Source: Prevotella sp.
GTDB taxonomy: Bacteria; Bacteroidota; Bacteroidia; Bacteroidales; Bacteroidaceae
Assembly (NCBI GenBank): GCA_017557405.1
Contig: JAFYYV010000040.1
Span: 39,290-103,289, forward strand
DNA: 64,000 nt
Direction: 5' to 3'
A model generated the notes under the pieces. That model searched no databases. It saw only the letters and a list, made by a program, of their open reading frames with translations, and was not told where the DNA came from. Shown here one piece after another: positions 1 to 64,000 of the stretch; the stretch's first letter is position 1; every line of letters starts with the position of its first letter. The translations under genes were made by a program, and so were the position numbers.

Positions 1-525
1 AATCATCAAATCGCGCAGAAACCACAAAGCATAATGAAAAGGAGTGGAAGAATGCACTTCCATGCCTGTCCAACTTAGTTTCACGGGGTCTAATTGGAAG
101 CAATCCCAATACAAATGCCAATATCCGTGTTCGGCAAAGAATGAACCCACGGCCGGCCATCCTCCCTTTGCTGCTAAAATAGCGCATTTACATACGATGG
201 CAATTGTTATCCACAACAAATATGGCACAAGGATGGTTTTTGCCCGTTTCTTTAGTTTCTCTGCGTACACCTGCCAATCCCATTGGGACAGTCTTGTGCA
301 GAAAAGGTATCCGGAGATGAAAAAGAACAAAGGCACACATACGCGGGGGAGTACGTTGGAAAAGGCAATACGAATCAAATCATACCAATCCGTACCCGAC
401 AGATGGGAGAAATCAATCGACTCAACATCTATCGGGCCGTTCACACAATGGATGAATACGACTCCAACAATCAAAGGAAATCTTAACCATTCGAATAAGG
501 TGTATTGCGAATTCTCTTGTGCCAT
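1..525 (-). CDS. Acyltransferase family 3 membrane protein (N-terminal part, cut by window edge)
   Basis: The frame is open from an ATG at 525 to the left edge (175 codons, no stop), so the C-terminal half lies outside. Hydrophobic segments near residues 13-23, 62-70 and 96-110, together with the sequence HYALWFLRDLMI near the edge, are typical of the acyltransferase-3/OafA superfamily, which O-acylates cell-surface sugars using a membrane-embedded domain. A -7 box lies 31 nt upstream of the start. Its position beside a polysaccharide cluster suggests it decorates that polymer; that role is inferred from context. Confidence 0.8.
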   Translation of the reverse strand, partial: MAQENSQYTLFEWLRFPLIVGVVFIHCVNGPIDVESIDFSHLSGTDWYDLIRIAFSNVLPRVCVPLFFFISGYLFCTRLSQWDWQVYAEKLKKRAKTILVPYLLWITIAIVCKCAILAAKGGWPAVGSFFAEHGYWHLYWDCFQLDPVKLSWTGMEVHSSTPFHYALWFLRDLMI

Positions 526-555
526 ATTATCGCATGCATTTCCTAATACTGATTG

Positions 556-563
556 CAAAGATA
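556..563 (-). promoter_or_regulatory. -7 box for the acyltransferase gene
   Basis: TATCTTTG on the minus strand matches the Bacteroidota consensus TAnnTTTG and lies 31 nt upstream of the ATG at 525. Confidence 0.6.
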
Positions 564-610
564 CTTAAAATAATAGACATTCCTTTCAAATCCTTCAGAT
601 TTTTTGAGTT

Positions 611-940
611 TGTGACAATTGTGACAATTAGACATGTCTTTTTTACACGGTTAGGAGAAATATAGGGTGGTGGGTGATGGGTGATAGGTGTTGGTGGAGA
701 GTTTTTGACGTGTTGAAATAGGGTGTTTCTCAGTAAGAATTTGAATCAACAAGCATCAAAATCGATCAAAAAGGCTACAAAATTAGCTATAACTATGTTA
801 ATTTATAGTTAAATTATTAATTATAATTATTAATATATATAAATTATTGTATATAACTTATTGATAATCAATCTATTCAAGTTTTTTTGAAAAAAGTGTG
901 GGGCGTAAATAAGTGGTGTCTAATTGTCCTATTTGTCACA
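611..940. repeat. AT-rich island between inverted arms
   Basis: The gene-free stretch 526-1120 holds this island. The left arm (611-634, TGTGACAATTGTGACAATTA plus GACA) and the right arm (916-940, reading TGTGACAAATAGGACAATTA on the minus strand) are inverted copies. Between them is very AT-rich DNA (about 780-890) containing CTTATTGATAATCA. A similar but diverged island lies at 18410-18570. No coding sequence is visible. Function unknown. Confidence 0.5.
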
Positions 941-960
941 CGCGGGAAAAAGTGGTGTTG

Positions 961-1048
961 TCATTGATGGTCTTTAAGGCGGTCATTTGTGGCTTTTGAC
1001 CGCCTCATTGCATAGCTTTGACTGCCTCATTTGTGGTCTTTGACAAGA
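961..1048 (+). repeat. Array of four 22-bp repeat units (locus 1)
   Basis: Four consecutive units of exactly 22 bp start at 961, 983, 1005 and 1027. Each begins TCATT. Two unit types occur: TCATTTGTGG followed by TTTGAC, and TCATTGCATAGCTTTGAC. The same unit forms arrays at 17762-17893 and 29243-29352. Confidence 0.85.
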
Positions 1049-1120
1049 CTAAAATAAAAAACATGGAATGTAACAATAAAATATATCGTAAAACGTTTTA
1101 ATAATAAATATATTCAAATA

Positions 1121-2284
1121 ATGAAAGCGCGCGTCATTGCATATTATCTCCCACAGTTTCATCCTATTCCTGAGAATGATGCTGTATGGGGGAAAGGATT
1201 TACTGAATGGACGAATGTAGCCCAAGCTCGGCCTCTGTTTCGCGGTCATTATCAACCTCGCATTCCTGCTGATTTGGGTTTCTACGACCTTCGTATGCCT
1301 GAGATTCGCGAGCAGCAGGCGGAGATGGCTCGTGAGGCTGGGGTAGAGGGTTTCTGCTATTGGCACTATTGGTTTGGCAATGGCAAACAACTATTGGAAC
1401 GACCTTTCAACGAGGTGCTTGCAAGTGGAAAACCTGACTTCCCGTTTTGTATAGCGTGGGCAAATCACGATTGGACAACAAAGACGTGGAATCGAGGGAA
1501 GGATATTGTGCGCAAGGCCGACAATCAATACATTGCCAAACAAGAGTATCCTGGCGATGAAGACCATATAGAGCATTTCAACCATTTATTGCCAGCTTTC
1601 CGCGATCATCGTTATATAACGGTTGATGGTAAGCCCCTGTTCCTTATTTTCGACCCATATCATTTTCCAGATATCACTCATTTTATAGAGCTTTGGCGGC
1701 AATTGGCAGAACAGAATGGTTTGCCAGGTATCTATTTCGTGGCCATCTGCAATTCCACCACCACCGTGAAACGAAAGGATGATGGAACTATTGAACGAGT
1801 GATTCCCAACTTGAAGAGTAGTGCCGAAGTATATCAAGCTTTTTTGAAATTGGGTTTTGATGGCGTGAATTCGTTTGGAAAACCTCGTGCTGAGATGATT
1901 TCGCAAGGTAAATACAGCCGACTCATCAGGCAAAAAGTAAACAAGGTGTTCCCTTTTCTTCCTACAAGCATACTTGATTATCCTAAGGTCATCAAACATT
2001 TTTTTGCTCCAGAAGATAGTTGGGAGAATGTGTTTCCGACACTTCTGCCTCAATGGGATCGAACGCCACGTGCCAATATTGCCGATGGCATATACGTAAA
2101 TGCCACCCCTGAGCATTTCCGCGAGCACATCAAGCACGCTTTGGAAGTCATACAGAATAAGGAGGATGAACACAAAATCCTTTTCTTGCGTTCGTGGAAT
2201 GAATGGGGAGAAGGAAATTATGTTGAACCTGACTTGAAATATGGTCATGGTTTCTTGGATTCATTAAAAAACACTATCATATGA
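1121..2284 (+). CDS. WbsX-family glycosyltransferase
   Basis: A 387-residue protein of the WbsX / glycosyl hydrolase 99-like family found in O-antigen and capsule clusters. Diagnostic segments are YYLPQFHP near residue 8, WGKGFTEWTNV at about 23-33, FCYWHYWF at about 77-84 and a C-terminal FLRSWNEWGEGNY. It is predicted to be cytosolic. It overlaps the next gene by four bases (ATGA), so the two are translationally coupled. The acceptor and donor sugars cannot be read from the sequence. No convincing -7 box was found in the AT-rich leader; transcription may start within the upstream repeat region. Confidence 0.85.
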   Translation: MKARVIAYYLPQFHPIPENDAVWGKGFTEWTNVAQARPLFRGHYQPRIPADLGFYDLRMPEIREQQAEMAREAGVEGFCYWHYWFGNGKQLLERPFNEVLASGKPDFPFCIAWANHDWTTKTWNRGKDIVRKADNQYIAKQEYPGDEDHIEHFNHLLPAFRDHRYITVDGKPLFLIFDPYHFPDITHFIELWRQLAEQNGLPGIYFVAICNSTTTVKRKDDGTIERVIPNLKSSAEVYQAFLKLGFDGVNSFGKPRAEMISQGKYSRLIRQKVNKVFPFLPTSILDYPKVIKHFFAPEDSWENVFPTLLPQWDRTPRANIADGIYVNATPEHFREHIKHALEVIQNKEDEHKILFLRSWNEWGEGNYVEPDLKYGHGFLDSLKNTII

Positions 2285-3090
2285 ATATAGAGGTGTTGCT
2301 ATCATGCATGAACCAATCCGATGCCAATATCGCCAAACGGATTAATGCGCAAAGTGATGTTGTCATCATCAATCAATGTGACATGAATGGTTCTTCTGTC
2401 GAAACATATATGAATGAGAAGGGAAATCCTTTCCATGCTTATTTCATTTCAACTACCGAACGTGGTCTTTCGCGCAGCAGAAACATGGCTATCAGAAATG
2501 CTCATGCCGACATCTGTTTATTTTCTGATGATGACGAACAACTTGTTTCTGATTATCCGGAAACCATTACCAATGCTTTCGAATGTCATCCTGAAGCCGA
2601 TTTAATAGCATTCAATTTCCTTGTTGACGGAAAAGAGCAGAAGAAATATGGTGAGCGAGTGAAACAAGTTGGGAAACTGATGGCTTTACGTATATCGAGC
2701 ATTCAAATTGCTTTTCGACGTAACGCGATTTTGGAAAAGGGTATACTGTTTGATGAAGAAATGGGTGCTGGTACTGGTCATGGAGCTGGCGAAGAAAACA
2801 AGTTCCTTTATGATTGCCTGAACAAAGGACTTCGAATCATCTATATTCCCATCGTAATAACAAATCTTCAGGAACGTCAGAGCTCATCTTGGTTTACTGG
2901 ATACAACGAAACTTTCTATCTGCAAAAAGGATGGGCAACCAGTCGGTATATGGGAAAATTCAATGCAACATTATTCGCCATCTACACTACAATCACCAAA
3001 TACCCTCAATATAAGAAAAACTGCTCAAGCTTTGGTGTTCTGAAGGCCATGCTACGTGGAATTTATTCCAAAAATGTTTTTAAATCATGA
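2281..3090 (+). CDS. Glycosyltransferase family 2
   Basis: A 269-residue GT-A fold protein. The nucleotide-sugar part shows ERGLSRSRNMAI at about 61-72 and the metal-binding acidic run SDDDE at about 81-85, which serves as the DXD motif. GTGHGAGEENKF further on resembles the acceptor-side loop of GT2 enzymes. No transmembrane segment is obvious. It starts inside the stop of the WbsX gene and ends five bases before the CapA-like gene, placing it in a three-gene operon for polysaccharide assembly. Substrate unknown. Confidence 0.82.
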   Translation: MNIEVLLSCMNQSDANIAKRINAQSDVVIINQCDMNGSSVETYMNEKGNPFHAYFISTTERGLSRSRNMAIRNAHADICLFSDDDEQLVSDYPETITNAFECHPEADLIAFNFLVDGKEQKKYGERVKQVGKLMALRISSIQIAFRRNAILEKGILFDEEMGAGTGHGAGEENKFLYDCLNKGLRIIYIPIVITNLQERQSSSWFTGYNETFYLQKGWATSRYMGKFNATLFAIYTTITKYPQYKKNCSSFGVLKAMLRGIYSKNVFKS

Positions 3091-3094
3091 GAGT

Positions 3095-4105
3095 ATGCTT
3101 AAAATAGTTGGCGACATCAATCTGACTGATGGATATTTTGATACTGGCATCGGTACGGGTAGTAGAATCAAACAGGGGATGAATCCTTTTGCTCATCTTC
3201 AAAGAACCCCCGATGACTATTGGATTGGAAACATGGAATGTGTTTGCGCTGATGTTTCCAATCAGCAAGGATTGAAATCCCGGCAGTTCAGAATCTCGCC
3301 CCAGCACCTTGAAACCATCAAACATTTGGATTGTTATGGTGTTGCCAATAATCATGTGATGCAACATGGTCCTGAAGCCTACCAATCCATGCTTGCCTAT
3401 CTTGAACAAAAGGGTGTTGCCTATGCAGGAGCAGCCGTGAAGAAGACACATGTGTTTGAGCATCAAGGGAAGCGTGTCGCTCTTACTGCTTTCTGCCAAA
3501 GACCAGACAACTTCACAAAATCACCCCTCTATTGGAGTTTGCCTGAGTATGAGGAAATAAGGGCAGAACTAAGTGCTCACAAAGATTGCGATTATCGCAT
3601 CGTGTTTGTCCATTTGGGAAATGAGTTCATCAATTATCCCTATATTGATCAAAAACAGTTTGCTCATGAATTGATTGACAATGGAGCAAATCTCGTCATA
3701 GGAATGCATCCTCATGTTATGCAGGGATGCGAGAATTATAAAGGGCATTGGATTTTCTATTCGCTTGGTAACTTCGTGTTCAATATGCCTTGGACTCCTG
3801 CGGAATATGGGCTGATGGTGAATGTAGATCTTGCTGATGAACCGCTAGTCAGTTATGATTACATTCAGATAGGAAAGGATTTCTCCCCTAAAATCATCCA
3901 TGACGTTCCTCGAGATTTCCAGATGGAGACTCTGAATAATCTGCTTGACGTTAATGAAGAAAACGAGAAATATTATGCCCACGTTCGGCAATGCAACAAA
4001 CGGTATAGAAAAACAAACAGGAAAGCCATCCTTATGAATTTCCTACACATGAAACCCAACGATTCGCTGGGCATCATAACGGAATTCATAAAGAGAAGAT
4101 TTTGA
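3095..4105 (+). CDS. CapA-family protein (metallophosphoesterase-like capsule protein)
   Basis: A 336-residue protein if translation starts at ATG 3095, which puts the conserved opening MLKIVGDINL at the N-terminus; an in-frame ATG at 3056 would overlap the preceding gene. Family motifs are GDINLTDGYF, NNHVMQHG and the C-terminal GMHPHVMQG...FYSLGNFVF, which supply metal-ligand His and Asn residues of the CapA/PGA_cap fold. CapA was named for poly-gamma-glutamate capsule, but in Bacteroidota it is common in polysaccharide loci without capBC, as here. No signal peptide is visible. The exact role is uncertain. Confidence 0.8.
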   Translation: MLKIVGDINLTDGYFDTGIGTGSRIKQGMNPFAHLQRTPDDYWIGNMECVCADVSNQQGLKSRQFRISPQHLETIKHLDCYGVANNHVMQHGPEAYQSMLAYLEQKGVAYAGAAVKKTHVFEHQGKRVALTAFCQRPDNFTKSPLYWSLPEYEEIRAELSAHKDCDYRIVFVHLGNEFINYPYIDQKQFAHELIDNGANLVIGMHPHVMQGCENYKGHWIFYSLGNFVFNMPWTPAEYGLMVNVDLADEPLVSYDYIQIGKDFSPKIIHDVPRDFQMETLNNLLDVNEENEKYYAHVRQCNKRYRKTNRKAILMNFLHMKPNDSLGIITEFIKRRF

Positions 4106-4108
4106 TTA

Positions 4109-4903
4109 TTATTTCTTTTGATACACCCTTATCCAATCGAACTGGGTTTCATAAGTGGTTTTGATGTTGGGAACGAGCAGCGGATGATTCCCATTGCCCA
4201 CACTTTGGTTGAGAATCAAATAGAAAGGTCGGTCAAAGGTCCATTGCCCTTCATCTTGCATTTTGGGGTCGTTAAGTCGATTGTAGCGAAAGACTGCACG
4301 TCCATCGATGGTCCAGATGATGTGATTCTTATCCCATTCCACACCATATACGTGCCATTTCTTGACATTCATGTCGATTTTGCTTTCACGTGCCAATCCT
4401 TCTTTCTTTAAGGTGAATGATCGATGTGTGTGGACGGTATGGGCTGATTTCCCTTGATTTCCAAACATCTCCACGATGTCTATTTCACCATAGCGTTTAT
4501 CGATTCCTGGAACGGGCACCATCCATGCTGCTGGGAAATTACCGACCTTCATGTTGGTTTTCATGCGCACTTCCACCTTGCCATATTGAAACGAGAACTT
4601 CCCTTTCGTGTCAATAGCTCCTGTCAGCATCTCTTCTTTGTTCGAGCGGTTGGGGATTGCGCGGCAAATCAGCTTTCCGTTTTTGACGTAAACGACATCA
4701 TTGGAACTACTGCCAATCCAACGGTTCCAAGGACTGGTACCACGTTGTGTGCGATTCCATTTCCCAGCATCTGGTTGGCTACCGTTGGGTTGGTTGAATT
4801 CATCGCTGAACACAAGTTTCCATTCGGTTTCTTGCGCATCCACCTTCGATGTATCGGCAGCGATAGTCAACAACATTAATATGGCCAATAATCCCTTTCT
4901 CAT
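4109..4903 (-). CDS. Secreted glycoside hydrolase family 16 (beta-glucanase type)
   Basis: A 264-residue protein starting at ATG 4903; a TTG three codons earlier is a weaker option. It has a signal peptide (MRKGLLAILMLLTIA) followed by a GH16 jelly roll. The catalytic signature GEIDIVEMFGN carries the nucleophile Glu and acid/base Glu (E-x-D-x-x-E). Aromatic segments KWHVYGVEWD and FYLILNQSVG are also family-typical. It likely cuts or trims a beta-glucan-like polymer outside the inner membrane. The gene follows the ATP-grasp gene by about 14 nt and converges with CapA. In a capsule locus it may process the locus product rather than diet sugar; this is inference. Confidence 0.88.
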   Translation of the reverse strand: MRKGLLAILMLLTIAADTSKVDAQETEWKLVFSDEFNQPNGSQPDAGKWNRTQRGTSPWNRWIGSSSNDVVYVKNGKLICRAIPNRSNKEEMLTGAIDTKGKFSFQYGKVEVRMKTNMKVGNFPAAWMVPVPGIDKRYGEIDIVEMFGNQGKSAHTVHTHRSFTLKKEGLARESKIDMNVKKWHVYGVEWDKNHIIWTIDGRAVFRYNRLNDPKMQDEGQWTFDRPFYLILNQSVGNGNHPLLVPNIKTTYETQFDWIRVYQKK

Positions 4904-4917
4904 CGTTCTCAAATTTG

Positions 4918-5826
4918 TTATTTGACCTCAAAACATTTCCCCATTTCGTCCATATACTCTTCCGTGAAGAAATCGGTAAGTCCACCCAAACAAGTGAATG
5001 TCAGTTCACCAAACCATACTTGTCCTTCTGCCTCATATAAATCCACACGCACTTGTGGGAAAGGTTTTGACAAGATGCGTCCCACCTCTAGCATCTGTTG
5101 AAGACACTCGGGGCGTGGAAGCGGTTTGTCTTCTGCAGAAAAATGACTTGTCAACACCATACGGTCAGGACGACTGGTCCAATCAAGATCGTAACATCCA
5201 AATTGTGCTTGGTACCCGTTCTCCTTACGATTTGAGCAGACGAAGAATGAATGGGGTTCCCCATTGAAGCACCACAATTTATAATCGACAAGCGAAGTCT
5301 GCCCTGCTGGTGATGGCAATAGTTTTTCAGCTAGAATCATCGGCTTGATGTTGCGATATTGAGGTTCTGCCGACAATGCACCTATGTGTTTCCGTGAGAG
5401 CCACTCCTGCAACGTCTCCTTTAGTCGTGCCCAATCTTCATCGTTCATTTTGGCCTTGTCAACCTTCAAATTTGTGCCTTTGCCATCACCATTATTGGCC
5501 TTGAGGATGAATTGTTGAGGCAGTTCGTCAAAGCAGATATCCTCCACGTGTTCCCATGCACCATAAAGAGGAACCAAGATGTCTTCCAAACCACAATCAC
5601 GAACGTATTCCCGAACCCTATACTTGTCAGCAAGACGCGTCCATTCAGAAGTGTCTGTAAACAACTTCTGATAGAGAATCTTCTCATTCAAGTTTTTGGG
5701 GTTCTTGAAGTCGGGCAACTTATGGAAACGGACAAGATAGCGCAACCTCACTAATGTGACGGGAAAATGCTCTCCCATCCACGCAACTGGTCTTGCTATT
5801 ATGGCCTTTATTTTATCTTTCAACAT
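4918..5826 (-). CDS. TupA-like ATP-grasp protein
   Basis: A 302-residue protein of the TupA-like ATP-grasp family found in surface polysaccharide loci. ATG 5826 is preferred because the -7 box for this strand lies just upstream of it (5851-5858); a longer frame would read through that promoter. Conserved segments are LNEKILYQKLF, the nucleotide-binding FILKANNGDGKGT and the late acidic metal-binding part VRVDLYEAEGQVWFGELTF. ATP-grasp enzymes join a carboxylate to an amine or thiol, so it may add an amino-acid-like substituent to a sugar; the substrate is not evident. Forms an operon with the GH16 gene. Confidence 0.78.
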   Translation of the reverse strand: MLKDKIKAIIARPVAWMGEHFPVTLVRLRYLVRFHKLPDFKNPKNLNEKILYQKLFTDTSEWTRLADKYRVREYVRDCGLEDILVPLYGAWEHVEDICFDELPQQFILKANNGDGKGTNLKVDKAKMNDEDWARLKETLQEWLSRKHIGALSAEPQYRNIKPMILAEKLLPSPAGQTSLVDYKLWCFNGEPHSFFVCSNRKENGYQAQFGCYDLDWTSRPDRMVLTSHFSAEDKPLPRPECLQQMLEVGRILSKPFPQVRVDLYEAEGQVWFGELTFTCLGGLTDFFTEEYMDEMGKCFEVK

Positions 5827-5850
5827 ATTGTTTTTCGGTCTTAAACGGTG

Positions 5851-5858
5851 CAAAGATA
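5851..5858 (-). promoter_or_regulatory. -7 box for the ATP-grasp/GH16 operon
   Basis: TATCTTTG on the minus strand, 24 nt upstream of ATG 5826; one of a divergent pair with 5903-5910. Confidence 0.7.
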
Positions 5859-5902
5859 CAAAAATAATCGATATAAATAAGTCATAATTCATAATTATTT
5901 CA

Positions 5903-5910
5903 TACCTTTG
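5903..5910 (+). promoter_or_regulatory. -7 box for the GT2 gene at 5939
   Basis: TACCTTTG, 28 nt upstream of the start codon, matching TAnnTTTG. Confidence 0.7.
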
Positions 5911-5938
5911 CAGCCGCTATCGTCAAAAAAAGAGTATA

Positions 5939-6751
5939 ATGAGTCAGGAACTAGTATCAGTCATCATGCCCACTTACAATGCCGGAAAATTCCTTTCCGA
6001 CAGCATTGCTAGTGTGCTGAACCAGACGCATAAGAACTTGGAACTGCTCATTACCGACGACTGCTCAACAGAACCAGAGACACTTGAGATTCTTGAGCGG
6101 TATAGCAAGGCCGATTCGCGAGTGAAGGTGGAGTATTTGAAGGAGAACAAAGGAGCGGGGTATGCTCGCAACCAATCCATCAAGCGGGCTATGGGCAGAT
6201 ATATTGCTTTTTGCGATGGCGATGACCGTTGGATGGCCGACAAATTGGAGCGTCAGATTGCCTACATGGAACGTAAGAGTTGCGCGTTGTGTAGCACCTC
6301 ATATATTATTTGTGATGAGGATGGCGAGGAGACGGGAATCTCCATTTCCCCCGAGCGCATCACCTATGGAATGTTGAAACGCGACAACAAGATTGGTTGT
6401 TCGACGGCCATCTACGATACCCAGCTTTTGGGACGCAAATTCTATATGCCCACCCTCCGCAAACGTCAGGATTGGGCGATGTTGCTGACCATTCTACGTG
6501 AGTGCAAGGTTTGCCACGCCATTACCGATCCCTTGGCTTTTTATCGCAACCGTAATGATTCCATTTCGAGTCGGAAACTTTCGTTGATCAAGTACAACGT
6601 CAGGGTTTATCATGACATTTTAGGTTTCAACATATTGAAGTCCTATCTTTATTTCTATTTCCTTTTCCTTCCCACTTATTTCTTGAAAGTGATGAAGCGG
6701 AAATGCGATAGTCGTCGATTTCTCAAAGAAAAAAAGGAGCAAAACGCCTAG
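5939..6751 (+). CDS. Glycosyltransferase family 2
   Basis: A 270-residue GT-A enzyme. The opening VSVIMPTYNAGKFL, the nucleotide-binding ITDDCSTEPE at about 38-47 and AFCDGDDRWM (DXD-type metal site, about 95-104) are classic. RKRQDWAMLL around 181-190 is the acceptor-side motif of the WcaA/EpsE-like group. A short hydrophobic stretch (LYFYFLFLPTYFL) near residues 240-252 may anchor the protein to the membrane. Its own promoter lies upstream and the sugar transferase gene follows 102 nt later. Transferred sugar unknown. Confidence 0.87.
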   Translation: MSQELVSVIMPTYNAGKFLSDSIASVLNQTHKNLELLITDDCSTEPETLEILERYSKADSRVKVEYLKENKGAGYARNQSIKRAMGRYIAFCDGDDRWMADKLERQIAYMERKSCALCSTSYIICDEDGEETGISISPERITYGMLKRDNKIGCSTAIYDTQLLGRKFYMPTLRKRQDWAMLLTILRECKVCHAITDPLAFYRNRNDSISSRKLSLIKYNVRVYHDILGFNILKSYLYFYFLFLPTYFLKVMKRKCDSRRFLKEKKEQNA

Positions 6752-6824
6752 TCATTTTCCCCCTCATTTTTTAACACTTTTTCCTCGAATTTTTGTTGCA
6801 AGCCATGCAATAAAAAAATCATAT

Positions 6825-6847
6825 GTTCGTTTTTTATATAAACGAAC
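6825..6847. promoter_or_regulatory. Inverted repeat just upstream of the sugar transferase
   Basis: GTTCGTTT and AAACGAAC arms around a short AT centre end six bases before the ATG at 6854. In RNA it would form a hairpin over the ribosome-loading area; as DNA it could be an operator. Function is inferred. Confidence 0.4.
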
Positions 6848-6853
6848 TAATAT

Positions 6854-7483
6854 ATGACAAAACTCGAAAACGGATACGTTTTAGATGGCATGAACGAGTT
6901 TGAGCGCAATATCAAACGTCTATGTGATTTTTGCGCGGCTGCGGTCTGCCTGGTATTGTTTTCGCCTCTTTTCCTTGTATGCTATATTGCCGTGAGACGC
7001 GAAGACGGTGGTCCTGCCATATTCAAGCAGGAGCGTATTGGCCGTTTTGGACGTCCTTTCAACATATATAAGTTTCGTTCCATGCGTGTAGATGCCGAGA
7101 AAGATGGTCCTGCTCTTTATCAGCATGAGAATGAGACACGAATGACCAAGGTAGGACATTTCCTTCGTGTTCATCATCTTGACGAGTTACCACAACTTTG
7201 GAATGTCTTGAAAGGTGATATGGCTTTCATAGGTCCGCGTCCCGAACGTAAATATTATATCGACCAGATTATGGAGCGCGACCCGCGTTATGTTTATTTG
7301 TATCAGATTCGTCCAGGTGTAACCTCTTACGCCACACTATACAACGGCTACACCGACACGTTGGAAAAGATGCTCCGCCGATTGGAACTTGACCTTTATT
7401 ATCTGGAGCATCGCTCGTGGTGGTTCGACGTGAAATTGTTGATAAAGACCTTCATCAACATTGCCTTCGGAAAGAAGTTCTGA
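6854..7483 (+). CDS. Undecaprenyl-phosphate sugar phosphotransferase (initiating glycosyltransferase)
   Basis: A 209-residue protein of the bacterial sugar transferase family (WcaJ C-terminal/PglC type). One N-terminal hydrophobic segment (about 24-46, ending LFLVCYIAV) is followed by the signature FKQERIGRFGRPFNIYKFRS, LDELPQLWNVLKGDMAFIGP and GPRPER, which hold the catalytic Asp-Glu pair and the phosphate-binding residues. It transfers a sugar-1-phosphate onto undecaprenyl phosphate to start each repeat unit, acting on the inner face of the membrane. Its presence supports reading 1-10.8 kb as an export-polysaccharide locus, although no flippase, polymerase or Wza/Wzc is visible in the window. 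Confidence 0.92.
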   Translation: MTKLENGYVLDGMNEFERNIKRLCDFCAAAVCLVLFSPLFLVCYIAVRREDGGPAIFKQERIGRFGRPFNIYKFRSMRVDAEKDGPALYQHENETRMTKVGHFLRVHHLDELPQLWNVLKGDMAFIGPRPERKYYIDQIMERDPRYVYLYQIRPGVTSYATLYNGYTDTLEKMLRRLELDLYYLEHRSWWFDVKLLIKTFINIAFGKKF

Positions 7484-7516
7484 AAGCTTTGATGAATCTT
7501 CCTAATCATTATCCTA

Positions 7517-7987
7517 TTACATTTTCCTGAAGTTCAATCGTAGCGCTTCCGTTTCGATAGTTAGATGGTTGCTGGTCAGCGTCGTGATCTTGAAGCGTTC
7601 ATCGAGTTTGTTGATGCCGAAAGGACGAAGTTGCTCGATGTCCTCTACCAACGGGTCACCTCCAGCACGATCGAAGATGTGAGGCTCGATGATGGTGAGT
7701 TGCTTGTTTTCGCGTGTGAATTGGCAAACAATGCGTTGCGGAGTATTCGTGAAGTCGGGGGAATAGACGATGAGCAAACTTCCTTGCACCGACCAGAATA
7801 CGCGTTCCTCGTGCATGTCGCGAGTTACGCCTGAGTCGAGAGAGTCGACAGATGTCATATGCCAATAGCCATCGAGATGTCCATTGCCCGAAGTCTCAAA
7901 TTCCACCCATCCGCATGATGTCACCACCATGCATGTCGCGATGGCCATCAAGGTCTTGATATGTGATTTCAATTGTTTCATGTTCAT
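7517..7987 (-). CDS. Lipocalin-like lipoprotein of the capsule locus
   Basis: A 156-residue lipoprotein starting at ATG 7987; TTG 7996 and ATG 7981 are alternatives. The signal MAIATCMVVTSC ends in a lipobox with the acylated Cys near residue 25. After it, LDGYWHMTSVDSL and repeated beta-strand patterns resemble the lipocalin-like domains often found in Bacteroidota lipoproteins. The stop is close to the 3' end of the sugar transferase gene on the other strand. It lies 23 nt downstream of wzi and is probably cotranscribed. Molecular role unknown. Confidence 0.65.
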   Translation of the reverse strand: MNMKQLKSHIKTLMAIATCMVVTSCGWVEFETSGNGHLDGYWHMTSVDSLDSGVTRDMHEERVFWSVQGSLLIVYSPDFTNTPQRIVCQFTRENKQLTIIEPHIFDRAGGDPLVEDIEQLRPFGINKLDERFKITTLTSNHLTIETEALRLNFRKM

Positions 7988-8010
7988 GCCTTTCAACTAA
8001 GTTTCCGTTG

Positions 8011-9591
8011 TCAATTTTCTTTCTTCTTTTTCAACAATCCACTCTTCGAAACCGTGACTTGCGCGCCCCAGTTCTCGCCCAGCAGATGACCGAAATCCAT
8101 AGCGTATGCTCCTTTAACGCTCCAGCCTTTGGGCAACTGGTAGGAGGCCTCGGCCAAGAATCCAACGTAGTGTTGTAATCTTGTGTAGGGTAGGTCGTAG
8201 GTGCCCAATCCATTCTGATAGGTGATCAACGCTCGATAGGACAATCGTTCGAGGGGAGAGCCGTCAACACCCAAATGGAACGCTTTCGAGCGGTTGTTGT
8301 GAATGTGGATGGTGCCGTCTTCGTTGTAGATAGGCGAGCGGTAGAGTGGGTTTCCCATCACCTGCCCCCAATGTTGCCAACCTGAGTAGATATAGTGGTT
8401 GTAATAGTCGTCGCGACCGCTGATATGGTCGGCGAAAGCAGGCGTGTGGTCGTGATAGACAGGTCCGCTTTGGTATTTCGAGTAGAAGTATTCGAGCACG
8501 AAGTTGCGAATCCAAGTGCCATATTTGAAGTTCAACTCCATTCCCACGAGAATGTCTTTCATGTTGTAGAGGAAGAAGCGGCGGTCTTTCTTGACATTCC
8601 ATTCATCGCCCGTTCCATAGCCGTTGTAGTCGAGTTGAAGCATCATGGAGTGGTCTTCGAAGAACTTCTCGGCATAGAGCCTAAACGCCCACGTCTCGTC
8701 GTCATAATTCAATCGTACCATCCAACTACCCAATTGGTCGCCTTCGGCATTCTGATATTCGGTTCCTTTCTCAGGAGAGTCGGCACCTCCAGGCATCAAC
8801 GCATGCCACATTCCCTTGACGCCGTTATCTCCTTTGAAGACGGTCATTCCGTTTTCCGTGGGGACATACGACTCGCCTCCGAAGAGCGCACCCATTTCCA
8901 ATCCCATCTCCAACGACCAGGGGTAGAATCGTTCCTCATTTCCAATCTTCAGGAAACCGGCTTTGCTATGGAAGCGCGTTCCAGTTGAGTATTTCGATTG
9001 TTGTTGGGTGAAGTCGCGTTGCCAATTGTCGTCGGTCAGTTTTCCATACGCCACATGGCCCTTCAGCTGGAACCATCCACCGAGAATGGGAATACGCCAA
9101 TATTCGGGCAACGAGACGCGCACTTGAGGCACAGGGCGGGCGTTGATTCCCAACGTCTGCGAACCCGTGCTGAGCGTTTGGTTCTTCATCTCCATCGGAA
9201 TCTCCTTGGCTCCTATCATCAAGGCGCCATGCAACCAACGGCCTTCCACAAAGGCTTGCTGGATGATGAAATTGCTCGTGTAGTTGATGGGAGCCACCAC
9301 GTCCACTCCGTATCCCACACCCCAACGGCGGGCGCTATCGGCGCGCAGAGGCCTGATGAGGCTTCCACGCACGTATCCGTTTTCTTTCTCGAGCGAACTC
9401 AATCCATGTCGGTTGGCGTTGAGCCATAAAGGTGTTTTACCGTCGGATACAGAACCTTGCATCTCGAGGTTGTATTTTAGTTGGTCGGCCAAGTCAAGTT
9501 TGCCGGGTTCGTCGTAGTCCGTCCAATAGTATTGTGCTTGGACGCCTACAGTTGTGATGAACATGGCCAAAAGGAGTAGCGGTTTCTTCAT
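8011..9591 (-). CDS. Wzi-like capsule assembly outer-membrane protein
   Basis: A 526-residue protein with signal peptide MKKPLLLLAMFITTVGVQAQ and a long series of amphipathic beta strands ending SVKGAYAMDFGHLLGENWGAQVTV. Composition, length and the GLSSLEKENGYVRG, FVEGRWLHGALMIGAKE and YFYSKYQSG segments match the capsule assembly Wzi family, an 18-strand outer-membrane barrel that helps attach capsule to the cell surface. It probably shares a transcript with the DegT aminotransferase upstream (68 nt gap) and the lipoprotein downstream. This gene is the clearest sign that the locus product stays on the cell. Confidence 0.85.
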   Translation of the reverse strand: MKKPLLLLAMFITTVGVQAQYYWTDYDEPGKLDLADQLKYNLEMQGSVSDGKTPLWLNANRHGLSSLEKENGYVRGSLIRPLRADSARRWGVGYGVDVVAPINYTSNFIIQQAFVEGRWLHGALMIGAKEIPMEMKNQTLSTGSQTLGINARPVPQVRVSLPEYWRIPILGGWFQLKGHVAYGKLTDDNWQRDFTQQQSKYSTGTRFHSKAGFLKIGNEERFYPWSLEMGLEMGALFGGESYVPTENGMTVFKGDNGVKGMWHALMPGGADSPEKGTEYQNAEGDQLGSWMVRLNYDDETWAFRLYAEKFFEDHSMMLQLDYNGYGTGDEWNVKKDRRFFLYNMKDILVGMELNFKYGTWIRNFVLEYFYSKYQSGPVYHDHTPAFADHISGRDDYYNHYIYSGWQHWGQVMGNPLYRSPIYNEDGTIHIHNNRSKAFHLGVDGSPLERLSYRALITYQNGLGTYDLPYTRLQHYVGFLAEASYQLPKGWSVKGAYAMDFGHLLGENWGAQVTVSKSGLLKKKKEN

Positions 9592-9659
9592 ATATATATA
9601 AATATGTGTAAGTGTGGTGTCGTTTTTTGATTAACGTCTCTGTCGTTGTTTTTATTGCT

Positions 9660-10781
9660 TTATTCTCGCCATTTTCCAAGCGCTTCCACCACGCGGTCAG
9701 CTTCGTCTATGGTCATCGCCTGGCTGATGGGAAGGCTGAGCTCTTCGTTATGGATGCGTTCGGTAATGGGAAGAGAGAGGTCATTCCACGAGGCAAAGCA
9801 TTGCTGGCGATGAGGTGGAATAGGGTAGTGGATCATGGTTTGCACGCCTTGCTCGCCTAGATGTTGTTGCAACAGGTCGCGCTCGGGCGAGAAGATGGGG
9901 AACAGATGCCACACGTTCTGCTCGTCGGTCAATTCGAGGGGTAGGGTGATGCCTTCTATGTGTTGCAAAGCCTCGATGTAGCGGTGGGCGATGGCTTGCC
10001 GATGGAGGTTGTCTTCATCTATATGGCGTAATTTCACCTTCAATACGGCGGCTTGCAACTCGTCCATGCGACTGTTACGCCCACAATAATCAAAGACGTA
10101 TTTACGGCTCGAACCATAATTGCCCAACGACCGTATCATGTCTGCCAAAGCATCGTCGTCGGTGGTCACAGCTCCGGCATCGCCAAAAGCCCCCATGTTC
10201 TTCGCAGGATAGAAACTATGACCTGCGGCGTGGCCGAGAGAGCCTGTTCGTTTGGGAGTCCCCATAGGGGAGGAGAAACAACAGCCATGCGCTTGCGCGT
10301 TGTCCTCCACCAGCAGCAGATGATGACGCTGGCAGATGTCGTTGATGCGTTCGGTATAGGCGCAACGGCCATAGAGATGGACAATCATAATGGAGCGTGT
10401 GCGAGGTGTGATGTGGTTCTCAATCAGGTTGTCGTCAATTTCCAACGTCTCAAATCTTGGCTCCACCAACACGGGCTTCAACCCATTCTCCGTAATGGCC
10501 AGAATAGAGGCGATATAGGTGTTGGCAGGCACGATGACCTCGTCGCCCGGTTGCATCAACCCCATCTCGATATAGGCGCGATAGATGAGCGTGAGCGCGT
10601 CGAGTCCGTTGCCCACGCCAATGCAATGACGCGTACCGATATAAGCGGCGTAGTCGTGTTCGAACTCAGCCACCTCCTTGCCCAGCAGATACCAACCCGA
10701 GTCGACCACGCGACCGATGGCCTCGTGGTATTCGTCGGCGTAAAGTGCCGTCACTCGTTGCAAATCCAGAAACTTGATCAT
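9660..10781 (-). CDS. DegT/DnrJ/EryC1/StrS sugar aminotransferase
   Basis: A 373-residue PLP enzyme starting at ATG 10781; a TTG 18 nt upstream was rejected because homologues start MIKFLDLQ. The fold is aspartate-aminotransferase-like: GVGNGLDAL (phosphate cup), VEDNAQAHG (the Asp that contacts the pyridine nitrogen) and HSFYPAKNMGAFGDAGAV, with the Schiff-base Lys in SFYPAKN. Such enzymes transfer an amino group to a keto-sugar nucleotide, here likely giving an amino deoxy sugar for the surface polymer. The substrate sugar and partner dehydratase are not in the window. Confidence 0.88.
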   Translation of the reverse strand: MIKFLDLQRVTALYADEYHEAIGRVVDSGWYLLGKEVAEFEHDYAAYIGTRHCIGVGNGLDALTLIYRAYIEMGLMQPGDEVIVPANTYIASILAITENGLKPVLVEPRFETLEIDDNLIENHITPRTRSIMIVHLYGRCAYTERINDICQRHHLLLVEDNAQAHGCCFSSPMGTPKRTGSLGHAAGHSFYPAKNMGAFGDAGAVTTDDDALADMIRSLGNYGSSRKYVFDYCGRNSRMDELQAAVLKVKLRHIDEDNLHRQAIAHRYIEALQHIEGITLPLELTDEQNVWHLFPIFSPERDLLQQHLGEQGVQTMIHYPIPPHRQQCFASWNDLSLPITERIHNEELSLPISQAMTIDEADRVVEALGKWRE

Positions 10782-10929
10782 CGTTTGTGAGGCTTGCAAG
10801 TTGCATGAAACCTATTATAATAACGTTGCAACCCGCCTTTTTATTACATTCTTCGACGTAAAATAGTTTTGTAGGGATTTTCCCCTCTTTGTTTAGGGAA
10901 AATCCTTTTTGGGGGCGATTATTTGTTCA

Positions 10930-10937
10930 TATCTTTG
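10930..10937 (+). promoter_or_regulatory. Promoter for the Gly/Ser-rich secreted protein
   Basis: TATCTTTG, with TTTTTG at 10906-10911 as -33 element (about 19 nt spacing). The start codon is 41 nt downstream. Confidence 0.75.
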
Positions 10938-10978
10938 CAACGTGAACAAGAATATAAACAATTTAAAACCATAAGAAT

Positions 10979-12163
10979 ATGAAAAAAATGATCATCGCCC
11001 TTGTGGCACTGTTTACATTCACCGTTTCGGCCAACGCCATGAGTTACGAACAGGCTCGTCAGCAGGCACTCTTCCTGACAGACAAGATGGCGTATGAACT
11101 GAATCTTACAGAAGAGCAGTACGAAGCCGCATTCGAGGTGAATCTCGACTATCTGATGAGCGTCAATACCCCTGACGATCTCTATGGTATCTACTGGCAG
11201 CAGCGCAATCTCGACTTGAGCTACATCCTCTTCGATTGGCAATATCGCTCGTTTGTTGCCGCCAGCTACTTCTATCGCCCCCTCTACTGGGAGGCAGGCT
11301 ACTGGCACTTCGGCATCTATGCCCGCTATCCGCATCGCGACTACTTCTTCTTCGGACGTCCTCATTTCTATACCGTCTATCGTGGTGGACATAGCTGGCG
11401 TATGAACGGCGGACGCTCCTACTATCATGGCCGTGATTTCGGCGGAGGTCGTGGACGCGATCATCATGTAGGAATGCAAGACCGCTTCAGCCGTGGAGAT
11501 TTCGGACGTGGACAGCGCGGTATCGACAACCGTCGCGACAACCGCCCCAACAACAATGGTGGCAACCGCTCGTTCGGCAATGGCCAGCGTCCTAATAATA
11601 ACAATGTGCAGGGCCGTCCCAACAACGACAATCGTGTCAGCCGCCCCAACAACAATGGAGGCAACCGCACGTTCGGAAATGGTGGAAATGGTGGCAGCCG
11701 TAGCAACGTTGGCAACGGATCAGCTCCCCAGATGAACAATTCTACCCCTCAGCAGGGCAACCGTTCGTTCGGCGGACGTTCCACAACCACGCAACCCTCA
11801 ACCAGCACTCGTCCCAGCACCAGCCCGAGCACCCAGAGCGCCACTCCGCGCAACTTCAGCCAGAGCAGCACGCGCACAACGGTGACTCGTCCCAACACCA
11901 ACAGTTCGAGCTCTTCGAGCCGCCATTTCGGAAACAGCTCCAGCAGTAGTGCTCCTCGCAGCACCTTCACCCCCAGCCGCTCCTCGTCGAGCAGTTCGAG
12001 CAGCCCGAGCCGTTCCATTAGCACTCCCTCTCGCAGCAGCAGTAGCAGCAGCGTAGGCCGTAGCAGCGGTGGAAGCAGCATGAGCCGTGGTGGTGGCGGT
12101 GGCAGCCATAGCGGTGGTGGAAGCCGCGGAGGCGGTGGTGGACACTTCGGTGGTCGCAGATAA
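10979..12163 (+). CDS. Secreted low-complexity protein, Gly/Ser/Asn/Arg-rich tail
   Basis: A 394-residue protein. Residues 1-20 form a signal peptide (MKKMIIALVALF...SANA). Residues 21-85 look like a folded helical domain (LTDKMAYELNLTEEQYEAAF) of the type seen in small periplasmic Bacteroidota proteins. Residues 85-150 are rich in Tyr, Phe, Trp and His. From about 140 to the end the chain is disordered repeats: RPNNNGGNRSFGNG blocks, then Ser/Thr-rich and finally Gly-rich. Nothing enzymatic is visible. The signal peptide closely resembles that of the gene at 18963. It is monocistronic, with its own promoter and terminator. Confidence 0.7.
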   Translation: MKKMIIALVALFTFTVSANAMSYEQARQQALFLTDKMAYELNLTEEQYEAAFEVNLDYLMSVNTPDDLYGIYWQQRNLDLSYILFDWQYRSFVAASYFYRPLYWEAGYWHFGIYARYPHRDYFFFGRPHFYTVYRGGHSWRMNGGRSYYHGRDFGGGRGRDHHVGMQDRFSRGDFGRGQRGIDNRRDNRPNNNGGNRSFGNGQRPNNNNVQGRPNNDNRVSRPNNNGGNRTFGNGGNGGSRSNVGNGSAPQMNNSTPQQGNRSFGGRSTTTQPSTSTRPSTSPSTQSATPRNFSQSSTRTTVTRPNTNSSSSSSRHFGNSSSSSAPRSTFTPSRSSSSSSSSPSRSISTPSRSSSSSSVGRSSGGSSMSRGGGGGSHSGGGSRGGGGGHFGGRR

Positions 12164-12352
12164 AAACCGACAAACAGGTTGAATAAATATATAAAAACAA
12201 ATGAATTTCTGATGTAAGACTTTATAGTAGATCCATCTTCAATCAGCGTATTGCCCTAAGGTAAAGGGTTGTTTCAGGAGACATATATAATTAATAATAA
12301 TGAAGATGTAAAAAAAGTTTGAGAAGAATTCGTAATCTTTGAAACTAGAAGG

Positions 12353-12406
12353 AGCGGAGCCCAGTCGTCTTTTCAAGTGTGAAAGGCATAAGGGCTCTGC
12401 TTTTTT
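12353..12406 (+). terminator. Rho-independent terminator
   Basis: AGCGGAGCCC pairs with GGGCTCTGCT across a 29-nt loop, followed by six T. The rest of the 380-nt gap after 12163 shows nothing else until the next promoter. Confidence 0.6.
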
Positions 12407-12493
12407 GTTTCCCTTTAAGCCCTTTGAACCCTTAATTTATTGTTTTTCGATAAATTTTTTATGTTTTTTCTTGGAGGTTTCAAAAATAATATA

Positions 12494-12501
12494 TATCTTT
12501 G
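12494..12501 (+). promoter_or_regulatory. -7 box for the DUF2975 operon
   Basis: TATCTTTG, 42 nt upstream of the ATG at 12544. Confidence 0.7.
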
Positions 12502-12543
12502 CACCGAAAATAATTATCGTTAAACAATAAAATCTTATCAATT

Positions 12544-13281
12544 ATGAACAAAAGACTGAAAATCTACAGCGTTCTGCTGGCTATCGTATTAGTGGGAACT
12601 GTTATCTCCAACACGTATTATCGTGAAAAATACTCGACGGTTACGCGCGAGGGCGAAGTGCTCACTCTGGATTCCCTGACCGAAGAGTTTGGTAAGGTCG
12701 ACAAGAAAATAACAGTACACGTGGATACCATTGACGGTAAGCGCGACACTATCGGCATCACTACCTCATATAATACCCAATTCAAGCCGGCCTTTGAGGT
12801 GACTATTCCTGTCAGACCTAATCGTTTTGGCAACGACAAGTTCCTCTATAGCAATGTAAAAGGACAAACTTGCATGGTGGAAATGCAGCAAGTGAAACTG
12901 AAAGTGCCTATGGAGAAGGGCTCGAACACTTTCAATATTATCTTCGCACTATCGATTTGTATGTTGTTGCCGTATCTCTGGCTGCTTGTCATCGTCTTGA
13001 AGGTGATACGCTCCATCTACAAAGGCGAAGTCTTTTTGACGCAGATTGCCAAACGGTTGGAAACGGCAGGCTGGTTACTCGTAGCCTACTGGTTACTGGC
13101 CAATGTGGTGAGTTACATCCAGATACTGATACTCCGTGAGATTGTGATGATGGCTTACTACCACATTCCTTGGGAGTCTACCAGTATCTACTACATCGTC
13201 TTTGGCCTTGTGCTGATGATCATCTCGCAGATCATCCTTATGGGCAAGGATCTGAAGGAAGAACAAGAACTGACCATCTAA
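12544..13281 (+). CDS. DUF2975 membrane protein (copy 1)
   Basis: A 245-residue protein with an N-terminal membrane segment (about 8-23), a soluble extracytoplasmic part, then three further hydrophobic segments (about 130-150, 175-200, 215-235). The tail MGKDLKEEQELTI is identical to that of the next gene. DUF2975 proteins usually sit beside a small Cro/C1-type HTH regulator, as here. Function of the family is not established; a membrane partner that modulates the regulator is the usual guess. First gene of a three-gene operon. Confidence 0.8.
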   Translation: MNKRLKIYSVLLAIVLVGTVISNTYYREKYSTVTREGEVLTLDSLTEEFGKVDKKITVHVDTIDGKRDTIGITTSYNTQFKPAFEVTIPVRPNRFGNDKFLYSNVKGQTCMVEMQQVKLKVPMEKGSNTFNIIFALSICMLLPYLWLLVIVLKVIRSIYKGEVFLTQIAKRLETAGWLLVAYWLLANVVSYIQILILREIVMMAYYHIPWESTSIYYIVFGLVLMIISQIILMGKDLKEEQELTI

Positions 13282-13334
13282 TCACCGAGTCTTATGAGTA
13301 TCATAGTTCGTTAAACACTAAAATATTATCCATT

Positions 13335-14057
13335 ATGAATAAAAAGCTAAAAATCTACAGCACTTGGTTTGTTATCGTGCTCATTTTCCTGTTGGTGACC
13401 AGCGTAGTCCATTATAATTCCTATGGTTGGGCGCAAGGAGGCCACGACACGTTGGAGTTTGTCGACGAAGCTCCTGAGTTTTTCACTCGCGACACGCTCG
13501 AGGGTGGGAGTGTCATGACAAAATACCTCCCCACCATTTCCTATGAGGTCTATGTCGCACCCAAAGCCGCGAAAAACCAAAGGATTCTTCTCTCATCGGC
13601 CAAGAAACCCTACATGGACAAGGTCGAGAAGCAGACCTACAAGGTGACCATGCAGAAGGTGAAGTTGGAGACTCCAGCCTCGGAAACGAAGGTAGGTCTC
13701 AAGGCGGTGCTCCTCATCGTTTCGGCCATCGTCATCATGGTTGTGACCGTCTGGATACTTTGCATCGTGTACAAGCTGGTTCGGAGAATTCGTCGTGGAG
13801 AGATCTTTGTGGCGCAAGTGTCGAAGTATATGGAAACCACAGGCATACTCCTGACGTTACTCTACCTGTTCCAATGGGTTGTTTCCTACGCGTTCACCCA
13901 ATATTGCGTCCATCACATCCAGCTGACCGACTATTATGTCGTCTATAAGAACGATACTAATATCATGTATATCATCACGGGTCTGGCGCTGATGGTTATC
14001 TCGCAAATCATCCTCATGGGAAAGGATCTGAAGGAAGAACAAGAACTGACCATCTAA
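13335..14057 (+). CDS. DUF2975 membrane protein (copy 2)
   Basis: A 240-residue paralogue of the preceding protein; the ATG at 13335 aligns exactly with the start of copy 1 (MNKKLKIYS versus MNKRLKIYS). The soluble middle part has diverged strongly, while the last 17 residues (ISQIILMGKDLKEEQEL and TI) are identical. The same four membrane segments are present. This looks like tandem duplication followed by divergence of the exposed domain. It ends 12 nt before the HTH gene. Confidence 0.8.
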   Translation: MNKKLKIYSTWFVIVLIFLLVTSVVHYNSYGWAQGGHDTLEFVDEAPEFFTRDTLEGGSVMTKYLPTISYEVYVAPKAAKNQRILLSSAKKPYMDKVEKQTYKVTMQKVKLETPASETKVGLKAVLLIVSAIVIMVVTVWILCIVYKLVRRIRRGEIFVAQVSKYMETTGILLTLLYLFQWVVSYAFTQYCVHHIQLTDYYVVYKNDTNIMYIITGLALMVISQIILMGKDLKEEQELTI

Positions 14058-14069
14058 ACCGCGTGCCTT

Positions 14070-14270
14070 ATGAGTATTATCGTAAATGTAGACGTGATGA
14101 TGGCCAAACGCAAGATGTCATCACAAGAGCTGGCCGAGCGAATCGGCATCACCCAAGCCAACCTCTCCATCCTGAAGACGGGCAAGGCCAAGGCCATCCG
14201 TTTCTCCACTCTCGAAGCCATCTGTAGGGAGTTGGAGTGTCAGCCAGGAGATATTTTGGAATATAAATAA
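14070..14270 (+). CDS. Small Cro/C1-family HTH regulator paired with DUF2975
   Basis: A 66-residue, single-domain DNA-binding protein. The helix-turn-helix is SSQELAERIGITQANLSILK (residues 17-36), and CRELECQPGDILEYK closes the domain as in YozG-like regulators. It is the last gene of the DUF2975 operon. Its stop codon adjoins a dispersed repeat. The target is probably its own operon promoter (inference from family habit). Confidence 0.85.
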   Translation: MSIIVNVDVMMAKRKMSSQELAERIGITQANLSILKTGKAKAIRFSTLEAICRELECQPGDILEYK

Positions 14271-14372
14271 AGGGATGAAGGATAAGGGATGAAAGATGAA
14301 GGATTATATCCATTTGCCTTTTGCTTATAAAGACTAATAATCCCTCATCCCTATTCCTTCATCCTTCATCCA
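14271..14372. repeat. Inverted GGATGAAGGATGA-type repeat
   Basis: Tandem GGATGAA-like motifs at 14271-14304 are repeated in inverse orientation at 14340-14372, enough to make a long imperfect hairpin between two convergent genes. The inverted copy supplies the last residues (LDEG) and stop of the phosphatase gene. Confidence 0.6.
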
Positions 14373-14898
14373 ACATTAAAATGCGTACTTCCCCGTTCAT
14401 CATTCGCTCGACCTCGTTCATGGGTTTGTTGAAGAAGACGCTCTGGATGGCTTTGTTCATGATTCCATGTCCCACTGCCAGCACCTTCTTCCCCGCATAT
14501 TCCGTGCGCAGGAGGTCGAGGAAACGGCGGGCGCGCTCCTTCATCTGTCCAATCGTCTCGATGTCGTCGGGCCACGTGCGGTCTTTCAGGTCGGGGATGA
14601 ACATTCCCGTGAAGCCACCCCAGTCGCGTTCGCGTAGCAAGGGTGTTGTCTCGACGGGTTTCCCATGTGGTTCGGCGATAATGCGGCAAGTATCGATAGA
14701 GCGGCGCAGATCGCTTGCGAAGAACACGTCAATGCATTCGCGGCGCATCCGTTCGGCAACCTCGTGAGCCTGCTCCACGCCACGCTCCGTCAGTCGTCCT
14801 TGTGTCTGACCTTGCATGATTTGGTTCACGTTGTCTTCGGTCTCTCCATGCCGCACGAGATACAACGTTGTTGTTTTGTTTTCAGCAATCGCTTCCAC
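14359..14898 (-). CDS. Histidine phosphatase (phosphoglycerate-mutase-like)
   Basis: About 179 residues from a GTG at 14898. A longer reading from ATG 15084 would pass through the -7 box at 14944-14951, so the short form is preferred; the exact start remains uncertain. The catalytic motif LVRHGETEDN carries the phospho-His. R and E residues in SDLRRSIDT and LLRERDWGGFTG and the second His in VLAVGHGIMNKA complete the site. Substrate may be a sugar phosphate or alpha-ribazole-type phosphate; the sequence does not decide. The final residues MLDEG derive from a dispersed repeat. Confidence 0.8.
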   Translation of the reverse strand: MEAIAENKTTTLYLVRHGETEDNVNQIMQGQTQGRLTERGVEQAHEVAERMRRECIDVFFASDLRRSIDTCRIIAEPHGKPVETTPLLRERDWGGFTGMFIPDLKDRTWPDDIETIGQMKERARRFLDLLRTEYAGKKVLAVGHGIMNKAIQSVFFNKPMNEVERMMNGEVRILMLDEG

Positions 14899-14943
14899 GT
14901 CTTCGATAGGTGAAATGATGAATGGTTTGGTTGAATATCCGTG

Positions 14944-14951
14944 CAAAGATA
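14944..14951 (-). promoter_or_regulatory. -7 box for the histidine phosphatase gene
   Basis: TATCTTTG on the minus strand. It defines the gene start as downstream of about 14937. Confidence 0.65.
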
Positions 14952-15037
14952 GTGAGTTTTTTCGTCGTAGCCAAAGATAATAAAATCGAAAATGGTAAAA
15001 ATGTGCGGAAAACCCATGCGATTTCAAAATTTTATCG

Positions 15038-15045
15038 TAAATTTG
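15038..15045 (+). promoter_or_regulatory. -7 box for the DUF308 gene
   Basis: TAAATTTG, 68 nt upstream of the ATG at 15114. Confidence 0.5.
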
Positions 15046-15113
15046 CGTCGAAAGTACAACCAAATTGTCTTTATTATTTATCATTTATCATATAGCGTAG
15101 CGTCAATATTACC

Positions 15114-15701
15114 ATGCGAATAGTCCAAAGTTTCGTCGTGCGCGCCATCGTCGCCGTTGTTGTGGGTGCGCTCCTTGTCAAGTTCCGTGAGGAGACCGCC
15201 CATTGGTTGACCATCTCCATCGGAGCATTGTTCTTCGTGTCGGGTCTCGTGTCGTGTTTCACGTCCAAGCCGCTCCCCCTCGTGGGCATCGGTAGCATGC
15301 TCCTGGGCGTCATCCTCGCCCTCATGCCCACCACGTTCATCACGGGCCTCATGTATGCGTTGGCAGCCATGATCATCCTCGGCGCCATCAACCAGTTCAT
15401 CTGCCTCTTCCGAGCGCGCCGCGTGTGTAGCATAGGGTGGTTCTATTGGCTCATGCCCGCCCTCATCCTTGCCGTCGCCGTGTTCATCGTGTTGCAACCC
15501 ATGGACGCGTTCACAGCACCCCTCTTCGTCATCGGCTGGTGCATGATGGTCTATGGCCTCATAGAGCTCATCAACGGCATCAAGACCTACAAGGCCATGC
15601 GAACCATACGCGAACAGGAGGAAGCCAAAGCGTTGGAAGAGCAACAAGCGGAGCAACAAGCTGAGGAACCTCAGCTGTTAGAGATGAAAGATGAAGGATG
15701 A
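15114..15701 (+). CDS. DUF308 / HdeD-like membrane protein
   Basis: A 195-residue integral membrane protein with six hydrophobic segments between residues 8 and 158, arranged as the repeated DUF308 units (IGALFFVSGLVSCF, AAMIILGAINQFICL, MMVYGLIELINGIK). HdeD in enterobacteria is linked to acid resistance; that role should not be assumed here. The C-terminal tail is Gln/Glu-rich (EEQQAEQQAEEPQ) and its last five residues MKDEG come from the ATGAAGGATGA dispersed repeat that runs on to 15717. Confidence 0.8.
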   Translation: MRIVQSFVVRAIVAVVVGALLVKFREETAHWLTISIGALFFVSGLVSCFTSKPLPLVGIGSMLLGVILALMPTTFITGLMYALAAMIILGAINQFICLFRARRVCSIGWFYWLMPALILAVAVFIVLQPMDAFTAPLFVIGWCMMVYGLIELINGIKTYKAMRTIREQEEAKALEEQQAEQQAEEPQLLEMKDEG

Positions 15702-15780
15702 GGGATGAAGGATGAAAGAAAATAATGTTCAATAATCAGTAATCAACGTCCATGATCAATATTCAATCATCAATGTTCAA
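15683..15780 (+). repeat. Two adjoining dispersed microrepeats
   Basis: 15683-15717 is a run of GATGAAGGATGA-like units; 15724-15780 is a run of (C)AATGTTCAAT/AATCATCAATG-like units. The first ends the DUF308 gene and the second supplies the first residues of the next one. Confidence 0.7.
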
Positions 15781-16327
15781 TGCTTTTGCTGCCCTTCTCC
15801 TGATGGGAGCGAGTTGCACCACCACGGACAAGAAAGCAGCCCCTGAGAACAACGAAAACGAGCGCCCCGACCGACAGGAATACACCTTCAAATACGACTT
15901 GCACATCGACGAATCCGACGACCTCGTGGACAGCATCTCCGTCACAGGGTGGGCACGCGGCCAGCAGACCGACTTCGCGTGCGGCCATGAGTTATGGGTG
16001 AAGCAACTGCCTGAGCGAACCGACTGGATTGTGGAGAACGACATTAACTTCGACAGCATCCCCGACCTCATGGTCTTCCGCGGCTACGTAGGCTATGGAG
16101 GGCAGGGTGGAGACGTCTACGACGCCTATGTGTGGGAACCCGAGCGCCGTGAGTTCGTGTTCGTCGACGAGTTCAACATGATTCCCGATCCCAAGTTCGA
16201 CGCTGACGAGAAGACCATCAGCACCTGCTATCGCGAAAGCTACGAATGCATCGTCAGCGCCACCTTCAAATGGGTCGATGGCAAACTGGAGTGCGTGGAA
16301 AGTGGGCAAGAGGAGTTTGAGGAATAG
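15752..16327 (+). CDS. Lipoprotein, XAC2610-related type
   Basis: 191 residues from ATG 15752. The first ten residues MINIQSSMFN are translated dispersed repeat, so the true start may be ATG 15773. The signal ends in LLLMGASC (lipobox Cys near 23). The mature part has a negatively charged linker, then WIVENDINFDSIPDLMVFRGYVGYGG, an Asp-rich, FG-GAP-like calcium-loop pattern, and a Tyr-rich WEPERREFVF segment, as in XAC2610-like periplasmic proteins. Function unknown. No promoter box is clear; it could be read through from DUF308. Confidence 0.65.
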   Translation: MINIQSSMFNAFAALLLMGASCTTTDKKAAPENNENERPDRQEYTFKYDLHIDESDDLVDSISVTGWARGQQTDFACGHELWVKQLPERTDWIVENDINFDSIPDLMVFRGYVGYGGQGGDVYDAYVWEPERREFVFVDEFNMIPDPKFDADEKTISTCYRESYECIVSATFKWVDGKLECVESGQEEFEE

Positions 16328-16341
16328 AGCCCCCTCCAAAC

Positions 16342-16379
16342 CATTCCCGAACTCCGTTCGCCTACCCGTAGCCTTTCCC
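16342..16379 (+). repeat. 38-bp dispersed repeat (intergenic copy)
   Basis: Starts CATTCCCGA and ends CGCCTACCCGTAGCCTTTCC plus C. A same-length copy lies inside asnB at 40591-40628 and a partial one at 21377-21400. It is flanked by a C-run/G-run hairpin (CCCCC AAAG GGGGG) ending at 16390. Confidence 0.8.
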
Positions 16380-16485
16380 CCAAAGGGGGGAGGCTAATGT
16401 CCAATTATCTCCTTATTATCTCCCAATTATCTCCTTATTATCTCCTAATTTATCCAAAACTCTTGCACAATTCAAGAATATTCAC

Positions 16486-16493
16486 TAATTTTG
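16486..16493 (+). promoter_or_regulatory. -7 box for tmRNA
   Basis: TAATTTTG, 26 nt upstream of the first base of mature tmRNA. Confidence 0.65.
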
Positions 16494-16518
16494 CACCCGC
16501 TAAACGTAAAATCATTTC

Positions 16519-16916
16519 GGGGTTGACTGGATTTGACAGCGGGATGAAATGGTACGTAAGCACGCGGAGCCTCGTTGGCTAGCTCCTAAATCAGAGTGAA
16601 CAAAAAATTAATTGGCGAAAACAATTACGCTCTCGCTGCCTAATCGAAGTACAGTAGATTACTGGCTTAATCCTTCTACTAGGTAGGAGGACGAGACATC
16701 GCTCCGAGGATGTTGTTCCGAATCCAGAGATCAAGCGGTGCAGGTTAAATCGGAAATAGCGCAGGGTGGCCTCGCATCCGGCGTGAAATTTCAGAGGATA
16801 AGGTTGCGATTGGTGGTCCAGGTCTTGTTGCAACACGAAAACCAAAGTCTGGAATAAGCGTGTAGAAAGCGTATGGTTTCCCTGTTTGGACGCGGGTTCG
16901 ACTCCCGCCAGCTCCA
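16519..16916 (+). ncRNA. ssrA: tmRNA
   Basis: A one-piece transfer-messenger RNA of about 398 nt. The 5' end GGGGTTGACTGGATTTGACA and the 3' end GGGTTCGACTCCCGCCAGCTC plus CA are family hallmarks; seven acceptor pairs form between GGGGTTG and CAGCTCC. The tag reading frame runs GGC-GAA-AAC-AAT-TAC-GCT-CTC at 16614 on, encoding GENNYALAA before TAA at 16641-16643, the form known from Bacteroidales. CCA is not encoded. It rescues stalled ribosomes together with SmpB, which is not in this window. Confidence 0.97.
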
Positions 16917-16930
16917 CCCGAAGAAAAAGG

Positions 16931-16963
16931 TCCTGTAGTTCGCAAGAATTGCAGGATTTTTTT
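16931..16963 (+). terminator. tmRNA terminator
   Basis: TCCTGTAGTTC pairs with GAATTGCAGGA and is followed by seven T. Confidence 0.85.
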
Positions 16964-16984
16964 GTTGCTTCCAAATATTTTCCC

Positions 16985-16992
16985 TATATTTG
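16985..16992 (+). promoter_or_regulatory. -7 box for the gene at 17015
   Basis: TATATTTG; the transcript would begin around 16999, just ahead of the start codon. Confidence 0.65.
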
Positions 16993-17014
16993 CGGAAACT
17001 AAATGACGAACGCG

Positions 17015-17623
17015 ATGAAAACAAACCTCCACAAACCCTTCCTGTGGCTCTTGGCAGCCCTTCTGCTCCTTCCTGCCACGGCTGGTGCACAAAACCTGAA
17101 GCGCCCTGCCGCTCCAACACCCCTCGATGTCTGCGAACGAACCATCAAAGACCTTCTTTACTATCCATTCGCATGCATCAATTCCGAACTCAACACGCTC
17201 GAGGAAGCCCAACGGCAAGTCACCTCTACCTTCGGTACCTCTGAGATGGTGAACGGCGGTCCTGGCATTCATTATGGCGACAATTTTCAATTCACCTACC
17301 GCAAAGAACCCATCGGAGTGGCCTATTTCGACCATTTCGACAACCGCATGTGGTACGCCTTCTATTTCGACAGCAAGGCCGCAGCCGACCGCTTCTACTC
17401 GCTCCTTGCCGCCGACATCAAGAAAGCGGGAATTCCCCTCGTGGCCGACAATATCTATGGCGGCTTGTCCAACCGCAAGCAGCCTGTCTCCATCTTCAAA
17501 TGGGTGTATGTACATACTGCCGACAAGGTGAAGGAAGCCAATAGTTCCAACATCAACCTCCCCGAAACCGTCGGCAAATACTACGTGGAACTCGGTGTCT
17601 ATAAACGGCGCATTCGCAAGTAA
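17015..17623 (+). CDS. Secreted protein of unknown function
   Basis: A 202-residue protein starting at ATG 17015 (ATG 17003 is too close to the expected transcript start). The signal peptide FLWLLAALLLLPATAGAQ is clear. The mature part begins with a helical region containing two Cys (DVCERTIKDLLYYPFACINS) that may form a disulfide, followed by mixed alpha/beta with IGVAYFDHFDNRMWYAFYFDSK. I do not recognise the family. It is monocistronic, right after tmRNA. The next gene-free kilobase holds a 22-bp array and an AT-rich island. Confidence 0.6.
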   Translation: MKTNLHKPFLWLLAALLLLPATAGAQNLKRPAAPTPLDVCERTIKDLLYYPFACINSELNTLEEAQRQVTSTFGTSEMVNGGPGIHYGDNFQFTYRKEPIGVAYFDHFDNRMWYAFYFDSKAAADRFYSLLAADIKKAGIPLVADNIYGGLSNRKQPVSIFKWVYVHTADKVKEANSSNINLPETVGKYYVELGVYKRRIRK

Positions 17624-17761
17624 AAACGCAGGAATATATGGAAAAATGAACGAAAAAACCTGACAAATTTTTGTCGACTTTTCCGTTCAATCTAGAAAAG
17701 AAAATGGAGTGAAATAACGACTTTTTCGCTCCATTTTCCTCATTTTTCACATCCGAATTTG

Positions 17762-17893
17762 TCACATGTGGCATCTGAGGCGTTCAGATGTGGCAAATGA
17801 CCAGCTCACTTGTGGCATCTGACGCCCTCAAAGCATAGCTATGACAACCTCATTCTATACATTTGACCACCTCATTGCATAGCTTTGACAAGG
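17762..17893 (+). repeat. Array of six 22-bp repeat units (locus 2)
   Basis: Six consecutive units of exactly 22 bp begin at 17762, 17784, 17806, 17828, 17850 and 17872, each starting TCA. The last (TCATTGCATAGCTTTGAC) is identical over 18 bases to a unit of locus 1. Earlier units are more diverged. Confidence 0.85.
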
Positions 17894-18766
17894 CTATAAA
17901 ATGTAAAGAAAACGGAAGTCATTGGCTATCAACACTTTGCACAAATGCTCAAAACTCGCGTATTTGCCCACGAGGAACTTTTTTTTCAAAACGTTGGCCT
18001 TCTCGTGGCACCAAAATTTATAATTTTCTTTACAGTAGAAGCTTTTGAGCTTTGGAGGTGATATTTACCAACATCTCCGTCTCATTATGGACACAATATA
18101 ATCTCACAATTGTTCCAATTAATAGTGATAAATGGCATTTATTACCCCCATTTTCTGCAACTAGACTGCCGTTTGAGCACAAAGTACCTCCAAAAGTGAG
18201 CAGGATGTTGATTTTTTGAATCGCATAAATGTGTGCAAAGTGTAGAGAAAAACATCGAAACAAGCGTTTTTTGCATGTTTTTTGAGGCCTTTTAGAGGAA
18301 AAAACAGCATGTTTTTGTCCTTTTTACAGGTTTTGAATCGTAGATTCCGAAGCCTTGTGAGTTTATATCTTATTGATAGTCAGCCTTTTAGGTAATTATT
18401 AACGACTATAAATTCCAATATTCCAATTATTCCAATTAAATTCCGGAGGTATCCATTTTTTATTAATATATATATAACTACTTATATATCAATTAGTTAT
18501 ATAGTATATAGAAGGGGAATTTTGTCTTTCAACACCTTAATTGGAAACTGGAATAACTGGAATTGGAATGACTCGGTTGTAATTACTCACTTGCTGTTCC
18601 GTATCGAACTCCCTTTAGTTTGGCTCTGCTTTCACTTAATCTTTCTCTACGAGGCCTTTCAATGCCCTGTAAAGTTCGCCCATTACTCAGGGGTATAGGA
18701 GTCAGGCTGGATTGAATGCTTTTACTCTGTCGCCAACTCAATGGAATGAGCGTGTCAAATTTTTCT
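17894..18766. other. Gene-free stretch with AT-rich island
   Basis: No convincing gene. 18410-18443 is a tandem TTCCAAT-type arm, 18450-18530 is very AT-rich, and 18539-18570 is the inverted arm (AATTGGAAACTGGAATAACT onward). CTTATTGATAGTCA at 18369 echoes CTTATTGATAATCA of the island at 611-940. A 77-codon minus-strand frame at 18030-18263 shows no family features. The rest is non-repetitive DNA without visible structure. Confidence 0.5.
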
Positions 18767-18800
18767 TAAACGTCGAAACACGTGGGGGTAAACGTCGAAA
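18767..18800 (+). promoter_or_regulatory. 12-bp direct repeat, 22-bp period: candidate LytTR operator
   Basis: TAAACGTCGAAA occurs perfectly at 18767-18778 and 18789-18800. The second copy ends four bases before a TTTG -33 element (18805-18808). LytTR regulators characteristically bind two direct repeats about 21-22 bp apart, and a LytTR system is encoded 0.5 kb downstream. Confidence 0.55.
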
Positions 18801-18828
18801 GTGATTTGGAAGCTGTCGCGATACTTCA

Positions 18829-18836
18829 TACCTTTG
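18829..18836 (+). promoter_or_regulatory. Promoter for the gene at 18963
   Basis: TACCTTTG with TTTG 20 nt upstream. The leader is long, about 120 nt. Confidence 0.75.
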
Positions 18837-18962
18837 CAATGTCAACCGATGGAACAGCGAGGGCAGAGTTGAATTCGTTCAAGCTATGCCGAGACGCGAC
18901 AGAGGAAGACGAAGTCAAAAGACAGAAAACAGAATTATTAACAATTTAAAAAATAAAAAGGT

Positions 18963-19328
18963 ATGAAAAAGATTATGATCGCCCTCGTGGCAATGTTTGT
19001 AATGACAATGAGTGCTAATGCACAGAGTGTAAACAACGAAAGCAAACTGTCGTTCGACCGCTTGAGCAGCTATTTGGAACTGCGGATAGACCAGGTGGAG
19101 CCAGTGAAGACGGCAATGGCTCAGTTCACGGCTTCGATGGAGGCTTGCTTCCAGCTGAAGGACGGCACAAAGGCTGGTGAGGCTTGGGAGAAGGTTCAGA
19201 ACCAGCACAAGAAGACGATGAAGAAGCTCCTGAGTGAGAAGCAGTATGAGAAGTATGTACAGACGCTCGAGTTGACGGCCAAGAACACTGCCGAACGGTT
19301 GATGGACGAGGCTACGGCTGCCCAATAA
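18963..19328 (+). CDS. Small secreted helical protein
   Basis: A 121-residue protein with signal peptide MKKIMIALVAMFVMTMSANAQ, nearly the same as that of the gene at 10979. The mature 100 residues are predicted to be nearly all helix (RLSSYLELRIDQVEPVKTAM, KKTMKKLLSEKQYEKYVQTL), rich in Lys, Glu and Met, a pattern reminiscent of small periplasmic stress proteins of the Spy/CpxP or LTXXQ type, but without their motif. Candidate target of the neighbouring LytTR regulator because of the direct repeats in its promoter. Function unknown. Confidence 0.65.
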   Translation: MKKIMIALVAMFVMTMSANAQSVNNESKLSFDRLSSYLELRIDQVEPVKTAMAQFTASMEACFQLKDGTKAGEAWEKVQNQHKKTMKKLLSEKQYEKYVQTLELTAKNTAERLMDEATAAQ

Positions 19329-19361
19329 CCTATTCAAGATCCACATACTACGAAATTTCAT

Positions 19362-19396
19362 CTCTCCTGCATAGAGATTATGCGGGAGAGTTTTTG
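19362..19396 (+). terminator. Rho-independent terminator
   Basis: CTCTCCTGCAT pairs with ATGCGGGAGAG, followed by TTTTT. Confidence 0.85.
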
Positions 19397-19415
19397 TCGT
19401 TTCAGATTTTTATTT

Positions 19416-19423
19416 TATCTTTG
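19416..19423 (+). promoter_or_regulatory. -7 box for the LytS/LytTR operon
   Basis: TATCTTTG ends only five bases before the ATG at 19429, so the mRNA is predicted to be leaderless or nearly so. Confidence 0.65.
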
Positions 19424-19428
19424 TAACC

Positions 19429-20433
19429 ATGAAGAAGATACAAGGAAAAGACATCAGGTTGTTGGCAGCACAGTTGTTGCTGCTGTCGCTCATTACGCTC
19501 TCGCCGGGACTCATCAGCTATATCAACAGTAAAGACGGCGAGTTGGCCATTCGAACCATCTGGCTGTCGCTCAACTGGCTGGGGCCTATGGTGGTAGTCT
19601 ATCTTCTGAATTTCTATTTCTCCATTCCCCAGTTGTGGTATCGTCGCCGTTTCTGGCAGTTTTGCGTGGTGAATGTTGTATTGATTTTTTTGTGCAACCT
19701 GCACCTTATTAGCAACGACGTCAGCAACCTGCCCAAAGATTTTCAAGCGGGCTTTTCTTCGTTTATGATGATTTCATTCCTGCTTTGTCTGATGGCTATC
19801 GCAATAGCCTTGGGCATCCGTTACATGATGCGCCAGCAGGAACGCAAGCAGAAAGAGGTGGAGGCGGAACTCGCTTGGCTGAAGAGCCAAATCAACCCGC
19901 ATTTCCTTTTCAACACGCTCAACAACATCAGCAGTCTGGCGCAGATTGATGGCGACGAGACGCAGGAGGCCATCATGCAACTGAGCGACCTGCTGCGCTA
20001 TGCGATGTATGAGACCAACAAACCGAAGGTGCACCTTGATGGTGAAGTGGAATTTATGCGCAATTATATCGAACTGATGAAACTGCGTTGCAATGAGATG
20101 ACGACGATCAATTCACAATTCATAATTCACAATTCACAATTGGAAGTGGCTCCTTTGCTTTTCATCTCACTCATCGAGAATGCTTTTAAGCATGGCATGA
20201 ACAGCAACGCCCCTGCCACCATCGACATCCGTCTGGAACAGCAAGACAACACTCTCATTTTCAACTGCGACAACACGAATAATCCCAAGCCCACCAAAGA
20301 CCGCAGCGGTTCAGGCATCGGACTTGAAAACACCCGCCGTCGATTGGACTTGCTCTATCCTGGTCGCTATACATGGGAACAGACGATTACCCCTGAGAAT
20401 GTCTATCATGTTAAAATATCCGTTCGCCTATGA
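19429..20433 (+). CDS. LytS-family sensor histidine kinase
   Basis: A 334-residue kinase. Four hydrophobic segments fill residues 10-135; a short coiled coil leads to the His_kinase domain with phospho-acceptor His in SQINPHFLFNTLNN (about 158-171). The ATPase part has ENAFKHG (N box) and SGSGIGLENTRRRL (G box). Residues about 227-238 (INSQFIIHNSQL) are a translated AATTCACAATT microrepeat inserted between conserved helices. It overlaps the regulator gene by four bases. The signal is unknown; in Bacteroidota this type often responds to envelope conditions. Confidence 0.92.
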   Translation: MKKIQGKDIRLLAAQLLLLSLITLSPGLISYINSKDGELAIRTIWLSLNWLGPMVVVYLLNFYFSIPQLWYRRRFWQFCVVNVVLIFLCNLHLISNDVSNLPKDFQAGFSSFMMISFLLCLMAIAIALGIRYMMRQQERKQKEVEAELAWLKSQINPHFLFNTLNNISSLAQIDGDETQEAIMQLSDLLRYAMYETNKPKVHLDGEVEFMRNYIELMKLRCNEMTTINSQFIIHNSQLEVAPLLFISLIENAFKHGMNSNAPATIDIRLEQQDNTLIFNCDNTNNPKPTKDRSGSGIGLENTRRRLDLLYPGRYTWEQTITPENVYHVKISVRL

Positions 20434-21149
20434 GACCACTCACTTGTATGATTGTCGATGACGAGCCGTTGGCTGTACTCCTGCTGGAATCGTACGTGGA
20501 GAAGACACCCGACCTGCAGCTGTTGGCCTCGTTTACAGACTCCATTACAGCCATCAATGCCGTGAAAGAGCAAAAGCCCGACCTGCTGTTTCTTGACATT
20601 CAGATGCCGAATATCGATGGTATGGAGTTGGCGCATAGTCTGCCTGAAGAGACGCGTGTTGTTTTTACCACCGCCTTCAAGGAATATGCTTTCGAGAGCT
20701 ACGAAGTGAATGCCCTCGACTTCCTGTTGAAGCCCATCCGATATAATAAATTCCTTGCTGCTGTTGAAAAAGCCCGAAAATTGCATCAGCAACCATCTGT
20801 CGCTCAGTCTCAACAGCCTAACACGGTTTTCATACGCGTAGATGGCGAATGGCGCAATATAGTTATAGATCAAATCGTCTACGTCAGCGGTATGAAAGAT
20901 TATGTGTTGTTCTATCTTGATGGCGAGAAGAAGCCATTGATTTCACATCTGACCATGAAAGCTGTCGAGGAGATGTTGCCATCTGACAAATTCATGCGCA
21001 TTCACCGCTCGTATATCATAGCAGTTGACAAGATTCAGAAAGTGGACCGCAACGACTGTGTCTATATTGGAGAGGAAATCATCCATGTCCCTGACGGCTA
21101 CCAACAGACTTTCAGGAATTTTCTTGAAACACGCTCGTTCAACAAATAA
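20430..21149 (+). CDS. LytTR response regulator
   Basis: A 239-residue two-domain protein. The receiver has the acidic pocket VDDEP, phospho-acceptor Asp in LLFLDIQMP near residue 53, Thr in VFTTAF and Lys in LLKPI. The C-terminal LytTR DNA-binding domain covers about 130-235 (VDGEWRNIVIDQIVYVSG, FMRIHRSYIIAVDKIQKV). Phosphorylated by the overlapping kinase gene (family knowledge plus context). A likely target is the direct repeat upstream of 18963. Confidence 0.92.
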   Translation: MRPLTCMIVDDEPLAVLLLESYVEKTPDLQLLASFTDSITAINAVKEQKPDLLFLDIQMPNIDGMELAHSLPEETRVVFTTAFKEYAFESYEVNALDFLLKPIRYNKFLAAVEKARKLHQQPSVAQSQQPNTVFIRVDGEWRNIVIDQIVYVSGMKDYVLFYLDGEKKPLISHLTMKAVEEMLPSDKFMRIHRSYIIAVDKIQKVDRNDCVYIGEEIIHVPDGYQQTFRNFLETRSFNK

Positions 21150-21156
21150 TAAGTGT

Positions 21157-21393
21157 ATGGAAATCAAGGCAATAAAAATGTTTCTTATGACATCAGCTTT
21201 TCTGTTGGTGAGGACGAATTGTACAAGTCAACCGGCAGTTCGGGGGGAATGGTATGGCCTGAGGGACAAGAGTCTTGTGACGGTGACGTTCTATGAAAAC
21301 CAGACTGTCGATGTGAAAAGCGAGGCATTCTCCAGTCTGTCTTTCAGTTGCAAATACAAGTTGGACGAAAATGCCAAGCTCGCCTACCCGTAA
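21157..21393 (+). CDS. Small lipoprotein with repeat-derived C-terminus
   Basis: 78 residues from ATG 21157, seven bases after the regulator gene. MFLMTSAFLLVRTNC is a lipoprotein signal with Cys near 22. The mature part (VRGEWYGLRDKSLVTVTFYE) resembles the first half of a lipocalin-like domain. The last residues KLAYP and the stop read into the CGCCTACCCGTA dispersed repeat, which suggests that the gene was once longer and lost its 3' end there. Function unknown. Confidence 0.55.
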   Translation: MEIKAIKMFLMTSAFLLVRTNCTSQPAVRGEWYGLRDKSLVTVTFYENQTVDVKSEAFSSLSFSCKYKLDENAKLAYP

Positions 21394-21428
21394 CCTTCCC
21401 CGTAGAGAGGGGAGAGAAAAAGAAAAAA

Positions 21429-21452
21429 GGCCACCATTCGGTGGTCTTTTTG
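21429..21452. terminator. Bidirectional terminator
   Basis: GGCCACC pairs with GGTGGTC, with A-run before and T-run after, so it can serve both the LytTR operon and the convergent agmatine deiminase gene. Confidence 0.85.
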
Positions 21453-21481
21453 TTATATCATTTTGAATGTTTCTTTTCTCT

Positions 21482-22552
21482 TCACTTCGCTGTTCCCCTG
21501 GGGAAATGCATGGTGAGGCAATGGATGGAGCCGTGCTGGCGGATGATGGTGCGGGCATCGATGGGGATGATCTTGTAGTTGGGGAAGGCGGCGGAGATGA
21601 CGCGGAGTGCCTCGTCGTCTTTCGCAGGTTGGTTGTAGGTGGGGACGATGACTCCACGGTTGGCCACGAGGAAGTTGGCGTAGGTGGCGGGCAGGCGGTG
21701 GCCGTCGGTCTCGTAGATGGCATCGGGTAGGGGGAGACGGTGCAGACGGTAGGGATAGCCGTCGGCCCTCCGGAGGGTCTTCATCTGTTGCTCGAGGGCT
21801 TGGAAGTCGGCAAAATGCTCGTCGTTGGGGTCGTCGCAATAGGTGTAGAGCATGGCGCCGTGGGGTGCCATACGGACGATGGTGTCGATGTGGCCGTCGG
21901 TGTCGTCGCCGATAAGGTGGCCGTGGTCGATCCAGATGACGCGGTTGGCATGCAGGCGCCTCTTCAGTTCGTCTTCGATTTCCTGTTGCGTGCGTGGTTG
22001 GTTGCGAAGCATCTGACATTGGGTGGTGGTCATGATGGTGCCGCGCCCGTCGCTCTCGATGGCTCCTCCTTCGAGCTCGAAGTCGGAATGGTCTTCAAGT
22101 TGGTTGGTGAGGTGCCCTTCTTCGTAGAGGTGGAAGGCGATGTTGTTGTCGTTTTCAGCAGGGAATTTGCCGCCCCAGCCGTTGAATCGGAACTTCAGGG
22201 AGATGGCCTGTGCCCCTGCCTCCGAGCACTTGCGGTAGCTGTGGGTGAAGGGCAGGAGGGTGAGCGTTCCATGGTCGCGCGCCCAGGTGTCGTCGATGGG
22301 GCATTGGCAGAAGGAGACCCTTCGGAAGGCTTTCTTCGACAAGGCTCGCATGAGTTGCTGCTTGACGATGTCGGGGTCTTGGGTGGCTACGACGAGTCGT
22401 TCGCGCGAGGTGATGACCTTGGCCAATTGGATGTAGGTGTTGGTGATTTCCTCGAGATAGGGTTTCCAGTCGGTTCCTTCGTGCGGCCAAGTGAGTTGGA
22501 TGGCGCTCTGCGGATACCATTCAGCAGGCAGGATATAGTTGGTTTCGTCCAT
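21482..22552 (-). CDS. aguA: Agmatine deiminase family protein (Porphyromonas-type PAD fold)
   Basis: A 356-residue protein from ATG 22552; the frame is open further upstream but would include its own promoter. Guanidino-group modifying fold: AIQLTWPHEGTDW at the N-terminus, WARDHGTLT, LEGGAIESDGRGT, WIDHGHLIGDDTDGHIDTI (general acid/base His and substrate-binding Asp), and nucleophile Cys in HGSIHCLTMHFPRG close to the C-terminus. It likely converts agmatine to N-carbamoylputrescine plus ammonia. The usual partner aguB is not adjacent, so a relaxed role for the family remains possible. Unusually G+C-rich compared with the AT-rich intergenic DNA around it. Confidence 0.85.
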   Translation of the reverse strand: MDETNYILPAEWYPQSAIQLTWPHEGTDWKPYLEEITNTYIQLAKVITSRERLVVATQDPDIVKQQLMRALSKKAFRRVSFCQCPIDDTWARDHGTLTLLPFTHSYRKCSEAGAQAISLKFRFNGWGGKFPAENDNNIAFHLYEEGHLTNQLEDHSDFELEGGAIESDGRGTIMTTTQCQMLRNQPRTQQEIEDELKRRLHANRVIWIDHGHLIGDDTDGHIDTIVRMAPHGAMLYTYCDDPNDEHFADFQALEQQMKTLRRADGYPYRLHRLPLPDAIYETDGHRLPATYANFLVANRGVIVPTYNQPAKDDEALRVISAAFPNYKIIPIDARTIIRQHGSIHCLTMHFPRGTAK

Positions 22553-22570
22553 GATGTATAGATTTGATGG

Positions 22571-22578
22571 CAAAGATA
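22571..22578 (-). promoter_or_regulatory. -7 box for aguA
   Basis: TATCTTTG on the minus strand, 18 nt upstream of the ATG. Confidence 0.7.
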
Positions 22579-22621
22579 CGAATTTTTTGGGAGTTGGATG
22601 TAAGAAGTCGATAGTTTTTTT

Positions 22622-22629
22622 TATCTTTG
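22622..22629 (+). promoter_or_regulatory. -7 box for the fetA-like gene
   Basis: TATCTTTG, only five bases before ATG 22635; a leaderless transcript is predicted. Confidence 0.65.
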
Positions 22630-22634
22630 CAGTC

Positions 22635-23168
22635 ATGAAAGTCGAATTGAAAGACGGAAGCGTTTCGGCGGGTGGTCGACGGCTCTTCGAGGGGTTGTCG
22701 TTCGTGGCTCGAGGCGGCGAAGTGGTATGCCTGGTGGGCGGCAGAGGCTCGGGCAAGACCGTGCTTCTTCGTGCGCTGATGGGCATGTGGCCGCTCGACG
22801 AGGGTGTGGCGAGCGTGGATGGCGCGGTGGTCACTCCCCGCTCGGCTCCGTATCTGCGCAAAGAGATGTGCTACGTGCCCCAGGACTGGCCTAGAGACGC
22901 CTATGCCAATGTGGCTGAGATGGTGGAGGAGGCTGTGGAGAGCGAGCGCAGCGTGGCCCTTCTCGACGAGCCTCTCACGGGGCAGGACGAGGGGACTAGG
23001 CAGACGGTTCTTCAGGCCGTTCGCCAGTTGACAAGCCAAGGGGCCGCCGTAGTGCTGACGTGTAGCGACGACGACCGTCTTATCAGTCATGTGCAGGGGC
23101 TTAGTGAGAGCCAACTGCGTTTTAATTTTGTGGAATTATGGAAATATCAATCGTCCGTTTCTGTTTAG
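22635..23168 (+). CDS. Reduced ABC ATPase (FetA-like), signature motif missing
   Basis: A 177-residue protein, some 40 residues shorter than usual ABC ATPases. Walker A is GGRGSGKT (about 35-42) and Walker B with catalytic Glu is VALLDEP (about 117-123). A Q-loop-like YVPQDWP is present. The helical subdomain with the LSGGQ signature is absent: Walker B follows soon after the Q-loop. No switch His is evident (TCSDDDR in its place). It overlaps the permease gene by 31 bases, so the pair is coupled. Either the ATPase is degenerate or it works in an unusual way. Confidence 0.7.
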   Translation: MKVELKDGSVSAGGRRLFEGLSFVARGGEVVCLVGGRGSGKTVLLRALMGMWPLDEGVASVDGAVVTPRSAPYLRKEMCYVPQDWPRDAYANVAEMVEEAVESERSVALLDEPLTGQDEGTRQTVLQAVRQLTSQGAAVVLTCSDDDRLISHVQGLSESQLRFNFVELWKYQSSVSV

Positions 23169-23971
23169 GGCTGCTCTTGGTGGCGGTGCCCCTATATGTG
23201 CTCCACGTGTTTGAGACGGGTCTGCTGCCTCGTGCACTCCGCGCGTTGGCTCGGATGGTGGCGAGCCTCGTGGTGTTGGGCGTCGCCCTCTACTTCGTGT
23301 TCAAGCTGGACCATTGGGCTGTCAATCTGCTCTTTGTGCTGCTGATGGTGGCGCTGGGTGCGGTGTCGGCCACGAGCAAGGCGCGGCTCAGCGTGCGCAG
23401 GTTTTTCATCCCTGTGTCGGCAGGTTTGCTGGCGGGCGTGGTGAGCGTGGGTTGCTGGCTGCTGGTGCTCGTGTTGGGGCAGAAGAATCCGTTGGAGGCT
23501 CGTTTTCTGGTGCCTGTGGTGGGATTGCTGATGGGGGCGATGGTGAAGTCGAATGCCGACGCCCTGACGATTTATTACATGGGTTTGCGCCACCACAACC
23601 AGTTGTATTACCACCAGATGGGCAACGGCGCCAATCCTGGGCGTGCCCTCACGTGGTTTGTGCGTAGAGCCTTGCAACGCGTCGCCCTGCCTTCGTTGGA
23701 GCGCATGGCCACGTTGATGGTAGGTGCTTCGCCCGTTGTGACGTGGAGCATGCTGCTGAGTGGCATTCCCGTGATAGAGGCCATCGCTATGCAACTGCTG
23801 CTCTTGGTGGCAGGATTCTGTGCGGCTGTGGTGTCGTTGGTGGTCACGCTCTATGTGGCTCGCCGCTTCTCGTTCGACGAATATGGGCGTCTGCTGGATT
23901 TTACGAAAGCAGAAAAAGAAATAGATAGCCCCCTCCAACCTCCCCCCGTAGGGGAGGCCAATGGAAATTGA
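23138..23971 (+). CDS. fetB: FetB/UPF0014-family ABC permease
   Basis: A 277-residue membrane protein with about seven hydrophobic segments. Family marks are VGLLMGAMVKSNADAL (about 127-142, normally V-x-G-M-x-x-x-N) and MATLMVGASPVVTWSMLLSGIPVIEA (the conserved P-G-x-M-T-G-x-I-L-x-G-x region, here altered). FetAB was described in E. coli as an iron exporter; substrate here is inferred. The last residues DSPLQPPPVGEANGN are translated dispersed repeat (CCCTCCAACCTCCCC). Confidence 0.78.
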   Translation: MEISIVRFCLGLLLVAVPLYVLHVFETGLLPRALRALARMVASLVVLGVALYFVFKLDHWAVNLLFVLLMVALGAVSATSKARLSVRRFFIPVSAGLLAGVVSVGCWLLVLVLGQKNPLEARFLVPVVGLLMGAMVKSNADALTIYYMGLRHHNQLYYHQMGNGANPGRALTWFVRRALQRVALPSLERMATLMVGASPVVTWSMLLSGIPVIEAIAMQLLLLVAGFCAAVVSLVVTLYVARRFSFDEYGRLLDFTKAEKEIDSPLQPPPVGEANGN

Positions 23972-23992
23972 CAATGTTCAATGTTCAATTGA
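23927..23992 (+). repeat. Dispersed repeats at the end of fetB
   Basis: 23927-23960 is the AGCCCCCTCC...GGGGAGGCC type with a small hairpin; 23970-23992 is the ACAATGTTCAATGTTCAATT type. Together they supply the tail of fetB and the frame upstream of the nuclease. Confidence 0.7.
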
Positions 23993-24000
23993 GAATAAAT

Positions 24001-24882
24001 ATGACCAAGACTAGATTTTTGATGATGGCCCTTTCGGCATTGCTGGTACTGACAGCTTGCAGAGGGCGCTTGAGACCCATAGACGAGCGAGTGGGAGAGA
24101 ACATCGACTCGACGGAGGTGGGATTCTTCGATTCGGAAGCCCAGGAACAGGCGGCGGAGAGCGCCACACGCCCCAATGCCTCGTCGGGGAGGGTGACGAA
24201 GATGATGGAGATGCCGGCTCCGTTGAAGGACCGTCCCGAGAAGATTCTGAGGCGGTTGGGATTCACCGTGTCGTACAACAAGAACACGAAGACGCCCAAC
24301 TATGTGGCTTGGCATCTGGTGAAGAGCCATACCTACGGCAACAACCAACGCAACGAACAACTCTTTATGCTTGACGAGGAGGTGCCTTCGCCACGCGCTA
24401 CCGACAACGATTACTATGGCTCGCGCTACGACCGTGGCCACATGTGTCCGGCTGCCGACAACAAATGGAGCGCCGAGGCGCTGAAACAGTCGTTCCTTTT
24501 GACCAACATTTGTCCGCAAAACCACGGGTTGAACAAGGACAGCTGGAACGACCTGGAGATGCAATGCCGGCGATGGGCGCGTGAATATGGAGCCATCGAC
24601 GTGGTGTGTGGCCCCGTCTATAAGAACAAAAACAATCCGCGGACCATCGGAACAAACAAGGTGTGGGTGCCCGAAGCCTTCTTCAAGGTTGTGCTTTGTC
24701 GCAAAGGCAAGCCCAAGGCCATCGGTTTTGTTTACGAGAATCGTGGTGGCTATCAGCGCATGAGCGACGTGGCTTGTACGGTGGACGAGGTGGAGCAATT
24801 GACGGGTATCGACTTCTTCCCCATGCTTGCTGACGACGTGGAGAACCGCGTGGAAGCCGAGAGCCGCTTGGCCGACTGGTAA
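24001..24882 (+). CDS. Secreted DNA/RNA non-specific endonuclease
   Basis: A 293-residue protein from ATG 24001; an ATG at 23968 reads only translated repeat (MTMFNVQL). The signal MALSALLVLTAC ends in a lipobox Cys. The beta-beta-alpha metal nuclease domain spans about 75-285: YDRGHMCPAADNKWS with catalytic His, and FLLTNICPQNHGLNKDSWNDLE with the Mg-binding Asn. Probably surface-exposed or periplasmic, degrading nucleic acid for nutrition or defence (inference). Confidence 0.9.
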   Translation: MTKTRFLMMALSALLVLTACRGRLRPIDERVGENIDSTEVGFFDSEAQEQAAESATRPNASSGRVTKMMEMPAPLKDRPEKILRRLGFTVSYNKNTKTPNYVAWHLVKSHTYGNNQRNEQLFMLDEEVPSPRATDNDYYGSRYDRGHMCPAADNKWSAEALKQSFLLTNICPQNHGLNKDSWNDLEMQCRRWAREYGAIDVVCGPVYKNKNNPRTIGTNKVWVPEAFFKVVLCRKGKPKAIGFVYENRGGYQRMSDVACTVDEVEQLTGIDFFPMLADDVENRVEAESRLADW

Positions 24883-24977
24883 GGTTGGCCGATTCACGAG
24901 GTTGGTGGACGGAGGTGGAGTTGGTTAAAAAAATGTAATTCCACCTCGCGTAGCTTTCTTTTTTCAAAAGAAAAGCG

Positions 24978-24985
24978 TATCTTTG
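24978..24985 (+). promoter_or_regulatory. -7 box for the Nif3/zinc-ribbon operon
   Basis: TATCTTTG, 29 nt upstream of the GTG start at 25015. Confidence 0.7.
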
Positions 24986-25014
24986 CAGTTCAAAACATAT
25001 TCGACAAGAAAAGC

Positions 25015-25803
25015 GTGACGATTAGAAAGGTGATTGACGCCCTTGAACGATTCGCGCCTCTGCCCTTGCAAGAAGGATACGACAATGCCGGCTTGCAAGT
25101 TGGATTGACAGAAGCGGAAGTCTCAGGGGCTTTATTGTGTCTGGACGTGACCGAGTCCATCATAGACGAAGCCGTGGCGAGGGGATGTAACCTCGTTGTG
25201 GCCCACCACCCGTTGATTTTCCGCAAACTGGCTTGCATCTCAGATGGCGACTACGTGCAACGCACCGTGATGAAGGCCATTCGCGAGGGTGTGGCCATCG
25301 TGGCCATGCACACCAACCTGGACAATGCTCGTGGGGGCGTGAACTTCAAGATGGCCGAGCGGATGGGGTTGCAGAATGTGGACTTCATGGCCGAGCCTCG
25401 GATGGTGGAAGGCATTGACGGAGCGTCGGGTGTGGTGGGCGAGTTGGCTGAACCGATGGAAGCACAGGCGTTTGTGGCCATGCTGAAGGAGCGGTTTGGG
25501 GCCGAGAGCGTCAGATGCAACGAACTCTTGAAGCGCCCGATTCGCCGTGTGGCCCTTTGTTGCGGCGCAGGTTCGTTCCTGCTTGGCGAAGCTTTGAAGG
25601 CTGGTGCCGACGCCTTTGTGACGGGCGAGATGGGCTATCATGAGTTCTTCGGACACGAACAACAAATACAGATTGCCGTCATTGGGCATTATGAAAGCGA
25701 ACTCGCCACACGCGAGATTTTCCGCGACATCATCGAGCGCGAATGCGAAGGCGTGAGATGCCTGATGGCCGAGACAAATACGAATCCAATAAAATATTTA
25801 TAA
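25015..25803 (+). CDS. Nif3-like dinuclear metal-centre protein
   Basis: A 262-residue protein with GTG start; it is the only start between the promoter and the conserved opening TIRKVIDALERFAPLPLQEGYDNAGLQVG. Metal-ligand residues lie in VVAHHPLIF, AMHTNLDNARGGVN, TGEMGYHEF and IGHYESE. The Nif3/YbgI family forms toroidal hexamers; some members act as GTP cyclohydrolase I type 2, but the common role is unsettled. 65 nt before the zinc-ribbon gene, a pairing frequent in Bacteroidota. Confidence 0.92.
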   Translation: MTIRKVIDALERFAPLPLQEGYDNAGLQVGLTEAEVSGALLCLDVTESIIDEAVARGCNLVVAHHPLIFRKLACISDGDYVQRTVMKAIREGVAIVAMHTNLDNARGGVNFKMAERMGLQNVDFMAEPRMVEGIDGASGVVGELAEPMEAQAFVAMLKERFGAESVRCNELLKRPIRRVALCCGAGSFLLGEALKAGADAFVTGEMGYHEFFGHEQQIQIAVIGHYESELATREIFRDIIERECEGVRCLMAETNTNPIKYL

Positions 25804-25868
25804 ACCAAGCCCCACGCCTCCTTTAGGGCTCCTCCAACGCGGAGGATAAGAGGGGAGGAATGCATTTT

Positions 25869-26702
25869 ATGGCAAAGAAAGATCCTACAGACTTATCCGT
25901 GGAAGAGAAGCTGAAGACCCTTTACCAGCTTCAGACCACACTTTCGGCTATCGACGACAAGAAGGCCTTGCGTGGCGAACTGCCTCTTGAGGTGCAGGAC
26001 CTGGAAGACGAGATTGCCGGATTGACCATTCGTATTGAGAAAATCCAAACCGACATCAAGGATTTCCAAGCCGCCATTCTTCAGAAGAAGGCCGAGATCA
26101 ACGAAGCTCAGGCTAGCGTGGACCGCTATCAGAACCAGTTGAACGAGGTGAAGAACAACCGCGAATACGACACGCTGACCAAGGAAATCGAGTACCAGAC
26201 GCTGGAAATCGAACTTTGTAACAAGAAGATTCGCGAAGCCATGATCAAGGTGGAGGAGAAGAAGCACGACATGGAGAGCGCCGAGGAGATCATCAAGGAT
26301 CGCCAGATGGCTCTTGACGAGAAGAAGAGCGAACTCAACGAGATCATGCAGGAAACCAAGGACGAGGAAGAGAAACTGAAGGCCAAAGCTAAGGAACTGG
26401 AGACGAAGATCGAGCCACGTTTGTTGAGCAGTTTCAAGCGTATTCGCAAGAACGCCCGTAATGGTCTGGGCATCGTCTATGTACAACGCGACGCTTGTGG
26501 TGGTTGCTTCAATAAGATTCCGCCCCAGCGCCAACTCGACATCAAGATGCACAAGAAGGTCATCGTGTGCGAATATTGTGGTCGTATCATGATTGATCCC
26601 GAACTGGCTGGTGTGAAGATTGAAAACGCTGCGGAGGAGAAACCCAGACGTAAGCGCGCCATTCGCAAGAAGGCTGAAACCGAGACTCCTGCCGAGGATT
26701 GA
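25869..26702 (+). CDS. Coiled-coil C4-type zinc-ribbon protein (DUF164)
   Basis: A 277-residue protein. Residues 10-185 are one long charged coiled coil (EDEIAGLTIRIEKIQTDIKD, KKSELNEIMQETKDEEEKLK); residues 195-240 form a zinc ribbon with CGGC and CEYCGR as the four Cys ligands. The C-terminus is basic (EEKPRRKRAIRKKAE). Probably a nucleic-acid- or ribosome-associated adaptor. The space before it carries a CCTCC/GGAGG dispersed repeat (25805-25858). Confidence 0.88.
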   Translation: MAKKDPTDLSVEEKLKTLYQLQTTLSAIDDKKALRGELPLEVQDLEDEIAGLTIRIEKIQTDIKDFQAAILQKKAEINEAQASVDRYQNQLNEVKNNREYDTLTKEIEYQTLEIELCNKKIREAMIKVEEKKHDMESAEEIIKDRQMALDEKKSELNEIMQETKDEEEKLKAKAKELETKIEPRLLSSFKRIRKNARNGLGIVYVQRDACGGCFNKIPPQRQLDIKMHKKVIVCEYCGRIMIDPELAGVKIENAAEEKPRRKRAIRKKAETETPAED

Positions 26703-26745
26703 TTGACTTCTGAAGCATCCTTTTGGGGATGAAGAACATAAAAAA

Positions 26746-26779
26746 ACGGCCTTTGGCAATCGCCAAGGGTCGTCTTTTT
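26746..26779 (+). terminator. Rho-independent terminator
   Basis: ACGGCCTTTGGC pairs with GCCAAGGGTCGT, followed by CTTTTTG; the preceding A-run may allow use from both sides. Confidence 0.85.
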
Positions 26780-26853
26780 GTTTCTATTCGATTGCGTTTG
26801 CTTTTCTTTTCTTCAACGCTCGTTTTTCTTGCGCTTCGTAGTTGCTCAGGCCT

Positions 26854-27678
26854 TCAGAGTCCCCGAGCCTTATAAATCTTCTCTTTGGCGTCGTTGATTT
26901 CCTTGAACTTCTTCTCGGCGGCTTTCTTCACATCGTCGCCCAACGTGGCCACACGGTCGGGATGGTGTTTCAACGCCATTTTGCGATAGGCGGCCTTCAC
27001 CTCGTCGTCGGTGGCAGAGGGTTCAATACCCAACACCTTGTAGGCGGCTTCGATGCTGGTGCTGCTATCGCGAAGGTTGAGCATCGACTCGACATCTTCG
27101 GTCGAGAGCGAGAGGCTGACGGCGACTTCCTTCAGGGCTTGAATCTCTTCAGGGACGACTTTTCCATCAGCCTGAGCAATCATCACGAGGAAGTTGAGTA
27201 ATTGTAGGCGTTGGGAATAATCCATGTTTCGGGCAATTTGGGCGCATGCGCTTCGGATGGTGGAGCGGAATTGTGAAGCACCCATCTGCTTTTGTTGCTC
27301 GAAGAGTCTCAGCACAATCTCCTCGCCTTGCCTTCTGGCTTCCTCGCCGAAGTTTGTTCGTAGGAAATTGCGTAAGAGCTCCATCTCGGAATGCATGACC
27401 TTTCCGTCGGCTCGAATGATGTAGGAGGCGAGCACCAAGAGCGAGAAAAGGAACGAATTGCGTTGCCCTTCGTAGGTTCGTTGTTGCGTCGTCTGGTCGC
27501 TATACGAACGCCGCTGATGGTGCTGGTCGTCGTATTCGCGGTTGTTATAGTCGTCGTAGCCATTTACGGCATCGAGCCCCAAATCGAAGAGATAGCCCAA
27601 GGCGAACCCTGCGAGTGCGCCTAGCGGACCTCCTGTGATGAAGCCGAGAAAGCCTCCTATCCATTTTCCTGCTGCCAT
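26854..27678 (-). CDS. djlA: DjlA-like TerB/DnaJ-domain protein
   Basis: A 274-residue protein from ATG 27678, where the conserved [21 protein letters not shown] begins; earlier in-frame codons lack this pattern. Order: Gly-rich membrane-inserting segment (1-32), Gln/Tyr-rich linker, TerB-like helical domain (about 80-185, with [13 protein letters not shown] and [12 protein letters not shown]), and a C-terminal J domain with the HPD tripeptide (LKHHPDRV). It should stimulate DnaK at the inner membrane, as in E. coli DjlA. Confidence 0.9.
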
Positions 27679-27817
27679 ATAGAAAAGACTTGTTTCGTTC
27701 GTGTGGTTGCCAAAGTTTTGGAACCCCTTGATTTGCAAAAGTACAAAAAAAGCGGCAAATGGGAAAATGTTTCGCAAAAAAGTGATGCCGAGTGGTGGTG
27801 TTTTGATAATTATTGCG

Positions 27818-27825
27818 TAAATTTG
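27818..27825 (+). promoter_or_regulatory. -7 box for the sugar transporter gene
   Basis: TAAATTTG, 41 nt upstream of ATG 27867; it rules out the TTG start at 27813. Confidence 0.6.
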
Positions 27826-27866
27826 TGGCCAATATAAAATCTACCTTAGAAATAAAACAAACGAAC

Positions 27867-29204
27867 ATGAGCCAAACGAAAAGCAAATTGGTGGAACGGA
27901 AGTATCTTGTGACTTTCATCCTCGTCACATCGCTATTCTCCCTTTGGGGTTTTGCCAACGATTTCACGAATCCTATGGTAGCCGCATTCAGAACGGTGAT
28001 GGAGTTGTCGAACTTCAAGGCGTCGATGATACAGTTCGCCTTCTATGGCGGATATGCAACGATGGCCATCCCGGCAGCATTATTCATTCGCAAATACAGC
28101 TATAAGAGTGGTATCCTTGTCGGATTGGCACTCTATGCCGCAGGAGCCATTCTCGCGATGCCCGCCGCCCAGGTGCAGAGTTTCGTGTTCTTCTGTTTGG
28201 CCTTGTATATCCTGACTTTCGGCCTTGCATTCCTTGAGACGACCGCCAATCCGTTCATCCTTGCGTTGGGTTCGAAAGAAACCAGCACGCGACGATTGAA
28301 TATGGCGCAGGCTTTCAATCCTGTAGGCTCGCTCACGGGTATGGCTGTGGCTTCGTTTCTGGTGTTGCCAAACCTGCTCTCAGATGAACGCGATGCAGCC
28401 GGACAATTGACTTTTGCGGCAAAGAGCGCAGCTGAAAAAGCGAGCATTTGCACGCATGACCTTGCCGCCATTCGTACGCCCTACGTGGTCATCGGACTCA
28501 TCGTGTTGGCGGTCTTCGTGGTCTTTTTGTTGAAGAAGATGCCGAAGACGGAATCGGAGCAGCAGAAGGAAGAAGGGCAGGTGCATTCGGTAAAGACGAC
28601 GCTTCGCAACTTGTGGAATAACAGCAACTATCGTTTCGGCGTGTTCTCCCAGTTCTGCTATGTAGGCGCACAGATCATGTGCTGGACTTTCATCATTCAA
28701 TATGCTGAGCGTTTAGGTTTGAGTTGGGCCGAGGCACAGATGTTCAATATCGTCGCTATGTCGCTCAATCTGGTGGGTCGCTTCGTGGGCACATACCTGA
28801 TGAAATACTTCAATTCACGTCTGATGTTGGCGGCTTTTGCCATTGGAGCGATGATTTGCACGATGGGCGCCATTCTGATTGATGGTATGATGGGACTTTA
28901 TTCACTTGTGCTCATCAGTCTGTTTATGTCTATCATGTTCCCAAGCATCTATGGAATTGCCCTTGAGAACGTGGAGACAAGCGATACCACACTGGGAGCC
29001 GCATTCCTGGTGATGGCCATTTTGGGTGGTGCTGTATTTCCTCCCATGCAGGGCGCTATTATCGATTATGGAACCATCATGAACCATCCCGCCGTGAACG
29101 TGTCGTATGTGCTGCCGTTGCTTTGCTTCCTGCTCATCATGATTTATGGCTTTAGGGCTTATCGCAATCGTCAGGCTATGTTGGCCGCTGAGAGCGAAGA
29201 ATAA
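27867..29204 (+). CDS. FucP-family sugar:H+ symporter (MFS)
   Basis: A 445-residue protein with about 12 hydrophobic segments. The opening FILVTSLFSLWGFANDFTNPMVAAF is the FucP signature (the Asp and Asn take part in proton and sugar binding). Also typical are FLETTANPFILALG, LNMAQAFNPVGS and SIYGIALENV. It imports a monosaccharide such as fucose, galactose or glucose with protons; the sugar cannot be told. No sugar catabolic gene is adjacent. Confidence 0.9.
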   Translation: MSQTKSKLVERKYLVTFILVTSLFSLWGFANDFTNPMVAAFRTVMELSNFKASMIQFAFYGGYATMAIPAALFIRKYSYKSGILVGLALYAAGAILAMPAAQVQSFVFFCLALYILTFGLAFLETTANPFILALGSKETSTRRLNMAQAFNPVGSLTGMAVASFLVLPNLLSDERDAAGQLTFAAKSAAEKASICTHDLAAIRTPYVVIGLIVLAVFVVFLLKKMPKTESEQQKEEGQVHSVKTTLRNLWNNSNYRFGVFSQFCYVGAQIMCWTFIIQYAERLGLSWAEAQMFNIVAMSLNLVGRFVGTYLMKYFNSRLMLAAFAIGAMICTMGAILIDGMMGLYSLVLISLFMSIMFPSIYGIALENVETSDTTLGAAFLVMAILGGAVFPPMQGAIIDYGTIMNHPAVNVSYVLPLLCFLLIMIYGFRAYRNRQAMLAAESEE

Positions 29205-29242
29205 TCGGCTTAGACGCGAGAAATAGGGGCTAGCGTCATGTT

Positions 29243-29352
29243 GGTTGTTAAAGGCCACAAATGACGTTGTTAAAGGCCACAAATGACGTTGTTAAAGGCC
29301 ACAAATGACAAGGTCAAAGCTATGCAATGAGGCGGTCAAAGGCCACAAATGA
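29243..29352 (-). repeat. Array of five 22-bp repeat units (locus 3)
   Basis: Five units of exactly 22 bp in the opposite orientation to loci 1 and 2. Two adjacent units (29265-29286 and 29287-29308) are identical, the third differs by one base. On the minus strand they read TCATTTGTGGCC then TTTAAC or TTTGAC, plus one TCATTGCATAGCTTTGAC unit at 29309-29330. It fills the gap between two convergent genes. Confidence 0.9.
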
Positions 29353-29371
29353 CATTTGATGAAGAATCGGT

Positions 29372-29824
29372 TCAGATAATGTCTTCGTAATTGGGAATAT
29401 CGGGAAGGAATTCGTAGGTGTTGTGCTCGTAATCCATGCGGCAACAATAATGATTCAAACCGTTGGAGACAATCAAAAAGTCCACGTGGAGCAGCATGTT
29501 GTAGGTGGTTATTTGGTTGAACACCTCTTGCGTGATAGTAATGTGGGGCGCCTTGTATTCCACCACCAGGCGAGGGCGAAGAGTAGTATCGTAGAGCACC
29601 GTATCGGCTCGCAATTTCTTGTCGCCCACCTGCAATTTCACTTCATTGGCCAAGAGGGTAGAGGGATAGCCTTTGTGCTCGACAAGAAAATGAACGAAAT
29701 GTTGCCTGACCCACTCTTCTGGGGTCAGCGCAACGTATTTTCGGCGTAGAATGTCGAAAATCGTGGGTTTCTCTTTGCTTCCCGCTAATTTTATCTGGTA
29801 GGAGGGTAGGTTTAATTGAATCAT
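29372..29824 (-). CDS. Stand-alone HsdR-N-like nuclease-fold protein
   Basis: A 150-residue protein from ATG 29824 (MIQLNLPSYQIKL). It matches the type I restriction enzyme R-protein N-terminal domain: PEEWVRQHF, NEVKLQVGDKKLRADTVLYD (Asp) and LVVEYKAP, giving the PD-(D/E)xK core with E-x-K in VEYKAP. No helicase or modification subunit is nearby. Such short versions are common in Bacteroidota next to holA, so it is probably a core gene of unknown role. Divergent from holA with a 52-nt gap. Confidence 0.82.
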   Translation of the reverse strand: MIQLNLPSYQIKLAGSKEKPTIFDILRRKYVALTPEEWVRQHFVHFLVEHKGYPSTLLANEVKLQVGDKKLRADTVLYDTTLRPRLVVEYKAPHITITQEVFNQITTYNMLLHVDFLIVSNGLNHYCCRMDYEHNTYEFLPDIPNYEDII

Positions 29825-29830
29825 TTTTTG

Positions 29831-29838
29831 TATCTTTG
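29831..29838 (+). promoter_or_regulatory. -7 box for holA
   Basis: TATCTTTG, 38 nt upstream of ATG 29877. Confidence 0.65.
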
Positions 29839-29876
29839 TGTGCAAAATTACAAATAAATACGGAAATTAGACAAAA

Positions 29877-30923
29877 ATGGCAGAGAAAAAGGTGGGTTCT
29901 ACGTATGAATCCATTATGCGCGACCTGAAGGAGCGGAAATTCGCACCTATTTATATATTAATGGGCGAAGAGTCGTACTTTATCGACAAGATTGCCGACT
30001 ATATCGCCACGAATGCGTTGACGCCTGAGGAGCAGGATTTCAACCAGACAATCTTGTTTGGCTTGGACGTCAATCCTTCTCAGGTGGTCGATATGGCTCG
30101 TCGCTACCCTATGATGGCCGAGCATCAGGTTGTAATCGTGAAAGAGGCGCAAAACCTTCGCAATCTTGACGCGATAGAGAAATATGTCGACAAACAGATG
30201 ATGAAAACCACGATTTTGGTGCTTTGTTTCATGAATGCGTCGCTCGACAGAAGGAAAAAAGCGGTGGGCAGCATGCTGACAAAGGCCGAAATGAATGGGG
30301 GAGTGGTATTTGAGAGCAAAAAGAAACGCGAAAATGAGCTTCCTTCGTTCATCGAAGACTATTTGTACGCAAAAAATGCAAGCATCGACCATAAATCTGC
30401 GCAAATGATAGCCGATCATATTGGCTCTGATTTGAGTCGATTGATTTCTGAGCTCGACAAAGTGCTCATTTCATTGCCAGCCGACAATCGTGGGGTGACT
30501 CCCGAGGTGGTGGAACGCGAGATAGGGGTGAGCAAGGACTTCAATGGTTTCGAACTGCGAGATGCGGTCGTAAATCGCAACGTTTTCAAAGCAAATCAAA
30601 TTATCAAATATTTTGACAATAATCCGAAGGCAGGTTCCATCTATTCATTTCTCCCAATGCTCTTCAATTATTTTCAAAATCTCATGACGGCTTATTATGC
30701 TCCCGATCGAACGAACGAAAAATCGGTCGCTCAGTATCTGGATTTGAAATCTTTGTGGGGTGTGAAAGACTATATGACGGGCTTGAGAAATTATAGTGGA
30801 ATGAAAACGATGCAGATAATTTCCAAAATTAGAGAAATTGATGCCAAAAGTAAGGGGCTTGACAACCCAAATGCGGGTCCAGGAGAGCTCATGAAAGAGC
30901 TGATTTTTTACATTTTGCATTAA
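29877..30923 (+). CDS. holA: DNA polymerase III delta subunit
   Basis: A 348-residue clamp-loader subunit. IYILMGEESYFIDKIADYI at about 22-40 is the degenerate nucleotide-binding start of the domain; MMAEHQVVIVKEAQNL follows; the helical lid contains IGSDLSRLISELDKV; the C-terminal collar domain has NNPKAGSIYSFLPMLFNYF. Delta opens the beta sliding clamp during replication. Length is normal for the family. Monocistronic. Confidence 0.93.
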   Translation: MAEKKVGSTYESIMRDLKERKFAPIYILMGEESYFIDKIADYIATNALTPEEQDFNQTILFGLDVNPSQVVDMARRYPMMAEHQVVIVKEAQNLRNLDAIEKYVDKQMMKTTILVLCFMNASLDRRKKAVGSMLTKAEMNGGVVFESKKKRENELPSFIEDYLYAKNASIDHKSAQMIADHIGSDLSRLISELDKVLISLPADNRGVTPEVVEREIGVSKDFNGFELRDAVVNRNVFKANQIIKYFDNNPKAGSIYSFLPMLFNYFQNLMTAYYAPDRTNEKSVAQYLDLKSLWGVKDYMTGLRNYSGMKTMQIISKIREIDAKSKGLDNPNAGPGELMKELIFYILH

Positions 30924-30960
30924 AAAAGTCGGTTTTTTGACGATTTTTTTTCTAGATTGA

Positions 30961-30984
30961 GTGCTCAGGTCGAGCACTTTTTTT
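30961..30984 (+). terminator. holA terminator
   Basis: GTGCTC pairs with GAGCAC, followed by seven T. Confidence 0.8.
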
Positions 30985-31642
30985 GTACCTAACTTCTAGT
31001 AAAATCAGGCACTTAACCTCAAAAACACCCCTCTGAAAATCGCGTATTTTTGAGCGAGTCGCCCCTCGCTCAAGAATAATCGAAAAATGACGTTTTTTCG
31101 CTCTTTTGCCTCTCCTTCGATTTATTGTTAGCATTCATTAGCATTTAATTTTGTATAACTTTTAAGCCGTAAACAATCGTAAATTTGAATTTTGTGATTA
31201 GAATTTACATTTGTTATTGCATTCCGAATTGCACATTTTCGTTTCAAAATCCACTTTTGATTTTCAAATATTCAAAATCGAAAAACGAAATGTATGAATA
31301 TTCATGCATATTTTGCACCCATAACTAATCGTATACCAGTTAGTTATGTGACTTTCTTATAAGTTATTCATCGAGAAACCACTTCTTTGGGACAGATGTT
31401 TTTGCATATTCAACACCAATCTCATACCTGATTCATAAGTAACATATTTTCAACCAATATATTATGAACTTCCACTAAATAAAAGCATTGCTATACTTTA
31501 GATATGTAAATTTCATACCATGTTTACATATCAATAATTGCACACATGTTTTAGTTTTGTTTTGTGACTTCTAAAATCAAAATTCATATTTTTAAATACA
31601 TAAATTTCATTCGCATTTGTTGCGTATTTCATTTTTTTGTTT
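30985..31642. other. AT-rich gene-free stretch
   Basis: About 650 nt of AT-rich DNA without a credible gene. No repeats of the families described here were seen. It ends at the promoter of the HTH gene and may hold distant regulatory sites, but none stands out. Confidence 0.4.
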
Positions 31643-31650
31643 TATCTTTG
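31643..31650 (+). promoter_or_regulatory. -7 box for the HTH gene
   Basis: TATCTTTG, 53 nt upstream of ATG 31704. Confidence 0.65.
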
Positions 31651-31703
31651 TAAAATCTTAGAGTAATCGCCGTTTTTCGGTAAAAATGCACCAAATAACT
31701 GTT

Positions 31704-32168
31704 ATGAAAGACAGAATTCGTAAAATTATGGAGAGTCAACACATGACTCAACAGACCTTCGCCCAGTTCATCCAAATGTCACCTGCTTCACTCAGCAGCA
31801 TCTTCAACGGACGTACAAAACCAACTTTGAACATCATCGAGGCGATCAAACAAAAAATCCCTGCTCTATCAACCGACTGGTTGTTGTTTGGTCGTGGACC
31901 TATGTATGTGGATGAAGTTGTTCAATCCGACGACACTTCTTTTGAGAATGTGCAAGGTGAACCAATCGATCAGATGCTCAATTTTGACCAGGTCTCCCCT
32001 TCCCCAACAGGTGTTTTGACGACAAGAAATAAAAACGGTGTTTCAAATACACCAAATAATAACGAGAAAATTCTTATGAAATATTTTGACAAACCGCAAC
32101 GTCAAATTACAGAAATCAGGATTTTCTACGATGATCAGACTTGGGAGACTTTTGTTCCCAAGAAATAA
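31704..32168 (+). CDS. Cro/C1-type HTH protein
   Basis: A 154-residue protein from ATG 31704; ATG 31686 would add six residues. The N-terminal HTH is MTQQTFAQFIQMSPASLSSI (about 14-33) with FNGRTKPTLNIIEAIKQKIP completing the five-helix fold. The middle part is polar and probably unstructured; the C-terminal 30 residues (RQITEIRIFYDDQTWETFVP) look like a small beta hairpin module that may bind a ligand or partner. Target unknown. Confidence 0.82.
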   Translation: MKDRIRKIMESQHMTQQTFAQFIQMSPASLSSIFNGRTKPTLNIIEAIKQKIPALSTDWLLFGRGPMYVDEVVQSDDTSFENVQGEPIDQMLNFDQVSPSPTGVLTTRNKNGVSNTPNNNEKILMKYFDKPQRQITEIRIFYDDQTWETFVPKK

Positions 32169-32182
32169 GATCCAAAAATGAT

Positions 32183-32215
32183 GGTGGAAGGCTTCTTGAG
32201 TCTTCCACCTTATTA
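32183..32215 (+). terminator. Hairpin after the HTH gene
   Basis: GGTGGAAG pairs with CTTCCACC; the tail is TTATTATATT rather than a pure T-run. Confidence 0.6.
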
Positions 32216-32266
32216 TATTACAGAAAATATTCCGCCGTAGATGTGCTCTTTCTGTCGTTTTATTTG

Positions 32267-32274
32267 TACCTTTG
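32267..32274 (+). promoter_or_regulatory. -7 box for pyrK-pyrD
   Basis: TACCTTTG, 29 nt upstream of ATG 32304. Confidence 0.7.
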
Positions 32275-32303
32275 CAGACCAAACCATATATTTTTGAAGA
32301 GAG

Positions 32304-33080
32304 ATGAAGAAATATTGTCTTGATCTGCGAGTCAAAACGGTGGAGCATCTGGGCGACAAGTATGTCTTGATTCGTCTGACCGATGAGAAGCCGCTTCCAG
32401 AGATGCTTCCTGGCCAGTTTGTTGAAGTGCGAGTCGATGGTTCGCCTTCAACTTTCTTGCGTCGCCCCATTTCTATCAACTTCGTGGATGTTGAGCATAA
32501 TGAATTATGGTTGCTTGTGGCTGCTGTAGGCGATGGAACCCGCAGATTGGCCGCGTTGCAACCAGGCGATGTGTTGAATAGTGTTTTACCTTTGGGCAAT
32601 TCGTTCTCAATGCCTCGTTCTTCCAGCCAACGTTTCCTTTTGGTAGGCGGTGGCGTAGGTGTCGCCCCATTGCTTTTCTTAGGCAAAGCCATTCGTGAGC
32701 AAGGTGGCGAACCGACATTCCTACTGGGTGCTCGTTCGGCTTCGGATTTGCTGGAGCTTGATGAATTCAAGAGATACGGCCGCGTTTGTGTGACGACAGA
32801 AGACGGAAGCTTGGGCGAGCGTGGTTTTGTTACCAACCATTCTGTTTTGGCACGCGAGTCGTTCGACATGATTTGCACTTGTGGCCCAAAACCTATGATG
32901 ATGGCTGTTGCGCGCTATGCGCAAAAGGCTGAAATCGAATGCGAGGTTTCACTCGAAAACAAGATGGCTTGTGGTTTGGGAGCCTGTCTTTGTTGTGTAG
33001 AGAAGACCACCGAAGGAAATGTTTGTGTTTGCACAGAAGGTCCGGTTTTAAATGTGAGGAAGTTATTATGGCAGCTTTGA
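32304..33080 (+). CDS. pyrK: Dihydroorotate dehydrogenase electron-transfer subunit
   Basis: A 258-residue iron-sulfur flavoprotein. The FAD domain shows [12 protein letters not shown] (flavin R-x-Y/F-S-type motif), the NAD domain [16 protein letters not shown], and the C-terminal 2Fe-2S ligands are Cys in [10 protein letters not shown] and CTEGP. It passes electrons from dihydroorotate via PyrD to NAD+. It overlaps pyrD by 13 bases, which fits a stable 1:1 complex. Confidence 0.95.
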
Positions 33081-33973
33081 ATGTGAAAATAGGCAATCTG
33101 GAACTGAAGAACCCCGTGATGACTGCATCAGGGACGTTTGGTTATGGAATTGAATTCGCCGATTTTGTGCCACTTGAAGAGCTTGGTGGCATCATTGTGA
33201 AGGGAACCACCTTGCAGGCACGCGAAGGCAACGACTATCCCCGCATGGCCGAAACCGCAAGTGGAATGCTGAATTGTGTCGGTTTGCAGAACAAGGGAGT
33301 GGATTATTTTTGTGAACATATCTATCCCCAAATCAAGGATATCGACACAAACATGATTGTGAATGTTAGTGGTTCGTCGCCTGAGACCTATGCCGAATGT
33401 GCTGCTCGTATCGACCAGTTGGAGAAGATTCCCGCTATTGAACTCAATATTTCTTGCCCTAATGTGAAGCAAGGAGGAATGGCTTTTGGTGTGACATGCG
33501 AGGGTGCGGCAAGCGTCGTGCGGTCGGTTCGTGAGCGTTATCACAAGACACTCATCGTGAAACTTTCGCCCAATGTGACCAATATTGCCGATATCGCTCG
33601 TGCTTGTGAGGCCGAAGGTGCCGATTCTGTTTCGCTTATCAACACGTTGATGGGAATGGCTATCGATGTGGAGCATCGCAAACCTTTGCTTTCCATCGGA
33701 ACAGGTGGACTTTCAGGACCTGCCATCAAACCCGTCGCTTTGCGTATGGTGTGGCAAGTGGCTAAGGCAGTGAAGATTCCTGTGGTGGGACTTGGTGGCA
33801 TTTCAACGGCCATTGATGCTGTTGAGTTCTTGATGGCTGGTGCTACGGCAATTGAAATCGGTACGGCCAATTTCCTCGATCCTACTGTAACCATCAAGGT
33901 TCGCGACGGGTTGAACGATTGGCTCGACCGTCATGGATGTAATAGTGTGCACGAAATAATCGGTTGCTTGTAA
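33068..33973 (+). CDS. pyrD: Dihydroorotate dehydrogenase, class 1B catalytic subunit
   Basis: A 301-residue TIM-barrel FMN enzyme from ATG 33068. The opening [18 protein letters not shown], the active-site Cys in [10 protein letters not shown] (class 1 uses Cys as base), [10 protein letters not shown] and the FMN phosphate site [16 protein letters not shown] are all present. It oxidises dihydroorotate to orotate in pyrimidine synthesis. Other pyrimidine genes of the window (pyrG, carAB) lie in the nitrogen operon. Confidence 0.96.
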
Positions 33974-33980
33974 GTTAGAG

Positions 33981-35807
33981 ATGAAAACTCGTTTGTTGTC
34001 CTTGTTGCGGCTATATGTCTATTGGTTGGTGGTTTTTGTGCTTCAGAAGCCACTTTTCATGGCGTGGTATGCTGGCATGTATCGCGGACGTGGACCACTC
34101 GACTGGTTGAGTGTTGCTTGGCACGGATTGCCACTCGATTTCTCATTAGCTGGCTATCTGACTATTGTTCCTACGCTTTTAATGGTTATCAGCGTCTGGA
34201 CGCGCCATCGCCTACTTGATACGTTGATGCGTGTTTGGATGGCGTTGGGCGCGTTGCTAGTAGTCTTGGCTTTCCTTGTAAATCTTGGGCTTTACGAATA
34301 TTGGGGTTTTCCACTTGATAGCACTCCGCTTTTCTATTTCCTATCCTCCCCACGTGAGGCTTTTGCGAGTGTGAGCGTCTGGTATGTCGTGTTGGCAGCG
34401 GTCGCCTGGGTGGCACTTTCCACGCTTGTTTATTTGGGTGCGCAATGGGCGGTAGGAACTCATTGGCTTCATCGTGTTGGTTCGCGTCGAATTGTGACGA
34501 CATTGGTTCTGCTCTTGGCTTTGTGCGTTTTGGTTATTCCCATTCGAGGGGGGATCACGGTTTCTACCATGAATACAGGAAAAGCTTATTTCAGCGATGA
34601 CCAACGATTGAATCATGCAGCGGTGAATCCGCTCTTCAGCGTGATGGAATCGCTCTCTCATCAAGAAGATTTCGGTTCACAATATCGTTTCTTTGAACCA
34701 GCGAAAGCCAATCGGTTGTTCGCCGAGTTATCACGCAAGGGTAGTGGGAAGACGACAAAACTTCTCAAAACCAACCGACCAGACATCTATATTGTAATAC
34801 TCGAGAGCTTCTCTTCAAAGCTGATGGCCAGCTTGGGAGGAGAAAAAGATGTTGCCGAGAATTTGGACAGGTTTGGTCAGGAAGGTGTTCTTTTCACTCA
34901 TTTCTATGCAAATAGTTTCCGAACCGACCGCGGGTTGGTTTCCATCTTGAGTGGTTTCCCTGCCCAACCCACGACAAGTTTGATGAAGTATCCGCGTAAG
35001 ACGGCTCATCTGCCTTCTATTACTAGCGAATTGCGGAAAGTTGGTTATGGTGCCAAATACTATTATGGAGGTGATGCCGATTTCACAAACATGCGTTCCT
35101 ATTTGGTAAGTCAAGGTTTTAATGAGATTATTTCAGATGTCGATTTCCCCGTTAGCGATCGATTCAGCAAGTGGGGCGTTCCCGACCATTTAGTATTTGA
35201 GCGATTATTGGCCGACCTTCGTGCTGACCATTCCAACAAACCCATGTTGCGCGTCATTCAGACGTCCAGCTCGCATGAACCTTTCGATGTTCCCTATCAG
35301 CGGCTTCAAGACGAGCGGTTGAACGCTTTCGCCTATACCGACGATTGCGTGGGACGTTTAGTGGACTCACTTCGGCAGATGCCCAACTGGGAAAAGTCAC
35401 TCGTCATTTTGGTGCCCGACCATCTTGGTTGTTATCCACGCAATATCAGCAATTTGGTGCCCGAACACTATGAAATCCCACTTATCATGGTGGGTGGAGC
35501 GGTTGCCGAACCTCGTCGAGTGGATGTGATTGGCTCGCAACACGACTTAGCGGCGACGCTTTTGGCGCAATTGGGAATTGACCATCAACAGTTCACATTC
35601 AGCAAGGACATGCTGGATGAAACCGCACCTCATTTCGCATTTTTCACGGTACCCGATGCTTTTGGCTTTGTGACGACCGAAAACCGCATCATCTTCGACA
35701 ACAAGGCCGAGCGTGTGGTGTGGGACGATGGTGGGAAGAACGTCAATTTGGAGAAAGGAAAGGCATATTTGCAGAAGTTGTATGACCAGATAAACGAACT
35801 TAGATGA
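33981..35807 (+). CDS. LTA-synthase-family sulfatase-fold membrane enzyme
   Basis: A 608-residue protein. Five hydrophobic segments occupy residues 10-190; the extracytoplasmic sulfatase-like domain covers about 260-560. Metal and nucleophile residues are in IVILESFSS (Glu), FRTDRGLVSILSGF (likely nucleophile Thr), YYGGDADF and LVPDHLGCYP (Asp-His). Gram-negative relatives transfer phosphoglycerol or phosphoethanolamine to glycans or lipids. It starts seven bases after pyrD and ends four before the PAP2 gene. Exact substrate unknown. Confidence 0.85.
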   Translation: MKTRLLSLLRLYVYWLVVFVLQKPLFMAWYAGMYRGRGPLDWLSVAWHGLPLDFSLAGYLTIVPTLLMVISVWTRHRLLDTLMRVWMALGALLVVLAFLVNLGLYEYWGFPLDSTPLFYFLSSPREAFASVSVWYVVLAAVAWVALSTLVYLGAQWAVGTHWLHRVGSRRIVTTLVLLLALCVLVIPIRGGITVSTMNTGKAYFSDDQRLNHAAVNPLFSVMESLSHQEDFGSQYRFFEPAKANRLFAELSRKGSGKTTKLLKTNRPDIYIVILESFSSKLMASLGGEKDVAENLDRFGQEGVLFTHFYANSFRTDRGLVSILSGFPAQPTTSLMKYPRKTAHLPSITSELRKVGYGAKYYYGGDADFTNMRSYLVSQGFNEIISDVDFPVSDRFSKWGVPDHLVFERLLADLRADHSNKPMLRVIQTSSSHEPFDVPYQRLQDERLNAFAYTDDCVGRLVDSLRQMPNWEKSLVILVPDHLGCYPRNISNLVPEHYEIPLIMVGGAVAEPRRVDVIGSQHDLAATLLAQLGIDHQQFTFSKDMLDETAPHFAFFTVPDAFGFVTTENRIIFDNKAERVVWDDGGKNVNLEKGKAYLQKLYDQINELR

Positions 35808-35811
35808 CATC

Positions 35812-36519
35812 ATGATGACTTTGGAGTTGATAACAGGAATATGGGATTTCCTCAGCGAATGCGACACGCGTTTGTTGTTGGCTGTCAATGGGTTGCACTC
35901 TGACTATTGGGATAGTTTCATGCGCCTGTATAGTACCCAGAAACTGCTTTGGATTCCTTTGTATATTGCGCTTTGCTACGTGATTTATCGCAATTTCGGG
36001 TGGCGCGTCTTGATGTGGACCATCATATTGGAGTGCACGGCTTTATTGATTACCGATGGAGTGGCCTCACAACTCATTAAACCTTATGTCGGTCGTCTGC
36101 GACCAGCCCATCTCGATAGCGGGATTGCTTCTATCGTTCATGTGGTAGACAATCATCGTGGCGGACCATTCAGTTTCCCCTCTTCCCATTCGGGTAATAT
36201 TTGGGGATTGGTATTTCTGATGGCTTTGTTGCTTCGCCATCGATGGCTCACGTTCAGCCTATCATTATGGGCGTTGTTGATGTGCTATTCGCGAATGTAT
36301 CTCGGATTGCACTATCCGAGCGACCTGTTGGCTGGTTTCTTATTGGGAGTCGCGTGCGCTTGGTTGGCTTGGTTAGTACTTCGACGTGTGAAAGAGAGGG
36401 AATGTGGAGAGTCAATCGCTCAAGATGCCAAAGGGATAGCAGGCGGTATTGTGCCTATTTACACGTTGGCAGCCACATTGGTGCTCATCTTGTGTTTGTC
36501 GTTTTTCGTAAGGGTATAA
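35812..36519 (+). CDS. PAP2-family membrane phosphatase
   Basis: A 235-residue protein with five to six membrane segments. The three PAP2 motifs are intact: KPYVGRLRP (about 82-90), FPSSHSGN (about 119-126) with catalytic His, and SRMYLGLHYPSD (about 159-170) with nucleophile His. Likely removes phosphate from undecaprenyl pyrophosphate or a phospholipid. Coupling to the LTA-synthase-like gene suggests shared lipid-phosphate chemistry (inference). Confidence 0.88.
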   Translation: MMTLELITGIWDFLSECDTRLLLAVNGLHSDYWDSFMRLYSTQKLLWIPLYIALCYVIYRNFGWRVLMWTIILECTALLITDGVASQLIKPYVGRLRPAHLDSGIASIVHVVDNHRGGPFSFPSSHSGNIWGLVFLMALLLRHRWLTFSLSLWALLMCYSRMYLGLHYPSDLLAGFLLGVACAWLAWLVLRRVKERECGESIAQDAKGIAGGIVPIYTLAATLVLILCLSFFVRV

Positions 36520-36523
36520 TCCG

Positions 36524-37201
36524 ATGGAGATACATCCAGTTGCCTATTTCAAGTCGCCTTTTACCTCGAAGTTTGGCATTCCCAAACAGAGTGGACTTGT
36601 CGAGGAATTGCGTGGTGAGATAGTTTTCGAGCCAAAATACCGCAATGCCGACTATCTTCGTGGGCTCGAAGATTTCGATTTCGTGTGGCTTGTTTGGGAG
36701 TTTTCAGCCAATCGTCATTCGCCCAATAGTCCCGTTGTTCGTCCGCCAGTATTAGGAGGAAACGAGAAAGTGGGTGTCTTTGCTACGCGTTCGCCTTTCC
36801 GTCCGAATGGTTTGGGGCTTTCTTCGGTTAAGATTGAGCGCATAGAGTGGGGGAGTGCTCAAGGTCCAGTAATACACGTGCTTGGTGCCGATTTGATGGA
36901 TGGAACCCTCATCTACGATATCAAGCCCTATGTGGTTTATGCCGACAGCCATCCCGATGCCCGAAGTGGTTTCGTAGATCATCGTTCGTGGCCGAAATTG
37001 CGAGTAGAAATACCTGATGAGGTGGTTGCTCAATATGATGCAGAAACGCTTGAGGCGTTGCGCCATACGTTGGAACTCGATCCTCGTCCGCATTATCAGA
37101 ACGACCCGCAAAAAACATATGGTATGCCTTTCATGGGAAAAGACATTCATTTCCGCGTTTCAAATGATGGGGTGCTGACGGTAATAGCAATTGACAATTG
37201 A
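36524..37201 (+). CDS. trmO: tRNA (t6A37)-N6-methyltransferase TrmO
   Basis: A 225-residue protein of the TsaA/TrmO family. The beta-barrel part has PVAYFKSPFTSKFGIPKQSG, DFDFVWLVWEFSAN, the SAM-binding VGVFATRSPFRPNGLGLSSV and VLGADLMDGTLIYDIKPYV. The C-terminal domain has DPRPHYQNDPQKTYGM, conserved in the family. It methylates t6A at position 37 of tRNA-Thr. The last residues IAIDN come from a CAATTGACAATTGACAATT microrepeat (37185-37211). Confidence 0.92.
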   Translation: MEIHPVAYFKSPFTSKFGIPKQSGLVEELRGEIVFEPKYRNADYLRGLEDFDFVWLVWEFSANRHSPNSPVVRPPVLGGNEKVGVFATRSPFRPNGLGLSSVKIERIEWGSAQGPVIHVLGADLMDGTLIYDIKPYVVYADSHPDARSGFVDHRSWPKLRVEIPDEVVAQYDAETLEALRHTLELDPRPHYQNDPQKTYGMPFMGKDIHFRVSNDGVLTVIAIDN

Positions 37202-37228
37202 CAATTAACAATCGTGATAGGGACAAAT

Positions 37229-37259
37229 AAAAAAGGACGAATTTTGATTCGTCCTTTTT
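37229..37259. terminator. Bidirectional terminator
   Basis: AAAAAGGACGAAT pairs with ATTCGTCCTTTTT between convergent genes. Confidence 0.88.
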
Positions 37260-37284
37260 GTTTATTTCATTTGAATGGTTTCAA

Positions 37285-37812
37285 TTACTCATAGTACTTG
37301 ATGGTACGAGTCTGCTCCATATCTTGACCCATCATAGAGGTCTTGCGGCTGATCCAGTTACCATGATCGTCATACTTGTAGTCAGAGTAAGGAGTCTCCA
37401 TCTCTTGTCCCATCATATCCATCGTCATGGAAGCAGGAACACCCTTTTCGTTGTACTTGTAGACCTGTGTCATAGCACCCTGTCCAAAGTCCATCGACTG
37501 GCTCTTCACCTTGCCATTCTCCCACTTGTAGGTGGTGGTGATCTTCATATTGCCCTGAGGAGTCTCAATCGATCTCTCAGCCTTCTGCAGGTAGCCATTC
37601 TCATCGTACACCAGACCCGACAGACCTTCAGCCTGCATCTTACCGTCTTGAGTGAAGTTAACGACTTGCTCACCGCGGCCCATCATTCCTGACTGGGTGA
37701 TAGACTTAACAGGACCTGTAGCTTCATTAAGCTCAACGTCGTGGAACTTGGTTTGTGCCTGCAGGGCAAAAGGAGCCATCAGCAGAGCAAGCATCATGAT
37801 TGCTTTCTTCAT
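37285..37812 (-). CDS. Secreted protein with YD-repeat-like motifs
   Basis: A 175-residue protein with signal peptide MKKAIMMLALLMAPFALQAQ. The mature chain is a run of beta hairpins with G-x-hydrophobic-Y-D/N-E-N-G patterns (LVYDENGYLQKAERS, YKYNEKGVPASM, YKYDDHGNWISRK), as in Rhs/YD-repeat proteins but far shorter. Met- and Gln-rich. Very likely periplasmic or outer-membrane associated. Function unknown. No clear -7 box upstream. Confidence 0.7.
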   Translation of the reverse strand: MKKAIMMLALLMAPFALQAQTKFHDVELNEATGPVKSITQSGMMGRGEQVVNFTQDGKMQAEGLSGLVYDENGYLQKAERSIETPQGNMKITTTYKWENGKVKSQSMDFGQGAMTQVYKYNEKGVPASMTMDMMGQEMETPYSDYKYDDHGNWISRKTSMMGQDMEQTRTIKYYE

Positions 37813-37966
37813 AGTTGTTTAATTTTTAGTTTAATGTTTAAATTGTAATGAATTAGTTAGAATTTCCTTGTTTAGGGCCTCCTCCCTTTTGCAGGGTAAA
37901 GAGACATTCGATTCATTTGACGTATCAGTTGATTAAAGGTTTAATATGGATGTGAAAAAAAAGAAA

Positions 37967-38031
37967 AAAAGAAAACCCGGCTCAGGATCTCTCCATCACC
38001 GGGCTAATGAAAGGAGGAGTGGTACCTCCAG
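37967..38031 (-). repeat. Copy of tRNA-Phe 3' end plus terminator (65-bp direct repeat)
   Basis: Identical over 65 bases to 62430-62494. It contains the last 12 bases of tRNA-Phe (acceptor strand GGTACC on the minus strand), the spacer and the CCCGG/CCGGG terminator with T-rich tail; the rest of the tRNA is missing. It may be an old attachment site or a scar of rearrangement. Confidence 0.9.
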
Positions 38032-38449
38032 TAATCTCATTTTCCTCGGTTTTACGGCATTTTTGCGCATAAATGTGTTACCGTTTTTCAGTTGGTAACA
38101 CAAAACGCCCATTATGTGTTATTGAAGAGGTTGCCACCTGTGCAGAAGCAAGGTTGGCTTTTTATATAAATACCTTCAAAGACCGATTGCAAGATTACAG
38201 GCCGGGAATCCCTCATCTTGCTCTTGCAAAGATACATGGTTTTATTCAATTGGACAAATAATAAGTTAGTTATTTTCGAGGAAATATGAAGGGACCCCCC
38301 ACTTACATCCTTTGCGCTTATGACAAAGAGGACAGTATCAAGAAAGAATAGGTGAGAAAACCAAAGGAGTATTGAAGCAAGACTGTTGGAAGCAGTTCCT
38401 CATAAAAATGGGAACTATCACGATGATTTGTTTATTCAGTTTTTTTCCA

Positions 38450-38457
38450 TATCTTTG
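38450..38457 (+). promoter_or_regulatory. -7 box for the HTH gene at 38530
   Basis: TATCTTTG, 72 nt upstream of the start. Confidence 0.6.
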
Positions 38458-38529
38458 CATATATATTCATATTATCTTTTTGATTAACAATATATAGCTC
38501 CAATAATAAACCACCAAAAGCAAAAGAAG

Positions 38530-38742
38530 ATGAGCATAAAACAACAAAACAATTCTATAGTCAAGCAGTTCGTCAATATCAATGAGAAACCGTTGAAAGT
38601 GGAAGAAACGGCAGAACTGTTAGGTATTGGTAGATGGGGAGTGCTCAAAAGAATTGAGCGTGGCCTCTTGCCGACACATAAGAACGGAAGAAGATGGTAT
38701 GTCCTCAAAAGCGAACTAATGGATTATATCAGGAATCAATGA
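38530..38742 (+). CDS. Excisionase-like HTH protein
   Basis: A 70-residue protein. Residues 22-70 form the MerR/excisionase-type winged helix: LKVEETAELLGIGRWGVLKR, then the wing GLLPTHKNGRRWYVLKSELMDYI. Proteins of this size usually direct excision or regulate genes in integrative elements. It lies 0.5 kb from a tRNA 3'-end duplication, in line with an element remnant. It could instead be a small chromosomal regulator. Confidence 0.75.
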   Translation: MSIKQQNNSIVKQFVNINEKPLKVEETAELLGIGRWGVLKRIERGLLPTHKNGRRWYVLKSELMDYIRNQ

Positions 38743-39161
38743 ACACTCAAAGACAATCAATATGAGTTAAACAACCCAAAGCCCTTACCCGTCCCCCTGT
38801 GAAGAGTGATTGGCAAGGCATTTTTTTCCTGGGAAAAAAGTTTTATTGCGAGCTAACAAAACCATGCTAACATGAAGAAAGTTAACTTAGCGAAGGGAAT
38901 CCTCAAATAACAACTGAAGCTCATGTACTTGATAATGGCGCTTCGATGAACCTCCAGTATACGAGGCAGAGACAGCTCTTGAGCAAGAGGACTTTGGAGT
39001 GACAAAACGGGACAATTGAGTGACAAAACTTTCTTTAACAGTTTTTTCTACAGTTAGGAAATAAGCAAAATTAACATAAGTTCACAAATTTGCTTTATCC
39101 ATCTGTCATGCTTCTTGCAAATCGAGCCACATGCATGGGGAGGGCATTACATCGCTTGGAT

Positions 39162-39201
39162 AAAAAAATGAGCCGCTGGCGCAAGATACGTTGGCGGCTC
39201 T
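39162..39201 (-). terminator. Terminator of the gltB-asnB operon
   Basis: GAGCCGC pairs with GCGGCTC; on the minus strand it is followed by a run of seven T. It lies 46 nt past the asnB stop. Confidence 0.8.
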
Positions 39202-39246
39202 TTCATAAAATTAAATCTATGGCATTGGAACACCTTTGGAGTTCCG

Positions 39247-40950
39247 TTAATAGGCTTGTTCGTGCACTCCCTTCACAGCTCGTCCACTGGGGTCGTTCAT
39301 GTTCTTGAAGGCGGCATCCCACTCGAGGGCGATGGCTGTGGAGCAGGCTACGCTGGCCTCGGAGGGTACGCTGCGGGCGGCGGAATCTGAGGGGAAGTGC
39401 TCGGCGAAGATGGAGCGATAGTAGTACTCCTCCTTGTTCTTCGGTGGGTTGATGGGGAAACGTTCGGCGGCATGTGCCATCTGCTCATCGGAAACGGCAG
39501 CTGTTGTGATGGCCTTCAACGTATCAATCCACGAGTAGCCTACACCATCGCTGAACTGCTCTTTCTGGCGCCAAGCCACCTCCTCAGGAAGCAGGTCGGC
39601 AAAGGCCTCGCGTACAATCTTCTTCTCAATCGTGGAGCCCGGACACATCTTCGCCTCGGGGTTGGTGCGCATAGCAACATCCAAGAACTCCTTGTCGAGG
39701 AACGGCACGCGGCCTTCGACACCCCACGCCGAGAGGCTCTTGTTGGCACGCAAGCAGTCGTAGAGGTGGAGTTTCGAGAGTTTGCGAACAGTCTCCTCGT
39801 GGAAGGCTCTTGCATCGGGAGCCTTGTGGAAATAGAGGTAGCCACCGAAAATCTCATCGGCTCCTTCACCCGAGAGGACCATTTTGATGCCCATAGATTT
39901 GATGACGCGGGCAAGGAGGTACATGGGCGTAGAGGCGCGCACGGTAGTGACATCGTAGGTCTCGATGAAGTAGATCACGTCGCGAATGGCATCGAGTCCT
40001 TCTTGTATGGTGTAGTTGATTTCGTGGTGCACCGTACCGATATGGTCGGCCACAAGTTTCGCTTTGGCAAGGTCGGGTGCGCCTTTCAGACCTACGGCAA
40101 ACGAGTGGAGGCGCGGCCAGTAGGCGCGAGTCTTCGAGTCGTCCTCAATGCGGTGCTCGCTGAACTTCTCGGCGAGGGCGGAGATGACCGATGAATCGAG
40201 GCCACCAGAGAGCAGCACTCCATAGGGAACGTCCGACATCAGCTGGCGCTTGACGGCTGCGGTCAGGGCATCGTGAATGGCCTCCACCGAAGCGGGGGTG
40301 TCCTTCACAGCGTCGTACTCGAACCAGTCGCGTTTGTAATAGCGTTTCATCCCTGGCTCCTTGCTCCAATAGTAATGACCCGGCAGGAACGGCTCGTATT
40401 GTTCGCATTGTCCTTCGAGGGCTTTCAACTCGCTGGCCACATAAACCGTTCCATCGCTGTCGTAGCCGATATAAAGCGGTATCACACCAATGGGGTCACG
40501 GGCGATGAGGAACTCATTGCGATCCTCGTCGTAGAGCACGAAGGCGAAGATACCACTTAGATCTTCGAGGAGTTCTTCAATGATGCCCTTCATTCCCGAG
40601 CTATGCTCGCCTACCCGTAGCCTTTCCCGATAGAGTGCAAGAATGACCTCGCAGTCGCTACCCGTCTGGAAATCGTACTGACCAGCAAAGCGACGGCGTA
40701 TGTCCTGATGGTTGTAAATCTCGCCATTAACCGCCAACACCTGTTTGCCATCGGGCGCGAACAACGGCTGTCCACCACTCTCGGGGTCGACAATGCTCAA
40801 TCGCTCGTGGGCGAGGATGGCAGAGCCACCGCAATAGATTCCACTCCAATCGGGTCCGCGATGACGGATTTTCTGACTCATTTTCAATGCTTTCTCACGA
40901 AGCTCATGTGTCTGTTCCTTTACGTTTAATATAGCTACAATTCCACACAT
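39247..40950 (-). CDS. asnB: Asparagine synthase (glutamine-hydrolysing)
   Basis: A 567-residue enzyme. The N-terminal Ntn glutaminase begins MCGIVAI with Cys2 as nucleophile and has RHRGPDWSG and NGEIYNH. The synthetase domain has the ATP pyrophosphatase loop LLSGGLDSSVIS (about 249-260) and GEGADEIFGGY. Residues about 108-120 (RLRVGEHSSGMK region) are a translated 38-bp dispersed repeat inserted between LYRE and the usual LEDLSGIFAF segment; the frame is kept. It makes asparagine from aspartate, glutamine and ATP. Last gene of the nitrogen operon, 82 nt after half-length carB. Confidence 0.95.
   Translation of the reverse strand: MCGIVAILNVKEQTHELREKALKMSQKIRHRGPDWSGIYCGGSAILAHERLSIVDPESGGQPLFAPDGKQVLAVNGEIYNHQDIRRRFAGQYDFQTGSDCEVILALYRERLRVGEHSSGMKGIIEELLEDLSGIFAFVLYDEDRNEFLIARDPIGVIPLYIGYDSDGTVYVASELKALEGQCEQYEPFLPGHYYWSKEPGMKRYYKRDWFEYDAVKDTPASVEAIHDALTAAVKRQLMSDVPYGVLLSGGLDSSVISALAEKFSEHRIEDDSKTRAYWPRLHSFAVGLKGAPDLAKAKLVADHIGTVHHEINYTIQEGLDAIRDVIYFIETYDVTTVRASTPMYLLARVIKSMGIKMVLSGEGADEIFGGYLYFHKAPDARAFHEETVRKLSKLHLYDCLRANKSLSAWGVEGRVPFLDKEFLDVAMRTNPEAKMCPGSTIEKKIVREAFADLLPEEVAWRQKEQFSDGVGYSWIDTLKAITTAAVSDEQMAHAAERFPINPPKNKEEYYYRSIFAEHFPSDSAARSVPSEASVACSTAIALEWDAAFKNMNDPSGRAVKGVHEQAY
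40591..40628 (-). repeat. 38-bp dispersed repeat inside asnB
   Basis: Same length as, and highly similar to, 16342-16379 (CATTCCCGA ... CGCCTACCCGTAGCCTTTCC plus C). Confidence 0.85.
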
Positions 40951-41032
40951 AATTTCAATTTACGATTTTACAATTTGACGATTGTACGATGTTTCGATAT
41001 TTCGTTATTACGTTATTTCGTTATTACGATAT
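40951..41032. repeat. Microrepeat between carB and asnB
   Basis: Overlapping ACGAAATAACGTAATAACG, CATCGTACAATCG and AAATCGTAAATTG units. It abuts the premature end of carB, so it may mark the deletion point. Confidence 0.6.
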
Positions 41033-42730
41033 TTAGAGATACGAGAGATACAGGTAGTTGGTCTGCGCGGGATATTCAGCGGCCAGGGTGTCAATCTGGT
41101 TGACAGTGGGCAGCACACCTAACTCCTTGCGCCATTTGCGGATGATAAGTCCTGCCTCCTCCATGCTGAAATTGCTCTCGAAGCCCAATGCGCGAGCTAT
41201 CTGGAAGTCGGAGAATCCATATTTCTTCGCTTCGCGGAGCAGGTTGACAAACTCGGGTGCTTCGATATACTCGAGTAGTTCCATGTTGTCCATAAACGCT
41301 GCCATCTCGGAGAACTGGGCGTATTGTTTCAGTTGGGAGTCGATGTCCACGATGTGCTTCAGTTTGTGAAGGAACCAGCGGTCAATCTTCGTCAACTCAT
41401 GGATCTGCTCCACGGTGTAGCCGATCTTTAAAGCCTTCGACACGACAAAGATACGCATGTCGGTGGGTTGGTTGAGCTCTTTCGGAATGTCGTTGATTTT
41501 TATCTCGTGGTTCTCCACGAAACCGTGCATACCTTGTCCTATCATGCGCAATCCCTTTTGCAAAGCCTCCTCGAACGTGCGACCGATGGCCATCACTTCG
41601 CCCACGCTCTTCATCGATGAACCCAGTTCGCGTTTCACACCACGGAACTTTGTGAGGTCCCAACGAGGAATCTTGCAAACCACGTAGTCGAGGGCTGGTT
41701 CGAAGAAGGCCGAGGTGGTTTTTGTGACCGAGTTTTTCAACTCGAAAAGTCCGTAGCCAAGTCCGAGTTTGGCGGCCACAAACGCCAACGGATAGCCTGT
41801 GGCCTTGCTGGCTAACGCTGAAGAGCGCGACAGACGGGCGTTGACCTCTATGACGCGATAATCCTCGGACTGCGGATCGAGGGCATATTGCACATTGCAC
41901 TCGCCTACAATGCCGATGTGGCGGATGATCTTGATGGCCAGCGCGCGTAGCTTGTGGTATTCTGAATTGGTAAGCGTCTGCGAGGGAGCCACAACGATGG
42001 ACTCTCCCGTGTGAATGCCGAGAGGGTCGAAGTTCTCCATGTTGCAGACGGTGATGCAGTTATCGTAGCAATCGCGTACCACCTCGTATTCTATCTCCTT
42101 CCAACCTTTGAGGCTTTTCTCCACCAACACTTGTGGTGAGAACGAGAAGGCCTCTTCGGCTTGTGTCAGAAGTTCTTTCTCGTTGTTGCAGAAACCAGAG
42201 CCGAGACCTCCGAGTGCGTAGGCAGCACGAAGAATAACAGGGAAGCCAAGCTCGTGGGCGGCATGTCTCACTTCCTCGACCGTTGAACAGGCCTCGCTCT
42301 TGATGGTCTTCACATCAATCTCGTCAAGGCGTTTGACAAACAAATCGCGGTCTTCGGTGTCGATAATGGCCTGAACAGGTGTTCCCAACACTTTGACGCC
42401 GTATTTCTCCAAGATGCCTTTCTCATAGAGCTCCACACCACAGTTCAGGGCAGTCTGACCACCGAACGACAAAAGAATGCCATCGGGATGCTCTTTCGCG
42501 ATGATACGCTCCACGAAATCAGCTTGCACGGGTTGGAAATACACGGTGTCGGCTACGCCCTTCGAGGTCTGCACGGTGGCGATGTTCGGATTGATGAGCA
42601 CCGTCTCGATACCTTCTTCCTTCAGCGCTTTTAAGGCTTGTGAACCGCTATAGTCGAACTCACCTGCCTGACCGATTTTCAAGGCTCCGCTGCCTAATAA
42701 TAAAACCTTTTTTATGTTCTTCTCCATCAT
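41033..42730 (-). CDS. carB: Carbamoyl-phosphate synthase large subunit, N-terminal half only
   Basis: 565 residues, against about 1,070 for a whole CarB. Present: the first synthetase half with [63 protein letters not shown] and [20 protein letters not shown], then the oligomerisation region ending [13 protein letters not shown]. The stop falls where the second half would begin. The second ATP-grasp half (carbamate phosphorylation) and the allosteric domain are missing, and only 82 nt of microrepeat separate it from asnB. It overlaps carA by four bases. It could be a relic, half of a split enzyme, or a self-pairing half-synthetase. Confidence 0.9.
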
Positions 42731-43896
42731 TTCAGCATATTTACAAATTCATCAAACAGGAATTCGGTGTCCACAGGTCCTGAACAGGCCTCGGGATGGA
42801 ACTGGGCCGACATCCAAGGCTTTGACTTATGGCGTATTCCCTCATTGGAGCCGTCGTTCATATTTACAAAGAGTGCTTCCCAGTCGGAAGGCAATGTTTG
42901 TGCATCTACTGCATAGCCATGATTCTGTGAGGTGATGAAACATTGTGTTGTACCTACCCGTTGAACGGGTTGGTTATGACTACGATGTCCATATTTCAGT
43001 TTGTAGGTCTTGGCGCCTGCTGCCTTCGCCAACAACTGGTTGCCTAGACAGATGCCCATGCAGGGCTTCACCTCTTCACGATGCAGGAATTCACGGATAT
43101 GTGCCACAGTCGCCTCACATCGCTCTGGGTCGCCAGGACCATTTGCCAGGAACAGACCATCGAAGTCGAGGGTGTTGAAGTCATAATCCCAAGGAACGCG
43201 TACCACCTCGATGCCGCGACGCAACAAGCAACGGATGATGTTTGCCTTCACGCCACAATCCACGAGAACCACTTTTTTCATTGAACATTGAACATTTCTT
43301 TCCCCGCTTTGCGACAGAGACCGTTGGTTGAACATTGAAGATTGAGCATTGACCATTGAAGATTCTGGTTTGTAAGTAATGACTTCCTTACAGCTCACTT
43401 TCTCCACCCAGTTCACGCTGCCGTAGTCCTCTGTGTTCTCAGTCTTCTCCGTGTTCTCTGTGGCTCCTTCGAGGAGGAGCGTACCACTCATCACACCGCT
43501 CTCTCTCAGTACCTTTGTCAGTCGGCGAGTGTCTATTCCGGTCAGTGCGGGGATTTTCTCGTGTTTCAGCCACGAAGCCAACGACTCTTGTGCATTCCAA
43601 TGGGAATACTTCTCGCTGTAGTCGGCCACAATCAGTGCTTTGACGTGTATGCGCCCACTTTCCATCAGCGTGGGCAAGCCGTTTGCTTCCATTCCCACCG
43701 TTGGAACGCCATAGTTGCCGATGAGCGGATAGGTCATCACGAGCATCTGTCCTGCATAACTCGGGTCGGTCAGACTCTCAGGATAGCCCGTCATAGCCGT
43801 GTTGAAAACCACTTCGCCTGTGGTCTCCTTTTCATAGCCGAATGACCAGCCGCAAAATTCGCTTCCATCGCTTAGTATCAGTTTTGCTTCTCTCAT
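42727..43896 (-). CDS. carA: Carbamoyl-phosphate synthase small subunit
   Basis: A 389-residue glutamine amidotransferase. The N-terminal CarA domain has [20 protein letters not shown] and [15 protein letters not shown]. The class I GATase has nucleophile Cys in [12 protein letters not shown], and His/Glu in QFHPEACSG. Two inserted low-complexity segments are translated repeats: [10 protein letters not shown] (about 145-156) and [13 protein letters not shown]...NVQCSM (about 177-206), lying in the interdomain linker, which explains the tolerance. It supplies ammonia to CarB. Confidence 0.95.
43279..43463 (-). repeat. Microrepeats inside carA
   Basis: 43279-43366 contains several TTGAACATTGAA units; 43428-43463 is a CTCTGTGTTCTC repeat. 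Both have lengths that keep the carA frame. Confidence 0.8.
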
Positions 43897-43923
43897 TTCT
43901 ATTCTTTATGCTAACATTTTTTT

Positions 43924-45669
43924 CTATAGTTGCATTCTCAATGTTTCCTCTACGTAATTGACAAACGCCTGGTTGACAAGTCGGACACCGCCAGGGGTGG
44001 GGTAGTGCCCTGTGAAATACCAGTCGCCTGGATGATGGGGACAAGCCGCATGCAAACCCTCGATGCTCTGGAATACCAGTTCGACAGGGCTCTTCATTCC
44101 CGTAGGGCGAAGCATCTCTACAATCTTGTTATTAATTTCCTCTACGGTGAATGGCGCATAGATGGCTCGCACGTAGTTCTCGGAGCTCTCCTTCTGATTC
44201 TTGCATTTCCGATAGGTATCTACAATCAGTTGTTGCATGTTGCGTTCCTTGATCAGTTCGATGGCTGCACGGAAAGCACAAAGCTCCTCAAGTCGTGACA
44301 TATCTATACCATAGTAGTCGGGGTAACGTATCTGGGGTGAACTCGAAACCATCACAATCTTCTTAGGATGAAGACGATCGAGAATTTTGAAGATACTTTC
44401 ACGTAGAGTTGTTCCTCGTACTATACTGTCGTCAATGATGACGAGATTGTCCTCATAGGGTCGCAGACTTCCATAGCTGATGTCGTAGACATGGGCGGCA
44501 AGATCGTTGCGCTCGGAGTTGTCGGCGATGAATGTACGGAGTTTGATGTCTTTCCACACGACCTTCTCTATTCTTACCTCTCCATGTTGTTTCCGGAAAC
44601 CATCGGTCATACCGTAGAAGGCCACCTCGGCGGTGTTGGGAATATAAGAGAAAACCGTGTTTTCCACATCGCCATCAATGGCTTTCAAGATGGGTTGTGT
44701 CAGTTGTTCGCCCAACCGTTTGCGCTCCTGATAAATGTCGCGATCAGAACCTCGGCTGAAGTAGATGCGTTCGAACGAACATGCGCTTAGCTCTTGTGCT
44801 TGCATGATCTGCTCCAGATGACTCTCACCGTTCTTACGCACGATGAGTGCTTGTCCAGGTTGCAGTTCGTGGATATCCTCGGCTGCAAGGTCGAAGGTTG
44901 TCTGCAATACGGGTCGTTCGCTGGTCAAGGCAACTATCTCATCATCACGATAGTAGAACGCAGGGCGAATACCCCAGGGGTCGCGTACAGCGAACATCTC
45001 ACCACTTCCTGTCAGACCGCACATGACGTATCCACCATCGTAGTGAATCATCGTCTTCCGTAGAACGTTGGCCATGCAGACATTGTCGTCAATATAGTGT
45101 GTAATGTCAAGCCCCTCGAATCCTTTTCCCTTTGCTTCCTCAAAGAGACGTTCCACTTCACGATCCAAACGGTGGCCCATCAGTTCGAGGGTGATATAGG
45201 AATCACCGTAGATGCGGGGAGACTGACCTTGTTCGGTCAGAAATTGAAAAACCTCGTCGATGTTGGTCATGTTGAAATTGCCACACAGACAGAGGTTTTT
45301 GGCGCGCCAGTTGTTTCTACGGAGGAAAGGGTGAACATATATCAAGCCACTCTTTCCGGTTGTTGAGTAGCGTAGATGCCCCATGAGCAACTCACCAGCC
45401 ATTTGTGGTGTTACACGAGAGAACACCTCGGTGATAGCATCTTTCCCCTCCGCCTTCTCACGGAACATGTACTCGTGACCTGGTTCGTTCTTCAGACTGA
45501 CAGAAGCGATACCAGCACCTTCCTGCCCTCGGTTGTGCTGCTTCTCCATCATCAGATAGAGTTTGTTGAAGCCGTAGGCCCACGTGCCGTATTTGTTTTC
45601 GTAATAGTCGAGCGGTTTCAACAAGCGAATCATCGCCACACCACATTCATGTTTCAACTGTTCCACCAT
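43924..45669 (-). CDS. purF: Amidophosphoribosyltransferase (PurF family)
   Basis: A 581-residue protein, longer than E. coli PurF (505). An N-terminal propeptide (MVEQLKHE) precedes the nucleophile Cys9 in CGVAMIR. The Ntn glutaminase shows KQHNRGQEGAGIAS, HLRYSTTG and GNFNMTN; the phosphoribosyltransferase has the PRPP loop DNLVIIDDSIVRGTTL (about 423-438). It transfers glutamine ammonia to PRPP, the first step of purine synthesis. The extra length is mainly at the C-terminus, where CPHHPGDWYFTGHYPTPGG is typical of the Bacteroidota form. Possibly a paralogue of a standard PurF elsewhere. Confidence 0.88.
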   Translation of the reverse strand: MVEQLKHECGVAMIRLLKPLDYYENKYGTWAYGFNKLYLMMEKQHNRGQEGAGIASVSLKNEPGHEYMFREKAEGKDAITEVFSRVTPQMAGELLMGHLRYSTTGKSGLIYVHPFLRRNNWRAKNLCLCGNFNMTNIDEVFQFLTEQGQSPRIYGDSYITLELMGHRLDREVERLFEEAKGKGFEGLDITHYIDDNVCMANVLRKTMIHYDGGYVMCGLTGSGEMFAVRDPWGIRPAFYYRDDEIVALTSERPVLQTTFDLAAEDIHELQPGQALIVRKNGESHLEQIMQAQELSACSFERIYFSRGSDRDIYQERKRLGEQLTQPILKAIDGDVENTVFSYIPNTAEVAFYGMTDGFRKQHGEVRIEKVVWKDIKLRTFIADNSERNDLAAHVYDISYGSLRPYEDNLVIIDDSIVRGTTLRESIFKILDRLHPKKIVMVSSSPQIRYPDYYGIDMSRLEELCAFRAAIELIKERNMQQLIVDTYRKCKNQKESSENYVRAIYAPFTVEEINNKIVEMLRPTGMKSPVELVFQSIEGLHAACPHHPGDWYFTGHYPTPGGVRLVNQAFVNYVEETLRMQL

Positions 45670-45690
45670 CTTAATTTACAATTTGCCGAT

Positions 45691-47292
45691 TTACAATTTG
45701 GTACATTCCTTGATGAAACTCATGAACAAGGGGTGGGGGTGGAGCACGGAAGACGAGTACTCGGGATGGAACTGCGTACCAATGTACCAACGTTTCTCGG
45801 GTATCTCAACAATCTCCACGAGGTTGGCTGCAGGGTTGATGCCCACGCATTTCATACCTTTCTGTTCGTATTCCTCTTTATAGGCATTGTTGAACTCGTA
45901 GCGATGGCGATGGCGCTCACTAATCAGTGTCTCCTCACCATAAGCCTTGTAAGCACGACTACCTTTCAAAAGTTCACAGTCATAGGCTCCCAAACGCATG
46001 GTACCACCCATCTGGGTGATGCTCTTTTGCTCTTCCATCATGTCAATGACATTGTGTGGGGTATGCTCATCCATCTCACAACTGTTCGCATCCTTGTAAC
46101 CAAGTACATTCCGTGCAAACTCAATGACCATCATCTGCATACCCAGACAGATGCCAAACGTGGGAATATCGTTTTCGCGCGTATATTCGGCAGCGATGAT
46201 CTTACCTTCGATGCCACGTGAACCAAAGCCTGGACAGATGACTACACCTTGCAAACCAGCGAGTTTCTCAGCGATGTTCTTGCGGGTGATATCCTCGCTA
46301 TTCACGAAGTGCAGCTTTGCCTTCACATCATTGTAGATGCCAGCTAAGTTCAGACTCTCGCGTATGCTCTTGTATGCATCTTGCAGGTCATATTTCCCGA
46401 TGAGTCCGATGTGTATCTCGCGCGTCGCATTGCGTTGTTTATCAAGGAATTCATGCCAAGGTTTCATGGCTGGCGTCTCACCCACGGGAATGCCAATCTT
46501 ACGCATAATGGCGGCGTCAAGACCTTGACGCTGCATACTCACTGGCACCTCGTAGATGCTTGGCATATCCTCGCTTTGCACCACGCATTCGAGGTCAACA
46601 TTACAGAACGAAGCCACCTTCATGCGTAGGCTGTCATCAAGATGACGCTCCGTGCGTAGCACAAGGATGTCGGGTTGGATTCCCATCGATTGGAGTTCCT
46701 TCACGCTGTGCTGCGTGGGTTTTGTCTTCAATTCATCGGCAGCTTTCAAGTAGGGAACGTAAGTCAGGTGCACGCATACAGCATTGCGACCCAACTGCCA
46801 ACGCAACTGACGGATGGCCTCCATGAACGGCGTGCTTTCAATGTCGCCGATGGTTCCTCCCACTTCGGTGATGACAAAATCGAGGGTTTCGTTTTTCTCA
46901 TCTTCCCTCAACATCCTTCTTTTTATCTCGTCCGTGATATGTGGCACCACCTGAATTGTCTTGCCCAGATAGTCTCCGTGGCGTTCGCGGTCAATTACAG
47001 TCTTGTAAATCCGCCCGGTGGTAACCGAGTTGTTGCGCGTGGTGTGTATGCCGGTAAAACGCTCGTAGTGACCTAAGTCCAAATCGGTCTCCATACCATC
47101 CACTGTCACGTAACATTCACCGTGCTCGTAAGGATTCAGCGTACCTGGGTCGATGTTGATATATGGGTCGAACTTCTGGATGGTGACCTTGTAGCCACGT
47201 GCCTGCAGTAGCTTACCGATGCTGGCTGAGATGATTCCCTTTCCCAAAGAAGAGACCACGCCACCTGTTACGAAGATGTATTTTGTTTCCAT
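45691..47292 (-). CDS. pyrG: CTP synthase
   Basis: A 533-residue enzyme of normal length. Synthase domain: FVTGGVVSSLGKGIISAS (nucleotide loop), KFDPYINIDPGTLNPYEHGE, and EVGGTIGDIESTPFMEAIRQ. GATase: nucleophile Cys in PTFGICLGMQMM, then GTQFHPEYSS (His-Glu). It aminates UTP with glutamine nitrogen. 21 nt before purF and 13 nt after dapL, in the nitrogen operon. Confidence 0.97.
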   Translation of the reverse strand: METKYIFVTGGVVSSLGKGIISASIGKLLQARGYKVTIQKFDPYINIDPGTLNPYEHGECYVTVDGMETDLDLGHYERFTGIHTTRNNSVTTGRIYKTVIDRERHGDYLGKTIQVVPHITDEIKRRMLREDEKNETLDFVITEVGGTIGDIESTPFMEAIRQLRWQLGRNAVCVHLTYVPYLKAADELKTKPTQHSVKELQSMGIQPDILVLRTERHLDDSLRMKVASFCNVDLECVVQSEDMPSIYEVPVSMQRQGLDAAIMRKIGIPVGETPAMKPWHEFLDKQRNATREIHIGLIGKYDLQDAYKSIRESLNLAGIYNDVKAKLHFVNSEDITRKNIAEKLAGLQGVVICPGFGSRGIEGKIIAAEYTRENDIPTFGICLGMQMMVIEFARNVLGYKDANSCEMDEHTPHNVIDMMEEQKSITQMGGTMRLGAYDCELLKGSRAYKAYGEETLISERHRHRYEFNNAYKEEYEQKGMKCVGINPAANLVEIVEIPEKRWYIGTQFHPEYSSSVLHPHPLFMSFIKECTKL

Positions 47293-47305
47293 ATGATGTT
47301 GTTTA

Positions 47306-48541
47306 TCAGCCTTTGCTCCATGCAGCGATGCGGTTCAGAGCCTCTGCGGTGCTCTCTTGAGTGCCAAATGCGGTAAAGCGTACATATCCTTCACCACTAG
47401 GACCGAAACCTACGCCAGGGGTGCAGACTACGTTGGCACCATAGAGAAGGGCCTCGAAGAATTGCCACGACCCCATGCCATTCGGTGTGCGCATCCAAAT
47501 ATAGGGAGCATTCTCACCACCATAGCATTCGTATCCGAGACTTCGGAGTGTCTCCAACATCTTGTGCGCATTATGCATGTAGTAGTCGATGGTGGCTTTC
47601 ACCTGCGCCTTTCCTTCGGGTGTATAGATGGCCTCGGCAGCACGTTGCGAGATGTAGCTGCAACCATTGAACTTCGTGCATTGACGGCGCAACCACAGTT
47701 GGTTCAACGGGATGCGCTCACCCTCGAAAGTGGCAACGCTGACATCTTTCGGTACGATGGTATATCCACAACGAACACCTGTAAAACCAGCGGTCTTCGA
47801 GAAGCTACGGAACTCCACGGCGCACTTGCGGGCACCACGAATCTCATAAATGCTATGGGGGATCTCTGGATCTTGGATATAAGCCTGATAAGCAGCATCG
47901 AAGAGGATGAGGGCATCGTTCTTCAATGCATAGTTCACCCACTTGCGCAACTCTTGTTTGGTTATGACTATTCCTGTGGGGTTGTTGGGATAGCAGAGGT
48001 AGATGACATCAACAGGACGACCTTTTGGAACCTCAGGTATAAAACCGTTCTCTGCAGTGATGGGCATGTAACGCACATTCGTCCAACGCCCATCTCGGAA
48101 GGTACCACAACGGCCAATCATCACGTTTGAGTCAATATAGACAGGATAGATGGGATCGGTGACGCCGATGAAGTTATCCCAATGTAGCAACTCCTGAAAA
48201 TTTCCCGTATCCGACTTGGCACCATCGTTAATAAAAACCTCATCTATATCGAGGTGAATGCCACGTGGCAGGAAGTCGTTCTTCAATATCGCTTCGCGCA
48301 AAAAATCATAGCCTTGTTCAGGACCATAGCCGCGGAAGCTCTCTGCAGAAGCCATCTCGTTGGCAGCCTTGTGCATGGCCTCTACAACAGCGGGCGCCAA
48401 TGGCTGCGAAACATCACCGATTCCGAGACTGATGACATCGGCCTTAGGATGCGTCACCTTGAAGGCATTCACCTTCTTGGCAATGTCGGCGAACAGGTAA
48501 TTGTTCTGCAGGTTGAGGAAATGAATGTTTACTAATGCCAT
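47306..48541 (-). CDS. dapL: LL-diaminopimelate aminotransferase
   Basis: A 411-residue class I/II PLP aminotransferase. FINDGAKSDTGNFQ, the CYPNNPTGIVITKQEL segment (substrate-binding Asn), FDAAYQAYI (cofactor Asp-x-x-Tyr) and SFSKTAGFTGVRCGY with the Schiff-base Lys identify DapL. It makes LL-DAP directly from tetrahydrodipicolinate and glutamate, bypassing succinylated intermediates. Three bases separate it from dapF, the next enzyme. Its place in the operon fits glutamate being its amino donor. Confidence 0.95.
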   Translation of the reverse strand: MALVNIHFLNLQNNYLFADIAKKVNAFKVTHPKADVISLGIGDVSQPLAPAVVEAMHKAANEMASAESFRGYGPEQGYDFLREAILKNDFLPRGIHLDIDEVFINDGAKSDTGNFQELLHWDNFIGVTDPIYPVYIDSNVMIGRCGTFRDGRWTNVRYMPITAENGFIPEVPKGRPVDVIYLCYPNNPTGIVITKQELRKWVNYALKNDALILFDAAYQAYIQDPEIPHSIYEIRGARKCAVEFRSFSKTAGFTGVRCGYTIVPKDVSVATFEGERIPLNQLWLRRQCTKFNGCSYISQRAAEAIYTPEGKAQVKATIDYYMHNAHKMLETLRSLGYECYGGENAPYIWMRTPNGMGSWQFFEALLYGANVVCTPGVGFGPSGEGYVRFTAFGTQESTAEALNRIAAWSKG

Positions 48542-48544
48542 ATT

Positions 48545-49366
48545 CTATGTTGTTTGAAGTTTGTTCAGTTCTATTTCTCCCTCGAATACAAATTCGGCGG
48601 GCCCCGTCATATAGACGTGATTGTCGGATTCGCGCCATTCGATGTCGAGTGTACCGCCATCCATGATGATTTGCGATTTACGTCCTGCTTTGCCAGTGAG
48701 CGCAGCGGCCACAGCGGTAGCACAGGCACCCGTTCCACAAGCTTGGGTGATGCCACTGCCACGCTCCCATACTCTCGTTCTGATACTGCCTTCTTCCGTT
48801 ATGTGGGCAAACTCGATGTTGCAGCGCTGTGGGAAAGCAGGATGGTACTCCAATTCGCGGCCAGTATCGCCTACCTGATTGATATCCTCGGTAAAGATGA
48901 CATAGTGAGGATTACCCATCGAAACGAAAGTTCCATTAATGAGACCTTGTGTGGGAGTGAACAGATGGGCATCCTCCAACATGGGAGTTCCCATATTGAC
49001 AGTGACACGCTCTACCTTACCACCTTTCACATGGAGTTCCAATATCTTCACTCCAGATAATGTAAGCAGGCGAATTTGTGTTTGTGTTGTCAGACCATTT
49101 TCGAACAGATACTTACCGATACAACGACTGGCATTGCCGCACATCATAGCCTCGCTACCGTCTGCATTGAAGATGCGCATGGAGAAGTCGGCTTCGGGGA
49201 CAGGGCTGCGGTCAATGAGCACAAGTCCATCGGAACCGATGCCTTTGTGGCGGTCGCTCCAAGCGATAGCAGCAGCAATTGGGTCAACAATGGGATACTC
49301 CATTATGTTGACATAGATGTAGTCGTTGCCACAGCCGTGCATCTTGGTGAAGTGTATCTTGCTCAT
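48545..49366 (-). CDS. dapF: Diaminopimelate epimerase
   Basis: A 273-residue PLP-independent epimerase. The two catalytic Cys lie in MMCGNASRC (about 74-82) and ACGTGACATA (about 217-226), on the two mirrored halves; the opening [11 protein letters not shown] is conserved. It turns LL-DAP into meso-DAP for peptidoglycan and lysine. It overlaps gltD by four bases. Confidence 0.97.
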
Positions 49367-50718
49367 TTTTTAAGATATTCGTTGACTTTCTTTGCCGTTT
49401 GTTTGCCACTTGCCATTGCACGGACAACAAGTGAGGCACCATTGGCTGCATCACCGCAAACGAAAACGTTCTCAGGATATTGTGGATGCTCTGGCTTGAG
49501 GAAACCCATGGCAAGCAGAACGAGCTCGGCCTTGATGATTTCTGGTTTTCCTTTCTCTACCATGATAGGACGACCACCTTCTGGATTAGGCTTCCAGTCA
49601 ATCTCTTGTACCTTGACACCAGTCAACTTGCCATCTTTGCCTAGGAACTCGAGGGTGTTGATGTTCCAGCGGCGGGTGCAACCTTCCTCGTGACTCGAAG
49701 TTGTCTTAAGGGTGCGCGGCCAGTTGGGCCAAGGATTTTGTGGATCTTCAGGACCTTCCACAGGTTTGGGCATTATCTCTATCTGAGTAACGCTCTTGCA
49801 ACCTTGACGATGAGCCGTACCTATGCAGTCGGAACCTGTATCACCACCTCCAATCACCAGCACATCCTTACCCTTGGCTGTGATGCGTTCTTCCTTCGAG
49901 AATTCCATACCAGCGAGAACACGATTCTGCTGTGAGAGCAATTCAAGTGCAAAGTGAACACCCTTCAATTCGCGGCCAGGGGCCTTCAGATCACGGGCTG
50001 TGGGAGTGCCAGTTGAGATGACGACAGCATCGTAATCATTGAACATTGAACATTCACCATTGAACGTTATTTCCTGTCCATATTTAAACTCAATGCCCTC
50101 GGCTTCGAGTAGTTTGATACGACGATCAATGATGGCCTTGTTGAGTTTGAAGTTGGGGATACCATAGCGGAGCAGTCCACCTGCGGCTTCGTTTTTCTCA
50201 AATACGGTTACTATGTAGCCCATCTGGTTCAGATCGTTGGCAGCAGCCAATCCAGCAGGCCCCGCGCCAATCACAGCCACCTTCTTACCATTGCGCACAA
50301 TGTCGGTACGAGGTTGGATGTATCCCTCACGGAAAGCGGCTTCGATAATGGCAGCCTCGTCCTCGCGGTTTGTTGTCGGTTCGTGATTATACAAATTGAG
50401 CACACAAGCCTTCTCGCAAAGGGCAGGGCAAATGCGACCTGTAAATTCAGGGAAAGGATTGGTAGATGTCAGCAACTTAAATGCCAATTCCCAGTCACCT
50501 TTATACAGAGCGTCATTCCATTCCGGAGCTTTATTGCCCAACGGACAGGCCCAATGGCAGAATGGTACGCCACAGTCCATACAACGACTGGCCTGGAGTT
50601 TGCGCTCACGAGTGTTGAGCGTTTGTTCGACCTCACTAAAATCGTGGATTCTATCTTGTAATGGACGATAACCGGCTTCTTGGCGGTGTATCTCTAGAAA
50701 TGCTTTTGGATTTCCCAT
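49363..50718 (-). CDS. gltD: Glutamate synthase small subunit
   Basis: A 451-residue NADPH-dependent flavoprotein. N-terminal Fe-S ligand Cys are in [17 protein letters not shown] and CPALCEKAC; the FAD site is [17 protein letters not shown], and the NADPH site is [15 protein letters not shown]. Residues about 218-227 (FNGECSMFN) are a translated TTGAACATTGAACATT repeat inserted at the edge of a loop. It feeds electrons to GltB. It follows gltB by 36 nt, a gap that also holds microrepeat. Confidence 0.96.
50038..50066 (-). repeat. Microrepeat inside gltD
   Basis: TTGAACATTGAACATT-type sequence in frame; further units lie at about 50730-50756 just before the gene. Confidence 0.75.
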
Positions 50719-50754
50719 TTTATCTATTGATCATTGAAGATTGAACATTGATAA

Positions 50755-53700
50755 TTAATAGTCGCGCTGCATATCTGCAATCTTTTGACGCAGTTTGTTC
50801 ATCTGCTCTTCCTGCAGCACGCGTTTGTATTCGATGGGTACTACTTGAACGAACTCCTCGCAGTAGTGGTTCCAATCGTCGAGCATACGTCCTGCCAATG
50901 CCGAACCAGTGTGTAGGTAATGCTGACGGATGAGTTCGAGCAGTTCCTTGCGTGATACGCTGTCCTCAACCAAATTGATTTCAACCATATCCATATTGCA
51001 GAAGTAGTCGAAGTTGTGTTTGCGATCCCAAACGTATGCTACCCCCCCACTCATACCAGCAGCGAAGTTACGGCCCGTCTCGCCAAGAACTACCACGCGC
51101 CCTCCAGTCATATATTCGCAGCAGTGGTCGCCTGCACCTTCAATCACAGCGATGGCACCAGAGTTACGCACGCCGAAGCGCTCACCAACCTTTCCATTGA
51201 TATATAATTCGCCTGAGGTGGCACCATACAATCCTGTGTTACCGGCAATGATGTTGTCTTCAGCATGGAAATCCTCGCCAGAGCGGGCTGGAGGCAGAAT
51301 AGAGATGCGTCCACCACTCAATCCTTTGCCGAAGTAGTCGTTGCACTCGCCCTCAAGCTTGAGGTTGACACCACGAACGGCAAATGCGCCAAACGACTGA
51401 CCAGCAGAACCTTTGAACTTGATGTTGATAGTGCTGTCTGGCAATCCTACTTCGCCATATTTCTTAGCAATGACACCAGAAAGCATAGTAGTTACAGCAC
51501 GATCGGTATTCTTGATAGTATAGTCGAGAGTCACTTCTTCACCCTCATTGATGGCCTTCTCTGCAGCCTTGATAATCTCCTCGTCCTTCACGCCACTAAC
51601 CTTTGTGAAAGCACTACGATCCCAGAACAGAGCCTTGTCAGTCTCAGGCTTGTGCAGCAAGCGAGCAAAATCGATGGTCTTCTGCTTATTAGTAGCATTT
51701 GTGGTATTAACTTCAATTAGTTCTGTACGTCCGATAATCTCTTTAAGACTGTGAACACCTATCTCACTCAGGTACTCGCGCACTTGCTCAGCCAAGAATG
51801 TGAAAAAGTTAACCACATATTCCGCACGACCTTGGAAGTGCTTACGCAATTCTGGGTTCTGTGTTGCCACACCCATCGGGCAGGTGTTGGTATTACATTT
51901 ACGCATCATCACGCAACCCAAAACAATCAGTGGAAGCGTTCCAAATGAGAACTCGTCGGCTCCTAGCATTGCCATGATGATAACATCTTTTGCGGTCTTC
52001 AACTGACCATCAGTCTGCAGACGTACTTGGTTGCGCAGACCATTGATGACAAGCGTTTGTTGGGTCTCAGCTAAACCGATCTCGGGCGAGATGCCTGCAA
52101 AACGCATTGAGCTGGCAGGGCTTGCACCTGTTCCACCCTCGGAACCACTGATTACAATGAGGTCGGCCTTGGCCTTTGCAACACCTGCAGCAATGGTTCC
52201 CACGCCACTTTCTGCAACAAGCTTCACACTGACGGCAGCTGTTGGGTTGATATTCTTCAGGTCGAAGATGAGCTGAGCCAAATCCTCAATACTATAGATG
52301 TCATGATGGGGTGGAGGAGAGATGAGTGAAATGCCAGGAATGGCATTACGTGTCTTGGCGATGATTTCGTTCACCTTGAAGCCAGGCAATTGTCCACCCT
52401 CACCAGGCTTGGCACCCTGTGCCACCTTGATTTGTATTTCTTCAGCATTCACCAGATATTCGGCAGTAACACCAAAACGTCCTGATGCAATCTGTTTTGT
52501 CTTCGAGGACAGTGATACACCATCCACCTCAGTATGATAGCGGGCGTTGTCCTCACCACCTTCACCCGTATTGCTTCGTGCACCTAGTTTGTTCATTGCA
52601 AGAGCTAAAGCCTCGTGAGCCTCAATACTCAGCGCACCGAAACTCATGGCACCTGTCACAAAGTGTTTGACAATCGACTCTACAGGCTCTACTTCTTCGA
52701 TAGGTGTAGGCTTGGCGGCTTTCTTCCAACCAAAGAAGTCGCGAATAAAGATGGGGCTTTCCTTCTCGTCAACTTGAGCTGCCCACTCTTTGAACTTCTT
52801 ATAGCTTCCCAGACGGGTAGCCAACTGCAGGTTAGCAATCGTTTCAGGATTCCAAGCATGCAGTATACCATCCTTACGCCAAGAGAACTGACCTTGGTTC
52901 TGTAACATCGTTTGCTGCTTGGCAGCCTCGTGCAGACGGATTGCATCGCGGGCAATCTCCTTCAAACCAACACCACCAATGGTGCTTACTTCTGTACCGA
53001 AATATCTTCTCAATATATCTTCACTGAGACCGATAGATTCAAAAATCTTTGCTCCACGATACGAGCGGATGGTCGAGATTCCCATCTTCGACATGATCTT
53101 TTTCAAGCCCTTATCTACAGCCTTGATGTAGTTCTTTTCGGCCGTAGCATACTCTTCTTGGATCTTGTGTTTCTTCACTAAATCATCAAGAATGGCGAAT
53201 GTCATGTAGGGACAGAGTGCGCTGGCACCATAGCCTAACAGTAATGCTGCATGCATCGTCTCGCGAATCTCACCGCTCTCAACAATCAGAGCAGTCTGCA
53301 CGCGCTTGCCTACGCTAATCAAGTAATGGTGAACTGCCGAAACAGCCAATAGTGATGGGATGGCTGCATGCTTTTCATCGATATCGCGATCGGTTAGGAT
53401 GATGTAGTTCACACCTTCATCCACGCTCACCTCAGCTTGATGGCAGAGGTCATCAAGGGCCTTACGCAGACCTTCCTCACCCTGTGCTATTTCGAACAAC
53501 ATGGCGAGTTTTTGTGTCTTGAATCCTTTATAGCGGATATTACATAATATATCGAGTTGCGTGTTGGTCAAAACGGGTTGTGGCAGGCGGACCATCTTAC
53601 AGTTCGATGCATCGGGTGTCAGGATGTTGGTTCCTACAGCGCCGATATATTCGGTAAGACTCATCACCAGTTCCTCGCGGATAGGGTCGATGGCAGGGTT

Positions 53701-55275
53701 GGTGACCTGTGCAAACTGCTGACGGAAATAGTTGAACAGCACCTGTGGACGGTTTGAGATAACAGCTAGCGGTGTGTCATTACCCATCGCTGCTACTGGT
53801 TCCTGACCAGCTGTTGCCATTGGAACGATGGTCTTATCGATGTCTTCCTGACCAAAACCGAAAGTGACAAGTTTCTGTTCAAAGTCGCTTACGCCATTCT
53901 CCACGTGGCGACCACTCTTCAGTTTCTCCAATTGCACGCGGTTCTCGTTCAACCATTCGCGATAAGGATGTGCCTTAGCCAGCTTCTCCTTGATTTCACC
54001 ATCGTAGTAGATCTTGCCTTCCTGCGTGTCAATGAGCAGAATCTTGCCAGGCTGCAGGCGGCCTTTGCTTACCACATCGCCAGGTTCAAAGTCCATCACT
54101 CCAACCTCACTGGCCACTACCATCATACCACCTTTTGTAATAGTATAACGGCTTGGACGCAGACCGTTTCTATCCAACATTCCACCAGCATAGCGGCCAT
54201 CGCTGAACAACAATGCTGCAGGACCATCCCACGGCTCCATGAGGATGGAATGATATTCGTAGAATGCCTTCAGATCCTCGCTGATTGGGTTCTTGTCGTT
54301 GAAACTTTCGGGTACCAGAATTGCCATCGCCTGCGGCAACGACAGTCCACTCATCATCAAGAACTCGAAAACGTTATCGAGGCTTGCCGAGTCACTCATG
54401 CCCTCCTGCACGATGGGACGCAATGGCTTGATGTCGCCCAAAGCTTCACTGTTCAGCACACTCTCGCGTGCCTTCATCCATCCACGATTGCCACGAATGG
54501 TGTTGATTTCACCATTGTGTGCCAACAAACGGAAAGGCTGTGCCAACTTCCATTTTGGGAATGTGTTTGTGCTGAAACGTGAATGTACCAATGCCAGGCC
54601 ACTCGTCAGATAGTCGTTCGAGAGGTCTGGGAAATAGCGGCGCAACTGTCCGCTGGTCAGCATTCCTTTGTATATAATGTTTTTGTTCGACAGCGAGCAG
54701 ATGTAAAAATCCTCGTTGTCGATGCGGTTTTCAATCTTCTTCCTGATTTTATAAAGGGTGCGATCGAATACAGGTACATCATCATCGCTCACACCTGTAA
54801 CGAAAATCTGCTTGATGGCGGGTTCCACCTCGCGTGCAGCAGCTCCCAACACCTCGGGGTTCGTGGGTACCGTGCGCAGATGCATCAACTGCAGTCCCTC
54901 GCGCTCAATCTCTTCAATCATCACAGAGAGAATCTCCTGTTGCGCCTTCTCGTCTTTCGGCAAAAAGACCAGTCCTGTGCCGTATTTTCCTTTCTCCGGC
55001 ACAGGGATGCCTTGCAGCAGAATAAACTCGTGAGGAATCTGAATCATGATGCCCGCACCGTCGCCCGTCTTATCGCGTGTTTCAGCGCCGCGGTGCTCCA
55101 TGTTCTCCAGCACCTTCAATGCTTGGTCCACCAGATCGTGGCTCTTTCCGCCGTGAATATTCACTACCATTCCAACGCCACACGCATCGTGCTCGTAGTC
55201 TGGTTGGTAGAGCCCTTCTTGTGCCCTTCTTTCATCCTGTATTCTTTGCGATGTTTGAAGTTTGCAATTTGTCAT
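50755..55275 (-). CDS. gltB: Glutamate synthase large subunit
   Basis: 1,506 residues from ATG 55275, which follows the -7 box at 55317-55324; the open frame upstream passes through that box. A propeptide precedes nucleophile Cys in YEHDACGVGMV. The glutaminase domain (to about 420) has NTFPKWKLAQPFRLLAHNGE and RGNRGWM; the central domain is followed by the FMN synthase barrel with SVKLVAESGVGT, ISGSEGGTGASP and 3Fe-4S Cys in CVMMRKCNTNTCPMG; the C-terminal beta-helix is Gly-rich (GGRISILPP, GAIAVIEGAGDHCCEYM). It turns 2-oxoglutarate and glutamine into two glutamates with GltD. First gene of the operon. Confidence 0.97.
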   Translation of the reverse strand: MTNCKLQTSQRIQDERRAQEGLYQPDYEHDACGVGMVVNIHGGKSHDLVDQALKVLENMEHRGAETRDKTGDGAGIMIQIPHEFILLQGIPVPEKGKYGTGLVFLPKDEKAQQEILSVMIEEIEREGLQLMHLRTVPTNPEVLGAAAREVEPAIKQIFVTGVSDDDVPVFDRTLYKIRKKIENRIDNEDFYICSLSNKNIIYKGMLTSGQLRRYFPDLSNDYLTSGLALVHSRFSTNTFPKWKLAQPFRLLAHNGEINTIRGNRGWMKARESVLNSEALGDIKPLRPIVQEGMSDSASLDNVFEFLMMSGLSLPQAMAILVPESFNDKNPISEDLKAFYEYHSILMEPWDGPAALLFSDGRYAGGMLDRNGLRPSRYTITKGGMMVVASEVGVMDFEPGDVVSKGRLQPGKILLIDTQEGKIYYDGEIKEKLAKAHPYREWLNENRVQLEKLKSGRHVENGVSDFEQKLVTFGFGQEDIDKTIVPMATAGQEPVAAMGNDTPLAVISNRPQVLFNYFRQQFAQVTNPAIDPIREELVMSLTEYIGAVGTNILTPDASNCKMVRLPQPVLTNTQLDILCNIRYKGFKTQKLAMLFEIAQGEEGLRKALDDLCHQAEVSVDEGVNYIILTDRDIDEKHAAIPSLLAVSAVHHYLISVGKRVQTALIVESGEIRETMHAALLLGYGASALCPYMTFAILDDLVKKHKIQEEYATAEKNYIKAVDKGLKKIMSKMGISTIRSYRGAKIFESIGLSEDILRRYFGTEVSTIGGVGLKEIARDAIRLHEAAKQQTMLQNQGQFSWRKDGILHAWNPETIANLQLATRLGSYKKFKEWAAQVDEKESPIFIRDFFGWKKAAKPTPIEEVEPVESIVKHFVTGAMSFGALSIEAHEALALAMNKLGARSNTGEGGEDNARYHTEVDGVSLSSKTKQIASGRFGVTAEYLVNAEEIQIKVAQGAKPGEGGQLPGFKVNEIIAKTRNAIPGISLISPPPHHDIYSIEDLAQLIFDLKNINPTAAVSVKLVAESGVGTIAAGVAKAKADLIVISGSEGGTGASPASSMRFAGISPEIGLAETQQTLVINGLRNQVRLQTDGQLKTAKDVIIMAMLGADEFSFGTLPLIVLGCVMMRKCNTNTCPMGVATQNPELRKHFQGRAEYVVNFFTFLAEQVREYLSEIGVHSLKEIIGRTELIEVNTTNATNKQKTIDFARLLHKPETDKALFWDRSAFTKVSGVKDEEIIKAAEKAINEGEEVTLDYTIKNTDRAVTTMLSGVIAKKYGEVGLPDSTINIKFKGSAGQSFGAFAVRGVNLKLEGECNDYFGKGLSGGRISILPPARSGEDFHAEDNIIAGNTGLYGATSGELYINGKVGERFGVRNSGAIAVIEGAGDHCCEYMTGGRVVVLGETGRNFAAGMSGGVAYVWDRKHNFDYFCNMDMVEINLVEDSVSRKELLELIRQHYLHTGSALAGRMLDDWNHYCEEFVQVVPIEYKRVLQEEQMNKLRQKIADMQRDY

Positions 55276-55316
55276 ATTATCCTTACTTTTACTTACGTTT
55301 TGTATATTTTTGGGTA

Positions 55317-55324
55317 CAAAGGTA
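55317..55324 (-). promoter_or_regulatory. -7 box for the gltB operon
   Basis: TACCTTTG on the minus strand, 41 nt before ATG 55275. Confidence 0.75.
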
Positions 55325-55369
55325 ACGCATTTTGATATTATATCCAAACATTTGCTTGCATTTTTAACC

Positions 55370-55427
55370 TTAAAAAAGTGTGCTAGTGGCATTTTGCTTG
55401 ATAATCCCCCTTTTTTCTTTCATTTTG
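55370..55427 (-). promoter_or_regulatory. Nitrogen module of the gltB promoter
   Basis: On the minus strand, CAAAATG starts at 55396 (proximal, 72 nt from the -7 start) and at 55427 (distal, 31 bp further); TTTAA lies at 55374-55370. A third CAAAATG starts at 55477. Boxes read AGCAAAATGCCA, AGCAAAATGAAA and AGCAAAATGACA. Confidence 0.6.
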
Positions 55428-55457
55428 CTATCTATCGAGTGGTTTCTCGGTTTCATT

Positions 55458-55544
55458 CTTTACAAATTGTCATTTTGCTCCTAAAACAAGGTGGCTGTGG
55501 GCGAGCACAATGCAAAGAAACAATCATTCTGACAAATTGTAAAC
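55458..55544. promoter_or_regulatory. Inverted pair of motif variants between gltB and glnK
   Basis: CTTTACAAATTGTCA at 55458-55472 and its inverse CTGACAAATTGTAAAC at 55529-55544. They differ by one or two bases from the CTTTACAAAATGTCAG of the glnK and amtB2 promoters and lie about midway between the divergent promoters. Confidence 0.5.
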
Positions 55545-55575
55545 GAAATATCGGATTTCTGGAATGAAAGGGTGT

Positions 55576-55634
55576 CAAAATGCGATGGTAAATGGGTTGG
55601 TGCTTTACAAAATGTCAGCAAGTGTAATATTTAA
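55576..55634 (+). promoter_or_regulatory. Nitrogen module of the glnK promoter
   Basis: CAAAATG at 55576 (distal) and 55608 (proximal, inside CTTTACAAAATGTCAG), 32 bp apart; TTTAA at 55630-55634. The proximal box starts 72 nt before the -7 box. Confidence 0.65.
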
Positions 55635-55679
55635 CAATCAAACTGATAGATTTTTTATTATTATTCCAACATTATGCAT

Positions 55680-55687
55680 TATTTTTG
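55680..55687 (+). promoter_or_regulatory. -7 box for glnK-amtB-porin
   Basis: TATTTTTG without a good -33 TTTG, as expected for an activator-dependent promoter. Confidence 0.65.
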
Positions 55688-55715
55688 CAGTGTCAATTGA
55701 CAGAGTGACATCCCA

Positions 55716-55779
55716 AAGTGGTTATATTATTATTAATAAGGTTAAAAAAGTGGTTATATTATTATTAATAAGGTTAAAA
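55716..55779 (+). repeat. 32-bp perfect tandem duplication in the glnK leader
   Basis: Two identical 32-bp copies (55716-55747, 55748-55779), each starting AAGTGGTTATATTATTATTA. They lie in the untranslated leader, ending 10 bases before the start codon; the second copy sets the ribosome-loading sequence. Confidence 0.85.
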
Positions 55780-55789
55780 GAGTAAAGGT

Positions 55790-56137
55790 ATGAAAAAGAT
55801 TGAAGCAATTATCAGGAAGACCAAGTTCGAGGAGGTCAAGGAAGCCTTGCTTTCATCGGACATCGATTGGTTTGAGTACCACAACGTCCACGGTATCGGT
55901 CAGAGCCGACAGGAAAGAATCTATCGTGGCGTGCAGTACTCAACAGACGTGATAGAGCGTGTGGCGCTGACCATTGTATGCCGTGATCAGTTTGTGGAGC
56001 CGACGGTAAAGGTGATTCTCAGTGTGGCCCATACGGGTGAAGTTGGCGATGGTCGCATCTTCGTGAGCGAAATGATCGACACTTGGAGCATCCGCACAGG
56101 TGAGCATGGAGACACCGTACTTCGAGACAAGAAGTAA
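55790..56137 (+). CDS. glnK: P-II nitrogen regulatory protein
   Basis: A 115-residue trimeric sensor. The T-loop carries ERIYRGVQYSTD with Tyr50 at the place of the uridylylated Tyr51; the B-loop is TGEVGDGRIFV, where ATP/ADP bind, and the C-terminal part has IRTGEHGD. It senses 2-oxoglutarate and adenylate charge and plugs AmtB. Position directly before amtB marks it as GlnK type. Whether it is uridylylated here is open, as no glnD is in the window. Confidence 0.95.
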   Translation: MKKIEAIIRKTKFEEVKEALLSSDIDWFEYHNVHGIGQSRQERIYRGVQYSTDVIERVALTIVCRDQFVEPTVKVILSVAHTGEVGDGRIFVSEMIDTWSIRTGEHGDTVLRDKK

Positions 56138-56189
56138 AAAGTGAGTAGTGAACAATGAATAGGATAACAATGCAAAAACTTTAAAGATT

Positions 56190-57443
56190 ATGAACGAAAT
56201 TGGATTATCACTCGATACTGTATGGATGCTATTGGCAGCCATGTTGGTTTTCTGGATGCAGCCAGGTTTTGCGCTGTGTGAGGCAGGTTTTACACGAAGC
56301 AAGAACACGGCCAACATCCTGATGAAGAACTTTGTCGACTTCATGTTCGGCTCGCTCTTATTCTTCTTCCTCGGATTCGGATTTATGTTCGGCAGCGAGG
56401 GTGCAGGTTTTATCGGTATGCCCAACTGGGGTGACCTCTCTTTTTATAAGGGTGACCTCCCCGTAGAGGGTTTCCTGATTTTCGAAACCGTGTTTTGTGC
56501 TACCAGTGCTACGATTGTGAGTGGAGCAATGGCTGAGCGCACGAAATTCTCGATGTATCTCATTTATAGTGCAGTCATCTCCTTGTTCATCTATCCCATC
56601 GAAGGTCACTGGACGTGGGGTGGTGGTTGGCTTTGCAACGATGCTGCCGACAGTTTCATGATGAGTACTTTTGGAGATGTGTTCCACGATTTTGCAGGTT
56701 CTGCTATCGTGCATAGCGTAGGTGGTGTATTGGCTTTGATTGGTGCAATGGCCCTCGGTCCCCGTATCGGCAAGTATGCGAAAGACGGTAAGAGCCGTGC
56801 TATTCCTGGTCACAACCTGACAATGGCCGCTCTCGGTGTGTTTATCCTCTGGTTGGGTTGGTTCGGATTCAACCCCGGCTCACAGCTGGCAGCAAGTGGT
56901 GAGGTGAACCGTGTTGCCATCTCTCACGTGTTCCTGACCACCAACCTTGCAGCTGCAGCAGGTGGTGTGGCCACGATGTTCCTCACCTATATCAAATATG
57001 GAAAGCCCTCACTCTCTCTAACGTTGAACGGTGTGTTGGCAGGCCTTGTGGGCATCACGGCAGGTTGTGACCTCGTATCGCCCTTTGGCGCCATTATCAT
57101 CGGATTGGCGTGTGGTATCGTATTGGTCTACGCCATCGAGTTCATCGACCACAAACTGTACATCGACGACCCTGTGGGTGCAAGTTCTGTGCACGGAGTG
57201 TGTGGCATCCTCGGCACGTTGATGACAGGTCTGCTTTCTACCTCCAATGGTGCGTTCTATGGACACGGCTGGGGATTCTTCGGAGCTGAGTTGTTTGGCA
57301 TCTTGGTCATCGACCTCTGGGCAGCAGCCTGCGGATTTGCCCTCTTCTATGGAATCAAGAAGGTTCACGGCCTGCGAGTTGGAAAGCGTGTGGAGGAGGA
57401 AGGTCTCGACATCTACGAACATGGAGAGGCTTGTTATAACTAA
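56190..57443 (+). CDS. amtB: Ammonium transporter
   Basis: A 417-residue protein with eleven hydrophobic segments. FWMQPGFALCEAGFTRSKNT opens the Amt fold. The twin-His pore is FAGSAIVHSVGG (first His) and GASSVHGVCG (second His); FIYPIEGHWTWGGGW carries the Phe/Trp recruitment site. It conducts ammonium into the cytoplasm and is closed by GlnK. It follows glnK by 52 nt. Confidence 0.96.
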   Translation: MNEIGLSLDTVWMLLAAMLVFWMQPGFALCEAGFTRSKNTANILMKNFVDFMFGSLLFFFLGFGFMFGSEGAGFIGMPNWGDLSFYKGDLPVEGFLIFETVFCATSATIVSGAMAERTKFSMYLIYSAVISLFIYPIEGHWTWGGGWLCNDAADSFMMSTFGDVFHDFAGSAIVHSVGGVLALIGAMALGPRIGKYAKDGKSRAIPGHNLTMAALGVFILWLGWFGFNPGSQLAASGEVNRVAISHVFLTTNLAAAAGGVATMFLTYIKYGKPSLSLTLNGVLAGLVGITAGCDLVSPFGAIIIGLACGIVLVYAIEFIDHKLYIDDPVGASSVHGVCGILGTLMTGLLSTSNGAFYGHGWGFFGAELFGILVIDLWAAACGFALFYGIKKVHGLRVGKRVEEEGLDIYEHGEACYN

Positions 57444-57509
57444 ATAAGTAAAAAGTGAAGAGTGAAGAATTTACTTCCGCACTGTAATAAATTGAAAAGG
57501 AAAAAGAGT

Positions 57510-58211
57510 ATGAAAAAGATTGTTTTATTCGCAATGGGTTTGGTTGCTGGGGCGACCACCCATGCACAGGAGATAGAAACGACGATAAGTGGTGATGTCG
57601 TAAGTAGTTACATCTGGCGTGGACTTGATTTGGGAAGTGCTGCCATACAGCCGACACTAGGTGTGGAATACAAAGGTTTGTCGTTGACTGCTTGGGGCAG
57701 CTATGGATTGGTAGATTCTGCCGACACGAAAGAGTTCGACCTCACCCTCGCTTATACAGCAGGAGGTTTCAATATTGGAGTTACCGACTATTGGTTTAGT
57801 TCGGGTCTCGATCCTGAAGGCCGCTATTTCAAGTACGACGCGCATGGAACAAACCACGTTTATGAGGCCAACATTGGCTATGATTTCGGTGTTGCTTCGT
57901 TGCAGTGGTTCACCAACTTTGCGGGCAACGATGGGGTGAACAAGGACGGCAAGCGGGCCTACAGCAGTTATCTTGAAGCATCGGTCCCATTCAAACTTGC
58001 TACGGTGGATTGGACTGCTACAGCCGGTGCCGTCCCCTTTGCTACCGATGCATATGGCACGACAGGTTTCGCTGTCACCAACCTTGCTTTGAAGGCGACG
58101 AAAGACATCAAAGTGACCGATTCGTTCACGATACCCATATTCGGTCAGGTTGTCGCCAATCCTTGCGCTCAGAAAGCATACCTGGTTCTTGGTTTCACGC
58201 TGCAACCCTAA
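57510..58211 (+). CDS. TorF/Gcw_chp-family putative porin
   Basis: A 233-residue protein from ATG 57510 with signal peptide MKKIVLFAMGLVAGATTHAQ. The mature protein is a 10-14-strand amphipathic barrel: ISGDVVSSYIWRGLDLGSAA at the start (the family-typical S-x-Y-x-W-R-G), FNIGVTDYWFSS, and a C-terminal LVLGFTLQP with terminal aromatic/hydrophobic pattern. Third gene of the glnK operon. It may be the outer-membrane channel through which nitrogen compounds enter (inferred from the operon). Followed by a strong terminator. Confidence 0.8.
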   Translation: MKKIVLFAMGLVAGATTHAQEIETTISGDVVSSYIWRGLDLGSAAIQPTLGVEYKGLSLTAWGSYGLVDSADTKEFDLTLAYTAGGFNIGVTDYWFSSGLDPEGRYFKYDAHGTNHVYEANIGYDFGVASLQWFTNFAGNDGVNKDGKRAYSSYLEASVPFKLATVDWTATAGAVPFATDAYGTTGFAVTNLALKATKDIKVTDSFTIPIFGQVVANPCAQKAYLVLGFTLQP

Positions 58212-58228
58212 TCTTTTCCAGGTACCAT

Positions 58229-58263
58229 CTCCCTTCCGCTCAGCATGGCGGGAGGGAGTTTTT
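58229..58263 (+). terminator. Terminator of the glnK operon
   Basis: CTCCCTTCCGC pairs with GCGGGAGGGAG, followed by TTTTT. Confidence 0.92.
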
Positions 58264-58385
58264 GTATTAAAACACGCCTTTTCAAGAGTGATACATTCGT
58301 CTGAAGCGCTGAAAGAAAGTTTTTTGCGTGAAAAAGGAAATGACTTTTTGCAATGAAATGGCAGGTTTTCAAGACAAAGTGATAA

Positions 58386-58444
58386 CAAAATGACAATCAA
58401 ATATGGATTGAACTTTACAAAATGTCAGTAAAGTAATATTTTAA
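58386..58444 (+). promoter_or_regulatory. Nitrogen module of the amtB2 promoter
   Basis: CAAAATG at 58386 (distal) and 58418 (proximal, inside CTTTACAAAATGTCAG), 32 bp apart; TTTAA at 58440-58444. The proximal box starts 72 nt before the -7 box. Same geometry as at glnK and gltB. Confidence 0.65.
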
Positions 58445-58489
58445 CAAACAAAACGAAAGAAAAATAACAATTTTTCTATCAGAACGTTG

Positions 58490-58497
58490 TAATTTTG
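58490..58497 (+). promoter_or_regulatory. -7 box for amtB2-glnN
   Basis: TAATTTTG, 26 nt upstream of ATG 58524; no good -33 element. Confidence 0.65.
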
Positions 58498-58523
58498 CAC
58501 CCAGAGACTAGCAATTAAATTAT

Positions 58524-59912
58524 ATGAAGGTAAAAAGACGTTGGAAGATACTGATGGCGGTGATGACATTGATTGCCGTAGCAGGATTGGCGGTTGGAGA
58601 ACCGTCGTTTGAGTGTGACTGGTCGGTGATATCTGCAGCCGACGTAGCTTGGTTGATAACAGCCACGATTTTTGTTTTGATGATGACACCAGGTTTGTCA
58701 TTCTTCTATGGTGGAATGGTAGGAGCCAAGAATGTGATTTCCACGATGCTCCAATCGTTCATCGCAATGGGATTGATATCGGTGTTGTGGGTTGTTATCG
58801 GTTTCTCGCTGTGTTTTGGCGACGATATTGGTGGCATTATCGGCAATCCTTTGTCGTTCCCGATGTTCCACAATGTAGGTGGTGCAGTTTACACCACGCC
58901 CGCGGGTAATGTGTTAGGTGGTGCAACGATACCATTGGCATTGTTCGCCTTATTCCAGATGAAGTTTGCCATCATCACACCCTCGTTGATCACTGGCTCA
59001 TTTGCCGAGCGTGTGCGTTTTTCGGCCTACATGTTCTTCATGATGTTCTTTTTCTTCGTCATCTACTGTCCGTTGGCACACATGACGTGGCATCCTGAGG
59101 GATTGTTCATGCGTTGGGGAGTTGTTGACTTCGCAGGTGGTATCGTGGTGCACGCCTCCAGTGGTATTGCAGCCCTCGCAGGAGCCATTTTCCTTGGACG
59201 GCGTAAGGCGGAGACCCGTAAGAGTGAACCTGCCAACATCCCCTTTGTACTTCTGGGAGCAGCCATGTTGTGGCTCGGTTGGTTTGGCTTCAATGCGGGT
59301 TCTTCGCTACATGCCGATGGACAAGCCGTCAAAGCCTTCCTGAATACGAACACGGCTTCGGCAACCGCCATGATGACGTGGATATTCTTCGACTGCCTGC
59401 GCGGTCGCAAACCCTCTGCAATGGGTGCTGCCGTAGGTTGCGTAGTCGGTTTGGTGGCCATCACGCCCTCTGCCGGTTATGTCACCGTAGGACAAAGCAT
59501 TTTCATCGCTTTCGTCATCACCCTCATCTGCAACATCGCCGTTTATTGGCGTTCCCACTCACGTATTGATGATGCCCTCGATGTGTTTCCCACGCATGGA
59601 ACGGGTGGTATCTTCGGTACGGTGCTGACGGGTATCTTCATCCAGGATGGATTGATCTCAGGCACACGCGAAGGATTTGTGATATTCCTCTTCCATCTGT
59701 TGGCCATTGTCATCGTATTTGTCTATACCTTCGCCATGAGTTGGGTGGGGTATAAACTCATCGATATGCTCATCCCCATGCGAGTGTCGGCCTATAGCGA
59801 GAAAGTAGGCCTCGACTTCTCACAGCATCGTGAGCACTACGGATTGGCTCACATTGGCGAGCGCGAGTTGGCTGAGTACGAGGAGCACTTGAAAGAGAAA
59901 GAAAAGAAATAA
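58524..59912 (+). CDS. Second ammonium transporter
   Basis: A 462-residue paralogue of AmtB with an added N-terminal segment (MKVKRRWKILMAVMTLIAVA), which may be a signal peptide or anchor. Amt features: MMTPGLSFFYGGMVGAKNV, ITGSFAERVRFSAYM, the first pore His in AGGIVVHASSGIAAL and the second in DVFPTHGTGGIFGT. The C-terminal cytoplasmic tail is charged (EEHLKEKEKK). Cotranscribed with glnN (40 nt gap), pairing uptake with assimilation. Confidence 0.94.
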   Translation: MKVKRRWKILMAVMTLIAVAGLAVGEPSFECDWSVISAADVAWLITATIFVLMMTPGLSFFYGGMVGAKNVISTMLQSFIAMGLISVLWVVIGFSLCFGDDIGGIIGNPLSFPMFHNVGGAVYTTPAGNVLGGATIPLALFALFQMKFAIITPSLITGSFAERVRFSAYMFFMMFFFFVIYCPLAHMTWHPEGLFMRWGVVDFAGGIVVHASSGIAALAGAIFLGRRKAETRKSEPANIPFVLLGAAMLWLGWFGFNAGSSLHADGQAVKAFLNTNTASATAMMTWIFFDCLRGRKPSAMGAAVGCVVGLVAITPSAGYVTVGQSIFIAFVITLICNIAVYWRSHSRIDDALDVFPTHGTGGIFGTVLTGIFIQDGLISGTREGFVIFLFHLLAIVIVFVYTFAMSWVGYKLIDMLIPMRVSAYSEKVGLDFSQHREHYGLAHIGERELAEYEEHLKEKEKK

Positions 59913-59952
59913 TCATATAGAAAACAAATTAACAACACAAACAATCGAGATT

Positions 59953-62169
59953 ATGGAAGCATTAAGATTTCAGGTTGTCGGCGAGGCATTCAAGAAGAAG
60001 CCGCTAGACGTAAAGACACCAAGTGAGAGACCTTGTCAGTATTTCGGCAAGAAAGTGTTCAACCGCGAGAAGATGTACAAATATCTGCCGAAGGATGTCT
60101 ATGAGAAGATGATTGATGTCATCGACAATGGCGCCCGACTCGACAGGGAGGTTGCTGATATTGTGGCTGCAGGCATGAAGCAGTGGGCCACCGAGAATGG
60201 TGTGACACACTATACGCACTGGTTCCAGCCGCTGACAGAAGGCACCGCCGAGAAGCACGACTCGTTTATCGAGCACGATGGAAAGGGTGGAATGGTTGAG
60301 GAGTTCACAGGTAAGTTGCTCGTTCAGCAGGAGCCCGATGCATCGAGCTTCCCCTCTGGTGGAATCCGCTCCACCTTCGAGGCTCGTGGCTATTCGGCTT
60401 GGGACCCCACATCGCCTGTGTTCATCATCGAAGACACCCTGTGCATCCCCACCGTATTCATCTCGTATTCGGGTGAGGCACTCGACTACAAAGCTCCGTT
60501 GCTGCGTGCCCTTCATGCCGTGAACGTGGCTGCCACCGATGTGTGCCATTACTTCGACCCCAGTGTGAAGAAAGTCACTTCCAACCTCGGTTGGGAGCAG
60601 GAATATTTCCTCGTTGATGAAGGCCTTTATGCCGCCCGTCCCGACCTGTTGCTCACGGGTCGCACGCTGATGGGACACGATAGTGCCAAGAACCAGCAGA
60701 TGGAAGACCACTATTTCGGAGCCATTCCCGAGCGTGTAGCAGCCTTTATGCGCGACCTCGAGATTCAGGCTTTGGAACTCGGTGTACCTTGTAAGACACG
60801 CCACAACGAGGTGGCTCCCAACCAGTTTGAGTTGGCTCCCATCTTCGAAGAAACCAACCTTGCCGTTGACCACAACATGATGCTGATGAGCCTGATGAAG
60901 AAAGTGGCTCGCAAACATGGCTTCCGTGTACTGCTGCACGAAAAACCATTCGCCGGCATCAACGGCTCTGGAAAACACAACAACTGGTCGTTGAGCACCG
61001 ACAACGGTGTGCTGCTGCATGCACCGGGCAAGAACGCCGAGCAGAACCTCCGTTTCGCCACCTTCATCGTTGAGACCCTGATGGGTGTGTATAAGCACAA
61101 CGGACTTCTGAAAGCCTCTATCATGAGTGCTACCAACGCCCATCGTTTGGGTGCCAATGAGGCTCCTCCCGCCATCGTCTCCAGCTTCTTGGGCAAGCAG
61201 GTGAGTGAGTTGCTCGACCATATTGAGAAGGCCGATCAGGAGGATATCCTTTCCTTCGCTGGCAAGCAGGGCTTGAAGATGGACATCCCCGAGATTCCCG
61301 AGTTGTTCATCGACAACACCGACCGCAACCGCACCTCTCCCTTTGCCTTCACCGGCAACCGCTTCGAGTTCCGTGCCGTGGGTAGCGAGGCCAACTGCGC
61401 CAGCGCCATGATAGCCCTGAACAGCGCTGTTGCTGAGGCTCTGGTAAACTTCAAGAAACGTGTTGATGCCCGTATTCCTGAGTTCGAGAAGAAACTTGCA
61501 GGAACCGACCATTCAGCCAAGTTCCACGCTATCATCGATGTGCTGCGCGAGGATATCAAGACCTGCAAGCCCATCCGCTTCGATGGAAACGGTTATTCGG
61601 ATGAGTGGGTTGTTGAGGCCGAGAAACGTGGATTGGATGTCGAGAAATCGTGTCCGAAGATCTTCGAGCGCTACCTCGATCCCGAGAGCATCGAGATGTT
61701 CGAGAGCCTGGGTGTGATGACCAAGAAAGAACTCGAGGCCCGCAACGAGGTGAAGTGGGAGACCTATACGAAGAAGATTCAGATTGAGGCTCGCGTGCTG
61801 GGCGATCTGTCGATGAACCATATCATTCCTGTGGCCACCCATTATCAGAGCGAACTGCTGAAGAACGTGGGCAATATGGGCATCATCTTCCCAATCGATA
61901 CAGCCGACAAACTATCTGCTCGCAACAAGAAGATCATCCAGGAGATTGCCGAGCGTACGCTGGCCATCGAAAAGGGTGTGGAAGAACTTGTTAGCGCCCG
62001 CAAACTCGCCAACAAGATCACCGACGAGCACGACAAGGCCATCGCTTACCACGACAATGTGGAGCCGAAACTCGACGAGATTCGCTATCAGATTGACAAA
62101 CTCGAGTTGATTGTCGATGACAGCCTCTGGCCACTACCGAAGTATCGCGAACTGTTGTTCATACGATGA
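59953..62169 (+). CDS. glnN: Glutamine synthetase type III
   Basis: A 738-residue enzyme, the usual size for GSIII of Bacteroidota. N-terminal GSIII domain: FGKKVFNREKMYKYLPKDV; THWFQPLTEGTAEKHDSF carries catalytic-core residues. The catalytic barrel has GWEQEYFLVD (metal Glu), KTRHNEVAPNQFELAP, FAGINGSGKHNNWSL (ATP and glutamate site) and NRTSPFAFTGNRFEFR. It makes glutamine from glutamate and ammonia; glutamine then feeds the divergent operon. Confidence 0.97.
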   Translation: MEALRFQVVGEAFKKKPLDVKTPSERPCQYFGKKVFNREKMYKYLPKDVYEKMIDVIDNGARLDREVADIVAAGMKQWATENGVTHYTHWFQPLTEGTAEKHDSFIEHDGKGGMVEEFTGKLLVQQEPDASSFPSGGIRSTFEARGYSAWDPTSPVFIIEDTLCIPTVFISYSGEALDYKAPLLRALHAVNVAATDVCHYFDPSVKKVTSNLGWEQEYFLVDEGLYAARPDLLLTGRTLMGHDSAKNQQMEDHYFGAIPERVAAFMRDLEIQALELGVPCKTRHNEVAPNQFELAPIFEETNLAVDHNMMLMSLMKKVARKHGFRVLLHEKPFAGINGSGKHNNWSLSTDNGVLLHAPGKNAEQNLRFATFIVETLMGVYKHNGLLKASIMSATNAHRLGANEAPPAIVSSFLGKQVSELLDHIEKADQEDILSFAGKQGLKMDIPEIPELFIDNTDRNRTSPFAFTGNRFEFRAVGSEANCASAMIALNSAVAEALVNFKKRVDARIPEFEKKLAGTDHSAKFHAIIDVLREDIKTCKPIRFDGNGYSDEWVVEAEKRGLDVEKSCPKIFERYLDPESIEMFESLGVMTKKELEARNEVKWETYTKKIQIEARVLGDLSMNHIIPVATHYQSELLKNVGNMGIIFPIDTADKLSARNKKIIQEIAERTLAIEKGVEELVSARKLANKITDEHDKAIAYHDNVEPKLDEIRYQIDKLELIVDDSLWPLPKYRELLFIR

Positions 62170-62250
62170 TATATAAAGTGTTTTTTGGCTAGTCACCTTC
62201 AGACTATAAATCAGCAATCATCCTTTTTGATTGTTTGAAGTTTGCTAGAA

Positions 62251-62290
62251 GCGTGGGCGGAGTCAAGTGCGCTTGACTTCTGCCTCACGC
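62251..62290 (+). other. Long hairpin in the glnN 3' region
   Basis: GCGTGGGCGGAGTCAAG pairs with CTTGACTTCTGCCTCACGC around a TGCG loop, with few interruptions, and no T-run. It may protect the mRNA 3' end or be part of a small RNA ending at the next terminator. Confidence 0.6.
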
Positions 62291-62321
62291 ATCAAACAAG
62301 AACGAGAGTTCAAGTTTGTCT

Positions 62322-62357
62322 GGGATTCTATGCTGTGATAGTATAGAGTCCCTTTTT
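62322..62357 (+). terminator. Terminator of amtB2-glnN
   Basis: GGGATTCTAT pairs imperfectly with ATAGAGTCCC, followed by TTTTT. Confidence 0.8.
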
Positions 62358-62429
62358 GTTAATACATTATATGATTCCGAAAACTGATTATTTCGACAAC
62401 CGTTTCAGCAATCCAATATAATTAAGGAC

Positions 62430-62494
62430 AAAAGAAAACCCGGCTCAGGATCTCTCCATCACCGGGCTAATGAAAGGAGGAGTGGTACCTCCAG
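62430..62494 (-). repeat. tRNA-Phe 3' end plus terminator (65-bp direct repeat)
   Basis: The intact partner of 37967-38031. It includes the tRNA terminator CCCGG/CCGGG (62439-62466) with TTTTCTTTT on the minus strand. Confidence 0.92.
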
Positions 62495-62555
62495 GAATCG
62501 AACCGGGGACACACGGATTTTCAGTCCGATGCTCTACCAACTGAGCTAAGGCACC
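62483..62555 (-). tRNA. tRNA-Phe (GAA)
   Basis: A 73-nt cloverleaf on the minus strand: acceptor GGTGCCT/AGGTACC, D arm GCTC/GAGC, anticodon loop CTGAAAA with GAA at its centre, T arm CCCGG-TTCGATT-CCTGG. CCA not encoded. The T stem has one C-U mismatch (positions 51-63); the anticodon stem ends in U-U. Promoter at 62593-62600. Confidence 0.95.
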
Positions 62556-62592
62556 ATGTTCTTCGTTTCACGCATCCTTTCGTTTGCGGTTG

Positions 62593-62600
62593 CAAAGGTA
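62593..62600 (-). promoter_or_regulatory. -7 box for tRNA-Phe
   Basis: TACCTTTG on the minus strand, 37 nt upstream of the tRNA 5' end. Confidence 0.7.
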
Positions 62601-62707
62601 AGAAGAAAAGTTGGATTGGCCAAACTTTTTCTTGTTTTTTTTCTGCGATAGGGTGTTTTTCTTGTGGAGCGATGTGTTTGCGAAATGCCGATATTCTTGT
62701 GTCACAA

Positions 62708-63217
62708 TTACTTCCGTTGGTTTTGCGGAATCGTTGTTTTTCCCTTTTGTTCCATCTCCAGCAGCCAACGTTTTCGGTCGAGTCCGCCAGCATATCCTCT
62801 TAGATCTCCGTTGGAAGCTATGACACGATGGCAGGGGATGATGAGCGAGATGGGATTGTGGCCGATGGCTCCTCCCACAGCTATGGCCGAGCTTCCTCCC
62901 AGGCTTTTGGCTATCTCGCCGTAGGTGGTTGTCTGGCCGAAGGGAATGTTGAGCAACTGCTGCCACACTTGTTTCCTGAAATCAGAGGCGCGCATAAGCA
63001 AGGGTGGGGTGAACTGCGGGTCTTTGCCACTGAAATAGCTGTCGAGCCATTTGCGTGTCAGTTCAAAGATGGGGAGGTCGTCTTGTTGACGTTGCTCCTT
63101 CTCAAGGTTGGCGCCGAAATATTTCTGGTCGTCGAACCAAAGGCTGATCAAAGCCTCCCCATCGCTGCCCATCGTTATTCTCCCAAGGGGCGAATTGTAA
63201 TGTGAGATATAATCCAT
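62708..63217 (-). CDS. ogt: Methylated-DNA-[protein]-cysteine S-methyltransferase
   Basis: A 169-residue DNA repair protein. The N-terminal RNase H-like half (DYISHYNSPLGRITMGSDGE) is followed by the winged-helix active domain with FRKQVWQQLLNIPFGQTTTY, the acceptor Cys in LIIPCHRVI (about 137-145) and GYAGGLDRKRWLLEME. It removes methyl groups from O6-methylguanine in one irreversible turnover. Normal length. Confidence 0.95.
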   Translation of the reverse strand: MDYISHYNSPLGRITMGSDGEALISLWFDDQKYFGANLEKEQRQQDDLPIFELTRKWLDSYFSGKDPQFTPPLLMRASDFRKQVWQQLLNIPFGQTTTYGEIAKSLGGSSAIAVGGAIGHNPISLIIPCHRVIASNGDLRGYAGGLDRKRWLLEMEQKGKTTIPQNQRK

Positions 63218-63263
63218 CAGTCGTTCTATTATTTAAAAAGGTAGAATCAAAAATCGTGCCATT

Positions 63264-64000
63264 TTACATTCTAGCCTTCTGCTTTTCTCCTGCACCAGAA
63301 CCACGATACTTTGAGTGGGCCTCGTTGAACTTCCAGGTGAGGTCGAGCGAGAAGGTGCGACGGGCTGGGTTGTAGGCGGTAATCTCGCGGATGCCATAGA
63401 TGATACCGCCGCTCTTGTTGGTATTGAACACATCGTAGCAGCGCAGGTCGGCTGTCAGGGTGCCGAGACGGCGCAGGTTGAAGTCGCGTTGCACGCCGTA
63501 GTCGTTTCTGAAGGCGATGCGGTTGAGGCGGAAGTTGTTCACGTCACCCTTCGACGCCAGGCGCATGCCTGCGCTCAAGCGCCAGCCACCGTTCAGCTCC
63601 ACGGTGTTGTCCCATCCAAAGTTGACATACGGACGGCTGAGGGTGATCTCGCTTCCGTCAGCACATGGCGACTTGTAGTTCTGGAATTGGGCATAGATGA
63701 ACCATGTGGGATGCCAGCAACCGATGGTAGGTCTGGCGTAGGGATTAAGGCTCAGCTGGTTGTAGCCGTCGCTGCCGTTGATGGAACGGACGAGGCTTAC
63801 CATAGGATCGTCAGCGCCTGGGAAGGGCTCGGTGGCCATCGTCACATTGTCCTTGGTGCGCGAATAGGTCACGACCATGCCAGCCCATTTGTAGGCTGCG
63901 TTGAACACGAGGTTGTGCGTATAGGTGGGTCGCAGGTAGGGGTTGCCGCTCTGGTAAGTGTAGCGGTTGATGTAAACCGTCGAGCTGGTGAGGTTGGAGT
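63264..64000 (-). CDS. Outer-membrane beta-barrel (TonB-dependent receptor type), C-terminal part
   Basis: The frame is open from the right edge to a stop at 63264 (245 codons); the N-terminal part is outside the window. The strand-rich sequence with NRYTYQSGNPYLRPTYTHNL is the G-N-P-x-L-x-P-x-x-S/T-x-N motif of the OMP_b-brl_3 family, followed by aromatic strands such as WFIYAQFQNY and the final FSLDLTWKFNEAHSKYRGSG. Function and ligand cannot be told from this part. Confidence 0.85.
   Translation of the reverse strand, partial: SNLTSSTVYINRYTYQSGNPYLRPTYTHNLVFNAAYKWAGMVVTYSRTKDNVTMATEPFPGADDPMVSLVRSINGSDGYNQLSLNPYARPTIGCWHPTWFIYAQFQNYKSPCADGSEITLSRPYVNFGWDNTVELNGGWRLSAGMRLASKGDVNNFRLNRIAFRNDYGVQRDFNLRRLGTLTADLRCYDVFNTNKSGGIIYGIREITAYNPARRTFSLDLTWKFNEAHSKYRGSGAGEKQKARM

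Follow-up and report, generated by a model that had tools for sequence, protein, structure and literature searches.

The window, by which the whole analysed stretch of 64,000 nucleotides is meant, contains gltB on the minus strand and, divergent from it, glnK, amtB1, a gene named by eye as porin-like, amtB2 and glnN on the plus strand (Table 1). The porin-like gene, whose product matched no Pfam or NCBIfam family and whose true start is probably an internal ATG reading MKKIVLF, is kept beside amtB or glnK in relatives, and amtB2 and glnN presumably form one operon.

Table 1. Genes and promoter elements of the window; a site "at n" begins n nt upstream of the start of the -7 box of the named gene.
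Feature	Positions	Strand	Remarks
gltB	50755..55275	-	glutamate synthase large subunit, start 55275; Pfam GATase_2, Glu_synthase, Glu_syn_central, GXGXG
gltB site 19 nt downstream of -7 box start	55293..55305	-	imperfect ATACAAAACGTAA, 6/8 positions
gltB -7 box	55317..55324	-	TACCTTTG
gltB site at 13	55325..55337	-	abuts -7 box; CAAAATG core
gltB site at 75	55387..55399	-	imperfect AAGCAAAATGCCA
gltB site at 106	55418..55430	-	imperfect TAGCAAAATGAAA
Palindrome common to both divergent promoters	55460..55472	.	perfect; 148 from gltB -7, 220 from glnK -7
Palindrome common to both divergent promoters	55530..55542	.	perfect; 150 from glnK -7, 218 from gltB -7
glnK site at 107	55573..55585	+	distal box of the first-pass annotation; imperfect palindrome TGTCAAAATGCGA
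glnK site at 75	55605..55617	+	perfect palindrome TTACAAAATGTCA
glnK site at 44	55636..55648	+	CAAACTG core; position kept in 92 aligned promoters
glnK site at 13	55667..55679	+	abuts -7 box; CATTATG core; position conserved
glnK -7 box	55680..55687	+	TATTTTTG
glnK site 18 nt downstream of -7 box start	55698..55710	+	TGACAGAGTGACA, 7/8 positions; position conserved in relatives
glnK	55790..56137	+	P-II protein; Pfam P-II 4.4e-20
amtB1	56190..57443	+	ammonium transporter; Pfam Ammonium_transp
Porin-like gene	57462..58211	+	follows amtB1
amtB2 site at 118	58372..58384	+	AGACAAAGTGATA
amtB2 site at 107	58383..58395	+	TAACAAAATGACA, 7/8 positions
amtB2 site at 75	58415..58427	+	perfect palindrome TTACAAAATGTCA
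amtB2 site at 44	58446..58458	+	degenerate; CAAAACG core
amtB2 site at 13	58477..58489	+	degenerate; CAGAACG core
amtB2 -7 box	58490..58497	+	TAATTTTG
amtB2	58524..59912	+	second ammonium transporter; Pfam Ammonium_transp
glnN	59953..62169	+	type III glutamine synthetase; Pfam GSIII_N, Gln-synt_C

Upstream of gltB, glnK and amtB2, the heptamer CAAAATG had been noted at 55396 (minus strand), 55608 and 58418 (plus strand), each 72 nt from the first base of a TAnnTTTG -7 box (55324 on the minus strand, 55680 and 58490), with a second copy further upstream (55427 on the minus strand, 55576 and 58386) at 31, 32 and 32 bp from the proximal box respectively, and with a TTTAA starting 22 nt after each proximal box. 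All of these coordinates are right, and the 16-mer CTTTACAAAATGTCAG is indeed identical between glnK and amtB2. The first-pass annotation took this arrangement for a double-box module; the module stands, while the number of boxes does not, as CAAAATG is the core (CA-n3-TG) of a 13-bp palindrome, TnACA-n3-TGTnA, and a promoter can have as many as six or seven lattice positions. The unit palindrome TnACAnnnTGTnA is perfect at the sites so marked in Table 1 and imperfect at the remaining boxes. Their placement follows a lattice in fixed register with the -7 box: positions 13, 44, 75, 107 (or 118) and about 149 nt upstream of it and one about 19 nt downstream, spaced mostly by three helical turns. 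Palindrome positions, including those at 44 and 13, are kept across 92 aligned promoters, and the dyad symmetry is kept on both sides of the core.

The pair CAAAATG-N22-28-CAAAATG occurs three times in the window compared with 0.03 expected, a number reached by none of 100 shuffles, and in the 3.56-Mb genome the pair with N20-30 occurs four times (control, 0), three of these being the gltB, glnK and amtB2 promoters. The same three promoters are the top upstream lattice matches (5, 4 and 3) among the 57 TAnnTTTG boxes of the window, 47 of which have none. Taken by itself, the strict palindrome lacks specificity: a dispersed repeat of this genome carries it as well and accounts for 23 of the 50 strict sites read. 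When two mismatches are allowed, the site-plus-box pattern is found at 46 places of the genome versus 35 for the control and, therefore, the relaxed pattern is not specific by itself either.

Across genomes the exact pattern (site, 62 nt, box) is far from randomly distributed, being found in 68 of 200 genomes of the genus compared with 2 matches of the reversed pattern; the strict pattern is present in 17 of 249 genomes of the family draw. Of 108 distinct places read, 92 precede glnK-amtB, amtB2, glnN, gltB, por, pyrG, dapF/dapL, ddh or carA, that is, nitrogen-assimilation genes, genes using glutamine or ammonia, or diaminopimelate (DAP) genes. The lack of a good -33 element, also claimed earlier, is borne out weakly and in aggregate, TTTG lying in the -33 zone of 26 of these 108 pattern-selected promoters versus 20 of 57 comparison promoters. 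With 52 boxes upstream of nitrogen genes, taken from the window and from loci L035-L064 and not selected on the site, CA-n3-[TA]G cores accumulate at upstream offsets 10 (25 boxes), 72 (23), 104 (15), 41 (13) and 115 (10), the mean core rate over upstream offsets being 2.1%, and downstream at 22 nt (19) and 21 nt (7). The 27 boxes of the more distant loci L065-L097 have peaks at 10 (11), 41 (7) and 42 (4) upstream and at 21 (7) downstream; at least two upstream lattice cores are present in 11 of them, and off-lattice upstream offsets never exceed two. The spacing is thus retained in relatives, and in tests not selected on the site the lattice also appears at the glnK-operon promoters of some Bacteroides, Phocaeicola and Segatella; at 14 boxes of still more distant loci (L098-L114) none was seen. 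Upstream of 79 boxes, 80 T..CA...TG..A sites were counted, while shuffles gave a mean of 5.3 sites with at most 3 at one position; 18 of the 80 lie at distance 75, and the helical phase of the 80 sites has R=0.753 at 10.5 bp, the cores of the array lying at offsets 104, 72, 41 and 10 upstream and 21-22 downstream. The array has a fixed geometry, is helically phased and is concentrated on nitrogen genes across many genomes, and these spacing and phase data uphold the earlier proposal of a shared module on one helical face of nitrogen promoters. Of the outcomes named beforehand as refuting that proposal, a random distribution of the pattern and a loss of spacing in relatives both turned out not to be the case.

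Judged from sequence, the array looks like the control element of an ammonium-assimilation regulon of Prevotella and its Bacteroidaceae relatives, comprising glnK-amtB(-por), amtB2-glnN, gltBD, pyrG and DAP/lysine genes, asnB in some relatives, and perhaps carA. In independent expression data on P. ruminicola 23, the ammonium-responsive genes include amtB, glnK, asnB, gltBD, glnN, dapF and pyrG (PMC5552732); the same study is inconsistent on the direction of the response, its abstract giving GS-GOGAT expression as similar in both conditions, and reports DAP dehydrogenase as highest on peptides, opposite to the other genes. The literature searched contained no description of this regulon, and no described nitrogen-control factor or operator for Bacteroidota.

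That the palindrome array in its three-turn lattice at the -7 box controls the regulon through a self-associating regulator, most likely of the Lrp/AsnC family, is a reading that we consider about evenly balanced between right and wrong. Site length, imperfect clustering and three-turn spacing make Lrp/AsnC the most likely family in this analysis. A review describes Lrp/AsnC sites as 13-17 bp palindromes in clusters of imperfect sites, spaced by two or three turns on one face (PMC2995911), and the array shares these traits, its 13-bp palindromes lying in imperfect clusters three turns apart on one face. A glutamine-responsive Lrp of Sulfolobus is described as wrapping DNA and binding ammonia-assimilation promoters including gltB (PMC3584215). 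Dimers of such a regulator would sit on the sites along one DNA face, with the promoter wrapped over a stretch that begins about 149 bp before the start of the -7 box and ends about 30 bp after it. A nitrogen signal, for which an amino acid or amide (glutamine or asparagine, for example) is the probable choice, would alter the assembly and switch the sigma-A-type promoter. Since one site abuts the -7 box and another lies shortly past it, the protein may act on the core promoter itself, by wrapping or repression, and may also be the activator that the first-pass annotation proposed.

The leading candidate for the regulator is an AsnC-like protein of the same genome (C44:101358-101816), the best solved relative of which is E. 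coli AsnC (2cg4, 1.7e-29). Its gene adjoins one that, judged by eye, encodes a peptidase C26-type amidotransferase. The protein is present in 10 of 10 regulon-positive genomes of the genus tested, with 79-100% identity to the own copy, but also in all 8 genomes of the genus tested that lack a strict match and in 73 of 81 family genomes; as it is nearly universal, finding it does not set regulon-positive genomes apart from others. No copy turned up in three genomes, G078 (94% complete; with a strict site at glnK), G030 (91%) and G045 (85%), all of which carry a paralogue 45-47% identical to it. In front of the AsnC-like gene (5 copies inspected) and of the paralogue (20 copies, two of which have one off-lattice site) no lattice was seen.

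The same regulon and lattice could instead be bound by a protein of another family (TetR, GntR, XRE, Rrf2, Crp or an unknown DNA-binding protein), which we judge possible though rather unlikely: two Crp-type matches of the own genome exceed the cut-off, whereas none to HTH_Crp_2 does so in regulon-positive G178, which is 99% complete and carries a strict site at glnN. NtcA does not fit, its GTA-N8-TAC site being absent from the window intergenic regions and G178 being without a Crp-type HTH over the cut-off. The classical LysR box T-N11-A also fits 13 bp; LysR was rejected, as no HTH_1 match was found in the own genome or in 9 of 10 regulon-positive genomes. A small MerR-type protein of about 115 aa, similar in size to GlnR/TnrA, is an improbable binder. 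Of 11 genomes tested, 10 have a MerR_1 match over the cut-off, 6 of the 8 loci given were seen to encode the small protein, and the half-site letters are those of GlnR/TnrA (TGTNA/TNACA); however, the half-site order is opposite, TnACA-N3-TGTnA here versus the operator TGTNA-N7-TNACA, which is absent from all 77 nitrogen promoters and from the two window intergenic regions, G261 (83% complete) has four strict sites and no match, and no nitrogen gene was noticed by eye alongside in the loci read.

An NtrC-like activator at these promoters is very improbable, even though each of 11 genomes encodes at least one strong Sigma54_activat protein and enteric NtrC sites also lie three turns apart. The TAnnTTTG box to which the array is tied is of sigma-A type, the sigma-54 form TGGC-N7-TTGC occurs in none and the NtrC form GCAC-N7-GTGC in one of the 77 nitrogen promoters, in agreement with the earlier remark that no such site is visible, and in three loci read by eye the activator gene has no recognised nitrogen neighbour. 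Hardly any weight is given to the array being no protein site at all, that is, phased A-tracts with intrinsic curvature or leftover copies of a promoter duplication. The A-rich cores (CAAAATG) and the 16-mer common to glnK and amtB2 would suit such an origin, but the core is flanked on both sides by conserved dyad symmetry, and the unrelated genes pyrG, dapF and asnB lie behind the same lattice, which recurs in other genera.

Returning to the Lrp/AsnC-type regulator, a broader proposal is put forward more tentatively, at somewhat less than even confidence. In Bacteroidaceae, and perhaps in Bacteroidales more widely, nitrogen assimilation would be controlled by a nucleosome-like regulator in place of NtrC/sigma-54, GlnR, NtcA or AmtR. 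Through six or seven dimer sites in the fixed three-turn lattice, it would wrap some 180 bp of promoter that take in the -7 box and probably also the start site. The lattice would set activation and repression together and would read amino-acid supply rather than ammonium itself. A wrapping regulator is made more probable by the continuation of the lattice downstream of the -7 box.

Bacteroidota are the dominant bacteria of the rumen and the human gut, and the array has the look of a nitrogen-use switch that gut bacteria share and that has gone undescribed. With a defined cis element and its roughly ten target genes, the question of the regulator becomes directly testable, the promoter serving as bait for the protein, and the lattice predicts that activity is lost with half-turn insertions and largely kept with whole-turn ones. 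It also gives a regulatory reading of how Prevotella ruminicola 23 responds to nitrogen, a response reported to be non-enteric.

Among known systems, NtcA (Crp family, cyanobacteria) is similar in its nitrogen regulon and in acting with P-II. Enteric NtrC/sigma-54 likewise controls glnK-amtB and glutamine synthetase from sites three turns apart, whereas the -7 box here is of sigma-A type. GlnR/TnrA (MerR family, Bacilli) is alike in its half-site letters and in a nitrogen regulon with glnK-amtB, gltB and glutamine synthetase, and unlike in half-site order and spacing. Lrp/AsnC promoters, for example that of gltB bound by Sa-Lrp of Sulfolobus acidocaldarius, are alike in imperfect 13-17 bp palindromes, clustering, two- or three-turn spacing on one face and nitrogen-assimilation targets; these systems have DNA wrapping and amino-acid effectors, where the present array has a candidate protein and a presumed wrapping and effector. 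TnACA-n3-TGTnA was not met in the excerpts of the Lrp/AsnC literature searched and, unlike at Lrp/AsnC promoters, the lattice described here is fixed to the -7 box, has one site flush with that box and another shortly past it, and is conserved for each gene separately.

The first-pass annotation had placed paired CAAAATG boxes upstream of the -7 boxes (TAnnTTTG, sigma-A-type) of gltB, glnK and amtB2, and its coordinates for both kinds of box were all correct on re-reading. As a description of the regulatory unit the pair held in part only: the pairs are real at those positions, but each box is the core of a palindrome, which ruled out a unit made of two independent CAAAATG boxes. At a spacing of 22-28, three pairs were counted in the window against 0.03 expected, a number reached by none of 100 shuffles, and the genome-wide two-box search that had been proposed returned four pairs at a spacing of 20-30 in the 3.56-Mb genome (reversed control, 0), three of which are the gltB, glnK and amtB2 promoters. 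Pfam identifies the genes downstream as gltB, glnK, the two transporter genes amtB1 and amtB2, and one for a type III glutamine synthetase; the porin-like gene between amtB1 and amtB2 had no family match. In the glnK leader, just 5' of the start codon (window 55718-55780), a segment of about 30 bp is directly repeated almost without change, GTGGTTATATTATTATTAATAAGGTTAAAA occurring twice, 32 bp apart.

A search with the shared 14-mer revealed more near copies on both strands of that intergenic region, which suggested a dyad. The operator unit is the 13-bp palindrome TnACA-n3-TGTnA (strict site), and the palindromes at 55460 and 55530 are common to both divergent promoters. Relatives were collected by P-II homology (30 loci, then 80 named loci), leaving out gene starts more than 3 residues off the homologous start or with less than 260 nt of upstream DNA. 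Upstream of glnK, gltB, amtB2 and glnN in these relatives, the commonest distance from strict palindrome to TAnnTTTG is 74-76 nt, start to start, and the next commonest 148-150. Distances of 107 and 139-140 also occur, and a few palindromes follow the -7 box instead, at 18-19 nt.

The strict palindrome alone was ruled out as a regulon marker: the own genome has 57 sites against 30 for the reversed control. Of these 57, 50 were read; 23 of the 50 belong to a dispersed repeat, and at a distance of 75 or 148-150 a -7 box follows the nitrogen sites only. Allowing two mismatches in site-plus-box proved unspecific (46 own-genome places against 35 in the control); with one mismatch, the own-genome matches included C27:48856 and C45:9746, whose ORF lists held no convincing nitrogen gene, and a third at C32:17807. 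The dispersed repeat is intergenic and MITE- or REP-like. Its two ends, 151 bp apart, are TGACAnnnTGTAA-like and TTACAnnnTGTCA-like and share the 13-mer of the nitrogen sites; several AAGCTATGCTTTGAC-type units lie in the interval. A AGCTATGCTTTGA-type unit is also present in the window, on the minus strand at about 17830.

The exact pattern of strict site, 62 nt and TAnnTTTG was found in 68 of 200 genomes of the genus, the reversed pattern giving 2 matches. For 108 distinct pattern places, the longest ORF with its start no more than 600 nt away was counted as the downstream gene: amtB1 (29) and glnK (3), jointly read as the glnK-amtB1 operon, amtB2 (18), glnN (17), gltB (9) and por (1), all assigned by BLAST to the window proteins, then pyrG (8), dapF (3), dapL (2), ddh (1) and carA (1), named by eye, while 16 remained without assignment. 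NCBIfam backs one representative each of PyrG, DAP dehydrogenase, DapL and DapF. Cores of the CA-n3-TG type, set at fixed distances from the -7 box (the lattice), also precede an asnB-like gene of Segatella copri, judged on a 70-residue fragment, and a dapF-like gene in Tannerella. In a family draw of genomes at least 85% complete, searched with the ending TTTGC, the strict pattern occurred in 17 of 249, which indicates that the strict form belongs mainly to the genus Prevotella. A conserved protein of about 440 residues is encoded 3' of strict site-plus-box in two genomes (loci L190 and L205) and is a possible further regulon member; the L190 copy had no NCBIfam match.

Alignment on the -7 box of 92 promoters, the 16 unassigned records being left out, showed conserved cores of the CA-n3-TG type, the sites starting 149, 118, 107, 75, 44 and 13 upstream. 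Because the site at 75 had served to select these promoters, the core-offset analysis was repeated without selection on 93 boxes, 79 of them tabulated for upstream cores; a box was left out of the core-offset and relaxed-palindrome counts when its upstream DNA was shorter than 125 or 235 nt. For 52 boxes 5' of nitrogen genes in the window and loci L035-L064, upstream cores peak at 10 (25/52), 72 (23), 104 (15), 41 (13) and 115 (10), with a mean core rate of 2.1% over upstream offsets, and downstream cores at 22 (19) and 21 (7). The 27 boxes of the more distant loci L065-L097 peak at 10 (11), 41 (7) and 42 (4) upstream and at 21 (7) downstream, with at least one upstream lattice core in 16 and at least two in 11, and no off-lattice upstream offset above 2. 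Boxes with two or more upstream lattice cores come from, among others, Segatella copri, Bacteroides caecigallinarum, Candidatus Bacteroides pullicola and Phocaeicola intestinalis. No lattice was seen in the other 14 boxes (L098-L114, mostly Flavobacteriia). Relaxed palindromes upstream of the 79 boxes number 80, 18 of them at distance 75, with a phase concentration of 0.753 at 10.5 bp; shuffled controls averaged 5.3 sites, and no single position in them held more than 3. The promoters are related by descent and these counts are thus not independent events; agreement between genera is a stronger argument for the lattice than the raw counts. The 57 promoters used in comparing the -33 element still held pyrG, dapF and asnB promoters. 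Window position 22622, with two lattice matches 5' of an ABC-type ATPase (by eye), was taken as chance.

Operator sites at the window promoters and example copies of the dispersed repeat in the own genome (G000); distances in nt from the -7 box, start to start
Feature	Position	Upstream	Downstream
glnK promoter (full set)	window	13, 44, 75, 107, 150, 220	18
gltB promoter	window	13, 75, 106, 148, 218	imperfect site
amtB2 promoter	window	75, 107, 118; degenerate 13 and 44	none
Palindrome	window 55460	220 (glnK box), 148 (gltB box)	
Palindrome	window 55530	150 (glnK box), 218 (gltB box)	
Dispersed repeat	C13:24989-25152		
Dispersed repeat	C35:69338-69501		
Dispersed repeat	C38:16594-16757		
Dispersed repeat	C42:24929-25092		
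Dispersed repeat	C43:83949-84112		

Several regulator families were weighed as the factor behind this array. A LysR-type protein is ruled out by its absence from the own genome and from 9 of 10 regulon-positive genomes, and no Crp-type match over the cut-off was obtained in G178, a genome with a strict site at glnN. The initial reading that no sigma-54 or NtrC site is visible agrees with the wider set (sigma-54 in 0 of 77 promoters, the NtrC operator in 1 of 77), and the GlnR/TnrA operator was likewise found in 0 of 77. MerR_1 matches occur in 10 of 11 genomes, a small MerR protein being read in 6 of 8 loci. Lrp/AsnC-family proteins, present in 18 of 18 genomes, fall into groups A, B and C. 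Group A (loci L289-L299) was set aside as regulator. In 8 of 11 loci its neighbour is, by eye, metY-like (resembling O-acetylhomoserine sulfhydrylase), and 6 of 11 have a different palindrome of AGAATA-n-ATTCT type, likely a second Lrp operator; the own-genome copy (L291) has neither. Group A was not found in G271, and its matches in G178 (C1:686285 and C1:691803) lie in short open frames, some 80 residues long; the one that was read is interrupted upstream. Signs of autoregulation were sought as a clue, and the copies that were read showed none, whether of Lrp groups A-C, of the MerR protein or of an NtrC-like protein.

The candidate retained is the AsnC-like group B, found at 76-100% identity in 18 of 18 genomes, that is, in all 10 regulon-positive genomes and all 8 with no strict site-plus-box match. 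Its best solved relative is E. coli AsnC (2cg4), and the NCBIfam AsnC model matches it below the model's cut-off. In the family draw it was present in 73 of 81 genomes and not found in G078, which has a strict site, G030 and G045. Presence and absence are weak guides to the factor, as the strict pattern misses part of the regulon: lattices lacking a strict site at 75 occur in Segatella copri (L079) and Bacteroides.

For Prevotella ruminicola 23, Kim et al. 2017 (PMC5552732) report 26 to 69-fold changes for amtB, glnK, asnB, glnN and gltBD, the array described here being read in other strains; dapF and pyrG also respond to ammonium there. The direction is inconsistent within that article, 'limiting' in one sentence and 'non-limiting' in a figure legend and the discussion, and its abstract gives GS-GOGAT expression as similar in both conditions. 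The same source has an ammonium transporter gene 47-fold higher on ammonium than on peptides and DAP dehydrogenase highest on peptides, the latter counting against a simple common direction of regulation.

Taken together, the array, its phase, its fixed distance to the -7 box and its gene set are shown. Dimers of a candidate AsnC-like oligomer would fill the stretch of sites between 107 upstream and 19 downstream, wrapping the promoter, and the sites at 118 and 149 would take further dimers. Amino-acid supply would alter this assembly, and the target genes would go down on peptides and up on ammonium. Because sites lie on both sides of the -7 box, the factor might repress in one state and activate in another. 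Among the open-licence titles and abstract openings searched on Bacteroidota nitrogen regulation or regulons, none described this operator or a Bacteroidota ammonium regulator. We take the regulon and its operator to be new, with the array architecture fixed and probably of the Lrp/AsnC kind. Among known systems, Lrp-type dimers are described as binding palindromes of 13-17 bp that form imperfect clusters on one face, at a spacing of two or three turns, and Lrp-type proteins as able to wrap DNA (PMC2995911); one Lrp is known that responds to glutamine, wraps DNA and binds gltB (PMC3584215).
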